A DNA stretch of 64,000 nucleotides from an uncultured Bacteroidia bacterium (GTDB lineage Bacteria > Bacteroidota > Bacteroidia > NS11-12g > UBA9320): assembly GCA_943787465.1 (NCBI GenBank), contig CALSMN010000004.1, forward strand, positions 124,001 through 188,000, given 5' to 3'. Numbering within the stretch: the first letter of the stretch is position 1; the number at the start of each line of letters is the position of its first letter. Made by a program: the position numbers and the translations under genes. This document shows positions 1-64,000 of this stretch, in pieces. The notes beneath the pieces are model-generated. The model was not told the DNA's origin, searched no databases, and was given only the letters and a program-made list of their open reading frames with translations.

Positions 1-980
1 TCTGTTTTCCATGCTTGAAAGATGGAGATAAAAACAAGGATTAAAATAGGGCTATATAACAATGCACCATTATTTGGCGAAAACCATAATTTGATCAGAT
101 CTATTCGTTTGATATTAGAAAAACTTTCATTTTCGTAACCATCTGCAAATGGTTTTCCGTAGGCATAATAATTATAGGCTAATTGTAAACCAATTGGAAA
201 AGCTGCAAGCATCGTCCCCACTAACCAATTCCTATTAGCTACATCCAGGGTTATTTTTTTTATGATAATCCAGTTTGAAGCTATAATGTAGCTCAATGGG
301 AAAATAACAAAAACTCCATTTAGTGGTCTTAGAACTATAAGTAGCGACCCCAAAATAAACCCTACATATACATCCTTATTCTGAATGGTTTGTTTTTTAA
401 TACAGCCATAAATCAGGTATTGTATCCCAGCAAAAACTGTAAAAGAATACGCATGTGACATGCCGCAATCTCTCGTTGTATAATACAGTAAATTTGAAAG
501 GAATAAAATGCCAAAAATCAGCATATAAGACTGCCCATACGAAAATCCCCAAAATCGAATAGCGGATAAGAAAATCAGAAGCAACCCAATACTTCCCCAT
601 ACAGCTGTAGCCCAATTAAGGGCAATGTGATGATAGTTGGTAAAACCTCTATTCGTATGATTATCTAAAAAATAATCAGCTATAGCTGCAATTGAGGAAA
701 AAGGGAATTGACAGATGGCTACTCCTATTGGATATTTAGTTATGATCTTATCATTTTTAATACTAAAACCTTGACCTGTTTTATTTATAATTGAGTCAGG
801 CAGATTTTTCGGGTCCATAGCATAATAAAAATATGCTGGAAAATAGATATGATATCCTGCCTTATCCGCAAATAATTGCGAATGGTAGTTAAAGTTAGCG
901 TGACGGGAGTGTCTATTTAAACTAATAAATAAAAGACTAAAGAATAAAATTACAAATATGAATTTATCTAACACTCGCAT
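1..980 (-). CDS. Polytopic membrane protein, possible GT39-like glycosyltransferase, truncated at window edge
   Basis: An open frame runs on the minus strand from an ATG at 980 to base 1 without a stop, so the C-terminus lies outside the window; about 326 residues are visible. The N-terminus (MRVLDKFIFVILFF) starts with a hydrophobic helix, followed by a polar loop and several further membrane segments. A motif like SHAYSF after a charged RDCG loop recalls large membrane glycosyltransferases of the GT39/PMT type, but this is a guess from appearance. It starts 26 bases after the obgE stop, so it is probably co-transcribed with obgE and adk. Its function is otherwise unassigned. Confidence 0.7.
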   Translation of the reverse strand, partial: MRVLDKFIFVILFFSLLFISLNRHSRHANFNYHSQLFADKAGYHIYFPAYFYYAMDPKNLPDSIINKTGQGFSIKNDKIITKYPIGVAICQFPFSSIAAIADYFLDNHTNRGFTNYHHIALNWATAVWGSIGLLLIFLSAIRFWGFSYGQSYMLIFGILFLSNLLYYTTRDCGMSHAYSFTVFAGIQYLIYGCIKKQTIQNKDVYVGFILGSLLIVLRPLNGVFVIFPLSYIIASNWIIIKKITLDVANRNWLVGTMLAAFPIGLQLAYNYYAYGKPFADGYENESFSNIKRIDLIKLWFSPNNGALLYSPILILVFISIFQAWKT

Positions 981-1006
981 CTTTTATCTTCAAATTAGAG
1001 AATATG

Positions 1007-1999
1007 CTAGTTATTCATAATAGCCCAAAGTTTATCCTTTAATTCTTGTATTCCTTTACCCGATACCGAGGAAATAAATACGCAATTACAATCTACTTGA
1101 AGTTCTGCCTTCAATGCCCTTTCTAATTCATCATCTAAAATATCTGATTTTGTAATTGCAAGAATTCGCTCTTTAAACATTAGCTCCGGACTAAACTTTT
1201 CTAGTTCTTTCAGTAAGATTTGATAATCATGATTTATATCATCACTATCTGCTGATATCATAAAAAGTAGAGCAGCATTGCGTTCAATATGGCGAAGAAA
1301 GCGATGCCCTAGACCTTTACCCTCACTAGCTCCCTCTATAATCCCCGGAATATCCGCCATAATAAATGACTTATATTCTCTATAATTTACCATTCCCAAA
1401 TTAGGTGTAAGCGTTGTAAAAGCATAGTCAGCTATCTCAGGTTTTGCAGCAGAAACTACAGATAGTAAAGTAGATTTGCCCACATTAGGTAGCCCAACTA
1501 AACCTACATCTGCTAATACTTTAAGTTCTAGAATAAACCATTGTTCTCTTCCAGGTTGTCCCGGTTGAGCATATTTAGGGGCTTGATTTGTTGGTGATTT
1601 AAAATGTACATTACCTAATCCTCCTTTACCCCCAGGTAATAACACAAACTCTTGACCATCTTCCGTAATTTCACCAAGTATTTCAAAGGTTTCTGGGTGC
1701 TTTGCTACTGTTCCTAAGGGAACTTCTACTATTTGGTTTTGGCCACTTTTCCCGGTTTGATTTTTCTTCTTTCCTGGAGCACCATGTTCACAATAAATAT
1801 GCCTTTTATATTTTAAGTGCAATAAAGTCCATAATTGAGCATTACCTCTCAAAATAATAGATCCCCCTTTGCCCCCATCTCCACCGTCAGGTCCCCCTTT
1901 CGCGTTTAAGTTGTCGCGAAAAAAGCTATGGCTTCCCGCTCCACCGTTTCCACTTTTACCACAGATTTTGACATAATCTATAAAGTTTTGGTTGCTCAT
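1007..1999 (-). CDS. obgE: GTPase ObgE/CgtA
   Basis: Ribosome-associated Obg GTPase that acts in late 50S subunit assembly and stress control. Residues 1-160 form the glycine-rich Obg fold (repeated GGxGG and GGKGG motifs). The G domain follows with the P-loop GLPNVGKST at 169-177, switch II DIPG at 216-219 and a TKSD guanine-specificity motif near 283. At 330 residues it lacks the C-terminal OCT extension of some Gram-positive forms. The ATG at 1999 gives a typical Obg N-terminus. It lies 30 bases downstream of adk, which suggests one transcript. Confidence 0.96.
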
Positions 2000-2029
2000 G
2001 GTTCGGTAAAACGTTGTTTTTGGATTTCG

Positions 2030-2605
2030 TTAAATTACTTGGTCTATCGCCGTGCACAGATCTCGGAAAATATCGTCAATAGATCCCATTCCATGGACAG
2101 CAATATACTTCCCTTGTTTGTTATAATAATCAGCTAGTGGGGATGTCTCATCATTGTATACTTTAAATCGATTTCTGATAATGGATTCGTCCTGATCATC
2201 GGGCCTGCCACTAGTTTTACCTCTTTCTAATAAGCGATTGACCAATTCATCCTCGTCTACTTGCAATGCCATCATACAGGTAACCTGGGCATTCATCTCT
2301 CGTAAAACAGTAGCTAAATTTTCTCCTTGAGCTATGGTTCGAGGATACCCATCAAAGATGAAACCATTAGAATTTGAATTTCGTTGAATAAAATCTTTAA
2401 CCATGTTATTGGTTACCTCATCGGGAACAAGTTTTCCTTGGTCAATATAGCGCTTTGCCATGAGGCCCAACTCGGTTTCATTTTTGATGTTGTATCGAAA
2501 TACATCTCCTGTAGAGAGATGCACCAATCCATATTTCTGAATCAAACGAGAACTTTGAGTTCCTTTTCCTGCACCTGGAGGTCCAAATAAAATGATGTTC
2601 AACAT
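2030..2605 (-). CDS. adk: Adenylate kinase
   Basis: Cytoplasmic AMP kinase (ATP + AMP to 2 ADP). The P-loop GPPGAGKGTQ is at residues 8-17, followed by the AMP-binding segment with FDGYPRT near residue 85. At 191 residues it is the short form: the LID region is a brief GKTSGRPDD loop, with no zinc-binding cysteines. The ATG at 2605 matches the family start. A TACATTTG promoter box lies 16 bases upstream on the minus strand, making adk the likely first gene of adk-obgE-membrane protein. Confidence 0.96.
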   Translation of the reverse strand: MLNIILFGPPGAGKGTQSSRLIQKYGLVHLSTGDVFRYNIKNETELGLMAKRYIDQGKLVPDEVTNNMVKDFIQRNSNSNGFIFDGYPRTIAQGENLATVLREMNAQVTCMMALQVDEDELVNRLLERGKTSGRPDDQDESIIRNRFKVYNDETSPLADYYNKQGKYIAVHGMGSIDDIFRDLCTAIDQVI

Positions 2606-2621
2606 AATGCTATTACTATCA

Positions 2622-2629
2622 CAAATGTA
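2622..2629 (-). promoter_or_regulatory. -7 promoter box TACATTTG for adk
   Basis: Exact match to the Bacteroidota -7 consensus TAnnTTTG on the minus strand, ending 16 bases before the adk ATG. Confidence 0.5.
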
Positions 2630-2664
2630 TAATGATTTCTATTGGCCCTACAATCTAAAGTGAA

Positions 2665-4128
2665 TTATTTATTATTGAATCTCTGCTTAATATTTTCCCA
2701 TATAACAAAAGCTTCGTCTGACAACTTGAATCGAAAAACAAAATAAATAAATAGCGCACTTATACATAAGGATTTGAGAAGGAGACTATGCCACGGATTA
2801 TTCAACATTGGGAAATATAAGCTCAACACATAAACAAATAAAGTGACGATCAAGGTATAAATGACTTTAAGTTGAAAAGGGTGTATCTTAAATTTATGGT
2901 AAACAAAATACGTTTTAAAAATATTAAATAAAATTACTGAGATTAAAGTCGCAAGTGCTGCTCCTGCTATTTCAAAGCGTGGAATTAAGATAAGATTAGT
3001 GATGACATTAACAACGGCCAAAATCAATAAAAAATACAAATTATACTTGAAATGCTTCGAATAAGCTATAATATATTCATTGATACTCGTCAACATATCA
3101 AACAACTTTGCAAAACCTAAAAGTAAAATTACGATTCTCCCCGATTTATAACGCTCACCGTTTGGTATTATATCAAAAATTGAATCCATATTAGCCCAAA
3201 TTAAAAGCATTAGTAGGCTTCCTAAAACAAATAAGTTTAATCCCGATTTTTTATATATTTCTTCCACATGAGCCATGTCATCTTTTTTAAGAGCCCCAGC
3301 TATTATGGGACCCGAAATAGCAAAAATAGCTGCCGTTGGCACTACAAGTAAATTAGCTATATTGAAAGCAATAGAGTAAACCCCAGTATGGGCATAATCA
3401 AGAATATCTGTGACCATAAAAATATCAAGTCGATTCGCTAAACTACTACCAATAGTACCCAGAATCCCAAAGCCAGCATAGGTAAGTATCCTTTTAACTC
3501 GTTGTTTATTCAAAAAAGAAAACCTGAAATTAATCTTCAATTGCTTCAAGTATCCCACATAGACGATCAAAGCTAAAGCAGAAATTCCGTAGATCATGGG
3601 TAATCCGTATAACAAATTCCTGAATGACGTATAGGAGTAAAAAAAGTATAATGCAACCCCTAATAATCCAATTTTAATAAAAAGATTATTAATCAATGAG
3701 GGAATGGCTATTCGACCAAAATTACTCGTGTAGTGAAAAAATACTTTTCCAACTAAAACCGCAATAAATGTTAAACAGATGACAAAGAAATTATCATTTA
3801 ATTCCGAAGGTAATTGATGGTTTATCACCCAATAGAGCCCTAAAAAACAAACTACCCCTCCAACAACAAACAACAGTAACAATCCCAAAAAACCATTGTG
3901 GTGACCCTCTGATTTAAATTCAGGGAAAAATCGAATAGCAATGTTATTTACCCCAAGACTGAATAGTGCGGCTATGAGTATTGCCGTATCTTGAACAAAT
4001 CGGATTTGTCCTAATTCACTTTCAGTGAAACAAAGGGTATAAATAAAAAATGTGTTGACAACCCCCACCAAAGCAGCCATGTAGCCCACTGCACTAGCCT
4101 TAAAGGTTTGTCGAATGATAATGCCCAA
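2665..4128 (-). CDS. Polysaccharide flippase of the MOP superfamily (Wzx-like)
   Basis: A 487-residue integral membrane protein with about 12-14 predicted hydrophobic helices, a basic C-terminus and no signal peptide. It resembles Wzx/MATE-like flippases that move lipid-linked oligosaccharide across the inner membrane. The start is a TTG at 4128 giving MGIIIRQ, a typical N-terminus for this group in Bacteroidota. A TATTTTTG box lies 17 bases upstream. Glycosyltransferases follow at 4892-8326, which supports a role in surface polysaccharide export. The sugar carried cannot be read from sequence. Confidence 0.85.
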   Translation of the reverse strand: MGIIIRQTFKASAVGYMAALVGVVNTFFIYTLCFTESELGQIRFVQDTAILIAALFSLGVNNIAIRFFPEFKSEGHHNGFLGLLLLFVVGGVVCFLGLYWVINHQLPSELNDNFFVICLTFIAVLVGKVFFHYTSNFGRIAIPSLINNLFIKIGLLGVALYFFYSYTSFRNLLYGLPMIYGISALALIVYVGYLKQLKINFRFSFLNKQRVKRILTYAGFGILGTIGSSLANRLDIFMVTDILDYAHTGVYSIAFNIANLLVVPTAAIFAISGPIIAGALKKDDMAHVEEIYKKSGLNLFVLGSLLMLLIWANMDSIFDIIPNGERYKSGRIVILLLGFAKLFDMLTSINEYIIAYSKHFKYNLYFLLILAVVNVITNLILIPRFEIAGAALATLISVILFNIFKTYFVYHKFKIHPFQLKVIYTLIVTLFVYVLSLYFPMLNNPWHSLLLKSLCISALFIYFVFRFKLSDEAFVIWENIKQRFNNK

Positions 4129-4145
4129 TTTTTCTATTGCTTATT

Positions 4146-4153
4146 CAAAAATA
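4146..4153 (-). promoter_or_regulatory. -7 promoter box TATTTTTG for the flippase gene
   Basis: Exact TAnnTTTG match on the minus strand, 17 bases before the TTG start at 4128. It supports that start. Confidence 0.45.
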
Positions 4154-4179
4154 GAATTAAAATTTGCAATTCTATTTAA

Positions 4180-4204
4180 GAGAGATGAATGATATTCATC
4201 TCTC
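4180..4204. repeat. 11-bp inverted repeat in a divergent intergenic region
   Basis: GAGAGATGAAT at 4180-4190 pairs perfectly with ATTCATCTCTC at 4194-4204 around a 3-base loop. It lies between two divergently transcribed genes (flippase and methyltransferase) and has no T-run, so a terminator role is unlikely. It may be an operator or part of the methyltransferase 5' leader. Confidence 0.5.
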
Positions 4205-4245
4205 GATAAACATATTTCGTGTAACTATTCATAACCTATACTCCT

Positions 4246-4905
4246 TTGATTCACAACAATAAATCATATAAAAGCCTCCGGACTGATTTACTTCAATTTG
4301 TAGATAACCCAAAATCAATTTTAGACGTGGGCTGCAATGAAGGAGTATTAGGTTTATATATTAAAGAAAATATAAGCAAAGAAATTCATGTTTCTGGAGT
4401 AGATTATAATCCTTCTACGATAGAAGTCGCAAAAAAAAGGCTAGATATTGCTGAAATACTTGACCTAAATAATCAACGTGAAACGGAATCATTCCTAAAA
4501 AAATGCCCTTCTTTTGATCATATCATTTTGGGAGATGTTTTAGAACACCTTATTAACCCCATTCAAACACTCAACCAACTATCAAAAAAATTAACGGAGA
4601 ATGGAAAATTCATAATTTCTCTTCCCAACAGCAATCATTATTCTTCGATATTCCATTTCTTTAGTTTAAAATGGCCCCGAAATGATAGAGGCATTTTTGA
4701 CAAAACACATGTGCACCTATACATGCTCAGAAATCTGAAAGAATTGGCTCCAGATGGCTTCATCATCAAAAAAATAAAGCGAAAGTATCGATTAAAAGAA
4801 AGTTCATCTAGTATACTTGACAAGATTATAGCTATTCCATTAGACTATATTCCATATTTCCGTGAGTTTTTTACATTTCAATATGTGATTGTCATTTCAA
4901 AGTGA
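4246..4905 (+). CDS. Class I SAM-dependent methyltransferase
   Basis: A 219-residue methyltransferase of the UbiG/Methyltransf_23 type. Motif I is ILDVGCNEGVLG near residue 24, and an acidic motif VDYNPSTIEVAKKRL follows. The segment GDVLEHLINP matches post-I/motif II. The only plausible start is TTG at 4246: an in-frame TAA lies at 4222 and no ATG intervenes. Its position between a flippase and glycosyltransferases suggests a sugar or lipid-linked substrate, which is inference. The 3' end overlaps the convergent glycosyltransferase gene by 14 bases. Confidence 0.8.
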   Translation: MIHNNKSYKSLRTDLLQFVDNPKSILDVGCNEGVLGLYIKENISKEIHVSGVDYNPSTIEVAKKRLDIAEILDLNNQRETESFLKKCPSFDHIILGDVLEHLINPIQTLNQLSKKLTENGKFIISLPNSNHYSSIFHFFSLKWPRNDRGIFDKTHVHLYMLRNLKELAPDGFIIKKIKRKYRLKESSSSILDKIIAIPLDYIPYFREFFTFQYVIVISK

Positions 4906-5806
4906 CATTAAGAAATGCTGAGGGCCATTTTTTTGCCGTCTCTCTTTTTTGATAAATTGATCTAATTTGATAACAGCATTTCCAGATTGCATTTAAATTA
5001 CTCCTTATCAAAAACCAGCGTTTCAGATATATATTGGATATGATTTCACGTACGACCATATATATTGAATTAAAAAGGCATTTGGCCATATTATTGTTAA
5101 TATCAGTAAAATACCGGAGAGTATTAATATAAAAACGATACTCATATTGATGTTTCTTGACAGTTAAATTCTTCAAATGAGATAAATCTCGATTATGAAT
5201 TAATTGAGCATCTTTAATCACTTGAAATGAGAATCCTTTATACTTTAATCTATTTGCATAATCTCTATCCTCACCGTAATGGAAAAATAATGGGTTAAAA
5301 CCTCCAACAGCTTTTAAAATTCGCATAGGAATAAGCCAAGCTGCGGCGTTAACAAATGACAGATTATCAAGCATTAAACCGTCTTTGGTATACATGGCAA
5401 AACCCTCATCAAGACGACATCGATCTTTCTTCAAATGCATTGGAGAAAAAATATATTCGTCTGAATTGATTGCTTCATTTATTAATAGGTCTAAACAATC
5501 ACCTACAAAATAGGCATCTTGGTTCAGTAAAAAAACAAAATCCATCTCGGCATCTATTGCCTTTTCTAATAATAAATTATTGGCCTTCCCAAAACCAAGA
5601 TTTTCCTTAGATTCAGTGATAAAAACATGCGGATATTTATTTTTTATAATGGAAGTAGTATTATCATTAGATTGATTATCAATGACATGAATCTGGCATT
5701 TTGTTACCGTTTGGATAGAATCAATACAAGATTCAATGAACTTCTCTCCATTGTAGGTGACAATGGCAATAAGTATGTTTACTTGTTTTAAATCAACCTT
5801 GCTCAT
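4892..5806 (-). CDS. Family 2 glycosyltransferase
   Basis: A 304-residue GT2 enzyme with a GT-A fold. The N-terminus has the nucleotide-binding strand VNILIAIVTYNG near residue 10, a VIDNQSNDNT motif near 44 and a LLNQDA metal-binding-like motif near 90. The segment FFHYGEDRDYANRL contains the acidic ED residues expected of the catalytic base region in rhamnosyltransferase-like GT2 proteins. It overlaps the upstream GT4 gene by 14 bases, so the two are translationally linked. The likely role is surface glycan assembly; donor and acceptor are unknown. Confidence 0.88.
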   Translation of the reverse strand: MSKVDLKQVNILIAIVTYNGEKFIESCIDSIQTVTKCQIHVIDNQSNDNTTSIIKNKYPHVFITESKENLGFGKANNLLLEKAIDAEMDFVFLLNQDAYFVGDCLDLLINEAINSDEYIFSPMHLKKDRCRLDEGFAMYTKDGLMLDNLSFVNAAAWLIPMRILKAVGGFNPLFFHYGEDRDYANRLKYKGFSFQVIKDAQLIHNRDLSHLKNLTVKKHQYEYRFYINTLRYFTDINNNMAKCLFNSIYMVVREIISNIYLKRWFLIRSNLNAIWKCCYQIRSIYQKRETAKKWPSAFLNVTLK

Positions 5807-6911
5807 AATACCAATTTGAATAACTCGTAATTATTTTATCCCAAGTTAAATCACGCACTTTCAACATAGCTGCATCAGCCAATTTACGGACCCTTATTGG
5901 ATTTTCAACCAACTGATAAAGTTGATCTTTAAAATCGGCATACCCTGCACAAAAAATAGCTTCTTCATTGGCTTCAAAAATGCCATTAATTGAGTACTTG
6001 TGATACGCAATAATTGCATTATGTGTTGCTGCTGCTTCGAGATACACTAACCCAAATGTCTCTTTAGTGGAAGGCATCACAAAGATGTTGCTACCCATTA
6101 AGATATTCAGGACTTCTTGGTGAGGAATGTGACCTAAAAATTGAATCCGATCATCATCTTCTTTTAAGGCTTTTAATTGATTTTCTAGAGGGCCTTTACC
6201 CACAATTTGTAATGCTATGTTACTATTCCCTTTATAAGACTTCACCGCATTAATTACCCAATCAATCTGTTTAAGGGATATAAATTCTGCAACGCATGTA
6301 ATTTGACATAAATCATCAGAATAATCGCAATTTAGTTGATGAGGCAGATCAATACCATGAGGAATAACTCGATAAGGAATATTGAGTTTTTCTTGAATTA
6401 GATTTCCTGTATACGTATTGAGTACATGCACAGAACTAGCATTTATCAAACAAGACTTTGCTTTTCTGAATGTATCTGATGATTCAGAAACTGAGTCTAG
6501 CAGCGCAATATCTGAATATCGAACACTTACAACGTAAGGTATCCCCATTTCTTTAGAAGTTTCTTGTGCAATCAATCCATCGGGGAACAAAAAATGAGCA
6601 TGGATCAAATCATATTTTTTTGTACTAGCAAGAGCCAATTTGAACCATTTAATGAATATAAACGCCATTGACTTTATGGGTAGTCTCAAATAGTTGAAAA
6701 CTCGAATATTTTTTGATCCCTGCTTAAAATCGTTGAGGCGGAAGAGGGGTTTAAATTTGAGTTTGTTGCGAAGCCAAAAGGGTATGATCTCTTTGGGGAA
6801 AATCACATCCACTTCATGATTTACAGAGAGTAGATTTGCAATACGAAGTATAACTGCATTACTTTTTCGCTTAGGCGATGGAATATTGCTAGCTATAAAT
6901 AGTATTTTCAT
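5793..6911 (-). CDS. Family 4 glycosyltransferase
   Basis: A 372-residue GT4 (GT-B fold) enzyme. The N-terminus MKILFIASNIPSP is typical. The C-terminal donor domain carries VGKGPLENQLKAL and the E-x7-E-like region KETFGLVYLEAAA. The ATG at 6911 is preceded by a TATATTTG box 16 bases upstream. It is the first gene of a two-gene unit with the GT2 gene. Its place next to a flippase suggests polysaccharide or glycolipid synthesis on the cytoplasmic face of the inner membrane. Confidence 0.9.
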   Translation of the reverse strand: MKILFIASNIPSPKRKSNAVILRIANLLSVNHEVDVIFPKEIIPFWLRNKLKFKPLFRLNDFKQGSKNIRVFNYLRLPIKSMAFIFIKWFKLALASTKKYDLIHAHFLFPDGLIAQETSKEMGIPYVVSVRYSDIALLDSVSESSDTFRKAKSCLINASSVHVLNTYTGNLIQEKLNIPYRVIPHGIDLPHQLNCDYSDDLCQITCVAEFISLKQIDWVINAVKSYKGNSNIALQIVGKGPLENQLKALKEDDDRIQFLGHIPHQEVLNILMGSNIFVMPSTKETFGLVYLEAAATHNAIIAYHKYSINGIFEANEEAIFCAGYADFKDQLYQLVENPIRVRKLADAAMLKVRDLTWDKIITSYSNWYYEQG

Positions 6912-6927
6912 ATCTATTATTCAAAAT

Positions 6928-6935
6928 CAAATATA
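6928..6935 (-). promoter_or_regulatory. -7 promoter box TATATTTG for the GT4-GT2 unit
   Basis: Exact TAnnTTTG match on the minus strand, 16 bases before the ATG at 6911. Confidence 0.5.
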
Positions 6936-7008
6936 GTATTTTAAACAAGGGTACCACGGCTGTAAAAATAATTCACCCAAATCATTTAAGCATTCCAGCT
7001 TAAAAAAA

Positions 7009-7016
7009 TAAATTTG
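7009..7016 (+). promoter_or_regulatory. -7 promoter box TAAATTTG for the CTG-started glycosyltransferase
   Basis: Exact TAnnTTTG match. Transcription would begin a few bases after 7016, past the ATG at 7018, which argues that this ATG is not the translation start of the next gene. The CTG at 7040 lies 23 bases downstream of the box. Confidence 0.45.
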
Positions 7017-7039
7017 TATGCATAACAATCTTAAGTCAT

Positions 7040-8326
7040 CTGAAAAAGATACTCATACTTTCTTATTATTGGCCTCCAGATAACAGTTCTGGTGTTCAAC
7101 GTTGGGTCTATTTTGCTCACTATTTAGCCAACCTAGGCCTAGAGATTGAAGTAATAACCGTAGATCCCAGATGGGCCTCTTACAAAAATAAAGATGCAAG
7201 TTTTACCAATCTTGTGGAGAACATTGAAGTCCATACTACAAAAACACTTGAACCATTAAAACTATACTCCTATATGACTACTGGAAATTCTAGTGCAGGC
7301 ATTCCTCGAGGGGGTATTAATGATGAAGGAAATAGTTTCAAAAAATTAGCCCACTATGTGAAAGCTAATTATTTTATTCCAGATGCTCGCATAGGTTGGA
7401 ATAGATTTGCCCTCCAAAAAGCAAAAAAAATAATCACTGAACCGGATAACACAATCATAATATCCACTGGACCGCCACATTCTACCCATCTTATCGGATA
7501 TCAATTGAAGTGTTTGTATCAAGGTTTAACATGGGTCTGTGATTTCAGAGATCCATGGTTAGAGCTCTATTCCAATATGAATGCCCCTCAAAATTCAAGG
7601 TCAAAGAAAAAGAATAAACATCTTGAACAAAAAGTTCTGCAACATGCTGATCAGGTCATTACTGTTGGGCCTTCCCTAGTTAGACTACTCCAAACTAAAT
7701 TACCTATATCTAAAATGGAGAAAGTGACCTATTTTTATAATGGTTTTGATGCGGCCAAAATGAATCAAATCCCGGCAGAAAATCCACGAGATTTTGTAAT
7801 CACTTTTATTGGTCTCATCCCCGAAGATTACCAAGTCGAAGGATTTATTTTTGCTTTACAAAAATTTAGTGCAGTCATTGATTCAAGACCCGTAGTACTG
7901 AGGTTGGCAGGCAACATCGTACCCTCATTTATTCATCAATTGAATCAAATATCATCCATTACTGTGGATTATAAAGGTTTTGTCTCGCACAATGACAGTC
8001 TAAAACTTATGAAAAGTGCTTCCTTACTTTTCACGATTCTTCCTACCCAAAAATTTGATGAAATTATCATTTCAGGCAAAATGATGGAATACATCGCTAG
8101 TCGAAAACCTATTTTGTGTATAGGAAATAAAATGGGAGATGCTGCAAAACTCATTGATAAAACACAATCTGGCTTTACCTTTTCTTCGGACGAAGTAGAC
8201 CCTATGAGTCACTTTATAACCACCTGTTATAAACAGGAGTTTAAAGTGTCAGAAACCATTCCAATCCAAAATTATTCAAGAGAGTCTATTACTAAAAAAC
8301 TATACCACTTCTTAAAAGGATTATAG
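7040..8326 (+). CDS. GT4-like glycosyltransferase with apparent CTG start
   Basis: The frame stays open upstream of the first standard start (GTG at 7214) as far as a TAA at 7001. From CTG at 7040 it reads MKKILILSYYWPPDNSSG, a textbook GT4 N-terminus, followed by a VQRWVYFAHYLANLG helix; a GTG start would delete this first strand and loop. The resulting protein has about 428 residues. The C-terminal half contains ITFIGLIP, and KMMEYIASRKPILCIG matches the donor-binding E-x-x motif region. The only nearby ATG (7018) is one frame off and ends at the TAA at about 7081. The alternative is a one-base indel in the A5 run at 7043-7047. The gene is probably part of the polysaccharide cluster. Confidence 0.78.
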   Translation: MKKILILSYYWPPDNSSGVQRWVYFAHYLANLGLEIEVITVDPRWASYKNKDASFTNLVENIEVHTTKTLEPLKLYSYMTTGNSSAGIPRGGINDEGNSFKKLAHYVKANYFIPDARIGWNRFALQKAKKIITEPDNTIIISTGPPHSTHLIGYQLKCLYQGLTWVCDFRDPWLELYSNMNAPQNSRSKKKNKHLEQKVLQHADQVITVGPSLVRLLQTKLPISKMEKVTYFYNGFDAAKMNQIPAENPRDFVITFIGLIPEDYQVEGFIFALQKFSAVIDSRPVVLRLAGNIVPSFIHQLNQISSITVDYKGFVSHNDSLKLMKSASLLFTILPTQKFDEIIISGKMMEYIASRKPILCIGNKMGDAAKLIDKTQSGFTFSSDEVDPMSHFITTCYKQEFKVSETIPIQNYSRESITKKLYHFLKGL

Positions 8327-8364
8327 ATCTTATTAAATTATGTGATAACTCTCCAAACTAATTC

Positions 8365-8372
8365 TATTTTTG
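8365..8372 (+). promoter_or_regulatory. -7 promoter box TATTTTTG for the YfhO-like gene
   Basis: Exact TAnnTTTG match 17 bases before the ATG at 8390. It supports that start over the GTG at 8342. Confidence 0.45.
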
Positions 8373-8389
8373 AGGTCAATTCAGAATAT

Positions 8390-10840
8390 ATGAAAGTTTT
8401 TATTCAAAAATATAGACAACACCTCATTTCAATAGTCATTATTGGTATATTATCTGCTTTGTTTGTTCCTAGCAATTTTAAAAACAAAGCTCCAAGACAA
8501 AATGATATTGTTGAGTATAGAGGAGCGGCAAGTGAGATTAAGGAATATCAAAAGTCTGGCGAACAAATTCTTTGGACAAACGCATTATTTGCTGGTATGC
8601 CTTCCTATGTGATCAGTTTGCAAAATTCAGCAACAATTATCAAATACCTAAAGTTTCCAGGCTATCCACGTGTTTGGTCTCAAATATTCTTATACATCTT
8701 ATGTAGTTTTATCATGTTACTTGCTTTTAAAGTAAGGCCTTGGCTTGCATTAATTGGAGCCATTGGCATGGGATTAGCCACAGAAAATCTGACTATCCTT
8801 GCCGTTGGTCATAACACGAAAGCTAGAGCAATTGGCTACCTACCTCTTGTCATTGCTGGATTACAATATATTTTCACTAACAAAAAACTACTAGGGCTCA
8901 CTCTCTTATCTGCAGGATTTGGACTTGAGTTACAAGCCAACCACGTACAAATTACCTACTACGGAGGATTTATGGTCATTTTATTCATAATCTTCCAATT
9001 CTACCCTTATTTCAAAGAAAAAAAAATAAAGGAATACCTCATTGCCTGCTTTATTGCACTAGCTGGTGCGGGTATTGGATTGGGAGCTAATAGCTTAAAT
9101 ATTTTACTACTGAAAGAATATGCATCTGAGTCTATTCGAGGTAAAAGCGAACTCACAATAACTAAAAATAAAACAGAAAATACTGACAAAAGTGATGGAC
9201 TTACTCAAGATTATGTTTTCTCATACAGCAATGGCTGGTCGGATATTGGAGCTACTATAATCCCTAATTATAGTGGAGGTGACTCTGACAAGTTAAGGCT
9301 GTATTACGGTCAGATTGGAAGTACCTCAGGACCTAAGTATATAGGAGCGAGTCTATTTGTATTGATGGTATTAGGGTTTGTGCTGATCGATGGTGCCCGA
9401 AAGTGGTGGCTATTATCGGTCATGGCAATCACGCTAATTTTATCCATGGGAGGAAATCATTTTACTGGAATCAATGAATTTATGTACAACCATTTCCCTT
9501 TGTATAATAAATTTAGAGCTCCAAGTATGATGATGGTATTGGTTCAGATAAGTGTAGGTCTATTTGCTATATTGGGAGTTGAAAAAGTCCTCCGTGATCC
9601 TAAATATGTAAAAGAAAAATGGAATGCTATGAAGTATGCAGCTTTCACAGCAATCGGTATCATGGTATTACTCTCGTATTCCGGAACGTTATTAAACGAT
9701 TTTAATTCTACTCCTAAAGAAGATGACAACGGACAAACGCTATATGACGCAGATACAGAATATGCTAAAAATATCATACAAAGTCAAGGAGGTGAAATAA
9801 ACCAACTGAATATTGATCAGGTTAAAGATCAATTAGCTGAAATGCGAATTGATAAAATGAAAAAAGACGGGAATCGCAGTCTATTTTTTGGTTTATCTGT
9901 GTTGCTTATTCTTTGGTTGATCTACACAGAAAAAATAAAAAATGCATATGGTTTGGTTGTTTTGGGACTATTAATCACAGCCGATCTTTGGATGGTTGGT
10001 AAACGCTACTTAAATGATAAAGATTTCAAAAAAGAATTAGCATTAGAACAGCCTTTTACTCCATATCAGGCTGATTTAATGATCCAAAAAGATACATCCT
10101 ATTATCGCGTCTTAGACCTAACTCAAAGTATTTTAAATAGCAATAGATGCGCCTACTTTCACAAATCTATAGGAGGGTATAGTGCTGCTAAAATTCGAAG
10201 ATTCCAAGACCTATGGGATTGGCATCTAACAGCGGATTTGCAAGCTGGAAAAGTCACTGGTAACCCAATATTAAATATGTTGAATATGAAATATTTTATT
10301 TATCCAGTTCAACAACAAGGGATCCCCCCTCAATATCAAAATAATCTGGATGCACTGGGCAATGCATGGATTGTTCCTGAAATTTCTGTGGTCGAAAATG
10401 CAGATAGTGCTCTTCTTCAATTAGGGAAAATAGATACCAAGACACAAGGTGTTGTTGAAAAAGAGCATGCTCATCTTATAGCTAAAAAACCTGAAGTAGA
10501 TCGTGAAGCCTCCATCACTTTAACATCTTACCATCCAGAAAAATTGGTCTATTCCTACAACTCAACCACCGAAAATAATGTAGCATTTTCTGAGGTATAC
10601 TACAAAAAAGGGTGGAATGCTTATATCGATGATCTACCTGTAGAGCATTTCAGAATGAATTATATCCTAAGAGGATTGAAGGTGCCTAAAGGAAAACATA
10701 CCATTCGATTTGAATTTTCCCCTGAAACCTATCAGGTAGGATCTATACTCTCCATGACATTTGGTAGTATTATTTATGTATTGATTGGAATATCTCTTTT
10801 TGTTTTCATTCGAAAAGAATTAAGGGATTCCAAAGATTAA
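8390..10840 (+). CDS. YfhO-family membrane protein
   Basis: A large polytopic inner-membrane protein of about 816 residues, with many hydrophobic helices in the first 480 residues, two or more in the middle and one at the C-terminus. The last 250 residues include a periplasmic domain ending in an FSEVYYKKGWNAYIDD segment, typical of the YfhO family. YfhO proteins are linked to glycosylation of lipoteichoic acid or surface polymers in Firmicutes; the Bacteroidota role is undefined. A GTG at 8342 would add 16 residues, but ATG at 8390 gives MKVFIQKYRQH directly before the first helix and fits the promoter box. It follows the glycosyltransferase gene closely. Confidence 0.85.
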   Translation: MKVFIQKYRQHLISIVIIGILSALFVPSNFKNKAPRQNDIVEYRGAASEIKEYQKSGEQILWTNALFAGMPSYVISLQNSATIIKYLKFPGYPRVWSQIFLYILCSFIMLLAFKVRPWLALIGAIGMGLATENLTILAVGHNTKARAIGYLPLVIAGLQYIFTNKKLLGLTLLSAGFGLELQANHVQITYYGGFMVILFIIFQFYPYFKEKKIKEYLIACFIALAGAGIGLGANSLNILLLKEYASESIRGKSELTITKNKTENTDKSDGLTQDYVFSYSNGWSDIGATIIPNYSGGDSDKLRLYYGQIGSTSGPKYIGASLFVLMVLGFVLIDGARKWWLLSVMAITLILSMGGNHFTGINEFMYNHFPLYNKFRAPSMMMVLVQISVGLFAILGVEKVLRDPKYVKEKWNAMKYAAFTAIGIMVLLSYSGTLLNDFNSTPKEDDNGQTLYDADTEYAKNIIQSQGGEINQLNIDQVKDQLAEMRIDKMKKDGNRSLFFGLSVLLILWLIYTEKIKNAYGLVVLGLLITADLWMVGKRYLNDKDFKKELALEQPFTPYQADLMIQKDTSYYRVLDLTQSILNSNRCAYFHKSIGGYSAAKIRRFQDLWDWHLTADLQAGKVTGNPILNMLNMKYFIYPVQQQGIPPQYQNNLDALGNAWIVPEISVVENADSALLQLGKIDTKTQGVVEKEHAHLIAKKPEVDREASITLTSYHPEKLVYSYNSTTENNVAFSEVYYKKGWNAYIDDLPVEHFRMNYILRGLKVPKGKHTIRFEFSPETYQVGSILSMTFGSIIYVLIGISLFVFIRKELRDSKD

Positions 10841-10849
10841 AATAGTCAT

Positions 10850-11959
10850 ATGCAGTTTAGTCAAGTATTCGGTCTAGATCACCTCAAAAAAAAATTAATA
10901 GCAAATATTCAAAATAATCGGCTGCCTCATGCTCAATTATTTTTAGGAGCCGAAGGATCTGGAAAACTTGGTTTAGCATTAGCTCTAACACAATACCTCT
11001 ATTGTTCTGATCGAACAGATGAAGATTCATGTGGAGCGTGTAGTTCTTGCAGAAAAATAAGTTCTCATTCCCATCCCGATGTCCATTTTACGTTTCCTGT
11101 TGCTGCAAGTAAGGAAACAAGTACCCAATACATGAATCAGTGGAGAGAAATGCACGGTGTGTCTCATTATTTTAACACACAAGACTGGATGAGCAGCATC
11201 GCCAAAGATGAAAATAAAACGGCTAACATTACCCGTGAGGAAACACGAAGTATATTGTCTCGATTATCCCTAAAGCCCTTTGAAGGTGATGCAAAAACAT
11301 TGATCATATGGATGCCGGAATATCTCAAGAAAGAGAGCAATGTCCTACTTAAACTGATCGAAGAACCCCCACAAAAAACATATTTTATATTAGTTGCTGA
11401 AGATCTTCAACAATTACTACCTACCATAACAAGCAGAACCCAAATTACTAAAATATCCACCTACACGCTTGCTGAAACTAGCACTTTTTTGCATAATAAA
11501 TATGGTTTAGAAAAATCTCAAATAGCACATATCGGTAGATTAGCAGAGGGAAACTTACGTTTGGCTATTCAACTTATCGAAAACGAAACCAATGACTTTG
11601 CTACCTATTTTAGAGAATGGATGTTAGCTTGCTATAAAAATGATATAAAATCAGTCAGTGAACTGACAGATAAACTTCATAGTTTAGGTAAAAATCAAAT
11701 TCAATTATTTTTAAAACATGGCATTGCTATATTACGAGAATGTCTACTATATCAAACTGTTGGAAACTACATTATCAATGCCGAAACTAATCAGATTCCT
11801 TTCATTGAAAAGCTAAGTTCGACACTCAATGCTTCTTTCATAGAAAAGATTTATGAACAGATGAATGATGTTATTTATCATCTCCAGAGAAATGCAAACC
11901 CTAAGATTGCACTTTTTAATTTATCTATTAACATCCGTTATTATTTTATTCGGAAGTAA
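10850..11959 (+). CDS. holB: DNA polymerase III delta prime subunit
   Basis: Clamp-loader subunit of the replicative polymerase. It has an AAA+ fold with a Walker A-like GAEGSGKL at residues 33-40 and four zinc-module cysteines (52, 61, 64, 67). Sensor-1-type SRTQ occurs near 195 (TITSRTQITK). At 369 residues it is close to the family length. The ATG at 10850 lies 9 bases after the YfhO gene stop, so read-through transcription is possible. RicT-like gene follows, a common pairing in this phylum. Confidence 0.9.
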   Translation: MQFSQVFGLDHLKKKLIANIQNNRLPHAQLFLGAEGSGKLGLALALTQYLYCSDRTDEDSCGACSSCRKISSHSHPDVHFTFPVAASKETSTQYMNQWREMHGVSHYFNTQDWMSSIAKDENKTANITREETRSILSRLSLKPFEGDAKTLIIWMPEYLKKESNVLLKLIEEPPQKTYFILVAEDLQQLLPTITSRTQITKISTYTLAETSTFLHNKYGLEKSQIAHIGRLAEGNLRLAIQLIENETNDFATYFREWMLACYKNDIKSVSELTDKLHSLGKNQIQLFLKHGIAILRECLLYQTVGNYIINAETNQIPFIEKLSSTLNASFIEKIYEQMNDVIYHLQRNANPKIALFNLSINIRYYFIRK

Positions 11960-12053
11960 TATTTATTTTGGGATATATTTGAAGAGCTTAGTGGGTGCTA
12001 ATCATTCTAAAGAATAACACCAAAAAAGGTACTAATATTTAAAAAAAATAAAA

Positions 12054-13268
12054 ATGGGATGTGGAAGTTGCGGAAAAAATAACGGGAGTCATAGTCCTGG
12101 ATGTGGTAACAATGGAGCCTGCAGTACTGGCAGTTGTAATAAACTTAATGTATATAATTGGCTAACAGACATGGTGTTGCCAGAAGACTACGAACCCTTT
12201 AACATAGTTGAGATTCGATTCAAGGGTAGTAAAAAATATTTCTATAAAAATGTGAATCATCTGGAATTATTTACCGGAAATTATGTGGTTGTAGATTCTG
12301 ATATTGGTTATGATATTGGAGAAGTTTCATTAGCTGGTGAATTAGTTAAGCTACATTTAAAAAAATATGGTGTAGATGAGAATAGTAAAGAGATGCGTAC
12401 TATTCAAAGTATCGCAAACGACGAACAACTTAAAAAATACAACTTTTATAAAGACAATGAACAAAAAACCCTAGAGCAAGCCCGAACCATTGCACTTCAA
12501 TTACAACTAAAAATGAAAATTAGTGATATTGAATATCAAGCAGATGGAAAAAAAATTACATTCTATTATACCGCGGAGGGACGTGTTGATTTCAGAGATC
12601 TAATTCGCAGATATGCCTCTGAATTTAAAAGCCGAATTCAAATGCTTCAAGTCAGTTATAGAGAAGAGGCATCCCGATTAGGTGGAATTGGATCTTGTGG
12701 AAGAGAATTATGTTGCAGTACTTGGTTAACCGACTACAAAGTAGTTTCTATGGGTGCTCCGAAAACACAAAACCTATCTATCAATATGCTAAAATTGAGT
12801 GGACAATGTGGGAGACTAAAATGTTGTTTAAATTATGAATTAGAAACCTATCACGAGGCCATCAAATCTTTTCCAAATGAACGAGTTAAACTCAAAACAA
12901 AGTCTGGCTTAGCATCACTCAAAAAAATAGATATCTTGAAAGGCACGGCATGGTATTGCTACGAAAAAAGTTTTGATTGGATCCCTTTAAATTTAGATCG
13001 AGTTAATGAAATTATAACGCTAAACCAAAAAGGAGAAACACCAGAAACACTGAGTGATACAGCAAAAGGAGCTGAGATTGCTTTCAAAACACTTGAATTT
13101 AAGGAGGACCTTTTAGGAGAAACTGACGTTACTCGTATGGATAACAAGAATAAAAAATCCAATCGTTCAAAAAACCAATCCAAAAAGAAAGGGAAACCTC
13201 GCAATTTTAAATCCAATAAACCTCGTGATAATTCTGATGGAAAGCAACCGCCAAAATCACGAAACTAA
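12054..13268 (+). CDS. RicT-like PSP1-domain iron-sulfur protein
   Basis: A 404-residue protein of the RicT/PSP1 (YaaT) family. Residues 1-28 are rich in Cys and Gly, and the PSP1 core carries the family cysteines GSCGRELCC (C215, C220, C221) and CGRLKCCL (C252, C257, C258). In Bacillus the Ric complex binds [4Fe-4S] clusters and affects RNA processing and phosphorelay. No RicA or RicF gene is nearby. The last 50 residues are a basic, low-complexity Lys/Asn/Arg tail that could bind nucleic acid (inference). The 94-base gap before it holds no exact TAnnTTTG box that I found. Confidence 0.88.
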   Translation: MGCGSCGKNNGSHSPGCGNNGACSTGSCNKLNVYNWLTDMVLPEDYEPFNIVEIRFKGSKKYFYKNVNHLELFTGNYVVVDSDIGYDIGEVSLAGELVKLHLKKYGVDENSKEMRTIQSIANDEQLKKYNFYKDNEQKTLEQARTIALQLQLKMKISDIEYQADGKKITFYYTAEGRVDFRDLIRRYASEFKSRIQMLQVSYREEASRLGGIGSCGRELCCSTWLTDYKVVSMGAPKTQNLSINMLKLSGQCGRLKCCLNYELETYHEAIKSFPNERVKLKTKSGLASLKKIDILKGTAWYCYEKSFDWIPLNLDRVNEIITLNQKGETPETLSDTAKGAEIAFKTLEFKEDLLGETDVTRMDNKNKKSNRSKNQSKKKGKPRNFKSNKPRDNSDGKQPPKSRN

Positions 13269-13304
13269 TAGGCTTAAATAGTGGAAAGAATCTTCATTTA
13301 GATC

Positions 13305-14093
13305 ATGCAAGAAAGACACGCTAATAGAAAAAAATACTTTAACGAGCAGGCTCTAACAACTAGAAAATATGTCATACCCTATTTAAAAGAGTTTATTGAT
13401 ATAAACGAAAATACTTCTGTATTAGAAATTGGATGTGGCGAGGCAGGCAATTTAAAACCCTTTTTGGACCTTGGGTGTAAACGAATAGTGGGGATTGACA
13501 TCTCTGAAGGTAGGATAGAAAACGGGAAAATATTTCTAAAAGATCATCCCAATTACAAAAACTTAGAACTCATAGCCGAAGATATTTACAATACATCTAC
13601 AACAGAAGAATTTGATGTTATTATCAGTAGAGATGTAATTGAACACATCCCTAATCAAGAAAAATTCATGCATAGATGTCGCGATTTTATAAAACCAAAT
13701 GGTGTATATTTTATTGGATTCCCTCCCTGGCACAATCCATTTGGAGGGCATCAACAACTTCTTAAAAATAGATTTTTTTCAAAGCTTCCATACTTTCATA
13801 TACTTCCCCGATTTATTTTTCAGGGTATCCTTCAATTGATTGGCGAGAATAAACCTAAAATTAAAGGTATGATGGAAATCTACGACACCCGAATTACAAT
13901 AGATCGATTAAATCGAATTTTAAAAGACAATGACTACTCTATTCTTAAAAAGACAGACTATTTATTCAATCCCAACTATGAAACTAAATTTGGTATTAAA
14001 CCCCGAGAACAATTGAAAATAATTAGTAAAATTCCCTTTTTTAGAAATTTTTTTATTACTGCATCATACTATTTAGTAAGTGCCAATAAATAA
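13305..14093 (+). CDS. Class I SAM-dependent methyltransferase
   Basis: A 262-residue methyltransferase. Motif I VLEIGCGEAGNLKPFL lies near residue 40, GIDISEGRIENG near 63, and motif II ISRDVIEHIPN near 106. A proline-rich FPPWHNPFGGHQQ segment near 145 resembles sugar- or lipid-modifying methyltransferases seen in polysaccharide loci. The substrate is unknown. It starts 36 bases after the RicT-like gene and ends one base before the convergent recR gene. Confidence 0.82.
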   Translation: MQERHANRKKYFNEQALTTRKYVIPYLKEFIDINENTSVLEIGCGEAGNLKPFLDLGCKRIVGIDISEGRIENGKIFLKDHPNYKNLELIAEDIYNTSTTEEFDVIISRDVIEHIPNQEKFMHRCRDFIKPNGVYFIGFPPWHNPFGGHQQLLKNRFFSKLPYFHILPRFIFQGILQLIGENKPKIKGMMEIYDTRITIDRLNRILKDNDYSILKKTDYLFNPNYETKFGIKPREQLKIISKIPFFRNFFITASYYLVSANK

Positions 14094-14094
14094 A

Positions 14095-14703
14095 CTAATC
14101 ATCAATGGTTACTCTATTTTTAATAGATCGAGCCAAAGTGATTTCATCTGCAAACTCTAATTCACCCCCCACAGAAATACCTTTAGATAAGGTACTAACT
14201 TGAACTCCTAATTCTCTTAATTTTTTAGCAATATAATACTCCGTCGTATCCCCTTCTAAAGTTGAACTTAATGCAATTACAGCCTCTTTAATTTCACCTA
14301 ATTTTATCCGATTAAATAATTCAGGGATTTTAATATCTGATGGCCCTACACCATCTACCGGAGATATAACTCCCCCGAGCACATGGAACAAACCATGATA
14401 TTGGCCCGTATTCTCTATGGCGATAACGTCCTGAAAATCTTTGACAATACATACCATAGAGGAATCTTTAGATGGGGAAATGCAAACATTACATAACTCT
14501 GAATCACTCAAATTATAACACTGATTACAAAACTTAATTTGTGATCTCATTTTTTGGAGTGCGTTATTAAGTTCAAGGGTATCTCCTTCTGGTCTTTTTA
14601 ATAAGAATAAAGCCATTCTTAACGCACTTTTCTGACCAATTCCAGGGAATCGAGATAGTTGTTCAACGGCCTTGTTTATTAAATTAGATGATGTTCCGCT
14701 CAT
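14095..14703 (-). CDS. recR: Recombination mediator RecR
   Basis: A 202-residue RecR, which works with RecF and RecO to load RecA at gaps. It has the N-terminal helix-hairpin-helix (RFPGIGQKSALRMA near residue 18), the C4 zinc finger (CNQCYNLS and CNVC, residues about 58-73), and the Toprim domain with the ALSSTLEGDTT motif. Its length matches the family. A TAACTTTG box lies 14 bases upstream, with a TTG exactly 19 bases before the box, a good full Bacteroidota promoter. Confidence 0.96.
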   Translation of the reverse strand: MSGTSSNLINKAVEQLSRFPGIGQKSALRMALFLLKRPEGDTLELNNALQKMRSQIKFCNQCYNLSDSELCNVCISPSKDSSMVCIVKDFQDVIAIENTGQYHGLFHVLGGVISPVDGVGPSDIKIPELFNRIKLGEIKEAVIALSSTLEGDTTEYYIAKKLRELGVQVSTLSKGISVGGELEFADEITLARSIKNRVTIDD

Positions 14704-14717
14704 ATACTACTATAAAG

Positions 14718-14725
14718 CAAAGTTA
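14718..14725 (-). promoter_or_regulatory. -7 promoter box TAACTTTG for recR
   Basis: Exact TAnnTTTG match on the minus strand, 14 bases before the ATG. A TTG (-33 element) sits 19 bases upstream of the box, the expected spacing, so this is the best-supported promoter in the window. Confidence 0.65.
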
Positions 14726-14792
14726 AAAGTTGCAATCAATGTTACAACTAATTGGGGAATCATGTGTTTAACTTGTACTAAACTGTAATACA

Positions 14793-15182
14793 GTGGAGAA
14801 TCATATTAATCTCAATCATCAAATTAATGTTCGTGTATCTCCAAAACATGAAAAAAACAAGCTTGTGCCTGGAGCTAAGCATGTATTCAGTTATAGCGTA
14901 ACTATTTTAAATAATAGTATTGAGGAAATACAACTTACTCGTCGACATTGGTTTATCACGGATGGAGTGCTAGGCATTAGAGAAGTAGAAGGCGAAGGAG
15001 TTATTGGAGAGAAGCCTATCATACTACCTGGATGTTCATTTACATACGAGTCATGGTGCCCAATTGCAGAGAATTATGGAAGTATGAGTGGGTATTTCAC
15101 TTTCATAATACTAAGAACTGGAGAAACTGGATACGCCAATATTGACACATTTCTATTAATACCTCAAGAATGTTTAAATTAA
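14793..15182 (+). CDS. apaG: ApaG (DUF525) domain protein
   Basis: A 129-residue single-domain protein with the ApaG fibronectin-like fold. Landmarks are the segments FSYSVTILNNS, RRHWFITD and the Gly-rich GVIGEKPIILPGCSFTY, plus GSMSGYF near the end. ApaG is linked to Co2+ resistance and Ap4A metabolism in enterics, but its biochemical role is unsettled. The start is GTG at 14793; no ATG precedes it in frame nearby. It is convergent with uppP, 12 bases away. Confidence 0.93.
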   Translation: MENHINLNHQINVRVSPKHEKNKLVPGAKHVFSYSVTILNNSIEEIQLTRRHWFITDGVLGIREVEGEGVIGEKPIILPGCSFTYESWCPIAENYGSMSGYFTFIILRTGETGYANIDTFLLIPQECLN

Positions 15183-15194
15183 TAGGCATACTCT

Positions 15195-16001
15195 TTAACT
15201 AAGAAGACTAAAAGCTATTCCGATAATTCCAATAATCCAACAATAGTATGCGAAATAGGAAAGCTTACTTTTTTTAACAATTGCGATCATCCATTTACAA
15301 GCAAATACCCCCGCAATCAAAGCAGATAAAAATCCGGCTATTAAGGGGATATCGATAATGAATGATGATGGCTGAGCTAGACCCTGATTTGAAAAATCTA
15401 AAATTTCTTTGGCCATTGCTCCAAAAATTAATGGCAATACCATCAGAAAACTAAATCGAGCAGCTTTCTCTCTTTGTATGCCCAATAAAACCGCAATAGC
15501 TATGGTACTTCCACTTCTACTAATTCCAGGTAAAATAGCTACAGCTTGAGTTATCCCTAATAAAATGGCACTATTCATATTGATATCTTTGGTTTGGGTT
15601 AAAAGTCTATCCGAGACATATAATAAAAAACCAGTTAAAAGAAGCATGATACTGACTAGTGTAACATTCCCACTATATAAGCCATCAATTTTATCCTTTA
15701 GAAGAACCCCTACTGCCGCTGCAGGCAACATAGAAATTAGTATTAATAATGAAAATTTCGTTTCTGGGTTCCATTTAAATTTGAATATTCCACTTAAAAT
15801 AGAAATGATGTCATTTCTGAAAACAACAATTGTGCTCAAAGCAGTAGCAAAGTGAAGTATAACAGTAAATAGAAGACCAGCTTCACTTTCGTGAATGTTA
15901 AAAATAGCTTTACCCAGTTCTATATGACCGCTACTACTTACGGGTAAAAATTCCGTGAGCCCTTGCACTAACCCTAAAACAATGGACTCCCACAGGCTCA
16001 T
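15195..16001 (-). CDS. uppP: Undecaprenyl-diphosphatase UppP/BacA
   Basis: A 268-residue inner-membrane phosphatase that recycles undecaprenyl pyrophosphate for peptidoglycan and polysaccharide synthesis. Signature motifs are GLTEFLPVSSSGH (residues about 14-26) and GISRSGSTIA (about 157-166), with about eight hydrophobic helices. Its ATG overlaps the stop of the upstream DUF3098 gene by one base. This DUF3098-uppP pairing is common in the phylum, where ftsX often precedes; ftsX is absent here. Confidence 0.97.
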   Translation of the reverse strand: MSLWESIVLGLVQGLTEFLPVSSSGHIELGKAIFNIHESEAGLLFTVILHFATALSTIVVFRNDIISILSGIFKFKWNPETKFSLLILISMLPAAAVGVLLKDKIDGLYSGNVTLVSIMLLLTGFLLYVSDRLLTQTKDINMNSAILLGITQAVAILPGISRSGSTIAIAVLLGIQREKAARFSFLMVLPLIFGAMAKEILDFSNQGLAQPSSFIIDIPLIAGFLSALIAGVFACKWMIAIVKKSKLSYFAYYCWIIGIIGIAFSLLS

Positions 16002-16240
16002 TATTTCTGAGTAGGTTTTTTCATTATTGCAAAAATTTCAATAATAAACCCAATAATAACTACTACTGGGGCCAAAGTTATTTTTCTAAAGTCATAGATA
16101 TCTTCTTTGCCATACATGAGTACAAAGCCAGTAATAATAACGAGCAATCCAATCAACATCCAGAGGTAGTTTGATTTTCCAAAAACAAATTGATTGGTAG
16201 GTATTTTTGTCTCTTTATTCATTTTCTTTATATCAGCCAT
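16001..16240 (-). CDS. DUF3098 family small membrane protein
   Basis: A 79-residue protein with a short polar N-terminus (MADIKKMNKETKIP) and two hydrophobic helices (about residues 28-47 and 57-72). This matches DUF3098, found mainly between ftsX and uppP in Bacteroidota. The function is unknown; the neighbourhood suggests envelope or division work. It overlaps uppP by one base, so the two are translated together. Confidence 0.85.
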   Translation of the reverse strand: MADIKKMNKETKIPTNQFVFGKSNYLWMLIGLLVIITGFVLMYGKEDIYDFRKITLAPVVVIIGFIIEIFAIMKKPTQK

Positions 16241-16280
16241 ACTATAAGTATTGAATTGTTGTCATCAATTATGAGTTACG

Positions 16281-16288
16281 CAAAAATA
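16281..16288 (-). promoter_or_regulatory. -7 promoter box TATTTTTG for DUF3098-uppP
   Basis: Exact TAnnTTTG match on the minus strand, 40 bases before the ATG at 16240. It is the only candidate seen for this two-gene unit. Confidence 0.4.
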
Positions 16289-16349
16289 ACATCAAATTGT
16301 ATCGATTCCACTTTTCTACTTAAAATCTATTAAATGCTGTTGGTTCTAG

Positions 16350-16357
16350 TACTTTTG
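16350..16357 (+). promoter_or_regulatory. -7 promoter box TACTTTTG for leuS
   Basis: Exact TAnnTTTG match, 18 bases before the leuS ATG. Confidence 0.5.
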
Positions 16358-16375
16358 TGCTTTGCAAAAAATTGA

Positions 16376-19117
16376 ATGAGTTCGTATAATTTTCAATCCA
16401 TTGAAAAAAAATGGCAAACAAAATGGGCAGATGCTAAAGTTTATCGCACTGAAATCAATCTATCAAAACCTAAATTTTACGCATTAGATATGTTTCCATA
16501 CCCCAGTGGGGCTGGATTACATGTGGGACATCCTCTAGGTTATATTGCAAGTGATATTGTAAGTAGATACAAAAGGCTAAACGGATTTAATGTTCTTCAT
16601 CCCATGGGGTTTGATGCTTTTGGCCTTCCTGCTGAACAATATGCTATTCAAACTGGGCAACACCCCAAAGTGACAACTGAAAAAAATCTTGTTAAATATA
16701 AAGAGCAGCTCAATAGAATTGGGTTTTCATTTGATTGGGAAAGAGAAATAAGAACTTCTGACCCCTCCTATTACCAATGGACTCAGTGGATATTTATTCA
16801 ACTATTTGAATCCTGGTACAACGAGAAATCCAAAAAAGCTGAGAGTATAAACTCGCTGATTTCAATTTTTGAAATTGAAGGAAACATCAACCTCATTCAT
16901 CATGGTGATGAACCATCAAAATTCACAGCCGAGGAGTGGGAACAAAAAAATACACAAGAACAAGAGCAAATCTTACAGAGCTACCGATTAGCTTATCAAA
17001 AAGAAACTACCGTTAATTGGTGTGAAAAATTAGGCACTGTTTTAGCCAATGACGAAATAAAAGATGGCCTCTCTGAACGTGGTGGGTACCCCGTCACTCA
17101 AAAGATGATGAGGCAATGGTATTTAAGAATCACCGCTTATGCAGATCGATTACTGTCCGGACTAAATCATATTGATTGGAGCGATAGTATCAAAGAAACA
17201 CAGCGAAACTGGATTGGTAAAAGTATAGGAGCTAAACTTTCTTTTTCAATCAAAAATTCTACAAAATATGTAGAAGTTTTCACCACCCGACCCGACACTA
17301 TTTTTGGTAGTACTTTTATGGTTTTAGCGCCTGATCATCCTCTAGTCGGAACTATTACAACAACTGAACAAAAAACAGAAATAGAATCTTACACTATTAC
17401 TGCAAATAATAAAAGTGAACTTGAGCGCAAAAAAGACAAATCAGTAAGTGGGGTATTTACTGGTGCATTCGCACTGCATCCATTTACACAAAGAGAACTC
17501 CCCATATATATTTCAGAGTATGTATTAAGTGGATATGGCACAGGAGCTATAATGGCTGTCCCAGCTCACGATGAAAGGGACCATGCCTTTGCTAAAAAAT
17601 TTGGATTAGATATAATACAAGTAATTTCTTCCCCAGATGGAGATATTGATGTTCAAGAAAACAGCTATAGTGCCTCTGATGGAATACTCATTCATAGTGA
17701 AAATTTCGATAGGTTATCCATTTCTGATGGTAAAAAAGCAATTATCCAGTTGGCAGAGGAACGTGGATTTGGCAAAGCAGAAATCCAATACAAACTTCGG
17801 GACGCTGGTTTCAGTAGGCAACGATACTGGGGCGAACCCTTCCCTATAATTTATCAAAACGGTGTTCCAATTATAGACCATAATCTCCCTGTAGAATTGC
17901 CAAATGTAGAACAATATACCCCAACAGGAAATGGTGAAAGTCCATTGGCCAATAATACCCAATGGCTAAATACATCAAAGGGTAGAAGAGAGACTGACAC
18001 TATGCCTGGATATGCTGGAAGTAGCTGGTATTTTCTACGTTTCATGGATCCTCTAAATCGTTCAGAATTTGCTAGTCAAGAAGCATTAAATTATTGGAAT
18101 CAAGTTGATTTATACATTGGTGGCACAGAACATGCTACCGGTCATTTGTTATACAGTCGGTTTTGGACTAAATTTTTATTTGACCGCGGTTTTATTTCTT
18201 TCGATGAACCCTTCAAAAAATTAGTTAATCAAGGAATGATTCAAGGCGAAAGCCAGCTCATAAATTTGGGAAACAGAGAAATGCATGTTCCCTTAGAATT
18301 TGTTTCCAAACAGGGGACCATAACAAAATCTGATTTTTTAGAATTACAAACAAAAGATCATCGATTTTCGGATATAAATGCTGATATTCTATTTGCAAAA
18401 AATGACTTCATTAAGCTCAGAACTCAAGTAGAAAAAATGTCGAAGTCAAAGTTTAATGTAGTGAATCCAGATCTTATATGTGAGCAATACGGTGCTGATA
18501 CTTTACGACTATATGAAATGTTTCTAGGACCACTTCAAGATAGCAAACCATGGAGCACGAAAGGAATTGATGGCACTCATCGATTCTTGAAAAAATTATG
18601 GGCATTATTTTATGATGAAGATGGTAACTCACAATGGAGATCAGAAGAACCTACCAAAGATTCACTTAAGACTCTTCATAAAACTATACAAAAAATAACT
18701 GAAGATATTGCGACCTTTTCTTTAAATACATCGGTATCTCAATTTATGATTTGTATAAATGAACTTTCAGCTCAACAATGCCGATCACTTCAGGTATTGA
18801 AAGAAGTGATAATTCTTTTAAATCCATTTGCACCCCATATAACTGAGGAACTTTGGAGTGCTACAGGTCAAATTGGATTTATTTGTGATGCTAAATGGCC
18901 CGAGTTTAACTCTAGTTTTACGCAAGAAGAGAATAAAAATTACCCCATCTCTATAAACGGTAAAACGCGTACGAATATGGAGTTTCCTTTAACCATGAGC
19001 AAAGACGAAATTGAGCAAAATGTCTTGCAAAATGAAATTGTGAAAAAATGGCTTGATGGGAGTAACCCAAAAAAAGTCATTGTTGTTCCGGGACGAATTG
19101 TAAATATTGTTTTATAA
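16376..19117 (+). CDS. leuS: Leucyl-tRNA synthetase
   Basis: Class Ia synthetase that charges tRNA-Leu. The HIGH signature is HVGH at residues 49-52 within YPSGAGLHVGHPLGY, and KMSKS is at 687-691. The CP1 editing domain is present, with the TTRPDTIFGST and GTGAIMAVPAHDERD motifs. An extra segment around residues 140-210 before the editing domain matches the longer Bacteroidota form. The length of 913 is normal and the frame is intact. It is monocistronic by layout. Confidence 0.98.
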   Translation: MSSYNFQSIEKKWQTKWADAKVYRTEINLSKPKFYALDMFPYPSGAGLHVGHPLGYIASDIVSRYKRLNGFNVLHPMGFDAFGLPAEQYAIQTGQHPKVTTEKNLVKYKEQLNRIGFSFDWEREIRTSDPSYYQWTQWIFIQLFESWYNEKSKKAESINSLISIFEIEGNINLIHHGDEPSKFTAEEWEQKNTQEQEQILQSYRLAYQKETTVNWCEKLGTVLANDEIKDGLSERGGYPVTQKMMRQWYLRITAYADRLLSGLNHIDWSDSIKETQRNWIGKSIGAKLSFSIKNSTKYVEVFTTRPDTIFGSTFMVLAPDHPLVGTITTTEQKTEIESYTITANNKSELERKKDKSVSGVFTGAFALHPFTQRELPIYISEYVLSGYGTGAIMAVPAHDERDHAFAKKFGLDIIQVISSPDGDIDVQENSYSASDGILIHSENFDRLSISDGKKAIIQLAEERGFGKAEIQYKLRDAGFSRQRYWGEPFPIIYQNGVPIIDHNLPVELPNVEQYTPTGNGESPLANNTQWLNTSKGRRETDTMPGYAGSSWYFLRFMDPLNRSEFASQEALNYWNQVDLYIGGTEHATGHLLYSRFWTKFLFDRGFISFDEPFKKLVNQGMIQGESQLINLGNREMHVPLEFVSKQGTITKSDFLELQTKDHRFSDINADILFAKNDFIKLRTQVEKMSKSKFNVVNPDLICEQYGADTLRLYEMFLGPLQDSKPWSTKGIDGTHRFLKKLWALFYDEDGNSQWRSEEPTKDSLKTLHKTIQKITEDIATFSLNTSVSQFMICINELSAQQCRSLQVLKEVIILLNPFAPHITEELWSATGQIGFICDAKWPEFNSSFTQEENKNYPISINGKTRTNMEFPLTMSKDEIEQNVLQNEIVKKWLDGSNPKKVIVVPGRIVNIVL

Positions 19118-19172
19118 CATTTGATTAAGTAAAATTTAGTTTATTACCTTCGAAATCTAAAATACCACGCAT

Positions 19173-20399
19173 ATGAATACATGGATAAATATCCCTAAAA
19201 ACTCAGACTTTACCCTACATAATTTACCCTACGGTATCTTTATAAGGGATGGAAGACCCACTCCAGGTATTGCTATAGGTGATCAAATCATTGATCTCCA
19301 TGCAACATCTAAAATTGGTCTTCTGCATCAATTAGGTTTTGATGTAACTGTATTTGAATCAAACGTTTTAAATGAGTTTATTGGTTGTGGTAAAAATGCT
19401 TGGTCCTCTCTCAGGCAATATATCACTGCCGAGCTTATTTGTGAGGGTGATTTATTTAAAAATCGTGAAAAAATACTCGTAGATAGGTTTGATGTACAAA
19501 TGTGCTTACCTATTCAAATTGGTGATTATACTGATTTTTATAGCAGTATTGAACATGCTACTAATTTAGGAAAACTATTTAGACCCAATAGTGAGCCATT
19601 ATTACCCAATTGGAGACATATTCCTGTAGGATATCATGGAAGAGCAAGTAGTATTGTAATTAGTGGGACACCTATAAAAAGACCACAAGGGCAAATGAAG
19701 CCACCTACATCAGATTTTCCTGTTTTTGGTAAGTCAAAGCGACTCGACATCGAGTTAGAAATGGCTTTTATCATTGGTAAACCTACCCAATTGGGCGACA
19801 CTATTCCCATTGATGAGGCAGAAGACCATATCTTTGGTAAAGTTATTTTTAACGACTGGAGTGCTCGAGATATACAAGGATGGGAGTATGTTCCTCTTGG
19901 TCCCTTTTTAGGAAAAAACTTTGCTAGTACTATTTCCCCATGGATTGTTACCATGGAGGCACTTGAACCATTCCGTTGCCAAAGTATTGAGCAAAATCCT
20001 CCAGTACTTCCTTACTTACAATATACAGGAAATAAGAATTTTGATATTAATCTTGAGGTTGGAATTTCTCCAAATAATGATGAAGAAACCATCATTTGTA
20101 ATAGTAATTTTAAGTTCATGTATTGGAATATGGCTCAGCAATTAACCCATCACACCGTCAACGGCTGCAACGTCAATATTGGAGATGTAATGGCCAGTGG
20201 AACTATATCTGGGAGAGACGCTAACAGTTACGGCAGTTTAATAGAAATAAGCCAAGGGGGAAAAGAACCTATCCCACTTAAAAACAATCAAACTAGAACA
20301 TTTTTAGAAGACGGTGATACTATATCCATACGAGCTTGGTGTCAAAAGGATGATATCAGAATAGGGTTTGGAGAATGTAAGGGCACTATTCTGCCTTGA
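19173..20399 (+). CDS. fahA: Fumarylacetoacetase
   Basis: Last enzyme of tyrosine and phenylalanine breakdown, splitting fumarylacetoacetate into fumarate and acetoacetate. Residues 1-115 form the N-terminal SH3-like domain. The catalytic domain contains DYTDFYSSIEHATN near 113, the active-site region WRHIPVGYHGRAS near 150, FGKSKRLDIELEMAF with metal-binding acids, and FNDWSARDIQGWE near 230. At 408 residues it is near full family length. A TACCTTCG sequence upstream resembles the -7 box with a C in place of the last T. No other tyrosine-pathway gene is in the window. Confidence 0.95.
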   Translation: MNTWINIPKNSDFTLHNLPYGIFIRDGRPTPGIAIGDQIIDLHATSKIGLLHQLGFDVTVFESNVLNEFIGCGKNAWSSLRQYITAELICEGDLFKNREKILVDRFDVQMCLPIQIGDYTDFYSSIEHATNLGKLFRPNSEPLLPNWRHIPVGYHGRASSIVISGTPIKRPQGQMKPPTSDFPVFGKSKRLDIELEMAFIIGKPTQLGDTIPIDEAEDHIFGKVIFNDWSARDIQGWEYVPLGPFLGKNFASTISPWIVTMEALEPFRCQSIEQNPPVLPYLQYTGNKNFDINLEVGISPNNDEETIICNSNFKFMYWNMAQQLTHHTVNGCNVNIGDVMASGTISGRDANSYGSLIEISQGGKEPIPLKNNQTRTFLEDGDTISIRAWCQKDDIRIGFGECKGTILP

Positions 20400-20400
20400 T

Positions 20401-20739
20401 TTATTTCTGAACAATACGTGTACGCTGTTTTGACCTTATTTTTTTTGACTTCCCCGTATTTTCTTCTACTATTTTCTTATTCGGATTTTCCTTAATGGGT
20501 TTAGGTCTTGCTTCTTGAACTGATAATTTTCGTTTATAAAACAACTTATTGTTTAAACGAATAATAGCTTTCTGTCCTTCATAATCACTCCCCATTTTAA
20601 CAAACCCATATCCTAGTGAATCCCCCGTTTCCTGATTAGTAAGTATTTTAAGTGACTTTACTTTTCCTAATTTCTCGAAAATATGTCGTAATTCGGATTC
20701 GTCAATTTTAAAATCAATATTTGAAATAAATAAATTCAT
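20401..20739 (-). CDS. RRM-domain RNA-binding protein
   Basis: A 112-residue protein with one RNA recognition motif: RNP2 is LFISNI at residues 3-8 and RNP1 is LGYGFVKM near 42-49. A Lys/Arg-rich tail follows the domain (residues 80-112). Such small RRM proteins occur in Bacteroidota and cyanobacteria; in Bacteroides related proteins act as global RNA-binding regulators. The stop lies one base from the convergent fahA stop. Confidence 0.9.
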   Translation of the reverse strand: MNLFISNIDFKIDESELRHIFEKLGKVKSLKILTNQETGDSLGYGFVKMGSDYEGQKAIIRLNNKLFYKRKLSVQEARPKPIKENPNKKIVEENTGKSKKIRSKQRTRIVQK

Positions 20740-20802
20740 AGTCTTTTAATGGTATATCATTCTCAGTCTAATATCAAAAAAACAATAATTTTAATGATAC
20801 CA

Positions 20803-20810
20803 CAAAACTA
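20803..20810 (-). promoter_or_regulatory. Possible -7 promoter box TAGTTTTG for the RRM gene
   Basis: Exact TAnnTTTG match on the minus strand, but 63 bases before the start, so it would give a longer leader than most genes here. A long leader would suit autoregulation of an RNA-binding protein, which is speculation. Confidence 0.3.
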
Positions 20811-20847
20811 CAGAATTCAAGATAAATGACGAAACCAACTGGTTGAT

Positions 20848-20855
20848 TATTTTTG
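20848..20855 (+). promoter_or_regulatory. -7 promoter box TATTTTTG for the aldehyde dehydrogenase gene
   Basis: Exact TAnnTTTG match only 10 bases before the ATG at 20866, which predicts a leader of a few bases. Confidence 0.5.
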
Positions 20856-20865
20856 TTCTTTAGAT

Positions 20866-22308
20866 ATGCAAAAGATAGCCAACTACATTAATGGGAAACT
20901 TGTAGAACCCCATTCCGGAAAATATATAGACAATTATAATCCTGCCACTGGCCAAGTATATGCATTCATTCCTGACTCTAACTCACAGGATGTTTCACAG
21001 GCTATATCCAGTGCAAAAAAAGCCTTCCCTAGATGGGCAGCACTTCAAAATTCAGAACGTGCTAAATGGCTTGAAAAAATATCAGAAGGGATCCATACTA
21101 AGCTTGAAATGTTGGCCAAAGCAGAATCTATAGACAACGGCAAACCCTTATCTCTGGCTAAAGCAGTAGATATTCCGCGTGCCCGCGATAATTTTAAGTT
21201 TTACGCTTCTGCCATTATGCATTTTGCATCTGAGAGTCATCACACTCAAGAGGGAATGCTAAATTTTACCTTGAGAAAACCAATTGGTGTGGCTGCATGT
21301 ATTTCTCCATGGAACCTCCCATTATATTTATTCTCATGGAAAATTGCTCCTGCTTTGGCTGCAGGGAATACCGTCGTCGCCAAACCTTCAGAAATTACAC
21401 CTATGACCGCCTACTTACTGTCTGAAATATGTGTAGAAATTGGGTTGCCAGCGGGTGTATTGAATATCGTACATGGGTTGGGTGCAACCACAGGCAATGA
21501 AATTATTTCTAGCCATGAAATTGATTTGGTATCTTTCACAGGAGGAACGGCTACAGGAGCTCATATCGCAAAAATTATTGCTCCAAAATTTAAGAAGATG
21601 AGTTTAGAGTTGGGTGGCAAAAACCCCAACATCATTTTTAATGACTGTGATTTTGAAGCTGCCATTAAAACCTCACTAAACAGCTCTTTTGCAAATCAGG
21701 GGCAAATATGTTTGTGTGGTTCTCGAATTTTGGTGCAACGAGGAATTTATGAAAAATTCAAAACCGAATTTGTTAATCAAGTAAGTCAAATGAAAGTAGG
21801 TGATCCAATGAATGATCAGTCTCGTTTAGGAGCTATCGTAAGCCAATCGCATTTCCAAAAAATACTGAGTTACATTGACCTTGCCCAACAAGAAGGAGGC
21901 ACTATCCTTACTGGGGGGAAAAGAGTACAACCCACCGGAGAATGCAAGGATGGTTGGTTCATTGAACCAACCGTAATAGAGGGCTTGGATCAGCAATGCC
22001 GAACCAATCAAGAAGAGATTTTTGGACCCGTAGTCACTATTCAGCCTTTTGATACTGAAGAAGAAGCCGTTGCACTTGCCAACTCCAATGAATATGGACT
22101 GGCAGCTACCGTTTGGACTACTGATTTAAATAAAGCACACCGATGTGCCGAACATATCAAGAGTGGTATCATATGGATCAACTGTTGGTTGCAGCGTGAT
22201 CTAAGAACACCCTTTGGAGGAATGAAAAACAGTGGAGTAGGACGTGAAGGTGGATGGGAAGCACTCCGATTCTTTACAGAACCCAAGAATGTTTGTATAA
22301 AATACTAG
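20866..22308 (+). CDS. Aldehyde dehydrogenase, probable 2-aminomuconate semialdehyde dehydrogenase (ALDH8 type)
   Basis: A 480-residue NAD(P)-dependent aldehyde dehydrogenase. It has SPWNLPL (147-153), the Rossmann motif FTGGTATG (224-231), the catalytic base Glu248 in LELGGKNPN and the nucleophile Cys282 in NQGQICLCGS. The C-terminal segment with WINCWLQRDLRTPFGGMK resembles ALDH8A1 more than betaine- or acetaldehyde-type enzymes, hence 2-aminomuconate semialdehyde oxidation in kynurenine breakdown. A RidA-family probable aminomuconate deaminase at 36587 supports this. The family is certain; the substrate is inferred. Confidence 0.9.
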   Translation: MQKIANYINGKLVEPHSGKYIDNYNPATGQVYAFIPDSNSQDVSQAISSAKKAFPRWAALQNSERAKWLEKISEGIHTKLEMLAKAESIDNGKPLSLAKAVDIPRARDNFKFYASAIMHFASESHHTQEGMLNFTLRKPIGVAACISPWNLPLYLFSWKIAPALAAGNTVVAKPSEITPMTAYLLSEICVEIGLPAGVLNIVHGLGATTGNEIISSHEIDLVSFTGGTATGAHIAKIIAPKFKKMSLELGGKNPNIIFNDCDFEAAIKTSLNSSFANQGQICLCGSRILVQRGIYEKFKTEFVNQVSQMKVGDPMNDQSRLGAIVSQSHFQKILSYIDLAQQEGGTILTGGKRVQPTGECKDGWFIEPTVIEGLDQQCRTNQEEIFGPVVTIQPFDTEEEAVALANSNEYGLAATVWTTDLNKAHRCAEHIKSGIIWINCWLQRDLRTPFGGMKNSGVGREGGWEALRFFTEPKNVCIKY

Positions 22309-22474
22309 AAATAGAAAATCGTCTTTGGTACTAGTTTTTACTATTAATTATTGGTCATTAATCCCTCTAAAAACAAAAGAACACTATTAAAATTAAACAA
22401 AATAGTCAATTAAATTCGGCTTTAAAATCAATAACTGACTGATATGCGATTTTATGAATATGAAAAATATCATA

Positions 22475-22509
22475 AAAAAGGGTGATATCTATCAGATATC
22501 ACCCTTTTT
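22475..22509. terminator. Bidirectional hairpin terminator
   Basis: A perfect 16-bp stem, AAAAAGGGTGATATCT (22475-22490) and its complement (22494-22509), with a 3-base loop. A-run on one side and T-run on the other make it an intrinsic terminator on both strands. It lies between the convergent aldehyde dehydrogenase and barrel genes and is the only clear terminator at a convergent junction in the window. The rest of the 222-base gap shows nothing recognisable. Confidence 0.85.
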
Positions 22510-22530
22510 GAAAACTTAAAAGTTATACTA

Positions 22531-23205
22531 TTAGTTCAAGATAAAACCAATTCTGAATCCTGGAGCCATTCCTTCTCCATAACCAAAGTTAGATCCTCCT
22601 AAACTAGTACTTGTAGATGTCGAACCTCCTGAAGTTACACTTACCGTCCCATCTTTTTCATTATCACTTGCTAGACCCCATCCAAGTTCAGCACCTAGAT
22701 AGAATGATTCTGTCACCCAGTAGTCAGCACCTAATGATAAAGTTAGACTGATCATACTTCCACCAGTTTCAACTTCTGCACTTAGACCTTTAACATAAGA
22801 CGATCCATCAGAATCTGTCCACGTTTCATCATCACTGTAAGTCATAAAACCTAATGATGCTGCCGCAAATGGCGAAAATTTGGCATTACCACCCCAGTGT
22901 TTTTCAATACCTGCAGCAATCCCTAATCCTGAACTTTTGATTTCTTGAGAACCAGTACTACCTGTCCCATCTGCATTTTCTGAATAGTTGTTTGTTTGCT
23001 TATCTCCCATAAGCGACACATCGCCTCTCAATACCATATCATCTGCCAGAAAATATCTGAAACGTAAAGCTGGTAATGAAAAAGAGTTATCCCAGTTTGA
23101 GATACTAAAATTAGCTTCAGTAAGTAAATTCCCCTCTGAAGGTTTCTGAGCAAAAGATGTAAATCCAAATGCTAATGCAATTAATAATAAAAATGTTTTT
23201 TTCAT
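22531..23205 (-). CDS. Outer-membrane beta-barrel protein
   Basis: A 224-residue protein with a clear signal peptide (MKKTFLLLIALAFGFTSFAQ, cleavage after Ala-Gln). The mature part has alternating strands, Ser/Gly/Asp-rich loops and a C-terminal strand ending in hydrophobic FILN, as in small porin- or OmpX/OmpA-like barrels. The segment RFRYFLADDMVLRGD near residue 48 is typical of the PF13505-type outer-membrane barrel. Function is unknown. It lies downstream of the SusCD operon but is separated from it by the strong hairpin at 23325-23366, so it probably has its own promoter. Confidence 0.8.
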   Translation of the reverse strand: MKKTFLLLIALAFGFTSFAQKPSEGNLLTEANFSISNWDNSFSLPALRFRYFLADDMVLRGDVSLMGDKQTNNYSENADGTGSTGSQEIKSSGLGIAAGIEKHWGGNAKFSPFAAASLGFMTYSDDETWTDSDGSSYVKGLSAEVETGGSMISLTLSLGADYWVTESFYLGAELGWGLASDNEKDGTVSVTSGGSTSTSTSLGGSNFGYGEGMAPGFRIGFILN

Positions 23206-23324
23206 GTTTTTAATTTTTAATGTTAAACTTCTTCAAATTTGAATATTTAAGTACTTAGCTCACTACATCCTATTCTGATTGTATCCACAGCAAGATTTAT
23301 TGTGTACATAATCATAAACAGAAA

Positions 23325-23366
23325 TATAACAAACAAAGGGGGCAATTGCCCCCTTTGTTTGTTATA
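23325..23366. terminator. Perfect 21-bp inverted repeat, terminator of the SusCD operon
   Basis: The 42 bases form an uninterrupted palindrome centred between 23345 and 23346, with a CCCCC/GGGGG core flanked by AAACAAA and TTTGTTT. It begins 15 bases after the stop of the last operon gene. The T-rich flanks support intrinsic termination on the minus strand. With no unpaired loop, the tip must open to form a hairpin. The symmetry means it could also act on the plus strand or as cruciform DNA. Confidence 0.8.
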
Positions 23367-23380
23367 CCGTTAACGATTAA

Positions 23381-23920
23381 TTAATAGTCGTCTTCGAGAA
23401 AACCGGTTCTTCGATGACCAGCCATTTCATATTCCGTGCCTGGATCATCACTAAATACCGCTTTTATATAAATACTATCCGTAACAACACCCGACTTTGA
23501 CCTTCCGGCATCATTAATTACCTTTCCTTCCAAAACTTCCATAGTATGGTAGCCTTCAAAAGTAGAAGTAATAGAATCATACGGCTCAGCTATATCAGCA
23601 GTGTCGTAACTGTATATAGGAGCTACTATATTATCCCCCATTCCAGCAAAAGAATTTGAACTTGGAGATGCAGATATTTTTGCCTTTACAGGCCAGATAT
23701 GCTCTAAATCATCTACCCATATCTGTGAACCATCTGCTGCAGATGTATTGTATGTAGCTATTTTTTCGTGACCAAGTACAACCATACCGTCCACTGATGT
23801 CTCAACATACCATTCCCCTGAAAGTTCACTACCTGGGATAAGTTCATTCTCATATTCATCTTGGCATGAAGCTATAGCTAAGCCAATTATTAAGATTAAT
23901 GTGATTTTATACAATTTCAT
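23381..23920 (-). CDS. SusCD-associated lipoprotein, Lipid_bd (PF12888)-like
   Basis: A 179-residue lipoprotein. The signal peptide ends in a lipobox (LAIASC, Cys at 19). The mature domain starts with LSGEWYVETSVDG and ends with AGHRRTGFLEDDY, the pattern of the PF12888 putative lipid-binding family seen at the end of some SusC/SusD loci. The assignment comes from recognised motifs, not a search. It follows the DUF5012-like gene by 17 bases and is the last gene of the operon before the hairpin. The ligand is unknown. Confidence 0.75.
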   Translation of the reverse strand: MKLYKITLILIIGLAIASCQDEYENELIPGSELSGEWYVETSVDGMVVLGHEKIATYNTSAADGSQIWVDDLEHIWPVKAKISASPSSNSFAGMGDNIVAPIYSYDTADIAEPYDSITSTFEGYHTMEVLEGKVINDAGRSKSGVVTDSIYIKAVFSDDPGTEYEMAGHRRTGFLEDDY

Positions 23921-23937
23921 AATTATAATATTAGTGG

Positions 23938-24666
23938 TTAAATTTCGACTTGAGTTAAAAGGACTTCAAAAGTATATCCAACATCCCATACAGAAGTCAT
24001 GTTGATGGTTTTGGCATTTGCATCAACAGTCATGTTTGCGATATTGATTGCCCATGGCCATCCTGCATATGTTACACTTGTGGGTGAAAATGTAAAATCG
24101 TTAGCAGAAATATCATTGGCCTCAAAAGTAGCCGGAGCGTTAAATGTTTCTCCATATCCTACACCATTTTCATAATAACTCCCAATAGCGCATGACATGC
24201 CATATGAACCATCATCATTTTTATAGATGATAACATACCCTAAATCGCTAAATTTAGGTGCCCCATTACGAACAATTGTAGACTTATAAAGTCCAGAGAT
24301 ATCATTTACTAAATCTCCAGTCTCAACCACATATACCGTTCTTCCTGACATCCCATCATAACCATCTTTGTTGGTCGCTGTGTATACCAAATCATATCGA
24401 TCTGGTCTATTCTCATCTACAGCATCATATCCGCGATAAGCACCTTTTCCTGATGTTACAACATTAATTTCATTACCATCTTCAGTTGCAACAACTCCTG
24501 GATCTTCAAATGCAGTTCCTTTAGGAAGAAAAATCGGATTATCTCCATCAACAGTTATGATTGGATAATTAGTTACTGAAGCTAATCCTTCAGATGTTTT
24601 CTCTTTTTCACAAGAGGAAAATATAAGAGCAATAAGTGCTAATAAGATTATATTTATTTTTTTCAT
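23938..24666 (-). CDS. SusCD-associated lipoprotein with Ig-like DUF5011/DUF5012 domain
   Basis: A 242-residue lipoprotein with signal MKKINIILLALIALIFSSC (lipobox Cys at 19). Residues about 35-110 form an Ig-like domain with the DUF5011/5012 pattern: LPKGTAFEDPGVVATEDG, then YDLVYTATNKDG and TVYVV. The C-terminal half has a calycin-like pattern and no recognised domain. It sits 20 bases after the SusD-like gene and probably forms part of a surface complex with SusC and SusD. Confidence 0.78.
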   Translation of the reverse strand: MKKINIILLALIALIFSSCEKEKTSEGLASVTNYPIITVDGDNPIFLPKGTAFEDPGVVATEDGNEINVVTSGKGAYRGYDAVDENRPDRYDLVYTATNKDGYDGMSGRTVYVVETGDLVNDISGLYKSTIVRNGAPKFSDLGYVIIYKNDDGSYGMSCAIGSYYENGVGYGETFNAPATFEANDISANDFTFSPTSVTYAGWPWAINIANMTVDANAKTINMTSVWDVGYTFEVLLTQVEI

Positions 24667-24686
24667 GATTTTTAATTTTATGTGTT

Positions 24687-26159
24687 TTATTTTTTATCCC
24701 ACCATACTTTGGTATAGATGTTAGATACTTGAGTAACTCCTGAACTGTTTCTTGAAATTTCTACATCAGGAATAAATAATCGTTTTGGTAACTTTCCTTC
24801 AGGTAAAGTAGAGGCAAATGATGTGGTTAACTCACCAACACCACCCTCTGTTCCTTTTGGAGCACTACTAAGTGGGGGGTAATGAGTTCTATTCATTTCA
24901 AAGAACCCTTCTAGGTTATTGACATTAGCCATAGCGACCCACTTTTGCATCATTATTTGACCTATATCTGTTTCTACATCACCCGTTGCAGTATATTCAT
25001 ATACCCCACCTGGTTGATACATAGATTCAGCTCCAGAAATACCATGCAATAGCATAGAATTAGTAATACCAGACTCATAAGCCGCTTGAGCATTAGCTCC
25101 AGCATTATACCTTACTTCAGCTTCTGCAATTAAAAAATCTCTTTCTGCTAAAGTCATTAAAAATACTGGACTAGTTGGCCCAATATTGGGAACAGATAGA
25201 TCGGTACCTTTAACGTCTAAATTGTCATAATCTCCTTGAGCATGGCCTTTTTGTCCGCCAGCAGAAGATTCATTATAAATCGCATCTAATCGGGGATCTT
25301 CATTAGCCTCAAGATAACCAAATAATGTATTTGATGCACGTTGATTTACCCCAGAGAGGAAATCGTATTGCACATCATAAAATGGATTTCTCTTACCAGA
25401 TTCGTCTCCAAACTGAGTAACAGCTGCATCTTGTGTTATAAACTGACCTTCAGATAATAATGCTTGAACTGCTGTTGGGTTTGCCATTGAAGTATAAGAC
25501 ATACGCATATACATTTTCAATTTAAGCGTATTACCAAAAGCAACCCATTGATCTAAATCACCTCCAAAGATTAAATCGCGATCTCCAGGTTCCATACCCG
25601 AATCGTCTGCATCTTGATAACGAGTGATCGCCTCATCTATTCGCTCAAGAAGAACTGGATAAATATCACTTCCATTATCAAATTTTGGATTCAGAGTACC
25701 ATCTGAAACACCTTTTAATGCTTCAAAAAATGGGATATCATCATACAAGTCCGCAAGCATCTGAAAAGTGTAAGCTTGCATTAATGTTGCGATTAGATAA
25801 TATCCATGATCACCAGTGACGGTCGACTTAGAACGAATTATCTCTAAATCATTTAATCCCCCCGCATAGGCTTCAGACCATTCTCTATCAAAGAAATCTG
25901 TGGTAAGGTTATAGGCTTCCATTTTTTTATACTGACTAGCTGTAGGGCTTTGCGTATAATATTGTGACCAAAATCCTCCTAAATTGAAATAGGAATTTCC
26001 CATGGTAACTGCTACAGAAGTTTGTGCTGCAGGTAAAATAAAATCTACAGTCACATCTTGAGGATTATTCGGATCTGTATTCACATCCAAATATTTCTCA
26101 CATCCAAAGAAAGTAAATGTGAAAATTCCTGCTAATATATAATTACTTATTTTTTTCAT
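24687..26159 (-). CDS. SusD-like outer-membrane lipoprotein (SusD-like_2 type)
   Basis: A 490-residue surface lipoprotein that would cap the SusC channel and bind ligand. The signal ends in the lipobox FTFFGC (Cys at 19), followed at once by EKYLDVNTDPNNPQDV, the typical start of the PF12771 SusD-like_2 group. TPR-like helices follow, with WSQYYTQ near 66 and the repeated tryptophan-rich helices of SusD folds. The C-terminus contains RLFIPDVEISRN, where many SusD proteins have RLPYP. It starts 10 bases after susC. The substrate is unknown; no glycoside hydrolase is nearby. Confidence 0.92.
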   Translation of the reverse strand: MKKISNYILAGIFTFTFFGCEKYLDVNTDPNNPQDVTVDFILPAAQTSVAVTMGNSYFNLGGFWSQYYTQSPTASQYKKMEAYNLTTDFFDREWSEAYAGGLNDLEIIRSKSTVTGDHGYYLIATLMQAYTFQMLADLYDDIPFFEALKGVSDGTLNPKFDNGSDIYPVLLERIDEAITRYQDADDSGMEPGDRDLIFGGDLDQWVAFGNTLKLKMYMRMSYTSMANPTAVQALLSEGQFITQDAAVTQFGDESGKRNPFYDVQYDFLSGVNQRASNTLFGYLEANEDPRLDAIYNESSAGGQKGHAQGDYDNLDVKGTDLSVPNIGPTSPVFLMTLAERDFLIAEAEVRYNAGANAQAAYESGITNSMLLHGISGAESMYQPGGVYEYTATGDVETDIGQIMMQKWVAMANVNNLEGFFEMNRTHYPPLSSAPKGTEGGVGELTTSFASTLPEGKLPKRLFIPDVEISRNSSGVTQVSNIYTKVWWDKK

Positions 26160-26169
26160 TTTCTAATTT

Positions 26170-29100
26170 TTAAAAGTTGAATTTAAGTGAAAAACCAAAC
26201 GTACGTGCCGTAGGATTAGCTACAAATTCGCCAAACTCTGCTTGGTTACCGTTTCCAAAAGTAGTAACCTCTGGATCAATAAATTGATTTTCAACAGGGG
26301 TCCATAATAGTAAGTTTCTTCCAATTAAACTTACAGAAGCTCCTGCAAAAGGAGTTTTTTCTACCATTGAATTTGGAAGTCTATATGTAATATTAACTTC
26401 TCTTAATTTGGTATATGATTTGTCTAGTACAAACTGTCTATCTCTGGCATCTGCTGTATGATATTCATGCATTACACCTGGAGCAACTGGAGTAGAATTC
26501 TCTACATACACTGGATCTCCATTTTCATCAACACCGTCTTCAATAACAGAATTAGGTACAACAAATGGCTTTCTATCATTATATGTCGTTGTAATTGCGT
26601 GTCCAGTCCAGCTTAACATGCTTTTTGTATTTGAATACATTAAACCACCTTGGCGTATATCTAGTAATATTCCTAAGCTGAATTGCTTGTAGCTGAATGT
26701 ATTTTTAATCCCCATGATAAAGTCTCTTTGAGAATTACCATAGATTTCTTTTTCATCACCGGCAACTGGCACACCACTTTCATCCACAATAATTTTTCCA
26801 TCTGGTGAATACTTGTAGGTATTCCCTTCAAAAACACCAATAGGCATCCCTTGCATAGCGTAATATCCAGTGGTAGATAAACCTCCTAATGAAACCTGAT
26901 CCAAAGCATCATCTAAATCAAGAACTTCATTTTTGTTTTTGGTGTAATTACCAGATATCGTCCAATTAAAGCCATTTTCTTTTCTGAGTACTTTGTATGA
27001 AAGAGCAAGCTCTACACCTTTATTTTCAACAGTTGCAGCATTTGCGAAAAAGTTACTACTACCGCTTCCAGGAGAAACAGGCACTTGTAAAATTTGACCT
27101 TCAGTAACTCGATTGTAGTAGGTGAATTCTAAACCTAATCGATTGTCTAAAAATAAAAGGTCCGTACCTATTTCTAATTCTTTGGTAATCTCAGGCTGCA
27201 AATCTGGGTTCTTAATACGGTTGCCCGCAGTAAAAGCGTTCGTACCTGTAGCCAATGGATAAGAAAGATTTCTAAATGGCATCGAATGACTAGCTTGAGT
27301 ATAAATAGAATTAATAACATATATAGGAGCATCATTACCTGAAGCACCGTAACCAATTCTAAATTTACCCATACCCATCCAAGATGGCAATCCAGTCACA
27401 ACATCGGTAAAAACGAAACTTAAATTAGCCGCTGGATAAAAAAATGAATTATTTTCTTTGGGCAATGTAGATGACCAGTCATTTCTGGCACTAACATTTA
27501 AATATAAGAAATCTTTGTATGATGCTGAAGCAACACCATATAATCCAGCTAATCTTCTAATGTTGTCACTACGATCAACAGCGGGTGTACTTGGACTATT
27601 TGACAAATTATAAAATCCAGCAATATCTAAAGCAGAAACAGAAGAGGATAAACTTGTACTGCTTCTCTCGTTCAGATTAAAACCACCAATCACATCTAAA
27701 TTAATTAATTTATTAATGTCTTTGTTCCATAAGAGCTTAAAATCATGATTGAACTGCTGATTCCCAATTGTTTGTTCAGAAACGAAACCATCATTTTTAA
27801 CACTTTCATTGGGACCAACTGGCTTAGCTATTGCTTCATACCTACTGATGTCATGATTTTCTATATCATAACCAAAAGAGTATACTCCTTTTAGGTCACC
27901 AATAATATCCATCTTAGCGTTTAATCCTCCAAAAAATTTATTAGAAGAAAAGTCATTTTTGTTTTCATATAATGCCCAATATGGATTAGTCACACCATAT
28001 GGCGTAAAATAATCATCGATATTATAAAATCGGTCATTGTAATTTTCCATATCAACAATACTCATGTTTCTGGGGATATCGAGTATATTTCTGTATACCG
28101 AATTTTCTTGTTGACCTGAAGGAACGAATTGGCTATTTGTCATCGCTAAGTTGATGGAACCATCTACCGTTAGTTTACCAAAATTTTGACTCCCTCTAAA
28201 TGCAACCGTATTTCTGGTGTATTGATCTGCATCCGTTGGCATAATACCATCTTGAGATACATTAGAATATGACGCATAAAAACTATTATTCTCACTACCG
28301 CCATTAACACCGATATGTGTTCTATAATTTGTACCTAATTCAAAGAAATCTCGAACATTATCTTCAAGTGGCGCATACGGAGCTAAGAGTTGAGAATTAT
28401 CCACTTCTCTACCAAAAACTCTTTTCTTACCATCCATAATTGGACCCCATGAACCATTCTCGTCTAACCAGTGATTGCCACTCCAACCTTGACCGTATGT
28501 ATTTTGAAGATTAGGTAAGCGAAGAGGTGTACTATAGGTTGCATCAAATCCAACATCTATACCAATGGCTTTTTTACCTTTGGAAGATTTTGAACCTTTT
28601 TTGGTTGTAATCATCACCACACCGTTAGCTGCTCTAGATCCATACAATGCTGATGCCGATGAACCTTTTAATATTTGAATATTTTCAATATCATCTGGAT
28701 TAACAGCATTTAAACCATTACCAAAGTCAAATCCACCATTTAGACTTGTACTTCCAACTGAACTGTTTGTCATTGGAACTCCATCAATAACTATCAAAGG
28801 TTGATTTCCTTGAGAAATAGACTGAACACCACGAATAACAATTCTACTCGAAGCTCCTGGATTTGAAGAAGCTGAATTGATTGTAACACCCGCTACTTTA
28901 CCTTGCATACCATTAAGCACAGATCGATCTCCTCCTTCTGTAATCTCTTTAGCATCTACAGAACTTAAGGCATATCCAACACTTCTTGAAGCCCGTTTTA
29001 CTCCTGCAGCTGTAACAACCACCTCTGAGAGTGATTCATCACTACTCAATTTGACAGTTAGCGTAGTTTGATTACCTACTTTAATGGTTTGGGAAGCAAA

Positions 29101-29341
29101 TCCTACATAACTCACCTCCAATTGAATGTCAGATGATGAAGATGTGATACTAAAGCTGCCATCTTCTCCCGTGACCGTTCCATTTTTAGTCCCTTTTTCT
29201 TTAACCACAGCACCCATTACAGGCTGTGATTTTTCATCTATAACCTTACCCGTTACAGATCTAGATTGAGCATGTAAGGATGGTGTAAACAACGACACCA
29301 AACAAATAGATACCCAAAATTTTAAGTAATTTTTTTTTCAT
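26170..29341 (-). CDS. SusC/RagA TonB-dependent transporter, start frame-disrupted by an A9 run
   Basis: A TonB-dependent outer-membrane importer of about 1056 residues. It has a CarboxypepD_reg-like domain (SVTGKVIDEKSQPVMGAVV), a plug domain with SusC motifs (LIVIDGVPM and SASALYGSRAANGVVMIT) and a 22-strand-type barrel ending in FGFSLKFNF. The continuous frame has only a TTG start at 29301, which lacks most of the signal peptide. The ATG at 29341 is followed by nine A (29330-29338). Removing one A gives MKKNYLKFWVSICLVSLF, then TPSLHAQ, a perfect signal peptide in frame. As sequenced, the ATG frame stops after 26 codons. Coordinates assume this conceptual start. Confidence 0.92.
29330..29338 (-). 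repeat. A9 homopolymer directly after the susC-like ATG
   Basis: Nine A on the coding strand (T9 on the plus strand) immediately follow the ATG. Eight or eleven A would join the start codon to the signal peptide and the long frame; nine does not. It is a candidate slippage tract or a homopolymer sequencing error. Confidence 0.85.
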
Positions 29342-29528
29342 AAGTGTAAAATTTATTTGTTAAAAATTAGTGTAATTATACAATTTTTTGGCATAAAAAA
29401 ATAATTATAATTTTTTTTTCAACAGAAAATATTTTTAAGAAATAAAAATAGACACTTTAATTAATCAAGGAAAGAAATCGATTTAATCCTAAAAATTTGA
29501 CAATCAAGAGTAAATTCAATCATCCCAT
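29342..29528. other. AT-rich intergenic region between the SusCD operon and DUF4290-murA
   Basis: About 200 bases rich in A and T runs, including T9 at 29412-29420. It must hold the SusCD promoter, but I found no exact TAnnTTTG box on the minus strand. No RNA gene or small protein gene is evident. Confidence 0.5.
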
Positions 29529-29536
29529 TATATTTG
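29529..29536 (+). promoter_or_regulatory. -7 promoter box TATATTTG for DUF4290-murA
   Basis: Exact TAnnTTTG match, 9 bases before the ATG at 29546, which predicts a very short leader. Confidence 0.5.
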
Positions 29537-29545
29537 TGATTACAA

Positions 29546-30172
29546 ATGGATTTCCAATATAATACACAACAAGAACACATAAGACTAACTGAATACGGTA
29601 GAGGGGTTCAAGAGATGATTGAACATGTAAAATCTGAAGAAGATCGAAACAAAAGAACCATTCTTGCACATACCGTTTTTCAAGTGATGGTCAACCTAAA
29701 TCCAGAAATTAAAAATCAGAGTAATTATCAGCAAACTGTTTGGGATCATATGTATGAAATTGCAAACTACGAACTTGATGTAGACCATGATTTTAATATC
29801 CCCATACCCGGCATCAAAAATACAAACCCAGATCCCGTGGCATATAAAGGTGTCCTTAGTAAGTATCGCTACTATGGTCGTAACCTATTAGAAATGATTG
29901 AAGGCGCAGGAAGCATGGAAAATGGTGATCTAAAGACTATGTACATTAATTACATTGCTTCATTCATGGTAAACTCCTCCAAAAATTGGAATGATGAAGC
30001 TTTAACTCCTCAACAAATTGTTCAACATCTTGCGGATTTATCCAACGGCAAATTACAAATTGACCCCAATACTCTTGATATTCATCTGGATACAAGAATA
30101 AAACGCCCCCAGCATTCAAATAGAAGTTCTAAAAAGAAGAAAAATTTTAATCCGAAATACAAAAAAAAATAA
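29546..30172 (+). CDS. DUF4290 family protein
   Basis: A 208-residue soluble protein matching DUF4290, a Bacteroidota-specific family usually encoded just upstream of murA, as here (its stop abuts the murA ATG). Recognisable parts are the N-terminal TEYGRGVQEMIEH helix and the GRNLLEMIEGA segment near 118. The last 25 residues form a Lys/Arg-rich tail. The function is unknown; the linkage suggests a role tied to cell-wall synthesis. Confidence 0.88.
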   Translation: MDFQYNTQQEHIRLTEYGRGVQEMIEHVKSEEDRNKRTILAHTVFQVMVNLNPEIKNQSNYQQTVWDHMYEIANYELDVDHDFNIPIPGIKNTNPDPVAYKGVLSKYRYYGRNLLEMIEGAGSMENGDLKTMYINYIASFMVNSSKNWNDEALTPQQIVQHLADLSNGKLQIDPNTLDIHLDTRIKRPQHSNRSSKKKKNFNPKYKKK

Positions 30173-31477
30173 ATGGGTACATTCAAAATTGAAGGAGGAC
30201 ATCAACTAAAAGGCACATTGACCCCTCAAGGAGCAAAAAATGAGGCCTTACAAATTCTAGCAGCTGTTCTTTTGTCTCCAAAAAAAATCATACTAAAAAA
30301 TATCCCTGAAATACGAGACATCCTCAAAATGATCGAACTTCTTAAGGGATTAGGTGTCACTGTTGCAAAACTTGCAAAAGGGGAATACTCTTTTCAAGCA
30401 GATCAGATAAACTTAGATTATTTTCATACCGAAGAATTCCGAACAAAAGGTGCGGCTATTCGAGGATCCATCATGATTATTGGACCTCTTTTGGCTCGAT
30501 TTGGTATTGGCTTTATTCCAAGTCCTGGTGGAGATAAAATTGGAAGAAGAAGATTAGATACTCATTTTATTGGTTTTGAAAACTTAGGTGCTGAATTTAC
30601 ATATCATAAAGATTCCGGATTTTATAAAGTTGAAGCTAAAAAGTTGAAAGGGAGCTATATGCTTTTAGAGGAAGCCTCTGTGACAGGAACAGCAAATATA
30701 CTCATGGCTGCCTCAATGGCTGAGGGTACAACAACCATATATAATGCTGCGTGCGAACCCTATCTCCAGCAGTTATGCAAAATGATCAACTCTATGGGTG
30801 GTAAGATATCAGGTATAGGTAGTAATCTGCTGACTGTTGAAGGTGTTAGTGAACTTGAAGGTTGCGAACATACTATTCTCCCTGATATGATTGAGATTGG
30901 CTCGTTTATTTCATTGGCAGCCCTTACTCAATCTGAGATAACCATTGAAAATTGCCGAGTAGATCAGTTAGGCATAATTCCAAACGTTTTTAAAAAACTA
31001 GGCGTACAATTTGATATAATTGACGATAATATTGTCATTCCTGAAAATAAACATTATGAAATAGACAGCTTTATTGATGGCAGCATGATGACCATATCTG
31101 ACGCGACATGGCCAGGATTGTCCCCAGATTTATTAAGTGTTATTCTCGTTATGTGTACGCAAGCAAAAGGCAATGTACTTATCCATCAAAAAATGTTTGA
31201 AAGTAGACTGTTCTTTGTAGATAATCTCATTGACATGGGTGCTCAAATTATTTTGTGTGACCCACATCGAGCAACAGTAATGGGGTTAGATAGAAGGATT
31301 CCACTCAAAGCTTCTACCATGGCATCCCCAGATATTAGAGCAGGGGTTTCTTTATTGATTGCTGCCATGTCGGCTCAAGGCACTAGTACAATACATAATA
31401 TTGAGCAAATTGATCGAGGATACCAAGATATTGAACACCGGCTTAATGCCATAGGTGCCAAGATTACAAGGCTTTAA
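30173..31477 (+). CDS. murA: UDP-N-acetylglucosamine 1-carboxyvinyltransferase MurA with Asp at the usual Cys position
   Basis: First committed enzyme of peptidoglycan precursor synthesis, adding enolpyruvate to UDP-GlcNAc. It has the EPT inside-out barrel with the N-terminal QGAKNEAL motif (19-26), where Lys22 is the conserved catalytic lysine, and TMASPDIRAG near the C-terminus. The active-site loop reads PSPGGDKIGRRR, so residue 121 is Asp where E. coli MurA has Cys115, the fosfomycin target. Enzymes with Asp there are active and fosfomycin-insensitive in other bacteria. The length of 434 is slightly above average. Confidence 0.97.
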   Translation: MGTFKIEGGHQLKGTLTPQGAKNEALQILAAVLLSPKKIILKNIPEIRDILKMIELLKGLGVTVAKLAKGEYSFQADQINLDYFHTEEFRTKGAAIRGSIMIIGPLLARFGIGFIPSPGGDKIGRRRLDTHFIGFENLGAEFTYHKDSGFYKVEAKKLKGSYMLLEEASVTGTANILMAASMAEGTTTIYNAACEPYLQQLCKMINSMGGKISGIGSNLLTVEGVSELEGCEHTILPDMIEIGSFISLAALTQSEITIENCRVDQLGIIPNVFKKLGVQFDIIDDNIVIPENKHYEIDSFIDGSMMTISDATWPGLSPDLLSVILVMCTQAKGNVLIHQKMFESRLFFVDNLIDMGAQIILCDPHRATVMGLDRRIPLKASTMASPDIRAGVSLLIAAMSAQGTSTIHNIEQIDRGYQDIEHRLNAIGAKITRL

Positions 31478-31523
31478 AACAAATCATTGGTGAACGTGTT
31501 TTAAAATCAAATCACACAGGCAT

Positions 31524-31538
31524 GTGTCATAATGACAC
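31524..31538. promoter_or_regulatory. Palindrome GTGTCAT-A-ATGACAC upstream of grpE-dnaJ
   Basis: Perfect 7-bp inverted repeat with a 1-base spacer, 58 bases before the grpE start, followed by the AT-rich TTTATAATATGG. The placement fits an operator for a heat-shock regulator. It does not match the CIRCE element of HrcA. Confidence 0.4.
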
Positions 31539-31596
31539 TTTATAATATGGCAACAATTTTGCTATCTATCATATAGACAATAATCATCCAAACACG

Positions 31597-32133
31597 ATGT
31601 CAGAAAAGAATAATTCAAATCCAGAACAAGAGGAAATTCAAAACGAAGAGGTTTCCCAAAATTCAGAAAATAAAATTAAGGAGGAAGTTAAAGAACCAAC
31701 TCCAGAAGAAAAAATCAATGAATTAAATGATAAATATCTAAGGTTATATTCTGAATTTGACAATTATCGTAAGCGTACATCAAAAGAACGTATCGAGCTA
31801 TTTAAGACTGCAGGACAAGATATTCTGTCCGATTTATTACCCGTACTTGATGATTTTGAACGGGCAATTCAAATGGACACTTCAGAAAACAATACAAAAG
31901 ATCAGACAGGAATACAGTTAATATTTAACAAGTTTAAACATATATTAGAAAGTAAAGGTCTAAAACACTTTAAATCTTTAGAAACTGATTTTGATCCAGA
32001 ATTTCACGAAGCAATTACTAAGATCCCAGCACCCAGTAAAAAATTAAAAGGCAAAGTGGTAGATGAAATTGAAAAAGGGTATATGCTTGATGAAAAAGTA
32101 ATCAGATTTGCAAAAGTTGTAGTAGGAGAATAA
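31597..32133 (+). CDS. grpE: Nucleotide exchange factor GrpE
   Basis: DnaK cochaperone that releases ADP. Residues 1-45 are an acidic, Glu/Asn-rich disordered tail. The long coiled-coil helix follows ([19 protein letters not shown], residues about 43-62), then the beta domain with [13 protein letters not shown] and [12 protein letters not shown] at the end. At 178 residues it is typical. It is followed after one base by dnaJ, so they form one transcript. dnaK is not in the window. Confidence 0.96.
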
Positions 32134-32134
32134 T

Positions 32135-33259
32135 ATGTCCAAAAGAGATTATTACGATATACTTGAAGTATCCAAGAGTTCAACTGCCGATGAAATAAAA
32201 AAAGCTTACCGTAAAAAAGCAATTAAATATCATCCTGATAAAAACCCAGACAATAAAGAAGCGGAAGAAAAATTCAAAGAGGCTGCTGAGGCCTATGAAG
32301 TATTAAGTAATCCCGAAAAGAAGCAACGCTATGATCAATTTGGGCACGCTGGCGTAGATGGTCAAGCTGGCTTTGGTGGAGGTGGAATGAATATGGATGA
32401 CATATTTAGTCACTTTGGTGATATTTTTGGTGGAGGATCTGGTGGCGGAAGTCCTTTCGAGAGTTTTTTTAGCGGAGGGCGAAACAGCAGGACACGTCAA
32501 GCTGTAGGATCAAATATTAGAATAAAACTTAAACTTACACTAGAAGACGTAACTAAAGGTGTCGAGAAAAAAATTAAATATAAGAAAAAAGTTGTTGCTT
32601 CTGGAGTAACCTTTGATTCATGTAATACATGTGGTGGAAGTGGATCTGTCACTCGAGTACAAAGTACTTTTTTGGGTCAAATGCAGACAAGTAGCCCCTG
32701 TCCAACATGTCAAGGTAATGGAAAGAAAATTAAGAATGTTCCTCCAGGTGCCGATCGAATGGGTCTTATTATTGAAGAAGTTACAACATCCATAGATATC
32801 CCTGCTGGTGTATCTGATGGTATGCAATTAAATGTTCAAGGTAGAGGGAATGAAATGCCTGGGGGGATAGCTGGTGACTTAATTGTTTTAATTGAAGAAA
32901 TTAAACATGAAAATTTAGAGAGGGATGGGAATAACATTGTTTTTAACTTACATATTAGTTTTCCTCAAGCAGCTTTGGGATGTGACGTCGAAGTCCCTAC
33001 CGTATCAGGTAAAGTTAGAATTAAAATTGAAGAAGGCACCCAGAGTGGTAAAGTACTTAGGCTTAGGGGTAAAGGAATCCCTGACGTAAATGGATACAAA
33101 ACAGGGGATCAATTGGTATATATCAATGTTTATACTCCTAAGAAATTGAATAAAGAAGAAAAGGAAATGTTAAACCAGTTGTTAGAAGCTGAGAATTTTA
33201 CTCCAGATCCAACCAAAGAAAAGGGCTTTTTTGACAAAATGAAAGACTTTTTTAATTAA
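32135..33259 (+). CDS. dnaJ: Chaperone DnaJ with a two-motif zinc region
   Basis: Type I J-protein that stimulates DnaK. It has a J domain (1-67) with HPD at 33-35, a Gly/Phe-rich linker (about 70-115), a zinc region and the C-terminal substrate domains. The zinc region keeps only CNTCGGSG (163-170) and CPTCQGNG (189-196), equivalent to motifs 2 and 3. Motif 1 is replaced by VVASGV and motif 4 by VPPGADRMG. Zinc site II should form and site I cannot. The length of 374 and an intact frame argue against decay. The gene overlaps convergent hutU by 8 bases. Confidence 0.96.
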
Positions 33260-35255
33260 ATAGCGTATCGAGTAAATCGTCATTTACGCTATTGGCCAGA
33301 GTTATTTTCAATTTATCATTTCTAGCCATTTCCCTCTTGATAGCAAATTGAGCATTTTCGTTCCTTGCCCAACTCCTTCTAGCAATACCGTTATTTACGT
33401 CAAAATGAAGCATACTTTCTAATCCCTTACTTGCTGTAGATGAGCCATCCAAAATCAATCCAAAGCCACCGTTTATTACCTCTCCCCATCCTACTCCACC
33501 TCCATTGTGAATACTAACCCATGTAGCTCCTCTAAAACTATCACCAATTACATTATGAATTGCCATATCAGCCGTAAACTTACTTCCATCATAAATATTA
33601 CTAGTTTCTCGGTATGGAGAATCTGTTCCACTAACATCATGATGATCTCGACCTAAAATAATAGGTCCACTTATGTCTCCAGAGGCAACTGCTTGATTAA
33701 AAGCTTCGGCTATTTTTATTCGACCTTCGCTATCTGCATATAATATTCTTGCTTTTGAGCCAACAACCATTTGATTTTTACCCGCTTCTTCAATCCAACG
33801 AATATTATCTTCCATTTGCTGTTGTATTTCTTTAGGAGAAGTTGATTGAATCTTGCGCATCACATTTGCTGCAATTTTATCTGTCATTTCTAAGTCTGAC
33901 TCCAGGCCGCTAGCACACACCCATCGGAATGGTCCAAAACCATAATCAAAACACATGGGACCCAAAATGTCCTGAATATAACTAGGATATTTAAAATCAA
34001 TCCCGTTATCTGCTAAAATATCAGCCCCTGCTCTACTACTCTCTAGTAAAAAAGCATTCCCATAATCAAAAAAATAAGTACCCATAGAAGTGTGTCTATT
34101 TACCGCAGATGCATGTCTTCTTAGTGATTCATATACCATTTCTTTGAATGCATCAGGATCATTAGCCATCATATGATTGCTTTCCTCAAAAGATAAGCCA
34201 ACAGGGTAATATCCCCCAGCAAATGGATTGTGCAAGGAAGTCTGATCACTACCAACATGTATATAGATACCCTCATCCGCAAATCGCTCCCATATATCTA
34301 CTACATTCCCAACATAAGCTATGCTTATTACCTCTTTGTTCATTTGAGCTCTTTTAGTTCGTATTACTAATGCGTCTATATCGTTGATTAATTCATCTAC
34401 CCATCCTTGATTATGTCGTTTAAGTGCTGCATTTTGATTTACTTCAGCACACAATGTGATACAACCTGCAATATTACCCGCTTTGGGTTGAGCTCCACTC
34501 ATGCCTCCTAGTCCAGCTGTTAAAAATATTTTACCTGCGGGTGTTTCACCCTTAGCTAATTTCATCCGAAAAGCATTCATAACTGTAATGGTAGTTCCAT
34601 GAACAATCCCTTGCGGACCAATATACATATAACTACCTGCAGTCATTTGGCCATATTGTGTGACTCCAAGTGCATTATATTTTTCCCAGTCGTCCGGTTT
34701 ACTGTAATTTGGGATCATCATACCATTGGTTACAACCACGCGAGGTGCCAAAAGGTGACTTGGAAATAATCCCATTGGATGACCGCTATACATATGTAAC
34801 GTTTGCTCATCAGTCATCTCACTAAGATATTGCATCGTAAGAAGATATTGAGCCCAGTTTTGAAATACAGCACCATTACCACCGTATGTAATTAGCTCAT
34901 TGGGATGCTGTGCAACAGCGGGATCTAAATTATTTTGAATCATTAGCATAATAGCTGCAGCCTGCATACTTTTAGCCGGATATTCAGAAATAGGTCTCGC
35001 ATATATTTTATAATCTGGCTTGAATCTATACATATATATTCGACCAAATTCAATCAACTCTTGAGTAAACTCCTCAGCAAGCTCCAAATGCCATTCTTTA
35101 GGAAAATATCTAAGAGCGTTACGAACAGCTAGTTTTTTTTCCATTAAACTTAATACATCCTTTCTTTTTGGTGCTCTGTTAGACGTATCTTCTAACTTTT
35201 TCTTAGCAGGCAATTCCTTTGGAATACCTGCTAATATATAATCTTTGAAATTCAC
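33252..35255 (-). CDS. hutU: Urocanate hydratase
   Basis: Second enzyme of histidine breakdown, converting urocanate to imidazolonepropionate with tightly bound NAD. At 667 residues it is the long form of Bacteroidota and eukaryotes rather than the roughly 560-residue Pseudomonas form. Conserved parts include [16 protein letters not shown] near 150, [12 protein letters not shown] near 185, [14 protein letters not shown] near 275 and the C-terminal [12 protein letters not shown]. The start is GTG at 35255. The other hut genes are not adjacent, so it stands alone here. Confidence 0.96.
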
Positions 35256-35384
35256 TTATTAATATAAAAGGCAAAGGTCTAATTTGTTTTAAAATAACAA
35301 AATGACTCTAATGAAAGATTGAGGTATGAATTACAATTAGTAATGAAACAGATATGGTATAATTTTCGTTTATTTGACTCCAGT

Positions 35385-36575
35385 ATGCGATTATTCTATT
35401 TGTTTTTTCTATTTTTTATGTTGCTCCAATCCAGAGCCTATGCACAAAATATGAATTGGGAATATGAAGCAAATCATCAAGATGACATCACCACTATTGT
35501 CTTTAGTCCAGATGCAAAATATATAATCACTGGAAGTTGGGATGAATCCATCATCATCCAAAAAAATGATAGCACCCGCGAAATTATTCAACAAATACAT
35601 AAGAACAGAGGAGCCGTAAAAAGTATTGCATTTAGCAGAGATGGATACCATATGCTTACGGGCGGGCAAGATGGCAAACTCAATGTATTTGAATTTGATG
35701 GATTAAAATCAAAACCAGTATCATTGGATACCACTTATGATGTAAATGCCTGTCAGATCAATCAACTATTATACGGCCCTAGCATGCGATCCATATATAG
35801 TGCTGGCGATGATGGACGTTTTATTGTTATTGATTTAATAAGAGATCGAATCATCCCTATTAAAACAACTAGACCCATTTCTGCTGCTGCAATAGCTATT
35901 GATCAAATGAGCTATTTCATTGCCCATGAAAACAAAACAGAAATACAACAATTGGATGTCATGGGACGAAAAATTAGAAGCTTTAATGGTCATCAAGATC
36001 AAATTACAGATATAGAAGTATCCGTTGATCGAAAGCATCTGATAACGAGCTCAAAAGATAAAACTGTTCGATTATGGAATATCAAAACAGGAAAGCAAAT
36101 TCATCAATTCCAAGATCACAGCTGGACCGTAACTGACATTTCCTGTGATCCTATGGGTTTGTATTTGGTAAGTGGAAGTTTGGACGGTACCGTTCAACTT
36201 TATGATTTGAAAAATAAAAAACAACTACAGTCATATCATTTGACGGGATATAAAGTAAATGCTATATCCATTTCACCTGACTGTACTTCCATTTTGGCAG
36301 CTGCTCACCAAGAGGAGGATAATAAAAAAAGTGGCTATTTTATCTTACCTACCAATCTAAGTTATCATCCAGTTTTACTGCCTGAGAAGTATATACTTCA
36401 AAAAAAAATAAAAATCATAGAACCCAAACCGTTTAACATAAAATCAAAAATAAATATGGGGAGGAATACAATCCATGATGAGAATAATACAGCAGACAAG
36501 GCTTTTTCAAAACCAAAACCAAATGAGAAGGTTATTAAAAGAACTGATCAAATCGAGATAAGAATTGAAGAATAA
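35385..36575 (+). CDS. Exported WD40-repeat protein
   Basis: A propeller protein of about 396 residues. ATG at 35385 gives the signal peptide MRLFYLFFLFFMLLQSRAYAQ; a TTG at 35319 or ATG at 35343 would add a non-signal extension. WD repeats follow, with GSWDESIII, GGQDGKLNVFE, SSKDKTVRLWN and GSLDGTVQLYD blocks spaced about 42 residues. About seven blades can be counted. The C-terminal 70 residues are polar and charged. WD40 proteins are usually cytoplasmic in bacteria, so a periplasmic or surface location is notable. The partner is unknown. Confidence 0.82.
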   Translation: MRLFYLFFLFFMLLQSRAYAQNMNWEYEANHQDDITTIVFSPDAKYIITGSWDESIIIQKNDSTREIIQQIHKNRGAVKSIAFSRDGYHMLTGGQDGKLNVFEFDGLKSKPVSLDTTYDVNACQINQLLYGPSMRSIYSAGDDGRFIVIDLIRDRIIPIKTTRPISAAAIAIDQMSYFIAHENKTEIQQLDVMGRKIRSFNGHQDQITDIEVSVDRKHLITSSKDKTVRLWNIKTGKQIHQFQDHSWTVTDISCDPMGLYLVSGSLDGTVQLYDLKNKKQLQSYHLTGYKVNAISISPDCTSILAAAHQEEDNKKSGYFILPTNLSYHPVLLPEKYILQKKIKIIEPKPFNIKSKINMGRNTIHDENNTADKAFSKPKPNEKVIKRTDQIEIRIEE

Positions 36576-36586
36576 AAATAAAATCC

Positions 36587-37003
36587 ATGAACAAAGAAAT
36601 ATTAAATAGCAGTAAAGCTCCAGAGCCAGTAGGTGCCTATCCTCATGCCCGAAAATTTGGCAACTTACTCTTCCTAAGTGGTGTTGGCCCTCGTGAAAGA
36701 GGCACCAAAAAAATACCTGGTGTAGAACTATCAGAAGACGGATCTATCCTCAGTTACGATATTGAGATACAATGTAGATCTGTCTTTAATAATATTAAAA
36801 ATATTTTAGAAGACTCCGGAAGTAGTTGGTCAAACATAATTGATGTAACTGTTTTTCTAACCAATATGAAAGATGATTTTAAAATATATAATCGTCTGTA
36901 TGCTGAGTATTTTAAAGACAATCAACCTTGCCGTACAACCATAGAAATCAACTGTTTGCCTACACCTATAGCCATTGAATTAAAGGTGATTGCTACCATT
37001 TGA
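36587..37003 (+). CDS. RidA-family protein, probable 2-aminomuconate deaminase
   Basis: A 138-residue YjgF/YER057c/UK114 family protein. The segments APEPVGAYPHARKFGNLLF and SGVGPRERG with IPGVELSEDG resemble the kynurenine-pathway 2-aminomuconate deaminases more than housekeeping RidA, which has a SGQIP-type motif. CRTTIEINCLP holds the Arg that binds the substrate carboxylate in RidA proteins. The ALDH8-type enzyme at 20866 would act one step earlier. It starts 11 bases after the WD40 gene and abuts dapA stop to stop. Confidence 0.8.
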   Translation: MNKEILNSSKAPEPVGAYPHARKFGNLLFLSGVGPRERGTKKIPGVELSEDGSILSYDIEIQCRSVFNNIKNILEDSGSSWSNIIDVTVFLTNMKDDFKIYNRLYAEYFKDNQPCRTTIEINCLPTPIAIELKVIATI

Positions 37004-37876
37004 TTATAGTTTTTCCATTGCTAAATCTATAGCCTTTTGTGTGGATGAATTGACTGGAACGACTGGGAGTCTAAATACATTTTTACAGATATTTAATTCA
37101 CTCAAAACATATTTAATACCCCCAGGATTACCATCTTTGAAAATAGCTTGCATAACAGGAAGAAGTTTATAATGTAAATGTCTAGCATTCTTAAAGTCTC
37201 CATCCAAGGCATAATTAACCATTTGACTAAACTCTTTAGGGTATGCATTTCCAATAACGGAAATAACGCCCTGCATCCCCGCAGCTATGTATGATAAAGT
37301 ATAATTATCGTCTCCACTGATTACTCCAAAATCTTCTGGAGCTTGCCTAAGCACATCCATACAAACATCTAAACTCCCACTAGCCTCTTTTGTGCAAATA
37401 ATCTGACTCAATTGAGCTATTCTTAATGTGGTGTCTGGAGCTATTAATGACCCCGTTCTTCCAGGCACATTATATATAATGATGGGCCATTTCGAAACCT
37501 CACTCATGGCCTTATAATGCTGATAAATCCCTTCTTGACTTGGCTTGTTATAGTATGGACTTACACTCAAAATTGCATCTATCCCTTCCAGTCTTTCATC
37601 TGATAATCTTTGGAGTATTGCTGAGGTGTTATTACCTCCAATACCAAAAACGATGGGCAAACGACCTGCGTTTACCTGTTTTACTTTATCAAGAACATCA
37701 TACTGTTCTGCCACAGTAAGTGTCGGATTTTCCCCAGTAGTCCCCATGACTACTAAATATTTTACTCCTCCATCTATAATGTGATTTGTTAATCGTTCAA
37801 GACTTTCAAAATCAATGGTTTGATCATCGTTAAATGGGGTTATCATGGCGACCCCTAAACCGTTAAAATTTTTCAT
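37004..37876 (-). CDS. dapA: 4-hydroxy-tetrahydrodipicolinate synthase
   Basis: First dedicated enzyme of lysine and diaminopimelate synthesis, condensing pyruvate with aspartate semialdehyde. It is a TIM barrel of 290 residues with the GTTGE motif (45-49), Tyr135 in YNVPGRTG, and the Schiff-base Lys163 in ICTKEASG. The frame is intact. Its ATG overlaps the stop of the upstream DUF6913 gene by four bases (ATGA), showing translational coupling. Confidence 0.97.
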   Translation of the reverse strand: MKNFNGLGVAMITPFNDDQTIDFESLERLTNHIIDGGVKYLVVMGTTGENPTLTVAEQYDVLDKVKQVNAGRLPIVFGIGGNNTSAILQRLSDERLEGIDAILSVSPYYNKPSQEGIYQHYKAMSEVSKWPIIIYNVPGRTGSLIAPDTTLRIAQLSQIICTKEASGSLDVCMDVLRQAPEDFGVISGDDNYTLSYIAAGMQGVISVIGNAYPKEFSQMVNYALDGDFKNARHLHYKLLPVMQAIFKDGNPGGIKYVLSELNICKNVFRLPVVPVNSSTQKAIDLAMEKL

Positions 37877-38385
37877 TTAATGTATTTTACTAAATCTAAA
37901 AATAATCCATATGAGTCATTACTATTGCTCTTAACCATTAGTTCATGGGCAAAAACAAACTCCTCAAAGTATTTACCTATTCTTGTTTGGGCAGACGATA
38001 ATACGGATATCCCCTGCAATTCATTCATCCCGTGAATATCCAAATTAATTAAAAAATCATGTCCTCCATGAATAAATGGAGCCACACTATTTAATTTTGG
38101 TATTTTCCAAAAATTTATGTCTGCACAACAAAAATAATGCTCTTTAAAATTTGGCAGGTAATTGTCAATATTTTTATCATTGACAAATCCTAATGTATAT
38201 ACCTTTTTCCCTTCTGCTTCAAAATAATGAATAATCTTATTTTTTAAATTGTTGTCTATTTCATTGACAGCATATACTATCCCAATATTACGAGCTGCTT
38301 TTAGTTTTTTGAGTTTTTCAAATTTTTCATTTTGGCTTTTATTAACCAGAATCTTTCTTCCTATATTTTGTTGCAAATTTGTCAA
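37873..38385 (-). CDS. DUF6913 family protein
   Basis: A 170-residue protein of unknown function that matches the DUF6913 family, commonly found between ligA and dapA in Flavobacteriia-like genomes, as here. No signal peptide or catalytic motif is recognised; a YAVNEIDNNLKNKIIHYFEAEGKKV-type segment suggests a Rossmann-like alpha/beta start. The start is TTG at 38385. A TATCTTTG box lies only 5 bases before it, which predicts a leaderless transcript initiated at a TTG. Confidence 0.75.
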   Translation of the reverse strand: MTNLQQNIGRKILVNKSQNEKFEKLKKLKAARNIGIVYAVNEIDNNLKNKIIHYFEAEGKKVYTLGFVNDKNIDNYLPNFKEHYFCCADINFWKIPKLNSVAPFIHGGHDFLINLDIHGMNELQGISVLSSAQTRIGKYFEEFVFAHELMVKSNSNDSYGLFLDLVKYIK

Positions 38386-38390
38386 TGATA

Positions 38391-38398
38391 CAAAGATA
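38391..38398 (-). promoter_or_regulatory. -7 promoter box TATCTTTG for DUF6913-dapA
   Basis: Exact TAnnTTTG match on the minus strand, 5 bases before the TTG start, and just past the ligA stop. Confidence 0.45.
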
Positions 38399-38402
38399 TT
38401 AT

Positions 38403-40436
38403 TTAGTCCTCAATCATTGCGGAAAATTCAGTTTCCGATAGCATCTTAATGCCTAATTTTTCCGCTTTTTCTTTTTTTGCTGGTCCCATATTTTCACCCA
38501 CAATAATAAAATCAGTGGATTTAGAGATAGAACTCACATTTTTTCCTCCATGATCTTCAATTAGTTTTTTGAGTTCATTTCGGGAGAATAACGTGAAAAC
38601 TCCACTAATTACAAAACTTTTATTGCTAAGGATATTGCTCGATAGCGCTTTTTCTTCTACCTCTAAATTCAACCCAATTGATTTCATATGATCAATTTCT
38701 AATCGATTTTCTTCGGAAGAAAAATAGGTCTTTATGCTTTGGGCGATAACTTCTCCAATTTCAGGTACAGCATTCAATTCTTCAAGAGTTGCATGCATAA
38801 TCCTTTCCATTGTTTTAAAGTGAAAGGCAATTTTTTTAGCTACTGTTTCGCCTACAAAACGTATTCCCAATGCAAATAGTAATCGCTCAAAAGGCTGATT
38901 GATTGATTCTCTAATTCCGACTAAAATATTCTCTACTGTTTTTTCTTTGAAGCTCACAATCCGCTCATCATCGTCGCCCTCACTTATGGTTTTGCTTAAG
39001 CCCAAAAGGTTGTCATAATTTAAATGGTATAAATCAAGAGGCCGTTGGACTAATCCAGCTTGATATAGTACGTCAATTTTTCCCTCCCCTAAACTAGCTA
39101 CATCCATGGCTTTACGCCCAATAAAATGTTCTATTTTACCTTTGATTTGTGGGGGACATCCACTAGAATTTGGACACCTATAAACAGCTTCTCCATCAGG
39201 TCGTTCTAATAGGGACATACATTCTGGACATGATTTAATAAAAAGGGTAGGCTGTGAAACTGAGGATCTGCTTGATTTATCTACATCCACTATTTTAGGA
39301 ATAATCTCTCCGCCTTTTTCTACAAATACTGTATCTCCTATTCGGACATCAAGTTGAGCTATGAAATCTGCATTATGTAGACTTGCTCTTTTAACTGTAG
39401 TTCCTAATATTTGAACAGGATCTAAAATTGCTACTGGTGTAACCGCTCCTGTTCTACCAACTTGATAATTAATCCCTCTCATGGTAGTCCCTTGTCGCTC
39501 CGTTTCAAATTTATACGACATGGCCCATCGAGGAAATTTACTTGTGAAGCCCATTTCTTCTTGCTGCAATCGACTATTTACCTTAATGACTACACCATCA
39601 ATTTCAAAACTTAATTCTTTTCGCTTTTTGTCCCATAACTCTATAAAATCCCATACTTCTGTAATTGAATCGCATAAAACGGTATCCTTATTAATAGGCA
39701 AACCGTATGATTTTAATTTTTGTAGACTTTGATAGTGATCTAAATGAGTATCATTCCCTTCAATTAGTTGATACATAAACCCATCCAAAGGTCGTTTGGC
39801 TACCTCACTACTATCTTGAAGTTTGATGGTTCCAGCTGCTGTATTTCTTGGATTTGCATATAACTGTTCTCCGTTTTTTTTACGTTCTTGATTCATGCGT
39901 TCAAAGGCTGTTTTATGGATAAAAATCTCACCACGCACTTCCAAAATAGAAGGAAAATCTCCTTTCAATCGATGTGGTATTGCACGTATCGTCTTGACAT
40001 TTGCTGTTACATCATCTCCTCTTGAACCATCTCCCCGAGTAATGGCCTGAATAAGCTGACCCTCTTGATATCGCAATGCAATGGCCAATCCATCAAATTT
40101 TAATTCAGCGGTATATTGAAATTGGTTACCCCCTATGAGCTTTGATACCCGTTGATCAAAATCAATTAACTCTTCTTTATTATAGGTATTCCCTAAACTG
40201 AGCATACGCGAACTGTGCTGTACGGTATTGAAATTTTTGGTAACCTCACCGCCCACTTGTTGAGTAGGGCTATTTTCTTGTAAATATTGCGGATAAGCCT
40301 CTTCTAGCAATTGCAACTCCTTTAATTTTTTATCAAATTCTCGATCTGAAATAGTAGGTTGAGCCAATACATAATAATTATAATTATGCGTTTTTAACTC
40401 TTCGGACAATGCTTTAATTTTGGCTTCTGCAGACAC
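38403..40436 (-). CDS. ligA: NAD-dependent DNA ligase
   Basis: Seals nicks in replication and repair. Domain order is complete: Ia and adenylation domain with the nucleophile Lys113 in ELKFDGLAI, OB domain (VGRTGAVTPVA), a four-cysteine zinc finger (CPEC and CPNSSGC near 400-425), HhH repeats and a C-terminal BRCT domain. At 677 residues it is typical. The start is GTG at 40436, with a TAAATTCG near-match to the -7 box 5 bases upstream. Confidence 0.97.
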   Translation of the reverse strand: MSAEAKIKALSEELKTHNYNYYVLAQPTISDREFDKKLKELQLLEEAYPQYLQENSPTQQVGGEVTKNFNTVQHSSRMLSLGNTYNKEELIDFDQRVSKLIGGNQFQYTAELKFDGLAIALRYQEGQLIQAITRGDGSRGDDVTANVKTIRAIPHRLKGDFPSILEVRGEIFIHKTAFERMNQERKKNGEQLYANPRNTAAGTIKLQDSSEVAKRPLDGFMYQLIEGNDTHLDHYQSLQKLKSYGLPINKDTVLCDSITEVWDFIELWDKKRKELSFEIDGVVIKVNSRLQQEEMGFTSKFPRWAMSYKFETERQGTTMRGINYQVGRTGAVTPVAILDPVQILGTTVKRASLHNADFIAQLDVRIGDTVFVEKGGEIIPKIVDVDKSSRSSVSQPTLFIKSCPECMSLLERPDGEAVYRCPNSSGCPPQIKGKIEHFIGRKAMDVASLGEGKIDVLYQAGLVQRPLDLYHLNYDNLLGLSKTISEGDDDERIVSFKEKTVENILVGIRESINQPFERLLFALGIRFVGETVAKKIAFHFKTMERIMHATLEELNAVPEIGEVIAQSIKTYFSSEENRLEIDHMKSIGLNLEVEEKALSSNILSNKSFVISGVFTLFSRNELKKLIEDHGGKNVSSISKSTDFIIVGENMGPAKKEKAEKLGIKMLSETEFSAMIED

Positions 40437-40518
40437 TTGGGCGAATTTACATCCAATGAATCAGATTTTTAGAATCTTTGATTTTTTTTCATTTTAAAAA
40501 AGTTCCGTTTTGGTATCC

Positions 40519-40526
40519 TACCTTTG
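40519..40526 (+). promoter_or_regulatory. -7 promoter box TACCTTTG for the RemB/Wzi-like gene
   Basis: Exact TAnnTTTG match, 6 bases before the ATG at 40533. The box overlaps a TTG at 40524, which makes that TTG an unlikely start. Confidence 0.5.
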
Positions 40527-40532
40527 AAGTTT

Positions 40533-42182
40533 ATGAGAAAGATTCTAATCTTATTTTTTGGGACAATAGGAATGTCTGCTTTTGGTCAATCCCCTTTTTC
40601 TTCTGGATATTTTAATTACCATTTAACGGATCGGTATGAAATACAATCTAATACCTTAACAACCGATTTTTTTACTGGCATAAAACCTTATCGTCGAGAT
40701 GCTATAGCAAACTTTTGTAATTCAATTTCTACAAAAACCAAACAAGACGATTTTAATAAAAATTATTTAATTAATGATCAATCTTTATATACCGCTGAGT
40801 CTATTCAACTTAAAAATAAAATTAAAAAATTCTACCCTGTTGAAAACTCATTTTTATTCGTTTACGAAGATCGATTTAAAGCTTCATTGAATCCTGTCTT
40901 AGGTTTTATTGGAGGCATGGTAAATAATGATACGCTACCTTTATATCAAAACTCAAGGGGTCTTGAACTCAGAGGTAGTATTGGAAATAAAGTAGGTTTT
41001 TATAGTTACGCCCTTGAAAATCAAGTACGATTTCCAGATTTCTTAAATGAAAAATATGATGCTAATGGTTCGGTAACAGGAGCCACGTTAGCAAAAAAAT
41101 TTAAAAATAATGGGCGTGATTACTTCAATGTTGCTGGTCATATTTCTTTTTCACCTTTAGAGGAAATAACGGTACAGTTGGGCCATGATAAAAATTTTAT
41201 TGGTAACGGATATCGATCTCTTATTTTGTCTAATGACGCTGCACCAAATACCTTTTTAAAATTAAATACCAAAGTTTGGAAATTCAACTACATGAATTTG
41301 TACTCCGTACATACTGATTCAAAGGGTTTTGATGGAAATTCTCCTACAGCAAGGAAATATTCGGCATTGCATCATTTGAGTTTAAATCTAGGAAGAAATC
41401 TCACATTAGGCTTTTGGGAAAATGTAGTCTTTGATCGTCAAGATAGCTCAGAAAATGATCGATTTGAGGTAGATTATTTCAATCCAATTATTTTTTATAG
41501 AGCAGTAGAGCATGGATTAAATAGTAGCGATAATGTATTGCTAGGTATGGATTGGAAATGGAACTTTTTGGGAAGATTTTCACTATATGGCCAGTTTGTC
41601 TTGGATGAATTTATAAAAGACGATTTCTTAAATGCGAGTTCTTCATGGGTAAATAAGTGGGGATATCAAGCTGGGCTTAAATACATCAATATCCTTGGTA
41701 TACATAATTTAGATGCTCAACTTGAGATAAATCAAGTAAGACCTTATGTGTATAGCCATTATTCCCCATCTCAAAACTGGATTCATTACAATCAAGCTTT
41801 GGCACATCCATTGGGTGCAAATTTTAGAGAATTTATTGGTATTCTTCGATATCAACCAATCGATCGATTATTTATCGATGCCCGATACAGTTTTTCTAGA
41901 CAAGGTATAGATACCAGTAAAAATTCAACCAATTTTGGTGGAGATGTCACTCGGGGAAATAAACAAATAACAAACAAAGATCAAGTAATACTATTTCAAG
42001 GTATAGAAAATACACTATCTACGATTTCATTTGATATAAGCTATATGCTGTGGCACAACCTATTTTTGGATGGGGGTATATGGATTAGAAAACAACTTAA
42101 TCCAATAGTTGGCAGTAAAACTAATTCACTATTCCGGATGGGAATACGACTGAACCTTGCACCAATCGATTACCGACAATAA
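40533..42182 (+). CDS. RemB/Wzi-like outer-membrane beta-barrel protein
   Basis: A 549-residue barrel protein with signal peptide MRKILILFFGTIGMSAFGQ. The mature part has alternating beta strands; GHDKNFIGNGYRSLILS near residue 222 is the hallmark of the Wzi capsule-assembly family, which includes the Flavobacterium gliding protein RemB. A polysaccharide-attachment or gliding accessory role is likely, but this sequence alone does not decide. An upstream TTG (40524) would add three residues; the promoter box argues for the ATG. It abuts the convergent gene at 42183 stop to stop. Confidence 0.78.
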   Translation: MRKILILFFGTIGMSAFGQSPFSSGYFNYHLTDRYEIQSNTLTTDFFTGIKPYRRDAIANFCNSISTKTKQDDFNKNYLINDQSLYTAESIQLKNKIKKFYPVENSFLFVYEDRFKASLNPVLGFIGGMVNNDTLPLYQNSRGLELRGSIGNKVGFYSYALENQVRFPDFLNEKYDANGSVTGATLAKKFKNNGRDYFNVAGHISFSPLEEITVQLGHDKNFIGNGYRSLILSNDAAPNTFLKLNTKVWKFNYMNLYSVHTDSKGFDGNSPTARKYSALHHLSLNLGRNLTLGFWENVVFDRQDSSENDRFEVDYFNPIIFYRAVEHGLNSSDNVLLGMDWKWNFLGRFSLYGQFVLDEFIKDDFLNASSSWVNKWGYQAGLKYINILGIHNLDAQLEINQVRPYVYSHYSPSQNWIHYNQALAHPLGANFREFIGILRYQPIDRLFIDARYSFSRQGIDTSKNSTNFGGDVTRGNKQITNKDQVILFQGIENTLSTISFDISYMLWHNLFLDGGIWIRKQLNPIVGSKTNSLFRMGIRLNLAPIDYRQ

Positions 42183-43442
42183 CTACGTTTTTTGTTTTTT
42201 CTTTTTTACACTAGGAAAAAGTATATTATTAAGAATCAGACGATACCCTGGTGAGTTAGGGTGAAGTGACAAATCTGTTGGGGGCTCCCCAACCATGTGC
42301 TGATAATCCTCAGGATCATGGCCTCCAAAAAATGTAAACTGTCCTTGGCCCATAATTCCGTGTACATATTTTACCTCATTTAAGCTTTTGTTTTCTCCTA
42401 AAATAACTACAGAACTTTTAACATGCTGTTTTTTAAATGCGGTTGTTTGACCCATAAAAGATTTTATTACACGTTCATGATTTTGAGTCAAAATTGTAGG
42501 AATAACATCCCATTTCGCACTAAATTCATTCAATGCGAATAGATCATTGGCTTCATTAACCTGTCTATTTCTTGGATCTACATCAATACTACTAATTTCA
42601 TATCTCATAGGGTTAAGCTCAATTTTGAAATCTTTGAAAGCAAAAGTATTATCAAAATTCAACTTCGATTGGGCTTGTTGATCGATTGGGTCTCCATCAA
42701 ACATTCGATCACATATATCTACCCCATCTGCTGAAAGGGCAACATCATAACTATCAGGAGCACTGCACATGGCAAATAAAAATCCTCCGCCTAGCGTAAA
42801 ATCTTTAATTCGTTTTGTTACCGCTAATTTAAGTTGAGCAGCTGATGCGTATCCATACTTTTCTGCCATGGCCTCAGCCTCTGAAACTTGTTCTATATAC
42901 CAAGGTGCATTTCGATAACTAGCCCAAAACTTTCCGAATTGTCCAGTAAAATCTTCATGATGCAAGTGAAGCCAATTGTACAAAGGCAACTTATCGGATA
43001 GCACCTCATCATCAAAAATCACATCATATGGGATTTCTGCATATGTGAGAACCATGGTAACTGCATCGTCCCATGGTTGTGCAGTTTTTGGAGAATACAC
43101 AGCAATTTTAGGCACGGTTAATAGTTTTACCACTTCAGCATTAACTGTTGGATCTGCTATTTCATTTTTAAGTGCGTTGGCTTTGGCATCGCTCATAGTA
43201 TAAAAAGAAACACCTCTCAACAAGCATTCTTGCTCAATATTTTCATAATCATTCATTAAAAAACTACCCCCTTTATAATTGAGTAACCACTCTACTTGCT
43301 CTTGCTGTTCCAAAACCCAAAATGCTATTCCATAGGCTTTCAAATGATTCTTTTGTGTAGCATCCATTGGGATGATCAATTGATCCGCTTTTGTAGATCT
43401 AAAGGCTAATATTGTTAAAAAAATAAAAACTAATCTAGCCAT
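42183..43442 (-). CDS. Exported Bacteroidota protein, often labelled asparagine synthetase B-like; real function unknown
   Basis: A 419-residue protein with an N-terminal signal (MARLVFIFLTILAFRSTKA). It resembles Bacteroidota proteins that databases label asparagine synthetase B, but I see neither an N-terminal Cys glutaminase nor an ATP-binding SGGxDS motif. An FFGGHDPEDYQH segment near 370 recalls ThuA or glutamine-amidotransferase-like folds, and FLFAMCSAPDSYD near 220 could hold a nucleophile-like Cys. Its partner and substrate are unknown. It is the last gene of the tsaD unit, 3 bases after crcB. Confidence 0.7.
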   Translation of the reverse strand: MARLVFIFLTILAFRSTKADQLIIPMDATQKNHLKAYGIAFWVLEQQEQVEWLLNYKGGSFLMNDYENIEQECLLRGVSFYTMSDAKANALKNEIADPTVNAEVVKLLTVPKIAVYSPKTAQPWDDAVTMVLTYAEIPYDVIFDDEVLSDKLPLYNWLHLHHEDFTGQFGKFWASYRNAPWYIEQVSEAEAMAEKYGYASAAQLKLAVTKRIKDFTLGGGFLFAMCSAPDSYDVALSADGVDICDRMFDGDPIDQQAQSKLNFDNTFAFKDFKIELNPMRYEISSIDVDPRNRQVNEANDLFALNEFSAKWDVIPTILTQNHERVIKSFMGQTTAFKKQHVKSSVVILGENKSLNEVKYVHGIMGQGQFTFFGGHDPEDYQHMVGEPPTDLSLHPNSPGYRLILNNILFPSVKKKKQKT

Positions 43443-43445
43443 AAT

Positions 43446-43805
43446 TTATTTCAAAATAAAAGTTGTGATTTTGTGAGCTATAATAACAAGAAGTATCCCA
43501 AAAATATTACTACAAGCAATATAGGCTATACCCTTTTTATACTCTGCCAATTGAAGCAATTTAAATGCATCCAATCCGAAACTTGAAAAAGTGGTGAATC
43601 CTCCTAAGATCCCAGTAATTAAAAATAGAGACCATGTGGGATGATCGAGCACAAATACACTCACCACTCCAATGAATAAACAACCCAATAAATTAACAGA
43701 TAAAGAAGCCCATGGGAAATCAGTTGAGGGCTGAATTAATTCGCCGACAAACCAGCGAAGTGCTGCTCCAATTCCACCGCCTATAAAAACCCAAATTAAA
43801 TGCAT
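43446..43805 (-). CDS. crcB: Fluoride channel CrcB/Fluc
   Basis: A 119-residue dual-topology fluoride exporter with four hydrophobic helices. Family signatures are GGGIGAALRW (9-18), the LSVNLLGCLFIG segment with the channel Asn near 39, and GGFTTFSSFGLD near 70-83, which lines the pore and Na+ site. One copy is enough for a homodimer. No fluoride riboswitch is visible upstream. It overlaps the gene at 43805 by one base. Confidence 0.95.
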   Translation of the reverse strand: MHLIWVFIGGGIGAALRWFVGELIQPSTDFPWASLSVNLLGCLFIGVVSVFVLDHPTWSLFLITGILGGFTTFSSFGLDAFKLLQLAEYKKGIAYIACSNIFGILLVIIAHKITTFILK

Positions 43806-44617
43806 TAATGAAACGAGTAATTATATAAAAATTCTACTTCCAAAGCACCGTTACCATTATACGTTAGTACATTATTTAATAGCCCATTTTTCATATAAAA
43901 ATAGAGTTGTTTCCGATTCTGTGTATCCAATGTGCTAGCTATTCTACCTTTTTGATCATAGCTGTAATATACTTGTTTGAAACTTGGTTTTTCTCCGTAA
44001 GTAGTGAAGGCAATACTTTTCATTTTCCCGTCTTCTAATCGCTCATAGCTTATCATATCTATGGGTTCGCCTTTTTGATCTGAGGAAATTTGTTGTACAA
44101 GATAATTATTTACATCATAGCGATAAATAGTTCTTAATATATTTTTATTTCCATGGTTATTAATACGTAAAGCAACTGTGCTATCTAGTCGGTTATGATC
44201 ATCTCTGTAAAAAGTATTGTAAGACATAAGCGTATCCATTTCTTGAGTGAAGTAAGTAATTGTCGTTTGAGGATCTGCTGAATTTTGATATTTAAAAATA
44301 CTTTTAGCAAAGGGTAGATTATCCCTCCTAATTTCTAATGAATCTAATCGATTATTGGAATAGCTATACCATTTTTCTTCTATATTATTCCAACCAATAC
44401 AATGTAAATCAACGCTATGAAATAATATTTGAGCATCTTTATCAAATTTTGTAAACTCAAGAAGACAAGTATCTTTATTGGCCTCAAAAGCATGAACAAA
44501 CTGAAATTTTTCAATAGTTGCCACCCGATTTAATCGGATTAATGAAGTATCGTTTTGTTGTGCACAGACGCCATGAGTAAGCATAATTAAAAGTATAAAA
44601 AAGAAATTATTTTTCAT
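43805..44617 (-). CDS. Exported hypothetical protein with YD-like repeats
   Basis: I do not recognise a family. ATG at 44617 gives the signal MKNNFFFILLIMLTHGVCAQ; a start five codons upstream (44632) would overlap tsaD by 19 bases and lengthen the n-region. The mature part, of about 250 residues, has repeated Tyr/Asp-rich strands such as YRYDVNNYL, YYSYDQKGRIAS and YLYN-like endings, resembling YD/RHS-type or MORN-like beta repeats. It lies between tsaD and crcB in one transcript. The function is unknown. Confidence 0.65.
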   Translation of the reverse strand: MKNNFFFILLIMLTHGVCAQQNDTSLIRLNRVATIEKFQFVHAFEANKDTCLLEFTKFDKDAQILFHSVDLHCIGWNNIEEKWYSYSNNRLDSLEIRRDNLPFAKSIFKYQNSADPQTTITYFTQEMDTLMSYNTFYRDDHNRLDSTVALRINNHGNKNILRTIYRYDVNNYLVQQISSDQKGEPIDMISYERLEDGKMKSIAFTTYGEKPSFKQVYYSYDQKGRIASTLDTQNRKQLYFYMKNGLLNNVLTYNGNGALEVEFLYNYSFH

Positions 44618-45633
44618 TTTTTTGTAAAGCATACATCAGTTAATGTGCCAAATTTTTCTTGGTCAAATTTAATCTTACCAGCAAAAGCAATCATGGCAGC
44701 ATTGTCTGTACAATATTCAAATTTAGGGATAAATGCTCCCCCTTTATGCTTATTCGCCAGTTCGACTAATTTATTTCGTAAAGCTGAATTAGCAGCTACA
44801 CCTCCAGCAATTCCAATATTTTTAACACCGGTTTCAATTATTGCTTTCTCCAATTGGGACACTAAATAAGACACTATTGTATATTGAATGGATGCACAAA
44901 GATCATTTTTATTAGAATTAATAAAATCAGCATTTTTTTTCACCTCTTTTTGAAGAAAATACAAAATGGATGTTTTTAATCCAGAGAAACTAAAATTCAA
45001 ATCTCCTACATTAGGAATATTAAAGGAGAATGCCCCTGGATTTCCTTGAGAAGCCAATTGATCTATAATTGGTCCTGAGGGATAAGGCAACCCCAGCATT
45101 TTACCTGCTTTATCAAAAGCTTCACCAGCAGCATCGTCTATGGTTTTACCCAAAATTTGCATTTCATAATTTTCTTGAACCAAGACAATTTGAGTATGTC
45201 CTCCAGATACCAACAAACATAAAAAAGGCAATGGAGGAATATCGCCATCAATGAAGTGAACTAAAACGTGCGCATCTATATGATCTACATTAACAAACGG
45301 AATGTTTAAAGCCATGGATAATCCCTTTACAAAAGTGTGTCCAACCAGAAGTGAACCCATAAGCCCTGGTCCTTGCGTACAGGCAATAGCATTAATATCT
45401 TGAAGTTTTAGATTCGCTTTCTTTAAAGCTAGATGAACGGTCGGTAAAATATTTTTTTGATGTTTTCTACTCGCCCATTCTGGAACAACTCCTCCAAATT
45501 CTTCATGAATTTTTTGGGAAGCAATCACATTGGAATAAATTTTGCTATCGCATAATATAGAGGCTGAGGTATCATCACAAGACGATTCGATTCCAAGTAT
45601 TATTTTATGTGAATTGTTGTTTGTAGATTCCAA
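44614..45633 (-). CDS. tsaD: tRNA N6-threonylcarbamoyladenosine transferase TsaD
   Basis: Transfers threonylcarbamoyl to A37 of ANN-decoding tRNAs with TsaB and TsaE. It has the ASKHA fold with GIESSCDDTSA (14-24), the metal-binding His pair H118 and H122 in DHIDAH, LLVSGGHTQ near 140, DDAAGEAFDK and AGGVAANSALR near 275. At 339 residues it is typical. The start is TTG at 45633. It is divergent from tamB, an arrangement familiar in Bacteroidota. Confidence 0.96.
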   Translation of the reverse strand: MESTNNNSHKIILGIESSCDDTSASILCDSKIYSNVIASQKIHEEFGGVVPEWASRKHQKNILPTVHLALKKANLKLQDINAIACTQGPGLMGSLLVGHTFVKGLSMALNIPFVNVDHIDAHVLVHFIDGDIPPLPFLCLLVSGGHTQIVLVQENYEMQILGKTIDDAAGEAFDKAGKMLGLPYPSGPIIDQLASQGNPGAFSFNIPNVGDLNFSFSGLKTSILYFLQKEVKKNADFINSNKNDLCASIQYTIVSYLVSQLEKAIIETGVKNIGIAGGVAANSALRNKLVELANKHKGGAFIPKFEYCTDNAAMIAFAGKIKFDQEKFGTLTDVCFTKK

Positions 45634-45635
45634 GG

Positions 45636-45643
45636 TATGTTTG
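45636..45643 (+). promoter_or_regulatory. -7 promoter box TATGTTTG for tamB
   Basis: Exact TAnnTTTG match, 27 bases before the TTG start of tamB. Confidence 0.4.
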
Positions 45644-45670
45644 CAATGTAAAGTGTATAACTACAACTAA

Positions 45671-48600
45671 TTGCCAAAAGTAATTAAAATACCGCTTATA
45701 ACCCTTACCATTCTTGTTGGGCTATTGCTACTTTCATTAGGTATAGCTCAAACATATTGGTTTAAAAACGAGCTCAAAAAATGGACAGTAACCTACTTAG
45801 AAAAAAAGCTAGGAGTAGAAGTACATCTTCAGCAAATCGAAATAGAATATCTAGATCAGATAATCATACATCAGCTCTATGTCCCCGATCTTAAAAATGA
45901 CACATTAGTATACCTTGAAAAGCTATCTGTAAACTATAATATTCAAAGTTTGTTTGGAGAATCGGTAAGTATAGATAAACTTAATTTAACAAGAGGATCT
46001 ATATACTTAGGAATTCATGAAGGTGATAAATCACTAAATATTCAATATATAATAGACGCATTTTCACCCAAATCTAGTTCAAAGAAAACACCACAACCCT
46101 TTATAATTAAAGATTTAACGCTCAATCAAACTAGCTTCAATTATTTTAACAAAAATTATCCTGCCCCCAAAAGCAGAGTTTTTAATGAAAATAATATGAT
46201 ATTTTCACAAATTAATGGGGTGTTACACGATTTTTATTTAATCAATGATTCTCTTCATTTTAGCATAGATAAACTAACAACTAAAGAAAAATCAGGTCTA
46301 ATTGTACAAAATATTAGAGCAGAAACAACCATTTCTTCAACCACGTTAAAATTGACTAATTTGGAATTAAAAACACCAAAAAGCACATTCAAAGACAGCG
46401 TGGTTTTTCTTTACTCTAGCTATACCGATTTTGATGATTTTAACAATAAAGTTGACCTACATTTTAATCTAAAAAATTCGGTTATTCACACCGATGATCT
46501 TGCATTTTTCTCCAACGATTTAAAAGAAACAAAAAAGCAAATTAATGTCCATGGATCTATTCATGGATTTGTGAATCAATTAATTTCAGATCAGTTACGT
46601 TGTTCTATGGGGGAAAGCTTTTTTGATGGCAAAATCAATCTTCAAAACATTACACAAATTGAGAAGCTAGTCTTTGAAATTAAGGCAAAAAAAATAATTA
46701 CTAATCCCAATGAAATAGAGAGATATAGTCAAATAAAAGATCTATTCAACGATTTTAAAATGCTTGACAATATTGAATTCAGTGGAGCCCTGATTGGTTC
46801 AAAATCAAAACTTGACATCGATGGAATATGTGCTACCAATTTAGGTAAAATCAATACAAAATTATCTCTTGGTTTCCCTAATAATAATCCCATAAATTAT
46901 CAAGGGTACATCAGAAGTGATCAACTAGCATTGGGAAATTTGATTGCTAATGAGTCCATTGGAACCATCGATTTTGATATTACCTTAGAGGGGAGTGGGA
47001 ACTCTCTTGTATCACTAATTACTGAGGCAAAGGGTAATATATTCGAAATTACCTATCAAGGGATTACTTATCAAAATATTAAATTAAATGCGAGTATCTC
47101 AAATCAAATAATATTGGCAGATTTTGAAAGTAGAGAACAAGACTATACACTTTTAGTAAAGAGTGAAACTAACTTACAAAATGAACAACCCAAGTGGAAT
47201 GCCAACATTGATATTCAAAATTTCCCTTTTAAACTAAACTATCCAGACACTAATCATCGACAAATTTCATGTAGTGGAGAAATTGATATAACAGGAAATT
47301 CCATAGATGAATTAGATGGAAATATTCAATTCCAAAAAATAACCTATGAACAAAACGGCAAAAAATACCCATTTAATCATGTTGGAATCTCAAAGAAAAC
47401 AGGAGTCTATCAAGAAATAAAACTGACTACGGATGAGTTTGAAGCTAACATATCTGGGCAATATGTGCCAACAGAAATTCCAGTTATTCTTAATGAGCTT
47501 AATGGGTTATGGATAAATCATGAAAAGAAAAAGCTAGAGCAATATTACCAATCAAAAGATTTTAATCTTCACATAACACTAATCAAACCCAATCAGATTA
47601 TTCCTCTTATGTGGGATAATATCAAATTGGATAAGGGTTCATTTAATTTTAGCTACAATTTAGATAATCATAAAATACAAAGCAACCATTCCTATGAAGG
47701 ATTAAAAATAGGGAATATTTCATCACCGAAAATTTCAGCTAAAATTCAAAACATAAAGGATACTAATGCTTTAAATTACGCTATATCTACAAAAGGAGTC
47801 CTTCAAAATGATAGCAATATTTTTGACATATTTGAACTCAGTGGAACGCTTACCAAAGATGTATTATTTTTCAGAAATACTACTCAAAAAGGTGAGGATT
47901 TAGCCATTCATATTGATGGAAGAGCTATTTATCAGGAGGATAGTGCCAAAATATACATCGATAAATCCAAGGTGCTTTTAAATCAAAAACCTTGGACTTT
48001 AAAACCTGTAAACACACCCAATATTATTTTGCATCAGGGGATTACTGAGTTCCTATATTTTGATTTTAGGCATGATGATGAAATACTTTTTTTAGATGCA
48101 TCAATGGGGAGTCAAGCCAATAAGGTAAATGCTATCATTTCAAATTTTAAATTAGAAAATATTAATCCATTTATTGCAGGTTATGACCTGAATTTCCACG
48201 GGATAATCAATGGGTATATAGACGTTTCAGATCGTAATGGATTCCCTATTATTGAAACAGATTTGTCCATAGATGATTTACAGATGGATGACGATACACT
48301 TGGTCATTTAGAATTGAATAGTATCAATGCTGACGGTCTTGCAGTGTCCATTAATGGAAACCTAAGTGGTGGGGTTTTCAATAAAATGGAAATCAATGGA
48401 TCCATTGATTTTGCTAACCAAAATTCACCTCTGAATCTCGAACTAAAAACTCAGAAAAGCAGTATCAAACCATTTCAAAAATATTTAGCAGGCCTGATGT
48501 CAGATATACATGGGTATAGTAACACCCGAATTTTTATCACAGGTCCACTCACCAAACCAGAATTAAAAGGAAAACTGACCTTAGATAGCCTAAGTTTTGT

Positions 48601-50041
48601 GATGGACTATTTAAATACTGAATATAAAGGAAGGGCCATAGTTGCGATTGATTATTCGTCGTTTAATATTACGGAAGCTTATTTAATAGACCACTATGGT
48701 AAAAGAGCATCTCTTAGTGGCAAAATTAGTCATCATAATTTTGATGATATTCGAGTAGATCTTGCCATTAACGATCTAAATAATTTTGAAATTTTAAATA
48801 CATCTAAAGGAGATAACGAGTTATTCTATGGACATGCATTTGTAGACGGCAATGCTAAAATTTATGGCCCCATTGATGACATTATGATCCAAGCAAATGC
48901 AAAAAGCAGGAAAGGCACCATCATAGAAATTCCATTAGAAGATGCTTCCTCAGATCATATGTTGAGTTATGTGAAATTTGTTAATCAAACTAAAAATATA
49001 GAAGAAAATACCCGTTCACAAAATGAAACTGGCGTACAAATGGATTTCAATTTTGAGATCACAAATGATGCAGAAGTAAAGCTGATTTTTGATGAATTAT
49101 TAGGGGATAAAATAGAAGCTTCAGGTCATGGAAATTTAAGAATGGAAGTAAACACTTTTGGTGATTTTAATATGTATGGTGGGCTTACCATTGATAAAGG
49201 GAACTATTTGTTTACTGCATTTGATCTAATTAATAAATATTTTATAGTAAAGCCTGGGGGAACACTGTTTTGGAATGGTAATCCTTACAATGCTAAAATT
49301 AGTTTAGAAGCTATTAAGCGTGAATATCCAACACCTTATCCTCTTATGCAAGGGTCACTTACCGCTGCAGACGACAGTGCTGCATTTCAAACAGCTATTG
49401 CAGCCGATTGTTATTTGAAATTAGAAGGTCTATTGTTTAATCCCGAGGTTACATTTGATTTGAATTTCCCTACTCAAACCAATTTAAATTCAAATTCAAG
49501 TAGTTCATTAAATACAATAATTAACCGTATACGATTAGATCAAGAAGAGCTAAATCGTCAAGTTTTTGCTTTGCTAGTTTTAGGGACATTTATACCCCCA
49601 AGTTTTGCGAATAACGCTGGGCCTAATCTATCAGAGGGGGCAGTAAATACCGGGATAAATAGTTTTAGTGATTTTGCTTCTAGTCAAATAAATAACTGGT
49701 TAGGACAACTTGACACCCGTTTTCAATTGGGGGTAGATTATCAAACTTCATATCAAAATAAAGCAGAATTAATTCTTTCATTACAACGGAAGTTTTTGAA
49801 TGATCGTCTTGAGCTAGCATACTCAACTGATGCAGCAGCAACTGGAGCAATACCCTATGACATTAGTGTGAAATATGCGATTAGTGAAGATGGTAACTTA
49901 AAAGTAATTGGTTTTCAAAAACAAGCAAATGACCCTACATTAGGGAATATTACGAATGTGAGGACCACTGGAATCGGTCTTTTTTATCGCTATCAATTTG
50001 ATCGATTCCGATTCAGAAGAAAAAAGAAATTTGCCCCATAA
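45671..50041 (+). CDS. tamB: TamB-like translocation and assembly module protein
   Basis: A 1456-residue AsmA/TamB-family protein. One N-terminal helix anchors it in the inner membrane (IPLITLTILVGLLLLSLGIAQ, residues 7-27). A long periplasmic beta-taco region follows, rich in alternating hydrophobic strands. The C-terminal DUF490 domain (about residues 1100-1456) ends in YRYQFDRFRFRRKKK. Members bridge the envelope for lipid transport or outer-membrane protein assembly. The start is TTG at 45671. No BamA/TamA partner gene is in the window. The frame is intact over 4.4 kb. Confidence 0.92.
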   Translation: MPKVIKIPLITLTILVGLLLLSLGIAQTYWFKNELKKWTVTYLEKKLGVEVHLQQIEIEYLDQIIIHQLYVPDLKNDTLVYLEKLSVNYNIQSLFGESVSIDKLNLTRGSIYLGIHEGDKSLNIQYIIDAFSPKSSSKKTPQPFIIKDLTLNQTSFNYFNKNYPAPKSRVFNENNMIFSQINGVLHDFYLINDSLHFSIDKLTTKEKSGLIVQNIRAETTISSTTLKLTNLELKTPKSTFKDSVVFLYSSYTDFDDFNNKVDLHFNLKNSVIHTDDLAFFSNDLKETKKQINVHGSIHGFVNQLISDQLRCSMGESFFDGKINLQNITQIEKLVFEIKAKKIITNPNEIERYSQIKDLFNDFKMLDNIEFSGALIGSKSKLDIDGICATNLGKINTKLSLGFPNNNPINYQGYIRSDQLALGNLIANESIGTIDFDITLEGSGNSLVSLITEAKGNIFEITYQGITYQNIKLNASISNQIILADFESREQDYTLLVKSETNLQNEQPKWNANIDIQNFPFKLNYPDTNHRQISCSGEIDITGNSIDELDGNIQFQKITYEQNGKKYPFNHVGISKKTGVYQEIKLTTDEFEANISGQYVPTEIPVILNELNGLWINHEKKKLEQYYQSKDFNLHITLIKPNQIIPLMWDNIKLDKGSFNFSYNLDNHKIQSNHSYEGLKIGNISSPKISAKIQNIKDTNALNYAISTKGVLQNDSNIFDIFELSGTLTKDVLFFRNTTQKGEDLAIHIDGRAIYQEDSAKIYIDKSKVLLNQKPWTLKPVNTPNIILHQGITEFLYFDFRHDDEILFLDASMGSQANKVNAIISNFKLENINPFIAGYDLNFHGIINGYIDVSDRNGFPIIETDLSIDDLQMDDDTLGHLELNSINADGLAVSINGNLSGGVFNKMEINGSIDFANQNSPLNLELKTQKSSIKPFQKYLAGLMSDIHGYSNTRIFITGPLTKPELKGKLTLDSLSFVMDYLNTEYKGRAIVAIDYSSFNITEAYLIDHYGKRASLSGKISHHNFDDIRVDLAINDLNNFEILNTSKGDNELFYGHAFVDGNAKIYGPIDDIMIQANAKSRKGTIIEIPLEDASSDHMLSYVKFVNQTKNIEENTRSQNETGVQMDFNFEITNDAEVKLIFDELLGDKIEASGHGNLRMEVNTFGDFNMYGGLTIDKGNYLFTAFDLINKYFIVKPGGTLFWNGNPYNAKISLEAIKREYPTPYPLMQGSLTAADDSAAFQTAIAADCYLKLEGLLFNPEVTFDLNFPTQTNLNSNSSSSLNTIINRIRLDQEELNRQVFALLVLGTFIPPSFANNAGPNLSEGAVNTGINSFSDFASSQINNWLGQLDTRFQLGVDYQTSYQNKAELILSLQRKFLNDRLELAYSTDAAATGAIPYDISVKYAISEDGNLKVIGFQKQANDPTLGNITNVRTTGIGLFYRYQFDRFRFRRKKKFAP
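45675..45682 (-). promoter_or_regulatory. -7 promoter box TACTTTTG for tsaD
   Basis: Exact TAnnTTTG match on the minus strand, 41 bases before the TTG of tsaD. It lies inside the first codons of tamB, so the two divergent promoters interlock. Confidence 0.4.
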
Positions 50042-50042
50042 T

Positions 50043-51236
50043 TTATTGGAAATCTGTCGTGAGTTTGAATCGTAGGATTCTTCCATTTCCTGTATCGCAA
50101 ATCCAAAGTATCTTATTTTTATATGCCATTGCTGATGGAGCATTAAATTGTTTTAACCCATCTCCAAGGCCTCCAAAACTAGCCATTTGATATTTACTTG
50201 TAGCTGATCCAACAGGAGGTTTTACCCCTTCTATCCCACTTACAGTAAATTGAAATAGCGAATCTTTATCTTGATCTAAAACAAAAATGAAATTAGTCCC
50301 ATCACCCGTCACTAATGTCGAAACAGGCGAGCTAAACCGCTCAGGTGTATTCAGATTTCCATCAGCTACAGATGAATCAACATCCAATAAAATACGCGGC
50401 TCGTAGCTTGCTCCAAAGTCTGATTCAATGTAATCAATGACTTGAACTTTTATGGACGTATTTTCAGATAATGAAGTAAATACAAAGTGATCCGGACCTC
50501 CTGCAGAAATTTGAGGAGGTTGAATAAAGCTAGATATCCCAGTAGGCTTTTTAAAATAATCCCTAAAAAAACCGTTAGGAGTATTCACTATTATTGGAGT
50601 TAAATAAGTCCCATCTTCATCAAACAATAAAATGGCATCATCGGGTCCTCCTACTTTTTGTTGATTATTGTCTATTCCTGTTCTAGTAACATAAAATCGG
50701 TTATCTGCCAAGACAGCAATTTTATTGAATTTAACTTGATTATCGCTGCCAGAAAATGTGCTTTTAAAATATAATGGATGAGCAATAGTATCAACTATTC
50801 GTGCATATTCTAATCCATAATTATTACCATCACCATGAAGATCTATTCGATAAATACAGGTTACTTTATTGATATTTCCTCCAACCTTCCTGTCGGTAGT
50901 ACCTATAGCTAATAGGTCTAACTTTCTATCTTGAGCAATAGATTGAACTCCCTCCAATTGAAAACGAGATAGCTCCTTCCCACTTTCATCCAAGGAGATA
51001 ATCTCTTCCGTAGTTTCATTAACAATATAAATCAACTCATCGAATCCAGCTATAATATCAATAGGTTTGGCATATTTCTCTAACACTGGCTCTACAGGTA
51101 CATAAGCAACTTCACGAGGAAGATACTCTGGAATCTCGATAAAATCTAAATCGGTTTTTTTTCCCAAGAAGCCTTCACAACTCGAAATCAACAGGATACT
51201 GAAACTACAGATAATATATATTTTAGACCATTTCAT
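50043..51236 (-). CDS. Beta-propeller lipoprotein (NHL/6-bladed type)
   Basis: A 397-residue lipoprotein with lipobox LLISSC (Cys at 20). The mature part has repeated blade signatures: IIAGFDELIYIVNETTEEIISL, VLADNRFYVTRTG and a final YKNKILWICDTGNGRILRF, typical of NHL or 6-bladed propellers. Likely binds a ligand or protein at the outer membrane. It overlaps the upstream PorV-like gene by four bases, so the two are translated together. The tamB stop is one base away on the opposite strand. Confidence 0.78.
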   Translation of the reverse strand: MKWSKIYIICSFSILLISSCEGFLGKKTDLDFIEIPEYLPREVAYVPVEPVLEKYAKPIDIIAGFDELIYIVNETTEEIISLDESGKELSRFQLEGVQSIAQDRKLDLLAIGTTDRKVGGNINKVTCIYRIDLHGDGNNYGLEYARIVDTIAHPLYFKSTFSGSDNQVKFNKIAVLADNRFYVTRTGIDNNQQKVGGPDDAILLFDEDGTYLTPIIVNTPNGFFRDYFKKPTGISSFIQPPQISAGGPDHFVFTSLSENTSIKVQVIDYIESDFGASYEPRILLDVDSSVADGNLNTPERFSSPVSTLVTGDGTNFIFVLDQDKDSLFQFTVSGIEGVKPPVGSATSKYQMASFGGLGDGLKQFNAPSAMAYKNKILWICDTGNGRILRFKLTTDFQ

Positions 51237-52228
51237 CGTTGATCTTTATTAAATGGAATGGACATCCCTATAAGATGTTGTATACCCAAACGATTCGTAG
51301 GATTTACTGCATAATCTATGAAAAGTGGGTGTACTCCTAACCTTGTTTTAATACCCAATCCCGCTGTGGGATAATTTTGTCCAAGAACATTAATTTTATA
51401 TCCAATTCGAGTAAAAAGAATATTTCTAAAACTCATCTCGCCACCTAATCGAATATTTTCAGCATTGTCACTTGGATGGTTGAGCTCAACAGTCGCGAGT
51501 AGTTTTTTTGTTTTAGATTCATAAGGAACTAATGAAAAACCCATTTTAAAAATACTAGGTGTTGTATATTTATTTAAAACAACATCTGTTCTATTGAAAG
51601 TTGTTTCTAAATCCGAGCCAAGCATTTGAGAATTTCCTCCAAAATTTTTGATTACTACTGCAAATGATAAATGTTTAAAATCGGTAGTATATAAAAACCC
51701 AATATCGGCTGTAACCGTGTGATTTGAATAAGAAGAAATGCCTTCATAAATATATTTTAACCCCAAACCAATACTAAAATTTTCGGAGAGATATTTTGCA
51801 TAATTTACTCCTAAAGCCGTATTGTTGGCATAAAACAACTGACCGGTACCGTTGGGCTCAAATTCTGTTCTTATTTCCATAGCACCTGTATTTAAGCTAT
51901 TTAGGTTGGCCCCAAATACAGAACCATCATCAAGAATGTATGAAACACCAATAAAACTTTGGTTAATTCCAGCACCTATGGCCAAATTACTTAAGGCAAT
52001 ACCCGAATTATTCAATTGAGCAAGGGCCGCAGGATTATTTTCTGAACTGTACAAACTACCGGGGTTAGCAACACTAGCGCCGCCCATGGAGTACGAAATA
52101 GGGTTCAAATCATTTTTTAAAAAACTTAGAGCAGATAGGCCTGCCCGTTGACCACCAAAGTTGGGTAGTAATTGACCATATCCGATTAAAGGAAATATGC
52201 TTAAGATCAGTATTATGACACGTATCAA
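51233..52228 (-). CDS. PorV/PorQ-family outer-membrane protein
   Basis: A 331-residue barrel protein of the PorV/PorQ (UPF0164-like) group. After the signal (MIRVIILILSIFPLIGYGQ), the motif FLKNDLNPISYSMGGASVAN and the NPAALAQL segment match the FadL-like N-terminus shared by PorV and PorQ of the T9SS. True PorV is usually longer, so this may be an accessory paralogue. The start is TTG at 52228, with a TATTTTTG box 7 bases upstream. It is coupled to the propeller lipoprotein downstream. Confidence 0.8.
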   Translation of the reverse strand: MIRVIILILSIFPLIGYGQLLPNFGGQRAGLSALSFLKNDLNPISYSMGGASVANPGSLYSSENNPAALAQLNNSGIALSNLAIGAGINQSFIGVSYILDDGSVFGANLNSLNTGAMEIRTEFEPNGTGQLFYANNTALGVNYAKYLSENFSIGLGLKYIYEGISSYSNHTVTADIGFLYTTDFKHLSFAVVIKNFGGNSQMLGSDLETTFNRTDVVLNKYTTPSIFKMGFSLVPYESKTKKLLATVELNHPSDNAENIRLGGEMSFRNILFTRIGYKINVLGQNYPTAGLGIKTRLGVHPLFIDYAVNPTNRLGIQHLIGMSIPFNKDQR

Positions 52229-52235
52229 TATAGAA

Positions 52236-52243
52236 CAAAAATA
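52236..52243 (-). promoter_or_regulatory. -7 promoter box TATTTTTG for the PorV-like gene
   Basis: Exact TAnnTTTG match on the minus strand, 7 bases before the TTG start at 52228. Confidence 0.5.
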
Positions 52244-52261
52244 GGCATTGATTTACTAAGA

Positions 52262-53014
52262 TTAATACTCCTTTTCAATAAATTCAGTTCTGCATCGAAT
52301 GATTTCATAATACAGCGTAAGTTCATCCACTAATTCTATGAAACTGGGATGAAAGCTGCAAAATTGCTGAAAACGTATTAATTCATCTCCACTAAAACTC
52401 GTTAATGTGGCATACACAAACGCATCTAATTTCCTTCCGGTTTCCTGCCTTTGTTTATCCTTTGCTAGCAGAATAGCATATTCTCTCCGTTCTCGTCCAG
52501 ATTTACTAAACCGATCATACAAATAGGATATTGGACTGCCCAATACAGCCCCAGATTGGGCAGATTTATCTAAACCGATAAGTTCTTGTTTCATCTCTAT
52601 GATTTTCAGCTTTTCACGCACTTTTTCTTGATCGGATTTGCCTAAATGATTAGAAACAAATTTTTGATCAAATAGTGACCTTTCACCTAAAATTGAAAAT
52701 TTAACTTCTCTTAAATCATATGTTCTAGGTTGTAAATAAAATATTAAGTTCTGTTGGCCTACAAAATCAGTAGTTTTAATTTGAAGTGTATCATATACCA
52801 AATGTGATATTGTAATTATAGCGCCATCAGAATAGGGAATTTTTATGAGACCATCCACATTGGTTAACAGTGACTCCCCCTCATTATTAGTAACTTTAGC
52901 ATAGAGTACAGGTTCCCCATTCTGCAATGATTTAAATGTTGCCGTAAATAGTTTATGTTGGCTATATCCATAGCTATAAATAAAAAGTATGATGTATAAA
53001 AATATATATCTCAA
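52262..53014 (-). CDS. Exported protein with CarboxypepD_reg-like domain
   Basis: A 250-residue protein with signal MRYIFLYIILFIYSYGYSQ. Residues about 22-95 form a carboxypeptidase-regulatory-like beta domain (LQNGEPVLYAKVTNNEGESLLTN pattern, then FYLQPRTYDLREV), as at the N-terminus of SusC proteins. The rest is helical with a basic segment (RFSKSGRERREYAILLAKDK). It resembles a Bacteroidota family of unknown function. The start is TTG at 53014. It lies 33 bases upstream of the PorV-like gene on the same strand. Confidence 0.7.
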   Translation of the reverse strand: MRYIFLYIILFIYSYGYSQHKLFTATFKSLQNGEPVLYAKVTNNEGESLLTNVDGLIKIPYSDGAIITISHLVYDTLQIKTTDFVGQQNLIFYLQPRTYDLREVKFSILGERSLFDQKFVSNHLGKSDQEKVREKLKIIEMKQELIGLDKSAQSGAVLGSPISYLYDRFSKSGRERREYAILLAKDKQRQETGRKLDAFVYATLTSFSGDELIRFQQFCSFHPSFIELVDELTLYYEIIRCRTEFIEKEY

Positions 53015-53074
53015 TGCAGATTCAACCCTTGAACGTACAAATCAACAAAATAGTTACTTTAATTTGTAAATTAT

Positions 53075-53473
53075 ATGCAAAGATTTATCCTGATTATCTT
53101 TTATGTACTATTTGCAGCTGCTGTTCATGGACAAAAAATTATGCCCGATAGCCTTAATCCAAATCCAGCTAAATTTGAAAATATTCAAATTCAAAAAATT
53201 GCTGAAGATTCATTTCAAAGCAGTTTTATAATTTGGGTAAAAGAGGCTGTTAAGCCGCATTATCACGCCCATCACTCAGAATATATTCATGTATTGAAAG
53301 GATGTGCTATGATGAGTTTAGGTGACACTCTTTTTTCGATAAAACAAGGTGACGTCGTATTTATTCCTCAAGGCACAATCCATGCTGTACATTCTATTTC
53401 AGATGGTCCTCTAAAAGTTATATCTATCCAAACACCTTTTTTTGATGGCGATCGAATTTGGATTGACAAATAA
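53075..53473 (+). CDS. Exported cupin-domain protein
   Basis: A 132-residue single-cupin protein. A signal peptide (MQRFILIIFYVLFAAAVHGQ) precedes it. Cupin motif 1 is HYHAHHSEYIHVLKG, with metal-binding His residues and Glu, and motif 2 is FIPQGTIHAVHSI. A metal-bound periplasmic binding or enzymatic role is plausible, but the ligand is unknown. The spacing to uvrC is 42 bases and uvrC has its own promoter box. Confidence 0.85.
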   Translation: MQRFILIIFYVLFAAAVHGQKIMPDSLNPNPAKFENIQIQKIAEDSFQSSFIIWVKEAVKPHYHAHHSEYIHVLKGCAMMSLGDTLFSIKQGDVVFIPQGTIHAVHSISDGPLKVISIQTPFFDGDRIWIDK

Positions 53474-53499
53474 CCCATTTTTTAGCTTTACATTATGCC

Positions 53500-53507
53500 T
53501 ATTTTTG
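53500..53507 (+). promoter_or_regulatory. -7 promoter box TATTTTTG for uvrC
   Basis: Exact TAnnTTTG match, 8 bases before the GTG start of uvrC. Confidence 0.5.
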
Positions 53508-53515
53508 CTTAAAGC

Positions 53516-55321
53516 GTGAACAAAAAAGAGCAAGCACCCATAAAAAACAAATTAAAGATACTCCCCAATGAGCCAGGTGTATATAAATATTTTGATAAAA
53601 ATGGTGTAATCCTCTATATTGGTAAGGCAAAAAATCTAAAAAAGAGAGTTCGTTCATACTTTAATAAAAAACAACACGAAAATCAAAAAACAAAGATTCT
53701 TGTAAGTAAAATATGGGACATGAATATCACCGTTGTCCCTACTGAAATTGATGCATTGTTGTTGGAGAATAGTCTTATTAAAGAGTTTAAGCCCAAATAC
53801 AATATCAATTTGAAAGATGATAAAACATATCCATCAATCAAAATTACTAACGAACGCTTCCCGAAAATATACTCCGTTCGTAAAACAATAAAAGATGGGA
53901 GCACCTATTATGGGCCCTATACAAATACTAAATTAATGCGGATAGTCTTAGAGTTGTGTAAGAAAATTTATCCCATTAGAAATTGCAACTATGCCCTTTC
54001 AGAAAAAAATATTGAATCAAAAAAATTTAAAGTCTGTCTCGAATATCAAATTGGCAATTGTAAAGGTGCATGTGAAGGATTAGAATCAGAAGAAGAATAT
54101 ATGGAGAGTATTAGTGGGATTAAAAATATTCTTCGTGGAAATTTGAAAGAAGTCAAAGATCATCTAAAGCGTAAAATGGAAATAGCCGCATCTAAATGGC
54201 ACTATGAAGATGCAGAAAAATATAAAATTAAATTAGATATATTAACCAACTATCAAAGTAGAAGCACGGTGGTTAATCCAAGAATAAATGATGTAGATGT
54301 ATACAACATTGCTCAAAATGAACGATATGCCTATATCAATTATTTACGAATTTCACGAGGGATTATCATTCAATCTAGGAATATGGAATTACGTAAAAAA
54401 ATGAATGAAAGTTCTGAGGAACTCATAGAAACGGCTCTAGCTGATATCAAAAACTCTGATATGTCTACAGAGACCTCAGAAATAATAGTTCCCTTAACGC
54501 TATCTGTATCATTTAAATACACCATTCCACAAAGTGGAGATAAAAAGAAATTACTTGATTTGAGTTATAAAAATGCTCATCTCTATATGCGAGAAAAAAC
54601 GAATCAGTATGAAAAGTTAAACCCCGATTTAAAAAAAGAGCGATTACTCAACACCGTTAAAAATGATCTAAAACTCAAAGCATTACCACTTTATATGGAA
54701 TGTTTCGATAACTCCAACTTTCAAGGATCATATCCAGTGAGTGCATGTGTAGTTTTTAGAGATGGGAAGCCCAGCAAAAAGGAATATCGTCACTTTAACA
54801 TAAAAACAGTAGAGGGCCCAAATGACTTCGCAAGCATGTATGAAGCACTCACTCGTCGATATACTAGACTTATAGAAGAACAAAAACCACTTCCCCAATT
54901 GATTATTATTGATGGCGGTAAAGGTCAATTATCCAGTTCAGTAAGAGCATTAAAAGATCTTAACATCTATGGCGAAGTTGCAATTATTGGCATAGCTAAG
55001 AGGCTTGAAGAAATTTTTTACCCTGAAGATAATCTTCCTTTATACTTGGATAAAAAATCTGAAACTCTTCGTATTATCCAACATATGAGAGATGAAGCTC
55101 ATCGTTTTGGCATTACTCACCACCGAAACCAACGTAGTAAAGGAACCTTATTAAGCAAACTAACTGAGATAAAAGGAATTGGGAATGAATCTGCAACAGA
55201 GCTGCTAAGAGCATTCAAATCTGTATCTCGAATAAAGAAAACACCTCAAGCTGATATTGCCAGAATAGTAGGACCAGCCAAAGCATCAATAATTCAAACT
55301 TTTTTTAATGATCAACCTTAA
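53516..55321 (+). CDS. uvrC: Excinuclease ABC subunit C
   Basis: Makes both incisions in nucleotide excision repair. Its GIY-YIG domain has GVY (21-23) and YIG (34-36), followed by KNLKKRVRSYF. The UVR motif region lies near residue 205-230, and the RNase H-like endonuclease domain contains ECFDNSN and IIDGGKGQL. The C-terminal helix-hairpin-helix (LTEIKGIGNESATELL) closes the protein. The start is GTG at 53516, supported by the promoter box. The end overlaps pabB by 14 bases. Confidence 0.96.
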   Translation: MNKKEQAPIKNKLKILPNEPGVYKYFDKNGVILYIGKAKNLKKRVRSYFNKKQHENQKTKILVSKIWDMNITVVPTEIDALLLENSLIKEFKPKYNINLKDDKTYPSIKITNERFPKIYSVRKTIKDGSTYYGPYTNTKLMRIVLELCKKIYPIRNCNYALSEKNIESKKFKVCLEYQIGNCKGACEGLESEEEYMESISGIKNILRGNLKEVKDHLKRKMEIAASKWHYEDAEKYKIKLDILTNYQSRSTVVNPRINDVDVYNIAQNERYAYINYLRISRGIIIQSRNMELRKKMNESSEELIETALADIKNSDMSTETSEIIVPLTLSVSFKYTIPQSGDKKKLLDLSYKNAHLYMREKTNQYEKLNPDLKKERLLNTVKNDLKLKALPLYMECFDNSNFQGSYPVSACVVFRDGKPSKKEYRHFNIKTVEGPNDFASMYEALTRRYTRLIEEQKPLPQLIIIDGGKGQLSSSVRALKDLNIYGEVAIIGIAKRLEEIFYPEDNLPLYLDKKSETLRIIQHMRDEAHRFGITHHRNQRSKGTLLSKLTEIKGIGNESATELLRAFKSVSRIKKTPQADIARIVGPAKASIIQTFFNDQP

Positions 55322-56573
55322 TTCATACCTTCATCAATTTGGGTTAAACCATTTTAAAAGAATAGTTTACCAAAACGCTTCCCAATACAAGCACTGTTGT
55401 ATTCTGGATAGCTGTCAACTCAATACAGGTAAATATGATGGCAAATATGAACTACTTGCTGCATTTGGTGCTGAAAAAATAATCCAAAATTTAACTGATT
55501 TAGATAACCATCAAAATGATTGGCTGTTTGGTATTTTATCTTACGACTTAAAAAATGAGTTCGAGGACCTAACAAGCTCAAATACATCCATTATCGAAAC
55601 TCCAAATCTCTTATTTTTTGTGCCTAAAATTATTATTGGAATAGATAAAAAAAATAAAGCAACTCTAATTAAAGGTGAAATTAGTAAAGATTTTTGGAAT
55701 CCTAAAAACCTAGATTCTTCATGCCAAATTGAACAATCAAATCAAACGACAAAAAAAAGAGATTACATACAAAATGTAAAAAAAATAATCGATTTGATTA
55801 AGCAAGGGGAAGTATATGAACTGAATTACTGCATTGCCAACACCTATAATTATCACAAATTTTCTCCCATTAATTTTCAGTTAAATTTAATCAATCATTC
55901 TCCTGTACCTATGGCTGCTTACTTTAAAAATAATACGGTCCATTTATGTGGAGCAAGCATGGAACGTTTTCTTACAAAAAATGACCAGACTCTGATAAGC
56001 CAACCCATTAAAGGAACGATCAAAAAAAGTACTGATTTACAAGAAGATCAAAAGTTGATTCACGAGCTTCAAAATTCAATAAAAGAACGTGCAGAAAATA
56101 TCATGATTGTAGACCTCGTTCGTAATGATTTAAATAGAATTTGCTTAACTGATTCCGTAAAAGTAACTGAACTTTGTGAAATATATAGCTACCTCCAAGT
56201 CCATCAAATGATTTCCTCTATTGAAGGAATACTAAAAAAAGACACACCCATTTCTGATATATTACATGCTACTTTTCCCATGGGCAGCATGACTGGAGCA
56301 CCAAAAATTTCAGCAATGAAACAAATAGACAGATTAGAAGAATTTAGACGTGGTTGGTATAGCGGATCAGTTGGATATATTTCTCCAAATGGTGATTTTG
56401 ATTTTAATGTTGTCATTCGCTCATTGCTATGTGATACCCTCAAAAAACAAATCAATTATTGTGCTGGAGGTGCCATAACTATTGACTCAAATCCTGAAAA
56501 AGAATGGGATGAAATTAAACTTAAAACTCAAGCAATCAATGAAGTATTAAGAAATAGTACTTCATATGCTTAA
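55308..56573 (+). CDS. pabB: Aminodeoxychorismate synthase component I (chorismate-binding enzyme)
   Basis: A 421-residue chorismate-binding enzyme. The core motif region QPIKGTIKKS carries Lys where PabB has its active-site lysine (TrpE has PIAGT), so p-aminobenzoate/folate synthesis is the likely role. Other conserved parts are ERAENIMIVDLVRNDL and FPMGSMTGAPKISAM, plus RGWYSGSVGYI. The first 100 residues form the divergent N-terminal domain. The ATG at 55308 lies inside the end of uvrC, so the genes are co-transcribed. The glutaminase PabA is not present. Confidence 0.88.
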   Translation: MINLNSYLHQFGLNHFKRIVYQNASQYKHCCILDSCQLNTGKYDGKYELLAAFGAEKIIQNLTDLDNHQNDWLFGILSYDLKNEFEDLTSSNTSIIETPNLLFFVPKIIIGIDKKNKATLIKGEISKDFWNPKNLDSSCQIEQSNQTTKKRDYIQNVKKIIDLIKQGEVYELNYCIANTYNYHKFSPINFQLNLINHSPVPMAAYFKNNTVHLCGASMERFLTKNDQTLISQPIKGTIKKSTDLQEDQKLIHELQNSIKERAENIMIVDLVRNDLNRICLTDSVKVTELCEIYSYLQVHQMISSIEGILKKDTPISDILHATFPMGSMTGAPKISAMKQIDRLEEFRRGWYSGSVGYISPNGDFDFNVVIRSLLCDTLKKQINYCAGGAITIDSNPEKEWDEIKLKTQAINEVLRNSTSYA

Positions 56574-56597
56574 ATTTGCTATATAACTTACTAAATA

Positions 56598-57551
56598 ATG
56601 GGTTCAATTATTTCATTAAATCTAAACGATTTTAAACATGGATCACCGCAACAAAAAAATAAATTTGTTCAAGACTTAGGTGACGCCTTTCAAACAATAG
56701 GATTTGTGGCTGTTTATAATCATCAACTAAGCGATGAGTTAACCGATAATCTTTATAAATACACACAAGAATTTTATGCTCTACCAATGGATATAAAAAT
56801 GAAATATCACATTAAAGGCTTAGCCGGACAACGTGGATTTACGTCATGGGGCACAGAGCATAGTAAGAATAGTAAAGTAGGTGATTTAAAAGAGTTCTAT
56901 CACTTTGGTCAGCATATTCCTCCTGATTTAAAAGAAAAGTATGATTATCCAAAAAATATATTGGTCGATGAAGTGCCTCAGTTTAATGAGCATGCCATGC
57001 ACGCTTATTCTGCTTTACAAGAAACTGGCAAATACATGCTTAGAGCCATTGCATTATTCTTAAAATTAGAGGAAAATTATTTTGATTCATACATTGAATA
57101 TGGTAACAGTATACTCAGACCCATACATTATGGGCCTATCCAAGAGGCTCCAAAAAATGCTGTGCGTGCCGGTCAGCATGAAGATATCAATTTAATCACA
57201 CTTCTAATGGGTGCTAGTGCCGAAGGTTTAGAGGTATTAGATAAGAAGAATAATTGGATCCCCATTACGGCTCTTCCAGACCAACTTGTTGTCAATGTTG
57301 GTGATATGCTTCAGCGATTGACCAATAATGTATTAAAAAGTACTACTCATCGTGTGGTTAATCCTCCCAAAGAAAAATGGGGGACCCCTCGTTTTTCAAT
57401 TCCATTTTTCTTGCACCCTACATCAAATATGCGTTTAGATAGTCTTGAGAATTGTATTTCAACAGAAAACCCAAAAATGTTTGAGGATATATCTGCTGGA
57501 GAATTCCTCACTCAACGTTTAATAGAAATTGGGCTTTTGGAAAAATCATAG
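56598..57551 (+). CDS. 2-oxoglutarate/Fe(II)-dependent dioxygenase, isopenicillin N synthase family
   Basis: A 317-residue non-heme iron oxygenase. The N-terminal DIOX_N domain (QDLGDAFQTIGFVAVYNH) precedes the double-stranded beta-helix core. Iron ligands are the HED motif in AGQHEDINL near residue 195 and His in STTHRVVNPP near 252; Arg-x-Ser in PRFSIPFF would bind 2-oxoglutarate. The substrate is unknown. It starts 24 bases after pabB and may be co-transcribed with it and the MATE gene. Confidence 0.9.
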   Translation: MGSIISLNLNDFKHGSPQQKNKFVQDLGDAFQTIGFVAVYNHQLSDELTDNLYKYTQEFYALPMDIKMKYHIKGLAGQRGFTSWGTEHSKNSKVGDLKEFYHFGQHIPPDLKEKYDYPKNILVDEVPQFNEHAMHAYSALQETGKYMLRAIALFLKLEENYFDSYIEYGNSILRPIHYGPIQEAPKNAVRAGQHEDINLITLLMGASAEGLEVLDKKNNWIPITALPDQLVVNVGDMLQRLTNNVLKSTTHRVVNPPKEKWGTPRFSIPFFLHPTSNMRLDSLENCISTENPKMFEDISAGEFLTQRLIEIGLLEKS

Positions 57552-57583
57552 TCTCCTCAAAACTTTAATCGTTTCAAATCACT

Positions 57584-58930
57584 TTGAAAAACTCGTATAT
57601 TTATGAAGTTATCAAAATAAGTTGGCCAATAATCATTGGTCAAATTGGATTGGTACTTACTGGTTTTTTTGACAGTATAATGGTAGCAAAACTGGGACAT
57701 GAAGAATTAGCAGCAGCGGGCATAAGTAATAGTATCTTTTTTTTACTCTCTATATTCCCAATGGGAGTTACCATGGCTTTTGCTTCCATTACAGGGATTT
57801 TACAGGGGAAAAATAAGACTTCATCATACACTATTTTAGCAAGCAATAGTCTTGTAGTAACCCTATTACTTTCCTTCATCGTTAGCTCAATTTTATACTT
57901 TACTACACAATGCTTTGATTTATTCGGTCAACCCCCTGAAGTGAATACAATTGCTACACCCTATTTGAATTTATTAAATTGGTCTTTAATGCCTCTATTA
58001 ATTTTCTTTTTTGCTAAAAATATATGTGACGGATTTAGCTACACTAAAGGGGGCATGATAGTAACATTGTCCGCATTGGGTGTTAATGTTTTTTTGAATT
58101 GGGTTTTGATTTATGGTCAGTTTGGATTTTCAGCATATGGTGTAGCTGGTGCCGGATATGCAACCATTATTTCGCGTATATATATGGCTGTATTTATGCT
58201 TATTATTCTATTTAAATCATCGTCAATACCTATTCACACACTTTCATTTATTCGTTCCTTCCGAACAAACCATCGAATAAACTTTTATAAAAAAATTATT
58301 CAACTTGGATTACCTACGGGTTTACAATATTTTTTTGAAGTCGCTGCATTTGCGGGTGCCGCTGTCATGGCTGGATGGTTAGGCGCTAAAGAGCTAGCTG
58401 CTCATCAATTGGCTATCACAATAGCGTCTTTTACCTATATGTTTGCTGGAGGAATTGCTGCAGGCGGGAGTATATGTGTAGCCAAAGCAAATGGTAAAAA
58501 GAATAAAAAGGATATTAAAAATTACGGAAAAGCATCATGGCAAATTGGGATAATAATTATGCTATTCTTTGCAGGTGTTTTTTTACTATTAAGTGAACCA
58601 TTGGCTCGATTATTTTCTGATCAATCTGATATCATTAAAATGGGATCCCAACTACTTATTTGGGCTGCTATCTTCCAACTAAGTGATGGTATTCAGGCTA
58701 TTTCCGTAGCTTTATTGAGAGGCATAGAGGATGTGAAAAAACCTAGTGCTTTCATCTTTATTTCTTATTGGATAATTGCTATCCCTGTTGGTTATTTTTT
58801 GTCAAATCTTGCGGGTTTCTCCCTTTGGTGGACTGGGATTAATGGGATATGGGTTGGGCTAAGTATTGGATTAACATTATCCGCATTGGGTCTTTCGTAT
58901 CGTTTTTATTATTTACTTCGTAAAACATGA
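57584..58930 (+). CDS. MATE-family efflux transporter
   Basis: A 448-residue cation-coupled multidrug exporter of the NorM/DinF type with 12 hydrophobic helices. The N-terminal half has SWPIIIGQIGLVLTGFFDSIMVAKLG, a standard MATE opening, and the second half has the repeated LGLPTGLQYFFE segment. The start is TTG at 57584; no better start is evident. It ends in an ATGA overlap with the next gene. The substrate is unknown. Confidence 0.93.
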   Translation: MKNSYIYEVIKISWPIIIGQIGLVLTGFFDSIMVAKLGHEELAAAGISNSIFFLLSIFPMGVTMAFASITGILQGKNKTSSYTILASNSLVVTLLLSFIVSSILYFTTQCFDLFGQPPEVNTIATPYLNLLNWSLMPLLIFFFAKNICDGFSYTKGGMIVTLSALGVNVFLNWVLIYGQFGFSAYGVAGAGYATIISRIYMAVFMLIILFKSSSIPIHTLSFIRSFRTNHRINFYKKIIQLGLPTGLQYFFEVAAFAGAAVMAGWLGAKELAAHQLAITIASFTYMFAGGIAAGGSICVAKANGKKNKKDIKNYGKASWQIGIIIMLFFAGVFLLLSEPLARLFSDQSDIIKMGSQLLIWAAIFQLSDGIQAISVALLRGIEDVKKPSAFIFISYWIIAIPVGYFLSNLAGFSLWWTGINGIWVGLSIGLTLSALGLSYRFYYLLRKT

Positions 58931-59652
58931 AATTTTATATTCTAATAGCATTGATTTTTGCCCGCTTTTGCTGTTCTGCCCAAATTTCAGTGGGACTGAT
59001 TGCTGAGCCTATCATAAATATAAGCCAAAGTCAGAATATCCCGCAATGGGATTCTGTAAACTCTGTAAAAAAACATGACTTAACAATTGGTATGGGTATA
59101 GAGATTAAAAAGAAATGGGACCGATATAACTCAATCAGTCTTATTCCTGGTTTTTATCAGACAAATCTACGTCTTGTCAGGAAAGACCTACAGTTTCTAG
59201 ATATTATACATCCGGCATTGCCAGAGATAAGAGACCTTACCCAGACTGCATCAAAAATAGCCAACCTACGATATCGAAATCAGTACATCGGTTTGCAAGT
59301 TTTAATTAATCGCCAATTACAACTCCGAAAAATTCCTCAAAAAATTAAAGTAGAGGCTGGATATGGCTTGGGTATTTTTGCTTTAGCTCATCACTCAATT
59401 AAAATTCAGACAGAGGGATTTGCAGTAAATAATACATTTATGCAGGTAATCAACAAAGAAACAGGTGTGAATCCAAAACTTTATTTAATCCAGATTTTAG
59501 GGGATATCAATCTATTGTATAATCTTACACCAAAACTAATTTTGAGTGGTGGTATAAAAGCCGCACTGCCTCTGAATAAGACAAACACAGAAAATTTTTC
59601 TTATTCAATTTATACCCCTGGATTCAAAATTGGATTACGAAAAGTTATTTAA
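58927..59652 (+). CDS. Outer-membrane beta-barrel protein (PF13568-like)
   Basis: A 241-residue exported protein with signal MKFYILIALIFARFCCSAQ. The mature part shows paired beta strands: IGMGIEIKKKWD, YIGLQVLINRQL, KVEAGYGLGIFAL and a final PGFKIGLRKVI. This fits the small outer-membrane barrel family that includes PorT, but I see no proof that it is PorT itself. It is coupled to the MATE gene by a 4-base overlap, and its stop abuts the convergent PKD gene. Confidence 0.7.
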   Translation: MKFYILIALIFARFCCSAQISVGLIAEPIINISQSQNIPQWDSVNSVKKHDLTIGMGIEIKKKWDRYNSISLIPGFYQTNLRLVRKDLQFLDIIHPALPEIRDLTQTASKIANLRYRNQYIGLQVLINRQLQLRKIPQKIKVEAGYGLGIFALAHHSIKIQTEGFAVNNTFMQVINKETGVNPKLYLIQILGDINLLYNLTPKLILSGGIKAALPLNKTNTENFSYSIYTPGFKIGLRKVI

Positions 59653-61800
59653 TTATCTTACTAGATAAACCTCCCCAGACGAAACGTAGGGCATATCAAT
59701 CCCGTTTTCTGGTTTTTCGTATTGGATTATAAAAAAGTAATATCCACTTTGAGCAAATGACCCTTCATATTTCCCATCCCAAGCAAATTTATCTACGCTT
59801 TTATACAGAAGCTCACCCCATCGATTAAAAATCTGCATTGATTTAATGGTTACATTTCCAGATGGTTTAAAAACATCATTGAGCCCATCATCATTGGGTG
59901 AAAAAGCATTAGGAATAAATATTTCACAAGCAAAGGGTAAAAAAGTAAGGTCAATATCATCTGTATATACACCACATTTATTTGTTACCGTTACTGAATA
60001 AGATCCTGATGAATTGATACTTCTAACTCCCCCAACATAACCATCATTCCAAGAATATATAGCCTCTGATGTGGTCACATCAATATTTTTTACTCCGTCA
60101 CCACATAACAATGAATCATTACCTAATTCAAAATACGGTGCTCGAATCACCCTCACTTGAAGAGTATCTCTATATGTACAGCCGTTTTTACTTTTTTGAG
60201 CCCATAAAAGACCAGCCTTATCAACTGTAGTAAAAGAATCAACATCTCCAGTGCTCCATAATATGGAAGCCCCAGCTTTACTTATTTTTTTTACATACTC
60301 ATCTCCTTGACAAATAGAGGTATCACTACCTAAATTAAAAATAGGGATATCAAACACCACCGTGCTAGAGGAGAAAGTATCTTTACAACCGTCCTCATCG
60401 ACAGCATAAGAAATTTCATGAGAACCTAATTGTGATGGACTAAAAACACCTGCAGAATTTACCTGATTCCCAATCCAAATACCATCTGGAGTTAAAGGGA
60501 TTAACATCACATCATCATCATTAATACAATAGGAAGAATTCAATCCACTAAAAGAGTTTATCGGTTGCTCTACTACTGCAACACTATCTTTGTATATGTC
60601 ATAGCATCCATTTGCATCTGTTACTTCTAAAATTAATTCATAATTGCCTACACTATTATAGGTATGTGAAACAGTTGATGTTGTAGCAGTATTCCCATCT
60701 CCAAAATCCCAAATATGTGATGCGGTAATATCTTTTGTTTTGTGATCAAAATTAAACACATTGTTATTGATGCATTGTACTGAATCTAATTGCAATAGTG
60801 TTGTATCTATAGGTTTCTCCCTCACTTCCAAAACCATCTCAAAAGAATCTGAGCAGACTTCATCTCTTGGAGTAAAAGAATTGGATACGATTAACTTCAC
60901 TGAATATGTGCCTGGTTTTGCATATGACACATCACCATTCACAATCTGGTTGTCAAATGTTCCATCTCCATAAACCCATTTAAAAACTGTATTTGAACTT
61001 GGGGTACTTAAATACCTATAAGATGAGTTATTTTTAAAGTAAAATGCATTGGGGCTTCCATCAGGTTTGTAAAAACACTGAACGACAGTATTATTTGAAT
61101 ATGCAGGATCCAATTCAAAATCAACAATAGGAGCAGGTGCAATTGTATCATACTTTGAAACCACTGCAAAACAACCTGGACTAGACACTTTTAAGGTGAC
61201 TTTATATATGCCATAGTTAGTATATGACTTGGCAGGAGATGAAACTGAAGATGTAGTCATATCGCCAAAATTCCAGTTGTAAGTTAACGTTTGGGGATTG
61301 GTTTGAGTAACCAAAGCCACAAAATCAGTACGATTATTCAACTCACATTGATAGTCGTCACTCATTGTAAAATCAAGAATTAAATTTTCTGTTTTTCTAT
61401 TTTTTTGAGGATAATTTGATGTAAGATAATCAAATACTGTACCCGAACCATTGTATTCAAAAACAGAAAAATAATAGGTAGTGTTGGGATCTAGTTTCTT
61501 AACCGTAACTGAAGATCCCGCCCCATTATATACTATAAACTCCGATGCACTAAGTGCTCCCCCATTGCCAAAACTGTCTGAGGCTAAATAATAAACATTT
61601 TGTTGAGGCAAATTGGATAATGGTACATCTTTAGATGCTATAACGATACGTGAGGTGCCATCACCATTCGTCCATGATAAATTAGTTTGAGAACAATAAG
61701 TTTGAGTAATAGTGAGGCTGGTCGCCGACATTGAAGGCACTTGAGCCTTAATAATAGACAGATTCAAAAATAAAAAGAAAAGCAAAAAACCTCTCAGCAT
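59653..61800 (-). CDS. PKD-repeat surface protein with T9SS type B sorting domain
   Basis: A 715-residue secreted protein. The signal peptide (MLRGFLLFFLFLNLSIIKAQ) is followed by a fibronectin-III-like region (residues about 25-135) and PKD domains with NWNFGDMTT, KWVYGDGTF and IWDFGDGNT motifs. The last 90 residues are the gliding-motility-associated C-terminal domain (FIPNAFSPNDDGLNDVF, then NRWGELLY and WDGKY), which directs export through the T9SS. It has no catalytic domain, so an adhesin-like role is likely. A TAATTTTG box lies 8 bases upstream of the ATG. Confidence 0.92.
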   Translation of the reverse strand: MLRGFLLFFLFLNLSIIKAQVPSMSATSLTITQTYCSQTNLSWTNGDGTSRIVIASKDVPLSNLPQQNVYYLASDSFGNGGALSASEFIVYNGAGSSVTVKKLDPNTTYYFSVFEYNGSGTVFDYLTSNYPQKNRKTENLILDFTMSDDYQCELNNRTDFVALVTQTNPQTLTYNWNFGDMTTSSVSSPAKSYTNYGIYKVTLKVSSPGCFAVVSKYDTIAPAPIVDFELDPAYSNNTVVQCFYKPDGSPNAFYFKNNSSYRYLSTPSSNTVFKWVYGDGTFDNQIVNGDVSYAKPGTYSVKLIVSNSFTPRDEVCSDSFEMVLEVREKPIDTTLLQLDSVQCINNNVFNFDHKTKDITASHIWDFGDGNTATTSTVSHTYNSVGNYELILEVTDANGCYDIYKDSVAVVEQPINSFSGLNSSYCINDDDVMLIPLTPDGIWIGNQVNSAGVFSPSQLGSHEISYAVDEDGCKDTFSSSTVVFDIPIFNLGSDTSICQGDEYVKKISKAGASILWSTGDVDSFTTVDKAGLLWAQKSKNGCTYRDTLQVRVIRAPYFELGNDSLLCGDGVKNIDVTTSEAIYSWNDGYVGGVRSINSSGSYSVTVTNKCGVYTDDIDLTFLPFACEIFIPNAFSPNDDGLNDVFKPSGNVTIKSMQIFNRWGELLYKSVDKFAWDGKYEGSFAQSGYYFFIIQYEKPENGIDMPYVSSGEVYLVR

Positions 61801-61808
61801 AGTTTTTA

Positions 61809-61816
61809 CAAAATTA
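61809..61816 (-). promoter_or_regulatory. -7 promoter box TAATTTTG for the PKD/T9SS cargo gene
   Basis: Exact TAnnTTTG match on the minus strand, 8 bases before the ATG at 61800. Confidence 0.5.
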
Positions 61817-61842
61817 GCAAATTAGTTGTTTTAATGCTTTAA

Positions 61843-62700
61843 TTAAATTCTAGCCAATATTCCCAAAGGTAATATTTGATTTGTTCTTGATTTCAAGCAC
61901 AATTCAAACAATTCAAAATCTCGCTGATAAAAAAAATCATTCATTAAATTTTGGATAATGTATGGGGACAAACCCAAAGAATAAACATTCAAAACCATAA
62001 AACCATCGGATGATAACAAATGTGAAACTTGTTCCAATAAAGCTCCTAGCTTTTGCTCCAACTTCCAGCGTTCCCCTTTTGCGCCAATTCCATAAGCAGG
62101 AGGATCTAATATAATCCCATTATATTTTTTTCCACGTTTCACTTCTCTGCTTACAAATTTTAGAGCATCCTCAACCACCCAACGTATCCCTTTTAAATTA
62201 CAATGAGTTTGATTTTCATTGGCCCAACTCACTACTTGTTTTATTGAATCCACATGAACAACATCCAGATTTGCAGCCTTTGCAGCAAGACTTGCCCCAC
62301 CGGTATAAGCAAACAAATTTAATACGCTCCCTTTTCCCTCAAAAGCTAATGATTTTTCATAGATGTAATCCCAATTCGCAGCTTGCTCTGGGAAAATACC
62401 TACATGCTTAAATTGAGTGAAATTCAACTTCATTTTAATTCTATTATCTTGAATTCTGTAGTTAATAAACCAAGGCTTCAATTTATTTTGATGTTCCCAA
62501 TTTCCCTGATGACTGCCTTCTTGAATGAATTTTGCCGTTTGGAGATTCGCCCACTCTTCTTTTGATAATCTCGGAGCCCAAATAGCTTGAGGTTCTGGTC
62601 TGGCTAAAATCTGACTAGCGAATTTTTCTAATTTGTATCCATTACCTGAATCAATTAATTCATAATCTGTCCAATTTTCAGGGAAAATGGCTTTTATCAT
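61843..62700 (-). CDS. SAM-dependent methyltransferase, RlmI/RlmK-like
   Basis: A 285-residue methyltransferase of the PF10672 (Methyltrans_SAM) type, related to 23S rRNA m5C/m7G enzymes RlmI and RlmKL. Motif I is VLNLFAYTGGASLAAAK-like near residue 120, the acidic DVVHVDS follows, and IILDPPAYG near 197 is the catalytic DPPxxG motif. It lacks the N-terminal PUA domain of RlmI, so the target is uncertain. It overlaps the upstream exonuclease gene by four bases (ATGA). Confidence 0.85.
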   Translation of the reverse strand: MIKAIFPENWTDYELIDSGNGYKLEKFASQILARPEPQAIWAPRLSKEEWANLQTAKFIQEGSHQGNWEHQNKLKPWFINYRIQDNRIKMKLNFTQFKHVGIFPEQAANWDYIYEKSLAFEGKGSVLNLFAYTGGASLAAKAANLDVVHVDSIKQVVSWANENQTHCNLKGIRWVVEDALKFVSREVKRGKKYNGIILDPPAYGIGAKGERWKLEQKLGALLEQVSHLLSSDGFMVLNVYSLGLSPYIIQNLMNDFFYQRDFELFELCLKSRTNQILPLGILARI

Positions 62701-63395
62701 ATTATTATTATTTCTTGGGGTTGAAGAGGTTGTTGATTGATCATGTGCAAATATATGCTTGCAAGTGAGGCAACATCATTTTGGCAGTATTTTCGAATCC
62801 TTTCCAAATTTCTATCCTGATAAAAAATATCGAAGACCATACTCCCATCTATGTCTTCTTTGGGTGAGGGAATATCAAATACAGCAGTCAATAGATCTAA
62901 AGATGTGTAATTTTTAAAATCACCAAACTTCCATAGATTCATGGTATCAAGGTGCTTAACATCCCATGGCTTTTTACCAGCTAAATCTAACATATCTGGG
63001 ATAGGCAAACCCTGAATCATAATACGTCTACTCAAATAAGGAAAATCAAACTCTTTCCCATTATGTGCACATAAAAAATGATCTTTGGGGTTGTAATTTT
63101 TTTGCAACAATTCACAAAACTTAGTCAAAATTTCTTTCTCATCTTCTCCATAAAAACTAGTCATTCTAAACATCCTATCATCTTTTTTTAAGATCATAAA
63201 ACCTACAGAAATACATATAATTTTACCAAATTCTGCATAAATACCAGCACGTGGATATAGCGCTTCAGGCGACTCCTCATTTTGAGCAATCTGCTTTGCT
63301 TTTTTGTCCCATAATTTCTTCCATCGAGAATCCAGTGAATGATAATTCTCCTGTTGTGGAACTGTTTCTATGTCTAAAAATAAGATGTTTTCCAT
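62697..63395 (-). CDS. Predicted 3'-5' exonuclease (PolB-like, PF10108)
   Basis: A 232-residue DEDDy-type exonuclease. The catalytic acids are visible in LFLDIETVP (Exo I, residues 5-13), HNGKEFDFPYLSRR near 113 (Exo II) and YCQNDVASLASIYL near 205 (Exo III with the Tyr). The family is known as predicted 3'-5' exonucleases related to the polymerase B proofreading domain. It is translationally coupled to the methyltransferase. A TAATTTTG box lies 23 bases before the ATG. Confidence 0.88.
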   Translation of the reverse strand: MENILFLDIETVPQQENYHSLDSRWKKLWDKKAKQIAQNEESPEALYPRAGIYAEFGKIICISVGFMILKKDDRMFRMTSFYGEDEKEILTKFCELLQKNYNPKDHFLCAHNGKEFDFPYLSRRIMIQGLPIPDMLDLAGKKPWDVKHLDTMNLWKFGDFKNYTSLDLLTAVFDIPSPKEDIDGSMVFDIFYQDRNLERIRKYCQNDVASLASIYLHMINQQPLQPQEIIII

Positions 63396-63418
63396 ATGTA
63401 TTTGTCTCTATTACAATA

Positions 63419-63426
63419 CAAAATTA
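63419..63426 (-). promoter_or_regulatory. -7 promoter box TAATTTTG for the exonuclease-methyltransferase unit
   Basis: Exact TAnnTTTG match on the minus strand, 23 bases before the ATG at 63395. Confidence 0.5.
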
Positions 63427-63481
63427 GTTTTTGAAATAAGATGACACCCTATTTATCTGTTTAATAAATACCATAAATTTA

Positions 63482-63489
63482 TAATTTTG
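63482..63489 (+). promoter_or_regulatory. -7 promoter box TAATTTTG for the right-edge gene
   Basis: Exact TAnnTTTG match, 5 bases before the ATG at 63495, which predicts a leaderless transcript. Confidence 0.5.
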
Positions 63490-63494
63490 TGTCT

Positions 63495-64000
63495 ATGGAT
63501 TCTCTAAAAAATCAACTTTTATACCCCTCTACTATGGGTATATTTTTATTAACAAATATTTTATTTACCCTATGTCCGATTTCATCTTTTGGTCAATTAA
63601 GTGAACATTTTTCAGATGGTAATTTATCAAAGAATCCAACATGGCAAGGTGATGTTGAAAAATTTATAGTCACAAATAATTACCTCATTTCAAATAGTGA
63701 AACAACAAATGATATTTTCTATATCAGTACACCTAGTTATGCACTTGAAAAAACTCAATGGAATATCAAATTATCCATCGATTTTAAAACATCATCAGCC
63801 AATTATATCGATATATTTTTGGCCTCTGATAGTTCTAATCCAGCAAAAGAAACTCAAACGTATTTCATACGTCTAGGTGGCACAAAGGATGAAATCTCAT
63901 TATATAAAAAATCAGGAAACGAGACAAAGTTACTCATTGATGGTACTGACGGAAAGACAGAAAATATAACATTGGATTTAATAATTACGTTTAATCAAAA
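63495..64000 (+). CDS. Exported protein, N-terminal part only
   Basis: An ATG at 63495 opens a frame that continues past the window; about 168 residues are visible. It begins with a long signal peptide (charged start, hydrophobic MGIFLLTNILFTLCPISS, then FGQ). The mature start LSEHFSDGNLSKNPTWQGD is a common opening of large Bacteroidota secreted proteins with lamin-tail or Ig-like domains and a T9SS sorting domain, but the deciding C-terminus is outside. The visible domain is beta-rich and lectin- or LamG-like. Confidence 0.75.
   Translation, partial: MDSLKNQLLYPSTMGIFLLTNILFTLCPISSFGQLSEHFSDGNLSKNPTWQGDVEKFIVTNNYLISNSETTNDIFYISTPSYALEKTQWNIKLSIDFKTSSANYIDIFLASDSSNPAKETQTYFIRLGGTKDEISLYKKSGNETKLLIDGTDGKTENITLDLIITFNQ

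Follow-up and report, generated by a model that had tools for sequence, protein, structure and literature searches.

The 64,000-nucleotide stretch of DNA analyzed here (the window), from an uncultured Bacteroidia bacterium, contains a glycosyltransferase gene with no ATG, GTG or TTG in the region where its homologs begin. The best supported explanation is that translation begins at CTG 7040 behind a short leader; judging from sequence comparisons, it has about an even chance of being correct. The missing canonical start is more than a chance feature, this gene being the sole case among the 105 distinct loci listed. In the proposed mechanism, transcription would proceed from a promoter with the −7 box TAAATTTG and yield a transcript with a leader of about 19 nt. 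An ancestral ATG two codons 5′ of the CTG would have been lost on the window lineage, most simply via substitution, and the ribosome would now initiate weakly at CTG 7040. An ordinary initiator tRNA would read the CTG as fMet, giving a product that begins MKKILILSYYWPP. CTG starts of this sort are uncommon, but precedents exist.

The glycosyltransferase and its open frame

The protein read from CTG 7040 scores 35.3 bits against PF13439 (cut-off 28.5) and falls just below the cut-off for PF13692 (25.6 of 27 bits). The best fold matches of its AlphaFold2 model (pLDDT 90, pTM 0.88) are GT-B-type glycosyltransferases, with 7qsg_A as the best Foldseek match in the PDB (E 1.6e-14, TMq 0.61) and methylmannose polysaccharide mannosyltransferase, BshA and MshA among the best PDB fold matches; a profile search of PDB sequences gave no match at E 0.01. 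On its family profile and predicted fold, the protein is a GT4 glycosyltransferase of the GT-B type. Neighboring genes encode other glycosyltransferases, a methyltransferase, a PF01943 membrane protein and a YfhO-type membrane protein. Like GT4 glycosyltransferases generally (PF13439/PF13692), the window gene combines a predicted GT-B fold with a YYWPP...GVQRW N-terminus and a polysaccharide-type locus with glycosyltransferases and a YfhO-type protein; it differs from them only in its start codon, with the PF13692 score marginally sub-threshold.

The frame follows a TAA at 7001–7003 and is open from 7004 to 8326 on the forward strand without an internal stop, and its first ATG, GTG or TTG is GTG 7214; the sequence-only reading had its coordinates right. 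From CTG 7040 there are 428 codons free of stops and frameshifts. The CTG is followed by AAAAAG, with an A5 run at 7043–7047, and the sequence after it is KKILILSYYWPPDNSSGVQRW. ATA 7022 and ATC 7028 are both in frame with the CTG, the ATC four codons upstream of it. Reading the sequence also bears out the earlier statement that ATG 7018 is out of frame and one base past TAAATTTG, the intervening base being T 7017. A start at GTG 7214 had been said to remove the first strand of the GT-B fold. In the AlphaFold2 model, the region before residue 59 holds a strand (residues 3–7), a helix (17–31) and a further strand (35–41), and the predicted loss thus takes in the helix and second strand as well; 13 of the 39 columns that are invariant across 28 aligned proteins also lie before residue 59.

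Frames lacking a nearby canonical start were sought across the window, where 37 of the 59 open frames with 90 or more codons had a relative in the fetched stretches. Five of these 37 were flagged, the glycosyltransferase gene among them. Three of the five overlap longer opposite-strand frames of the same frame table and were taken for shadows. Twelve codons into a flagged frame on the reverse strand (15195–16037), an ATG opens a normal-looking protein (MSLWESIVLGLVQG) that we take to be UppP.

Table 1. Features of the glycosyltransferase gene and its upstream region (positions within the window).
Feature	Position	Strand	Basis or remark
TAAATTTG, probable −7 box of the Bacteroidota housekeeping sigma factor	7009..7016	+	Conserved spacing in six relatives
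ATG in another frame	7018..7020	+	21 codons, then TAA; probably upstream of the transcript
Putative 5′ leader, 19 nt	7021..7039	+	Transcription start 5 nt past the box, by F. psychrophilum placement
AGT	7034..7036	+	Place of the ATG in six box-sharing relatives; alignment ungapped from box to YYWPP for those rows
CTG, probable start codon	7040..7042	+	Aligned with M of MKKIL/MKRIL starts (L006, L002, others)
N-terminus expected from a CTG start: (M)KKILILSYYWPP			
GT4-type glycosyltransferase, 428 aa, predicted GT-B fold	7040..8326	+	PF13439, AlphaFold2, fold matches
GTG, first canonical in-frame start codon (residue 59), not taken as the start	7214..7216	+	Losses of fold and conservation

Start codons in homologous loci and CUG initiation

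Homologous start regions were compared across 111 loci, 31 of them from genome searches (matches in 40 of 58 genomes, of which up to 30 loci were taken) and the remaining 80 drawn from GTDB contigs as the best of 581. Dropping six duplicates (L032, L033, L034, L054, L071 and L082) left 105 distinct loci, window gene included. The start stretch was defined as 6–16 codons before YYWPP, having been widened from 6–14 after L066 and L095 were seen, in which the ATG lies slightly farther upstream than 14 codons; L056, L070 and L073 have ATG starts. Among the matches listed, 104 of the 105 distinct loci carry ATG, GTG or TTG in this stretch, and the sole exception is the window gene. ATG is present in 42 of the 104 and GTG or TTG only in 62. 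The 62 loci may be set beside a combined share of 18% for GUG and UUG among natural starts (PMC11497404, partial text), although ours are candidate codons rather than annotated starts, which makes the comparison a loose one. One homolog (L030, G033:C2) has GTG, followed by an assembly frameshift directly after YYWPP.

That CTG 7040 encodes the N-terminus, as the sequence-only reading proposed, is the best supported reading, the codon falling on the M of MKKIL-type N-termini. The alignment of orthologous starts for which it had called bears this out in part: the nearest canonical codon lies exactly at the CTG place in 25 of the 104 loci among the matches listed (an ATG in L006 and L002), with the proviso that the canonical codon nearest YYWPP is not always the true start, whereas the two closest relatives among those matches (L003 and L004, 68% identical) use an ATG two codons 5′ of that place. 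The CTG itself is not kept: among the matches listed, an in-frame CTG occurs in the start stretch of one of the 104 other loci and at the exact place in none, and all 104 have ATG, TTG or GTG in the stretch. ATA, ATC or ATT also occurs there in 38 of the 104 listed loci (ATC 4, ATA 15, ATT 27), so that little can be read into the occurrence of ATA 7022 and ATC 7028 as such.

CUG accounts for 0.024% of bacterial initiation codons, and its output in E. coli is 0.86% of that of AUG (PMC11497404, partial text). At that frequency, an estimated 2000 or so genes would give about half a CUG start per genome, so that finding one is not astonishing. Reconstructed switches from AUG to CUG starts number 2 of 61,358, and isolated switches are known (PMC5622118). 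In a mycobacterial selection, CTG stood at 0.03% and was not enriched, and ATT was enriched at 9.8% (PMC4633059, partial text). Flavobacterium johnsoniae has no Shine-Dalgarno sequences, and A at −3 and −6 favors initiation (PMC6847099, partial text); CTG 7040 has C at −3 and A at −6. A literature search on CTG starts in Bacteroidetes led to a single phage paper, whose partial text mentions one CTG ORF, a predicted one; nothing relevant appeared among the matches listed for Bacteroides ribosome profiling with CTG, and the literature search found no CUG-started bacterial glycosyltransferase. The window gene resembles bacterial CUG-start genes in its conserved frame, in having no usable ATG, GTG or TTG near the homologous N-terminus and in the position of its CTG on the homologous initiator Met; it differs from them in that no listed homologous locus of the 104 has CTG at that place and in that the start is here read from sequence alone.

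A tRNA survey of the genome gave 31 matches, of which 30 loci were fetched and scanned. There are two tRNA-Met (CAT) genes, and one (L156) is initiator-like by eye, with a GGG/CCC anticodon stem and an unpaired C1-A72. A sequence pattern for the initiator tRNA had no matches in the genome, whose gene differs from the pattern. Discrimination against CUG is loosened when the G-C pairs in the anticodon stem of the initiator tRNA are altered, the M1 variant being an example (PMC11497404, partial text); a CUG-permissive tRNA of this type was rejected because L156 keeps three G-C pairs. The infC gene (IF3) was rejected as a further unusual start in the genome, since TTG occupies the conserved position of the start in all 16 loci (L130–L145; 16 of 19 genus genomes matched). 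In E. coli, infC starts with ATT.

Probable promoter box, putative leader and evolution of the N-terminal stretch

Six relatives (L003, L004, L018, L019, L020 and L022) carry TAAATTTG with an ATG 17 nt past the box and 47 nt between box and YYWPP. The window gene has the same spacings but AGT where these relatives have ATG. The six amount to three or four distinct sequences, L003 equaling L004 and L018 equaling L022 in the stretch, with L019 and L020 close to one another. An exact TAAATTTG occurs no more than 80 nt before YYWPP in 9 of the 104 loci among the matches listed; L005, L021 and L091, which hold it at 64, 38 and 63 nt, were left out of the count and the alignment. The equal spacing argues against a net loss or gain of one base in the A5 run, and this competing explanation from the sequence-only reading is weakened accordingly.

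A Bacteroidota housekeeping promoter includes a −33 box, and none that was clear could be seen by eye upstream of TAAATTTG. The motif TAnnTTTG occurs 103 times in the window, no more often than chance would have it (94.0 ± 8.8 expected), and the promoter call therefore rests on conservation in relatives; a sigma-70 scan is ill-suited to this phylum. The region resembles the Bacteroidota housekeeping promoter (PMC9723704, partial text) in TAAATTTG and in its spacing to the start region, the same in six relatives, and differs in showing no clear −33 element by eye and in having a start site that is here predicted. In F. psychrophilum, the TAnnTTTG box lies at −12 to −5, the median leader length is 24 nt and leaderless mRNAs make up 5.5% of the total (PMC9723704, partial text). 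By this placement, the transcript would begin at about 7021, ATG 7018 would sit at −3 to −1 and so probably be untranscribed, as had been supposed, and 19 nt would lead to the CTG; the corresponding leader to the ATG in the six relatives would be 13 nt. The leader region has no stable fold beyond that of shuffled sequences (z 0.45).

Within the region 6900–10840, the place upstream of the YfhO-type gene is occupied in relatives by glycosyltransferases that are 68% (L003, L004) or 32–33% (L018–L020, L022) identical to the window protein. The same box and spacing despite 32–68% identity suggest that the gene body has been exchanged while its place stayed fixed. Among relatives, the divergent neighbor varies as well.

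Over codons 2–58, the window gene differs from L003 at 10, 7 and 28 first, second and third codon positions (10, 7 and 29 from L004), and over the rest of the gene at 105, 62 and 197 (107, 62 and 197). Identity to L003/L004 is 43 of 57 residues in codons 2–58 versus 247 of 370 in the rest. Changes private to the window gene in codons 2–58 fall on third positions in 12 of 18, 13 of 20, 9 of 15, 13 of 19 and 10 of 13 cases with L005, L006, L007, L010 and L011 as outgroups. This preponderance of third-position changes, window-private ones included, indicates that what precedes GTG 7214 was evolving as protein-coding sequence on the window lineage too, making GTG 7214 unlikely as the start.

The branch to the window gene measures 0.31, compared with about 0.20–0.22 for L003/L004. 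Whole-gene relative-rate tests gave χ2 values of 0.27, 3.76, 1.65, 2.08 and 0.02 with the five outgroups, none significant at 5%; over its whole length, the window gene has more private amino-acid changes than L004 when any of four of the five outgroups is used. Second-position changes number 37 in the window gene versus 12 in L004 with outgroup L006, and 27–30 versus 20–24 with the other four. Within codons 2–58, the ratio of private amino-acid changes, window to L004, is 3:5, 5:1, 6:0, 6:0 and 2:4. Departures from otherwise invariant columns come to 4 in the window gene, 4, 3 and 4 in L005, L006 and L007, and 55 in the distant L011 (rows with a near-identical mate score 0–1 by construction). 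The longer branch and accompanying counts would fit a recent loss of expression as well as they would a weak start.

Weighing the candidate starts

Several lines of evidence favor initiation at the CTG: the canonical codon in 104 of 105 listed loci, at the CTG place itself in 25 of 104, together with the rarity of CTG elsewhere (one of 104, and none at the place); the coding-type evolution of the N-terminal stretch; the long stop-free frame; and the documented if rare use of CUG as a start (PMC11497404, partial text). Against it count the rarity and weakness of CUG (same partial text), its lack of enrichment in mycobacteria (PMC4633059, partial text), the absence of CTG at that place in all 104 listed homologs, the C at −3, the ordinary initiator tRNA and the somewhat longer branch. 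The private-change counts tell in favor of the CTG; that the promoter comparison comes down to fewer distinct sequences tells against it.

It is unlikely, if still a reading to be taken seriously, that a recent loss of the ATG has left the gene with little or no expression, as a pseudogene with a still undecayed frame. The mildly longer branch agrees with silencing, as does the weakness of CUG (PMC11497404, partial text). The same genome holds a glycosyltransferase paralog, about 35% identical (L002; G000:C5:31960-33147), with an ATG start, an in-frame TAA at codon 125 and an otherwise open frame. To judge by that TAA, loss of such genes seems to occur in this genome. However, the window gene runs for 428 codons without a stop or frameshift, its relative-rate tests are non-significant at 5% (χ2 at most 3.76), its private changes in codons 2–58 are mainly third-position and its departures from invariant columns are on par with those of L005, L006 and L007, all of which may leave room for a very recent loss. 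Another near-cognate codon, ATC 7028 or ATA 7022, alone or mixed with the CTG, is improbable as the main start. Both are in frame, and the ATC lies within the family range of start positions, but the ATA would have almost no leader on a transcript beginning near 7021, and ATA, ATC or ATT is also found there in 38 of 104 listed relatives that have canonical codons. CUG is moreover said, from work by Hecht in 2017, to be the strongest near-cognate start in E. coli. Set against this, ATT can outperform CTG in mycobacteria (PMC4633059, partial text).

There is also little likelihood that a sequence or assembly error, whether one substitution or two compensating indels, masks a canonical start. The gene is known from a single assembly; no second genome of the species was found in the searched genomes, GTDB contigs or viral contigs, collections that hold one genome per species or may omit near records and so give weak evidence of absence. 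Yet the assembly comprises 10 contigs at 99.54% completeness and 0.04% contamination, none of the window's genes was found to be split with respect to relatives' frames (289 frames of at least 150 codons, 77 matching the window), the unchanged box spacing does not fit a single indel, and AGT and ATG differ at two bases. Two compensating indels near the old ATG would also keep the spacing, the letters being alike for these and for two substitutions. Translation from ATG 7018, with the A5 run off by one base or slipped over, is very improbable: the product would have SSEK before ILIL, which by eye resembles the DSKK of L004, but the ATG follows the box by one base, where the F. psychrophilum placement would put it at −3 to −1, and box and YYWPP are 47 nt apart in the six aligned relatives as in the window gene. 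A single indel in the run was rejected on the unchanged spacing. We hold initiation at GTG 7214, which would yield a protein of 370 aa, to be scarcely credible; this is the first canonical codon and the choice of an ATG/GTG/TTG-only gene caller, but it was rejected on the predicted loss of two strands and a helix, on the 13 of 39 invariant columns and on the coding-type evolution of the preceding region.

If the CTG is the start, its weakness could be given a regulatory meaning, in which surface-polysaccharide glycosyltransferases drift to ever weaker starts in a lineage without Shine-Dalgarno sequences and a CUG 19 nt past a fixed promoter is a deliberate low-output dial. This interpretation draws on the 62 of the 104 listed homologous loci whose start stretch offers GTG or TTG and no ATG, and we think it quite improbable. 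Gene callers restricted to ATG, GTG and TTG would shorten this enzyme by 58 residues, its first strand among them. If the CTG is used, nature would have provided a clean test of the way CUG is handled by ribosomes of the Bacteroidota, whose initiation does not depend on Shine-Dalgarno pairing, because relatives keep the same box and spacing with ATG. If it is unused, the gene would show the loss of a start codon prior to the decay of the frame.
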